From Anaerolinea sp. (GTDB lineage Bacteria; Chloroflexota; Anaerolineae; Anaerolineales; Anaerolineaceae): a stretch of 6,690 nucleotides of DNA. The stretch is taken from NCBI GenBank assembly GCA_013824385.1, contig PNNU01000196.1, positions 1 to 6,690 of the forward strand, in the 5' to 3' direction. The notes under the pieces were generated by a model that worked only from the letters and a program-made list of their open reading frames with translations, ran no database searches and had not been told where the DNA came from. Shown here piece by piece: positions 1 through 6,690 of this stretch (position 1 is its first letter; each line of letters opens with the position of its first letter). Position numbers and translations under genes: made by a program.

Positions 1-294
1 TATATTAAATTTAATATTTTTTCCGAAGTAATCAGCTTGGGTGGTGTGGCAGTCAATCCGTAGATAAGAATCATTTGTGGTATTTACAAGTTTTACCCTT
101 ATTCGTTTATAAGTTCCATCTTCAATAAAAAAGATTTGCCCCTCAATTATTGAATTTATTACAGTTTCTCTATTTACTTTTATTGTCGGTAGAAAGTTAT
201 TATGAAACTGGTCAGTGTAGTAACTAGTTAAGAAAACTATTTTTTCCTTATTCCCATCAAATTCATACCCATTCACATAAAAAAAGCGTCCCAT
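1..294 (-). CDS. Hypothetical protein, 3' end cut by window edge
   Basis: An uninterrupted reading frame of 98 codons runs from an ATG at 294-292 to the left edge, so the C-terminus is missing. A GGAG ribosome binding site (303-306) stands 8 nt before the ATG and fixes the start. The protein begins MGRFFYVNGYEFDGNKEK and is rich in aromatic, Asn and Lys residues. No signal peptide or membrane segment is visible. The pattern of a hydrophobic helix-like stretch (TVINSIIEGQIFF), a turn (EDGTYKRIRV), then YLRIDCHTTQAD faintly recalls small DUF3892-type domains, but I would not assign that family. It lies in the AT-rich segment, on the same strand as the membrane protein and recombinase behind it. 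Function unknown. Confidence 0.6.
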   Translation of the reverse strand, partial: MGRFFYVNGYEFDGNKEKIVFLTSYYTDQFHNNFLPTIKVNRETVINSIIEGQIFFIEDGTYKRIRVKLVNTTNDSYLRIDCHTTQADYFGKNIKFNI

Positions 295-592
295 AGTTTT
301 AGCTCCAGTATATTTTATTGTAGCGCAAAAGTTCTAATATAACCGAGACGCGCCTTGTCTATCGCTTATTGCGAGTTTACCTGCGCTGCCGGCAAAGCCA
401 AGTTTATAGAATAGCTAAATCGCTGCTTTTGTAGTAAAGGCTGTTGGGGAGAATAAGCGGTATTAAGAAATTACCCCCTCAGGTCATAAAAAAAATTTTA
501 AAAATTTTGTTTTTATTTTATAAATGATTAAAACCCTCTAGTTTAATGCCAAAGGGTTTTAATATTATTTTTGTAAATGATTTTTTTTTATT
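295..592. other. Gene-free AT-rich stretch with a GC-rich hairpin cluster
   Basis: No gene is seen here. Most of it is A/T runs, but about 340-400 is clearly richer in G+C. That part contains a hairpin with arms AGAC/GTCT (346-360 area), an adjacent TCGC-TTATT-GCGA hairpin, and the 8-bp palindrome TGCCGGCA. On the minus strand the sequence lies 5' of the partial gene at 1-294, so it may be that gene's leader or promoter region. A weak -10-like TACAAT lies near 315-320, but no convincing -35 is seen. The right part (about 480-520) is simple A/T tracts. Confidence 0.4.
527..563 (-). terminator. Perfect 11-bp inverted repeat after the OB-fold gene
   Basis: ATTAAAACCCT (527-537) and AGGGTTTTAAT (553-563) are exact inverted repeats with a 15-nt loop. 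They start 30 nt past the stop of the minus-strand gene at 593-1246, as expected for a transcription end. On the minus strand no clean U-tract follows; the T-rich side is on the plus strand. It may therefore be a weak or bidirectional terminator, or simply an mRNA 3'-end stabiliser. Confidence 0.4.
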
Positions 593-1246
593 CTATTTTG
601 TAACAGTACAATTTTCAAGCATGATTGTTGGCACAAACGCATTTGCAAGGTTGTTAAATTTTGTTATTGTACAATCAGCAGTAATTATGTCACCCTTAGA
701 TAAGGATGCCCCATATTTTCTAGAAATTCCATAAATATTTACGTACGAGGTGCCAATTGAGGTAATTTCAGGATATGGATAACAACTAATATAAACTTCA
801 TCGTCATATCCAATTACATTTCCCACTTCATCTACCTTTAATTTCCATTTGACTCTTGCTCCAAATACTTGATTTTGAAAATCTTCAAATTGTATTTCTG
901 TTAATGCACTTGATTGAATAAGAATCCATTCTGGCGCAGCTTGTACCATTTTTACTTCAACATTATCGGAACTAAGGGATTGCGTGGCAGTTGCGGACAC
1001 AGAAGGTTCCATAGTAGCCGTTTGAGTTAGTTGTGCGGCTATAGTTTTGGTTGGTTTTGGTGTGGTTGTTTTGGCACTTGTAGGTGTGTTTTCAATTAGA
1101 CTGTTTAGTAGACTAACGATAACAATACACATTACTATAAAGCCAACAATTGTCCCTATAATTATTATCGCAGTTGATTTATTCTTCCTTTTTAATGAAA
1201 GGGGTGTAGGTGTAGTTAAAGGGGGTGGAATTAGTGATTGTGCCAT
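593..1246 (-). CDS. Membrane-anchored protein with OB-fold-like C-terminal domain
   Basis: The protein has 217 residues. A short Pro-rich cytoplasmic N-terminus (IPPPLTTPTPLSLKRKNK) leads into one transmembrane helix at about residues 25-47. A Thr/Ser/Pro/Ala-rich linker follows (about 52-92), then a C-terminal domain (about 115-217) that would lie outside the membrane. That domain has beta-strand alternation and the pattern LSKGDIITADCTI ... MLENCTV. This resembles tRNA_anti-like/OB-fold proteins, where a 'kGD.V...G.c' strand is followed by 'l.nC.v'. The start is the ATG at 1246-1244, with GGGAG 5 nt upstream; an in-frame TTG at 1258 would overlap that ribosome binding site and is not preferred. 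It lies downstream of the recombinase in the AT-rich segment, separated by about 145 bp, and may be cargo of the accessory element. Specific function unknown. Confidence 0.75.
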   Translation of the reverse strand: MAQSLIPPPLTTPTPLSLKRKNKSTAIIIIGTIVGFIVMCIVIVSLLNSLIENTPTSAKTTTPKPTKTIAAQLTQTATMEPSVSATATQSLSSDNVEVKMVQAAPEWILIQSSALTEIQFEDFQNQVFGARVKWKLKVDEVGNVIGYDDEVYISCYPYPEITSIGTSYVNIYGISRKYGASLSKGDIITADCTITKFNNLANAFVPTIMLENCTVTK

Positions 1247-1251
1247 GAAGT

Positions 1252-1256
1252 CTCCC
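1252..1256 (-). promoter_or_regulatory. Ribosome binding site that decides the 1246 start
   Basis: The minus strand reads GGGAG, 5 nt before the ATG at 1246-1244. The longer frame would start at a TTG inside or just before this motif, so the shorter protein beginning MAQSL is the likelier product. Confidence 0.65.
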
Positions 1257-1287
1257 AATAGAATAATTTTTCAAGGGTTGCGTATAA

Positions 1288-1301
1288 AAAAGATATCTTT
1301 T
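1288..1301. promoter_or_regulatory. 14-bp perfect palindrome in a candidate promoter
   Basis: AAAAGATATCTTTT is a perfect 14-bp palindrome, 41 nt upstream of the OB-fold gene start. On the minus strand it lies inside a weak promoter-like pair: TTGAGG, 16 nt, TATACG. It could be an operator for a dimeric regulator. The base composition is AT-rich, so chance is a real alternative. Confidence 0.3.
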
Positions 1302-1403
1302 CCCTCAAATATAATTTAAGTATAGCGGAACTCGTAAAATCCTATAGTAATTCATGATTGAATTTATTTCATTTGGCGTAATAAGAATTTAATTGATTTT
1401 TAT

Positions 1404-2339
1404 CTACAATGAATCAACAGGGCTAGCTTTTTTATGAGCTAGCATAATGTCCTGATTTGTCTGTTTTAAATATCGTTTCATGATTTGCAAATCGGCGTGT
1501 CCCATAAGTTCTTGAACGGCATATACATCTGCTCCGGCGCGTAGACAAGTAAGAGCAAACCATCGTCTGAAGGCGTGAATTTCAGGGGGGTGAACGTTAG
1601 CAATTTTTGCTCTTCGCTTTACCATGGATTTTAAACCCCAATAAGTTAATGGTTCGCTATCTTTTGTAATCCAAAGATAGGGTGAGTTGTCTGTTCTAAA
1701 TCTCAAATAAGCTTTTACTAATTTTTTTGTCTTGGCTCCAATGTATACAACCCTTTGTTTTCTTCCTTTACCTAATCGAATAATCATTTCTCCAGTTGCT
1801 AAATTGATATATTCATGCGTAAGAGATAGTAACTCTTGTGCTCTGACTCCTGTATCTAGAAGAATAAAAAAAATTGCTTTGTCCCTTAATCCAATAAGCG
1901 AGTTGGTGGAACAAGTATCAATAATCGCTTGTACATCGTCAATGTTTGCCGGGTCTTTAATTTCAACTGGATTCATTGGCGATTTTACTTTTCTTATAGG
2001 GTTTTTCCAGTTTTCCGGTTCAACCTCATAATCCCACCAATTTAGAAAGGTTTTTAATGCTCTATAGCAAGCATGAATTCCACCTGCATTATGGTCGGTG
2101 GTTTCCAGATAAAAAAGAAATTGGCGTATCAAATTAGAATCAATTTGGAAAATTGAATCAATACTTTGTGAGTCACAGAATTTCGTAAACAACTCTAACT
2201 TTGTTTTGTAGAAATATAGTGTCCCTTTTGCCATGTTCTGAGCTTTTCTGTCAATCAGGAAATTGTTTATCCATGTTTTTAAATCTGATTCTTGGACGGA
2301 AATTAAAATAGACCATTGGTTCTCTGTGGTATTTCGCAT
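1404..2339 (-). CDS. Tyrosine recombinase / integrase (XerC/D type)
   Basis: This 311-residue site-specific recombinase cuts and rejoins DNA through a 3'-phosphotyrosine. An N-terminal SAM-like core-binding domain (about 15-105: KTWINNFLIDRKAQNMAKGT, later CYRALKTFLNWW) precedes the catalytic domain (about 130-305). All catalytic residues are visible: R166 (DTGVR), K191 (GKGRKQR), H255 and R258 (HAFRR), H281 (LMGH) and Y290 (KRYLK). The length matches ordinary Xer-like integrases. The start is the ATG at 2339-2337, with GAGGAG 6 nt upstream. The frame is open for 60 further codons up to 2519, but those would cross the tRNA promoter and gene. It is divergent from the tRNA gene, whose 3' end is repeated three times. 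It is therefore the obvious candidate enzyme for those sites; no excisionase is seen. The AT-rich composition agrees with horizontal transfer. Confidence 0.93.
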   Translation of the reverse strand: MRNTTENQWSILISVQESDLKTWINNFLIDRKAQNMAKGTLYFYKTKLELFTKFCDSQSIDSIFQIDSNLIRQFLFYLETTDHNAGGIHACYRALKTFLNWWDYEVEPENWKNPIRKVKSPMNPVEIKDPANIDDVQAIIDTCSTNSLIGLRDKAIFFILLDTGVRAQELLSLTHEYINLATGEMIIRLGKGRKQRVVYIGAKTKKLVKAYLRFRTDNSPYLWITKDSEPLTYWGLKSMVKRRAKIANVHPPEIHAFRRWFALTCLRAGADVYAVQELMGHADLQIMKRYLKQTNQDIMLAHKKASPVDSL

Positions 2340-2345
2340 GTTTTT

Positions 2346-2351
2346 CTCCTC
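2346..2351 (-). promoter_or_regulatory. Strong ribosome binding site deciding the integrase start
   Basis: The minus strand reads GAGGAG, six bases before the ATG at 2339-2337. It rejects the longer reading frame whose N-terminus would be encoded antisense to the tRNA gene. Confidence 0.8.
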
Positions 2352-2423
2352 GAAATTCCACTTTTTTATAGATTCTCCGTATTCTGGGAAGGCATGTCTT
2401 TCACTGCGAAAAAAGCGATTTCG

Positions 2424-2452
2424 TTGACAAAACAAGTGCCTTATAGTAATAT
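2424..2452 (+). promoter_or_regulatory. Near-consensus sigma-70 promoter of the tRNA gene
   Basis: TTGACA (2424-2429), a 17-nt spacer and TAATAT (2447-2452) predict a transcription start near 2459-2460, just before the tRNA 5' end at 2463. It lies back to back with the integrase gene, whose start is 85 nt away in the opposite direction. The recombinase and the tRNA/repeat transcript are therefore divergently expressed from one short region. Confidence 0.8.
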
Positions 2453-2462
2453 TTGACCCGTT

Positions 2463-2537
2463 GGCGAGGTAGCTCAACGGTGGAGCAGTGGACTCATAAG
2501 CCATTGGTTGTGGGTTCAAATCCCACCCTCGCCACCA
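2463..2537 (+). tRNA. tRNA with CAT anticodon (elongator Met, or Ile2), CCA encoded
   Basis: The cloverleaf is nearly complete. The 7-bp acceptor GGCGAGG/CCTCGCC pairs exactly. The D-stem is GCTC/GAGC with a short 7-nt loop containing GG, and the T-stem is GTGGG/CCCAC with loop TTCAAAT. The discriminator A and encoded CCA end at 2537. The anticodon CAT is at 2495-2497 in loop CTCATAA. The anticodon stem GTGGA/GCCAT has one G-U pair and one A-G mismatch next to the loop, which is unusual and may mark a degenerate or specialised copy. The G-C first pair argues against initiator tRNA. Whether it is Met or lysidine-modified Ile2 cannot be settled by eye. Its 3' end is repeated downstream (see tandem units), marking it as a recombinase attachment site. 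Confidence 0.9.
2521..2535 (+). repeat. att-like core, copy 1 (inside the tRNA)
   Basis: TCCCACCCTCGCCAC covers the 3' side of the T-stem, the acceptor strand, the discriminator base and the first C of CCA. The same 15 bp recur at 2596-2610 and 2690-2704. tRNA 3' ends are a well-known target of tyrosine recombinases, and the integrase is 180 bp away. Confidence 0.7.
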
Positions 2538-2595
2538 TTTTTATTTAATAGGCCAAGTTTATTTGGGTTTACCGGTGAAACTGGTACTTCGCAAA

Positions 2596-2610
2596 TCCCA
2601 CCCTCGCCAC
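2596..2610 (+). repeat. att-like core, copy 2
   Basis: An exact copy of the 15-bp tRNA end, 75 bp downstream of the first. The identity to the tRNA continues on both sides here (CAAA before, CATTTTTATT after), so the shared block between copies 1 and 2 is longer than the core. Confidence 0.7.
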
Positions 2611-2666
2611 CATTTTTATTTAATAGGCCAAGTTTATTTGGGTTTACCGGTGAAACTGATACTTCG

Positions 2667-2689
2667 CAAATACCCCTTCGGGGCACGCG
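2667..2689 (+). other. CCCCTTCGGGG hairpin segment breaking the third unit
   Basis: A third unit begins (CAAAT at 2667-2671). It is then interrupted by about 19 bp containing CCCC-TTC-GGGG and ACGCG before the core resumes at 2690. The short GC-rich hairpin is absent from units 1 and 2. It could be part of a dispersed repeat or a footprint of an imprecise event. Confidence 0.55.
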
Positions 2690-2704
2690 TCCCACCCTCG
2701 CCAC
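2690..2704 (+). repeat. att-like core, copy 3, probable original tRNA end
   Basis: An exact 15-bp match to the tRNA end, but followed by TCTTTTTTT where copies 1 and 2 have CA. It therefore lacks the full encoded CCA. It sits 14 bp before a strong intrinsic terminator, the place where the end of a native tRNA gene would be. This suggests it is the scar of the pre-insertion tRNA 3' end. Confidence 0.65.
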
Positions 2705-2718
2705 TCTTTTTTTCAAGG

Positions 2719-2751
2719 ACATCAGCAGGTTATATAAGCTGGTGTTTTTTT
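2719..2751 (+). terminator. Intrinsic terminator of the tRNA/repeat transcript
   Basis: ACATCAGC (2719-2726) pairs with GCTGGTGT (2738-2745), with one G-U pair and an 11-nt loop. A run of seven Ts (2745-2751) follows. It faces the plus strand, and the only plus-strand gene upstream is the tRNA. The transcript from the promoter at 2424-2452 would thus include both 75-bp units. Confidence 0.8.
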
Positions 2752-2871
2752 AATAAAATCCATTGTTAGTTGGTGGGTTCTCTTTATTAACCTCGTTGTG
2801 TCGGTTCCGATAAGGTTTAAAGCCAAAAATATACGCCATCCCCGGCGGACGCCATTCTACGGCAGGTTGGA
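2752..2871. other. Short gene-free border sequence
   Basis: Nothing supportable as a gene. A 72-codon minus-strand frame crosses it but starts inside the protease terminator. The sequence changes here from AT-rich (left) to more GC-rich (right), so it lies near the accessory/core border. Confidence 0.4.
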
Positions 2872-2922
2872 TTACGTCAGTAAGGTGCAATTCTGGGCGT
2901 GGTCGCATTCGCAGAAATATAC
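2872..2922 (-). pseudogene. Remnant of the 3' end of a second lipoprotein gene copy
   Basis: Read on the minus strand, this encodes YFCECDHAQNCTLLT followed by TAA (2874-2872). The C-terminus of the lipoprotein at 4652-5821 is YFGECDHAQNCTVLP then stop. At DNA level 2885-2922 matches 4665-4702 at 35 of 38 positions, and the stop falls at the equivalent place. Similarity ends abruptly at 2922, just before the protease terminator stem (2930). The rest of this paralogue has been deleted or replaced. The remnant has no start and is not expected to make a protein. Confidence 0.75.
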
Positions 2923-2924
2923 AA

Positions 2925-2959
2925 TACAAAAATAGACCGGCATCATGCCGGTCTATTTG
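2925..2959 (-). terminator. Strong intrinsic terminator of the serine protease gene
   Basis: AAATAGACCGGC (2930-2941) and GCCGGTCTATTT (2947-2958) form a perfect 12-bp stem with a 5-nt loop. On the minus strand the stem is followed by a run of Ts. It lies 18 nt past the stop of the protease gene and therefore ends that transcript. Confidence 0.88.
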
Positions 2960-2976
2960 CTCAATCAAAAAAAAAC

Positions 2977-3837
2977 CTAGTGACTCGCGATCCAGTCCAG
3001 CACTTCCTGGCGGTCAATGCGATAGCCATAATCGGTGCCGCGGCAGATTGAATTCATGCCAAAGGAGGTCACAGCCACGATCAGGTTGGAGCTGGTGGGT
3101 CCTAGGAAGACAGGACCACCCGAGTCGCCCGAGCAGGTTCCTCCGCGGCCGTCGCCGTTGCCCTGCGTCTGAAGGTTATATCCATCAGTAGCTCTGCTGC
3201 CTATATTCACCAGAGTTGAATTCGCCATCAATCTGATTCTATAAGATATGTTGGGGAGGGCGTCTTTTGCATTGGTACTGTAAGTCAAACCATACCCGCT
3301 GACGGTGAAGATGGTGTCTTTGAGTCCGCGCGCTTTATCCAGATTATCAAGGATACCTACCGTTGGTAATTGACCGTATTCGGGCATGGAGATGGCTTTA
3401 TCCAGAATCACCAGGCCGACATCATGCGTGTTGGGGAAGCCAGCGAAATTGGCAAAGCCGTAGTTATAAATCTCATCTGACGTGGCGCAGAGTGGGTCGA
3501 GGGCGCCTCCGGCGCACTCAGTGGGATATCCGCTCACTGGATCATACTGAGTTACTGGGTCATAGTTGGCTCCCGCATCCTGCTGAAACCAAACCCGGGC
3601 GGTAACCGCACCTTCTGCGGTATCAGCGCAGTGGCCAGCGGTCAACAGCTTGGTGGGGCTGATCAAAGAACCCGTGCAGCGCCATATGAATTCTCCATCC
3701 GCGTCATAGAATGCCACCATTCCAACGTATGGATGTTCATCGTCATTTACCCAATTGCCGGTGATGGCAAGGACGGGCATGACGATCAGTGCTAATGCGA
3801 TTAAAACCATGGATAAAGCTCGACCAAATTTTTGCAT
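2977..3837 (-). CDS. Secreted trypsin-fold serine protease (S1 family)
   Basis: The protein has 286 residues. A signal peptide (about 1-24: two positive charges, then a long hydrophobic core, ending PVLA) exports it. The mature chain is a chymotrypsin-fold protease with the full triad: H69 (LTAGHC), D139 (NTHDVGL) and S239 (CSGDSGGP). C54 and C70 form the classic disulfide around the histidine; C235 and C265 are likely paired near the active site, and C108/C117 are a further possible pair. The residue six before the catalytic serine, which sets trypsin specificity, is Gly (G233) and not Asp. Cleavage after Lys/Arg is therefore unlikely, and an elastase- or chymotrypsin-like preference is more probable. 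The predicted mature N-terminus (ITGN) falls right at the signal cleavage site, so no separate propeptide is evident. The start ATG has AGGAGG 6 nt upstream. The gene has its own promoter and terminator. Confidence 0.93.
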   Translation of the reverse strand: MQKFGRALSMVLIALALIVMPVLAITGNWVNDDEHPYVGMVAFYDADGEFIWRCTGSLISPTKLLTAGHCADTAEGAVTARVWFQQDAGANYDPVTQYDPVSGYPTECAGGALDPLCATSDEIYNYGFANFAGFPNTHDVGLVILDKAISMPEYGQLPTVGILDNLDKARGLKDTIFTVSGYGLTYSTNAKDALPNISYRIRLMANSTLVNIGSRATDGYNLQTQGNGDGRGGTCSGDSGGPVFLGPTSSNLIVAVTSFGMNSICRGTDYGYRIDRQEVLDWIASH

Positions 3838-3904
3838 ATCACTCCTCCTATTAATAAAAAGCTACGAATAAAATGTACTTCTAAAGAAATTCGGTGGCTA
3901 TTTA

Positions 3905-3933
3905 AGTATAGCACTTTGAAAAATATGAAGCAA
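3905..3933 (-). promoter_or_regulatory. Promoter of the serine protease gene
   Basis: The minus strand reads TTGCTT (3933-3928), a 17-nt spacer, then TATACT (3910-3905). Transcription would start near 3898, about 60 nt before the ATG at 3837. A similar GCTATACTTAAAT sequence occurs upstream of the OB-fold gene (near 1313-1327), but without a clear -35 there. Confidence 0.7.
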
Positions 3934-3977
3934 TAATTTCTATCAATTAGATGGAAGAATGGTGCGTCCTGTGCTTC

Positions 3978-4127
3978 ATCCTCGTCGACGAGGGGCCGAG
4001 AACGCGTAATGCACGAAATATCAGTAATGCCACCCCACGATAATTGACCTTTGTGATTATGTGAAATAATGTTGTGATTTTGTATAATCCTCGTTGAGAA
4101 GGGCTGAGATTAAGTAATAAATGAAAT
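3978..4127. repeat. Two diverged copies of a ~42-bp element; copy 1 has a 14-bp palindrome
   Basis: 3978-4019 and 4087-4127 align along their whole length with one single-base gap and scattered substitutions. Shared blocks are ATCCTCGT, GAGA, TAAT and GAAAT. The first copy holds the perfect palindrome CCTCGTCGACGAGG (3980-3993); in the second it has decayed. Between them is an AT-rich stretch with a TATAAT (4083-4088) lacking a good -35. Function unknown; the copies may be binding sites or remains of an old duplication. Confidence 0.5.
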
Positions 4128-4132
4128 GAAAC

Positions 4133-4199
4133 AATCCGCGGCGAAGGCCACCATACGTCAATATGGTTTCCGGCAGCACGGTGCAGTCACCTTTGGATT
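4133..4199. other. Possible structured RNA or DNA element
   Basis: Outer arms AATCC (4133-4137) and GGATT (4195-4199) enclose a hairpin ACCATA-CGTCAA-TATGGT (4150-4167) flanked by GCC/GGC. The segment is GC-rich within AT-rich surroundings. It matches no riboswitch class I can recognise. Without relatives to compare, folding alone is weak evidence. Confidence 0.3.
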
Positions 4200-4220
4200 A
4201 TCACAAATCTCATTTCCCTC

Positions 4221-4249
4221 TTGACAAATTAGAAATTAAGTTCTAAAAT
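4221..4249 (+). promoter_or_regulatory. Consensus-like plus-strand promoter with no gene after it
   Basis: TTGACA (4221-4226), a 17-nt spacer and TAAAAT (4244-4249). No protein gene follows on the plus strand. A transcript starting near 4256 would cover the structured region at 4370-4500 and could run antisense to the lipoprotein gene. It may drive a small RNA, or be a chance match in AT-rich DNA. Confidence 0.5.
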
Positions 4250-4255
4250 TCACCT

Positions 4256-4545
4256 TAAGAGTTATCGGTGTTCGCTCTTTTTCAATTGAATCTCCATCAA
4301 TCCCCTATAATCCATTTAAACCGCTCCGAGTCGTTCTAGTCGAATTGAATTTAATTGATTTCGCGATCTTCCCTGGCACTTGCTGCCCGGGCAAGTGTGG
4401 ACCCCCGAGCATGGTTTTGCGAGAGGGGATTTAAAAACGACTATAGTGTTCGATACCCAATCGACCCAAAATCCTTCGGGGGAGCCACCCGTCGATTCGA
4501 ATCTCAAATTTTCAGGTTCGAATCCAAATCAAAATCGCGCTAAGT
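4256..4545 (+). ncRNA. Candidate non-coding RNA with several exact hairpins
   Basis: The promoter at 4221-4249 leads into a gene-free region. It contains CACTTGC-TGCCCGG-GCAAGTG (4377-4397, perfect 7-bp stem), a CCCC/GGGG helix with inner GCA/TGC (about 4402-4428), and AATCGAC/GTCGATT (4459-4465 with 4491-4497). Short reading frames cross it on both strands, but none has a ribosome binding site or familiar motif. It does not match tmRNA, RNase P, SRP RNA or a tRNA by eye. A 6S-like or unknown RNA is possible. This is an inference only. Confidence 0.25.
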
Positions 4546-4550
4546 TTGAC

Positions 4551-4585
4551 GGTTCTCGGTTCTCGGTTCACGGTTCTAGGTTCAC
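4551..4585 (+). repeat. Five tandem heptamers GGTTCnn
   Basis: GGTTCTC, GGTTCTC, GGTTCAC, GGTTCTA and GGTTCAC follow one another without gaps. Such degenerate 7-bp arrays resemble short tandemly repeated repetitive sequences known between genes of some bacteria. No coding role is seen. It lies about 65 bp past the lipoprotein stop. Confidence 0.85.
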
Positions 4586-4586
4586 G

Positions 4587-4632
4587 AATAACGATTCCGC
4601 GGTTATTACGCCCCTGAGCGAAGCGAATGGAG
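4587..4632. repeat. Small inverted repeats downstream of the lipoprotein gene
   Basis: AATAAC (4587-4592) pairs with GTTATT (4602-4607) across 9 nt. Next comes CCCCTGAGCGAAGCGAATGG, which looks like a copy of the short 'CCCTGAGCGAAG..' palindromic repeats common between genes in this kind of genome. No U-tract follows on the minus strand, so a terminator role is uncertain. Confidence 0.4.
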
Positions 4633-4651
4633 TAGGTTCTCGATTATATTT

Positions 4652-5821
4652 CTACGGTAACACTGTGCAATTCTGGGCATGGTCGCATTCGCCGAAATAT
4701 TCGACGCTTTCGATGTATCCCATGCACTCGAATTCTCCCCAGTCGTCGCACAGGTTGTTGCCAATCTCCACATTGGAGTAGGTGTTATCGCCCTGCGGCT
4801 CCACAAAGATGGTGCCGCGGTCCGAGGTTTCGAAAGCCACAAAAGCGTGACCAGTCTCTTGATTCACAAACTGCACAGTGATGATTTTAGCGCTGATGTT
4901 GGCATAGCGCGCGTTGGCGACCAAATCAATGGCGTAATCCATGCAGTTGTAGTCTTCGAGGTCGTATTCACGCCAGTTGGTATGATCATCCGCGAGAAAT
5001 TGGGTCAGCTGCTTCCATGTGATGGATTGGTATTCGGGGGTCGGCGTCAAATCCGGGCTGGCAGGAGTGAAGGGGTTGGCAGGGTCATACACATAGACCT
5101 TCAGATTATCAAAAGCCACTTCTACTTCGCTTGACTCAGAAGGTTGCGCACCCATACCGTAGTATCCCTGTTTGAGAGAAGAATCCTGAAAGCTGAATTC
5201 ATAATGGTCATTGAAAAAGATCTGATTAGTGTCGCCGTTTGCCGTAACGGTTACAAGATTGGTTTTACCGGTAATGTTCAACCAGGGTGAAAGGGTGGGA
5301 AGTTTGAGCATGCCGTATACACCCTGAAGAAAACGATGGATGGTGTAAGTGCCGTCATCCATGATGGTTAAAGCGTAAAAATTTTCTTCGTCTTCGTAAC
5401 GCCACAAGACCATTCCGCCTGTGGTTTCGTCGTCGCCAATCACGTGGCGCAGGTCCACGTTAAGGACGAAATCATCGAGGGGTTCAGCAGAAAGCATGAA
5501 GAAGTTGTAATCGTTTCGACTGGCTTGAACGAAGTACTCACCTTTGGAATAGTAGAGCCTGCTTTGGATGTCATCCTCTCCTTCCCAGCCGCTGTTGGGA
5601 TCTGAAAAATCATCCTCATAAAGGGTGGCATTATTAACCGGGTCGAGAGTGGCGGTGGGGGTGGGGATGGATGTGGCTGCAGGTTCAGAAGTGGAAACAG
5701 CAGTTGGTGTCGCGGTTGTCATTAAAACAGTAACGGATTCCAACGTGGATCTGGCCAGATCAAGCGGTGCACAAGCCAGGGTGAACAGTAAAATGACAAG
5801 GATGACTGCGATTCGTTTCAT
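4652..5821 (-). CDS. Lipoprotein: jelly-roll domain plus Cys/His transglutaminase-like domain
   Basis: The protein has 389 residues. An N-terminal signal with a lipobox-like LLFTLAC (Cys17) predicts export and lipid anchoring; Thr at -3 is not the usual residue. A Thr/Ser/Pro linker (about 35-62) follows. Residues 68-245 (YEDDFSDPNSGW ... VAFDNLKVY) have the pattern of a concanavalin-like sugar- or surface-binding jelly roll. The C-terminal part (about 264-350) has a cysteine at a helix start (YNCMDYAIDL, C293), a histidine (TGHAFVAFET, H325) and an acidic or Gln region (FVEPQGD, 340-345). This is the order of transglutaminase- or papain-like enzymes, so a peptidase or transamidase role is plausible but unproven. 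Four Cys (358, 366, 379, 385) crowd the end. The start ATG at 5821 has GGGAGG just upstream; an ATG at 5863 would lie in the promoter. A 3' fragment of a paralogue lies at 2872-2922. Confidence 0.85.
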   Translation of the reverse strand: MKRIAVILVILLFTLACAPLDLARSTLESVTVLMTTATPTAVSTSEPAATSIPTPTATLDPVNNATLYEDDFSDPNSGWEGEDDIQSRLYYSKGEYFVQASRNDYNFFMLSAEPLDDFVLNVDLRHVIGDDETTGGMVLWRYEDEENFYALTIMDDGTYTIHRFLQGVYGMLKLPTLSPWLNITGKTNLVTVTANGDTNQIFFNDHYEFSFQDSSLKQGYYGMGAQPSESSEVEVAFDNLKVYVYDPANPFTPASPDLTPTPEYQSITWKQLTQFLADDHTNWREYDLEDYNCMDYAIDLVANARYANISAKIITVQFVNQETGHAFVAFETSDRGTIFVEPQGDNTYSNVEIGNNLCDDWGEFECMGYIESVEYFGECDHAQNCTVLP

Positions 5822-5824
5822 ATT

Positions 5825-5830
5825 CCTCCC
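5825..5830 (-). promoter_or_regulatory. Ribosome binding site deciding the lipoprotein start
   Basis: The minus strand reads GGGAGG, three bases before the ATG at 5821-5819. The spacing is short but the match is strong. The residues after it form the signal sequence MKRIAVILVILL, whereas the longer frame would put 14 residues before the signal. Confidence 0.75.
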
Positions 5831-5843
5831 AAACACTCCATTC

Positions 5844-5871
5844 ATTTTAGCGATTTGAGCCATCCTGTCAA
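5844..5871 (-). promoter_or_regulatory. Promoter of the lipoprotein gene
   Basis: The minus strand reads TTGACA (5871-5866), a 16-nt spacer, then TAAAAT (5849-5844). The predicted start near 5837 leaves a leader of about 16 nt. It shows that the lipoprotein is transcribed on its own and not only from the glycosyltransferase gene 83 bp upstream. Confidence 0.8.
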
Positions 5872-5903
5872 GAAGTATTTTGGGGTTTATTTAAGTAATC
5901 AAG

Positions 5904-6690
5904 TTATTTGCTGCAATTATTATCGACAAGAATTGTTCCATTCGCACTTGAATAGACTGTGTCGAGTTGGTTTTGCAGAGAAGCAATATCCGCGAGGGTC
6001 ACAGAGTCAGCCAGTTTTTCAAATTGCTGAACCTTATCCGGATGAAACATCACCAGTACAGCGCACTCCTTATGAATCATGTCATCCAATGAGGTTTGAC
6101 CGTCAATGGATAAGCTGGACCCTGCGGCATCCGCATGGGTAGTGAGGGGATACGCGCTGCGGTTGAGATAAAACAACACGATATCCGGTGCGTTGGTGAT
6201 CAGTGCACGCCCCTGCGGCAGGGTGACTTCCGTGGTGAGGATCGGATTTTCCTTCCAAACCGGGGATGTATATCCGTTGGGGTAATTGCCTACCACAACG
6301 GGATAGGCTTTAAAGGAGGGGGTGTTAAAGGCCACAAAGAACAGGGCAATGATCACACCTAAAATAGGAAAAGTGATTCTGGGATGGATTCTACGCGTGA
6401 GGACCAGCGCGCAGCTCAGCAGCCAGCCATAAATGATGGCGATGAGGGGAGAAAGCATGCGGTCATCGATCGAAATAGTCTCAGTAGAAACAGAATAAAT
6501 AATCAGCAGCACGGCCACATAGAGTACGACCACAAAAGCCAGTCCAATTGAAAGGATTTCAATGCTTCCGCGTTCAGCGACTTTTGATTGTTTGATGGAA
6601 AGGTAAAGCCCAACCAGAATTATGATTGCAAAAATGATTAACAGAATGGGCCGAAAAACCTCAGCCCGTACACCGGGGATCATGTTGGTG
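5904..6690 (-). CDS. C-terminal part of a GT-C (family 39-like) membrane glycosyltransferase, partial
   Basis: The frame is open to the right edge; the first ATG inside it (6683) has no ribosome binding site in view and falls mid-protein for this family, so the true start is outside the window. About 260 residues are seen. Four transmembrane helices lie at about residues 10-28, 42-65, 74-96 and 102-119, counting from the ATG at 6683. Next is an extracytoplasmic domain (NYPNGYTSPVWKENPILTTE ... RALITNAPDIVLFYLNRSAYPL). The DDRMLSPL motif before the third helix and the 'GY.S..W..nP ... NAPD..' tail are typical of dolichol- or lipid-phosphosugar-dependent transferases of the PMT/ArnT kind in Chloroflexota. 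The catalytic N-terminal loop is not in the window, so the donor and acceptor cannot be inferred. No terminator is evident after the stop. Confidence 0.75.
   Translation of the reverse strand, partial: TNMIPGVRAEVFRPILLIIFAIIILVGLYLSIKQSKVAERGSIEILSIGLAFVVVLYVAVLLIIYSVSTETISIDDRMLSPLIAIIYGWLLSCALVLTRRIHPRITFPILGVIIALFFVAFNTPSFKAYPVVVGNYPNGYTSPVWKENPILTTEVTLPQGRALITNAPDIVLFYLNRSAYPLTTHADAAGSSLSIDGQTSLDDMIHKECAVLVMFHPDKVQQFEKLADSVTLADIASLQNQLDTVYSSANGTILVDNNCSK

Follow-up and report, generated by a model that had tools for sequence, protein, structure and literature searches.

Behind the tRNA-Met(CAT) gene in a 6,690-nt stretch of Anaerolinea sp. DNA (the window) lies a short array of repeats that, on balance, we read as a row of cassette-like recombination-site units anchored in the tRNA T-loop. 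The observations underlying this reading are the structure of the sites, their occurrence behind several tRNAs, their variable number at one locus, the genes bracketed by them, and tRNA-end copies that match the tRNA of the genome carrying them. We class the array as a variant form of tRNA-anchored island, and there is a fair chance that it is a new cassette system. The tyrosine recombinase encoded next to the array is probably not its builder.

The tRNA-Met locus in the window and in related genomes

The original prediction had described a complete tyrosine recombinase diverging from a tRNA with a TTGACA-17-TAATAT promoter, two 75-bp units with one difference, a third core copy, and an intrinsic terminator, and we recovered each of these elements (Table 1). 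The 14-mer TCCCACCCTCGCCA occurred exactly three times in the window (at 2521, 2596, and 2690) and gave 5 matches at up to three mismatches against 0.31 expected. The repeat begins within the tRNA T-loop (CAAAT...) and not merely at the tRNA 3′ end, the unit boundary lying between ...GGTT and CAAATCCCACCCTCGCCA, and within every unit in the window an insert in the T-loop folds into a hairpin. ARAGORN called one tRNA in the window, ruling out the units as tRNA genes. Promoter-like matches of this type were no more common in the window than in shuffled sequence (5 vs 5.4); the one ahead of the tRNA is conserved in L346. The L345 contig begins within it and retains the −10 part. The terminator-like hairpin ahead of a T-run had a folding energy of −13.1 kcal/mol (z −3.25, folded over 2700-2752) and was not among the calls of a consensus terminator scan of the window.

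Table 1. Coordinates of the features in the 6,690-nt window
Feature	Position	Strand	Basis or remark
tRNA-Met(CAT), putative anchor of the array	2463..2537	+	ARAGORN; Rfam 69.7 bits
Unit 1, starting in the tRNA T-loop: tRNA end and T-rich spacer, followed by a degenerate copy of the tRNA 3′ half and hairpin insert 2570-2591	2517..2591	+	
Unit 2, 74/75 identical to unit 1; hairpin insert 2645-2666, one pair broken	2592..2666	+	
Third site: CAAAT, second-kind hairpin insert 2672-2690, then CCCACCCTCGCCAC; common to L344 and L345	2667..2704	+	
Promoter-like TTGACA-17-TAATAT upstream of the tRNA	2424..2452	+	Kept in L346
Terminator-like hairpin, old tRNA 3′ flank; similar one in L344	2717..2750	+	
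Tyrosine recombinase, 311 aa, of a tRNA-associated Xer-like family of Anaerolineae; array neighbor	1404..2339	-	
Half-site within the first codons of the recombinase gene, matching tRNA-Met 34-47 (anticodon arm) at 12/14 nt	2308..2321	+	
Right border (approximate) of the segment with the recombinase, where homology to recombinase-less relatives starts	2407..2416	.	
Trypsin-like gene, host synteny marker	2977..3837	-	
Secreted-protein-like ORF, host synteny marker	4652..5863	-	
Membrane-protein-like ORF, host synteny marker	5904..6689	-	

Two further features were seen around the array. In the window and in L344, the final site ahead of the host flank had a second kind of insert, ACCCC...GGGG...ACACGT-like after CAAAT; in L345, this insert was at the first extra site. 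Positions 2885-2920 and 4665-4700 are two copies of a 36-nt repeat (94% identity); the former, between the array and the trypsin-like gene, is a relic copy of the end of the 4652-5863 gene and suggests that a second copy of this gene was lost.

To compare the locus among relatives, we used 147 genomes of one family, mostly drafts, reached through an Anaerolineaceae record (L001). The 4652-5863 protein had matches in seven of them, three of which (L343, L345, and L346) had, within the stretch compared, the order tRNA-Met, trypsin-like gene (80-87% identical), 4652-5863 homologue, and 5904 homologue. Extra tRNA-end copies behind this tRNA numbered 0 in L346, 1 in L343, and about 3 in L345, the window having 2 and the third core. 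Rather than the same two copies fixed in all relatives, which the original prediction had regarded as a sign of slippage, both the numbers and the units differed behind the same tRNA. As for the other sign it had named, a lineage with the repeat but without the recombinase, L343 carries a unit and has no recombinase in the 1.2 kb upstream of the tRNA. No pair of genomes differing by exactly one clean insertion was found among those compared.

A tblastn search for the recombinase gave no match upstream of the tRNA in L343 (1.2 kb) or L346 (5.9 kb), both of which have a small gene and a radC-like reading frame, recognized by eye, at this place; Pfam RadC was found at L459, L463, L466, and L467. 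The L345 contig ends 34 bp 5′ of the tRNA. When the window is aligned with L343 and L346, homology sets in at 2407 and 2416, 47-56 bp upstream of the tRNA. Since homology to these recombinase-less relatives starts before the tRNA, the tRNA and its promoter are host sequence. For the same reason, the recombinase beside the tRNA lies, as judged from these alignments, in a segment of its own, across the tRNA from the array, and this segment was inserted or exchanged on the tRNA 5′ side.

Structure and distribution of the sites and the genes between them

A DNA search with the tRNA and the array returned 30 tRNA-Met loci, four of them known beforehand; counting the window, the last 13 nt of the tRNA were repeated within 900 nt at 13 of 31 loci. 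Units start with the tRNA end and a T-rich spacer (often near TTTTTATTTAA); the tRNA 3′ half is then copied as far as GGGTT and is followed by an insert, after which CAAATCCC... recurs. A strict site, defined as part of the tRNA 3′ half, an insert, and the tRNA end with at most 4 and 6 mismatches, was found behind 11 of 61 tRNA-Met loci and in 0 of 1,220 mononucleotide shuffles. The window, L360, L361, L372, and L377 fall outside this definition because their 5′ part is more degenerate, although the tRNA-end copy is present. The spacing of sites with no recognized gene between them ranged from 55 to about 160 bp and was 75 bp in the window, and nearly the whole tRNA was copied ahead of the hairpin in L364 and at one site of L457.

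Sites were found behind four kinds of tRNA, namely tRNA-Met, -Cys, -Pro, and -Arg. We found arrays behind tRNA-Pro(CGG) in three genomes (four copies in G693, two each in G695 and G731), sites behind tRNA-Cys in four (G552, G615, G713, and G759), and a site behind tRNA-Arg(CCT) in G713. A scan of 199 tRNA occurrences in an earlier set of the loci, many of them redundant, gave downstream copies behind tRNA-Met and tRNA-Cys only. A sequence-only site model matched 29 of the 147 family genomes at E ≤ 0.01, the weakest matches being uncertain, and a site pattern written after viewing the sites matched 41 of 147 vs 5 for a backward control, many apparently by chance within genes; the tRNA-Pro arrays came to light through this pattern. 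A pattern of two CCTCGCCA matched 131 of 396 genomes, with only L008 being of the right kind, by eye, among the matches listed. The exact unit body was not found in viral contigs.

The inserts are 11-38 nt long and lie at a fixed point of the T-loop (TT^CAAAT), and their sequences differ between genomes. Their summed folding energy was −79.7 kcal/mol vs −39.3 after shuffling for a first set (n = 15) and −80.4 vs −37.2 for a second set (n = 13), none of 2,000 shuffles being as low in either set. Singly, 7/15 and 5/13 inserts, 12 of 28 in total, beat their own shuffles at 5%; the 11-nt insert of L378 had no fold. Six of the 13 second-set inserts (from G695, G731, G522, G594, G755, and G005) came from or fit the site pattern and thus share its RCC...GG bias. 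A pair count on seven aligned rows gave a covariation score that was reached by 47 of 500 shuffles. Folding as a set with little sequence conservation would also be expected if the array were a structural RNA downstream of the tRNA, its hairpin being kept for the RNA rather than as a DNA site. However, whole units folded no better than controls (z −1.3 to +1.5), the copy number per locus among relatives ranged from 0 to at least 5, and sites lay up to kilobases from the tRNA, so we consider a structural RNA highly improbable.

The tRNA-end copies resemble the tRNA of the genome in which they lie. Over 18 nt, 32 of 44 copies were identical to it, and in all 41 comparable copies (Met, Cys, and Pro) it was closer than any other natural variant; this comparison omitted G601, G001, the mis-registered copies of G749, the second tRNA-Met of G755, and sites whose own tRNA is off the stretch. 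The agreement fits an exchange with, or a duplication from, the local tRNA end. Over 19 strict sites counted by hand, mismatches averaged 1.1/18 in the 3′ part and 3.6/17 in the 5′ part, means that are shaped by the mismatch limits of the strict definition. We propose the T-loop as the exchange point because the 3′ parts track the local tRNA, whereas most units have more degenerate 5′ parts. Some older copies, in L358, L364, and L374, speak against a simple exchange there, as they showed the reverse pattern, with the 5′ part better kept than the 3′ end.

Some sites enclose genes. At four loci (L456, L457, L459, and L502), genes were bracketed by sites or by a tRNA and a site. L456 has five copies, then the AbiE toxin-antitoxin genes AbiEi (PADLOC E 9e-57) and AbiEii (PF08843 E 1e-19), and then another site, and in L457, four sites lie around a P-type ATPase and a 182-aa ORF nameless in Pfam and PADLOC. 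L459 has a 174-aa ORF, with an 8xMP family match below the cut-off, between tRNA-Met and a site, and L502 has a 344-aa ORF with no Pfam name between a second tRNA-Met and a site whose 3′ part repeats that second tRNA-Met. None of the six bracketed ORFs had an integrase domain by Pfam; five of them were also run through PADLOC, the scan taking ORFs above 110-120 codons. A site in L463 adjoins a protein with a weak SIR2-type PADLOC match (7.5e-5) and no Pfam family, and one in L462 adjoins a DNA methylase that ends in an Mrr-like part, with no far site found at either locus. Directly behind a tRNA-Met site of genome G786, we also observed an IS200-like Y1 transposase gene (L467 2024-2731; PF01797, E 7e-6). 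Transposases of the Y1 type are linked to hairpin repeats.

Near-identical neighboring units occur in the window (75 bp, two), L359 (about 68 bp, four), L499 (86 bp, three), and L505 (74 bp, four) and are best explained by recent tandem duplication within one array. Duplication had been named in the original prediction as the main alternative to insertion; it explains why the two units in the window are almost identical, but not why four kinds of tRNA share hairpin sites. A broader explanation along these lines is that islands once integrated at the tRNA displaced its 3′ half and later lost most of their DNA, that a hairpin formed in the now dead T-loop, and that the remnant was multiplied by slippage or by unequal crossing-over of the 18-bp tRNA ends. 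The near-identical neighbors fit such a history, as does the single unit of the same kind kept in L008, and displaced tRNA fragments are standard at islands according to the consulted part of PMC4383910. On the other hand, it would have to account for hairpin inserts at the same T-loop point of four tRNA kinds, with the fold kept as a set and the sequence not, and for gene-bracketing sites lacking a recognized integrase gene. We regard this history as a real possibility, while holding that it probably did not produce the array.

The neighboring recombinase and its family

The recombinase belongs to the tyrosine recombinases (PF00589, E 5e-29), with R166, H255, R258, and Y290 invariant in a 42-row alignment, and its best named relatives are in Anaerolineae; the closest recombinase was P0002 (85%). 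The original prediction had called for a search for homologues beside tRNA genes. At 35 of 59 family loci, a complete tRNA ended 49-142 bp upstream of the recombinase start; the window does not reach the far border of its own recombinase segment. In eight of these 35, the tRNA pointed away from the recombinase as it does in the window. By eye, the tRNA next to the gene was cut in or beside the anticodon loop in L007, L026, L055, L034, L145, and L158, and in L043 BLAST showed the first 40 nt of tRNA-Arg to recur, displaced, at a distance of 1.6 kb. Among plasmid records, 39 matched, the best 20 of 39 only around the tRNA stretch, and of 247 phage records with a match to the recombinase, none reached 60% identity.

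Codons 6-12 of the recombinase gene resemble the anticodon arm of the adjoining tRNA. Over 38 distinct loci, left from 52 after collapsing near-identical ones (L031 having been dropped before the 52), the score was 8.5 with the own tRNA vs 6.1 with other isotypes, and none of 20,000 permutations reached the own-tRNA sum, gene relatedness remaining in this test. The match was up to 15 nt exact (L152), occurred with tRNA-Met, Leu, Thr, Asn, and others, and was absent singly in about a third of the loci; it was seen in the window, L012, L027, L152, L154, and others. This half-site is possibly an attP, an autoregulatory site, or a retargeting site.

Several features of the family were observed apart from the array. 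Two family recombinases lie on one strand behind one tRNA-Met, 6 kb apart in G357 (C1, 840351 and 846330) and 14 kb apart in G006 (C19, 132738 and 146569); the second recombinase of such pairs (L138 and L161) had no tRNA within 260 bp. In many members (L011, L012, L024, and others), the gene leader has, by eye, a ribosome-binding site in an inverted-repeat loop before the start codon.

The original prediction held that the recombinase inserts or excises units behind the tRNA in cis, in an integron-like manner. The layout of the window is in line with this, and L008 has the same divergent recombinase plus one unit of the same kind. An upstream motif found at 16 of 52 family recombinase genes, written after viewing these sequences and with at least nine of the 16 near-identical, also occurs right behind two tRNA-end sites in L457; this hints that some gene-bearing units may descend from such recombinase elements. 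However, L343 and L346 have no such gene beside the tRNA, and L343 still carries a unit. A family match at E ≤ 1e-30 was found in 5 of 25 genomes (drafts): 24 of the 25 have units or sites, and 19 of these 24 had no match at this threshold, including G522, the genome of L457. Furthermore, the family splits tRNAs near the anticodon and not at the T-loop. As arrays vary at loci and in genomes without the recombinase, the array does not depend on it, and we rejected an anticodon-arm recombinase as the main reading of the array. We judge it improbable that the neighboring enzyme builds the array in cis.

A possible cassette system and its relation to known elements

The reading that we favor, a row of recombination-site units anchored in the tRNA T-loop, would work as follows. 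A site comprises a copy of the tRNA 3′ half (the T-arm and the preceding part), a T-loop hairpin at TT^CAAAT, and the tRNA 3′ end, and the T-loop would serve as the exchange point. An insertion into the T-loop would supply the tRNA with a new, equivalent 3′ end, the old one being displaced to a position downstream of a hairpin. Units could be either empty, as those of the window would be, or gene-enclosing, and they may be moved in trans by a site-specific recombinase, possibly a housekeeping Xer. In 10 array genomes searched, we found 2 to 7 tyrosine recombinases each, and one Xer-like group was shared by 8 of the 10 (from 30 of 38 places, with a wrong frame for at least two). This sharing makes a housekeeping enzyme possible as the mover and nothing more; the group singles out no mover among these genomes.

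Like integrons, the array places units, both empty and gene-bearing, behind an anchor site. Integron cassette sites are hairpins conserved in fold more than in sequence, and the inserts here likewise keep the fold as sets and not the sequence. Unlike in integrons, the anchor is a tRNA T-loop, and there is no IntI in cis, the recombinase of the window scoring 53.6 bits with TIGR02249 (integron integrase) against a cut-off of 265. Seven other recombinases of array genomes were all below the cut-off as well. The attC R-box consensus is RYYYAAC/GTTRRRY, and no such pair was present in 2463-2760 (shuffled mean 0.03). An integron proper was thus rejected.

The array also resembles p-dif modules of Acinetobacter plasmids, in which genes lie between short sites and the recombinase is encoded outside the module, but those modules, as far as the accounts consulted go, have XerC/D dif-like sites and are mainly plasmid-borne. 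To our knowledge, they involve no tRNA and no hairpin insert. The array shares with genomic islands at tRNA genes a displaced tRNA fragment in the form of the tRNA end at the far border, whereas an integrase of their own was not seen by Pfam among the bracketed ORFs. In the additive flexible islands of Methylophilaceae, the last 20 nt of tRNA-Lys are repeated and the islands range from 330 bp to 42 kb, according to the consulted part of PMC10872708; as here, the tRNA end is present in varying number with growth at one tRNA, but that part mentions no hairpin insert, and the units described here go down to 55 bp with a T-loop hairpin. Tycheposons, in the same part of PMC10872708, have a recombinase and a tRNA at the border, as the recombinase segment of the window may also have, but they are elements of 4-200 kb with no tRNA-end array described there. 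We found no such tRNA-end array in the open-licence literature, judged by titles and the starts of abstracts.

More tentatively, and with doubt outweighing confidence, these sites may belong to a cassette system of Anaerolineae in which tRNA T-loops would be the anchors, hairpin-bearing tRNA mimics the cassette sites, and the recombinase would act in trans, with neither IntI nor attC; such a system would collect defense and other genes behind several tRNAs and renew the tRNA end whenever a unit is inserted. Should the units be mobile, essential tRNA genes would be the sockets of a cassette platform built from parts unrelated to those of integrons in a little-studied phylum, with cargo that includes toxin-antitoxin and other genes. 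Even if duplication is the only process at work, a hairpin insert at a fixed point in tRNA-end copies of four tRNA kinds needs explaining. Since the copy number differs among relatives, the idea can be tested directly by sequencing. The half-site in the recombinase gene that matches the adjoining tRNA poses a second, separate puzzle, namely how such enzymes change their targets.
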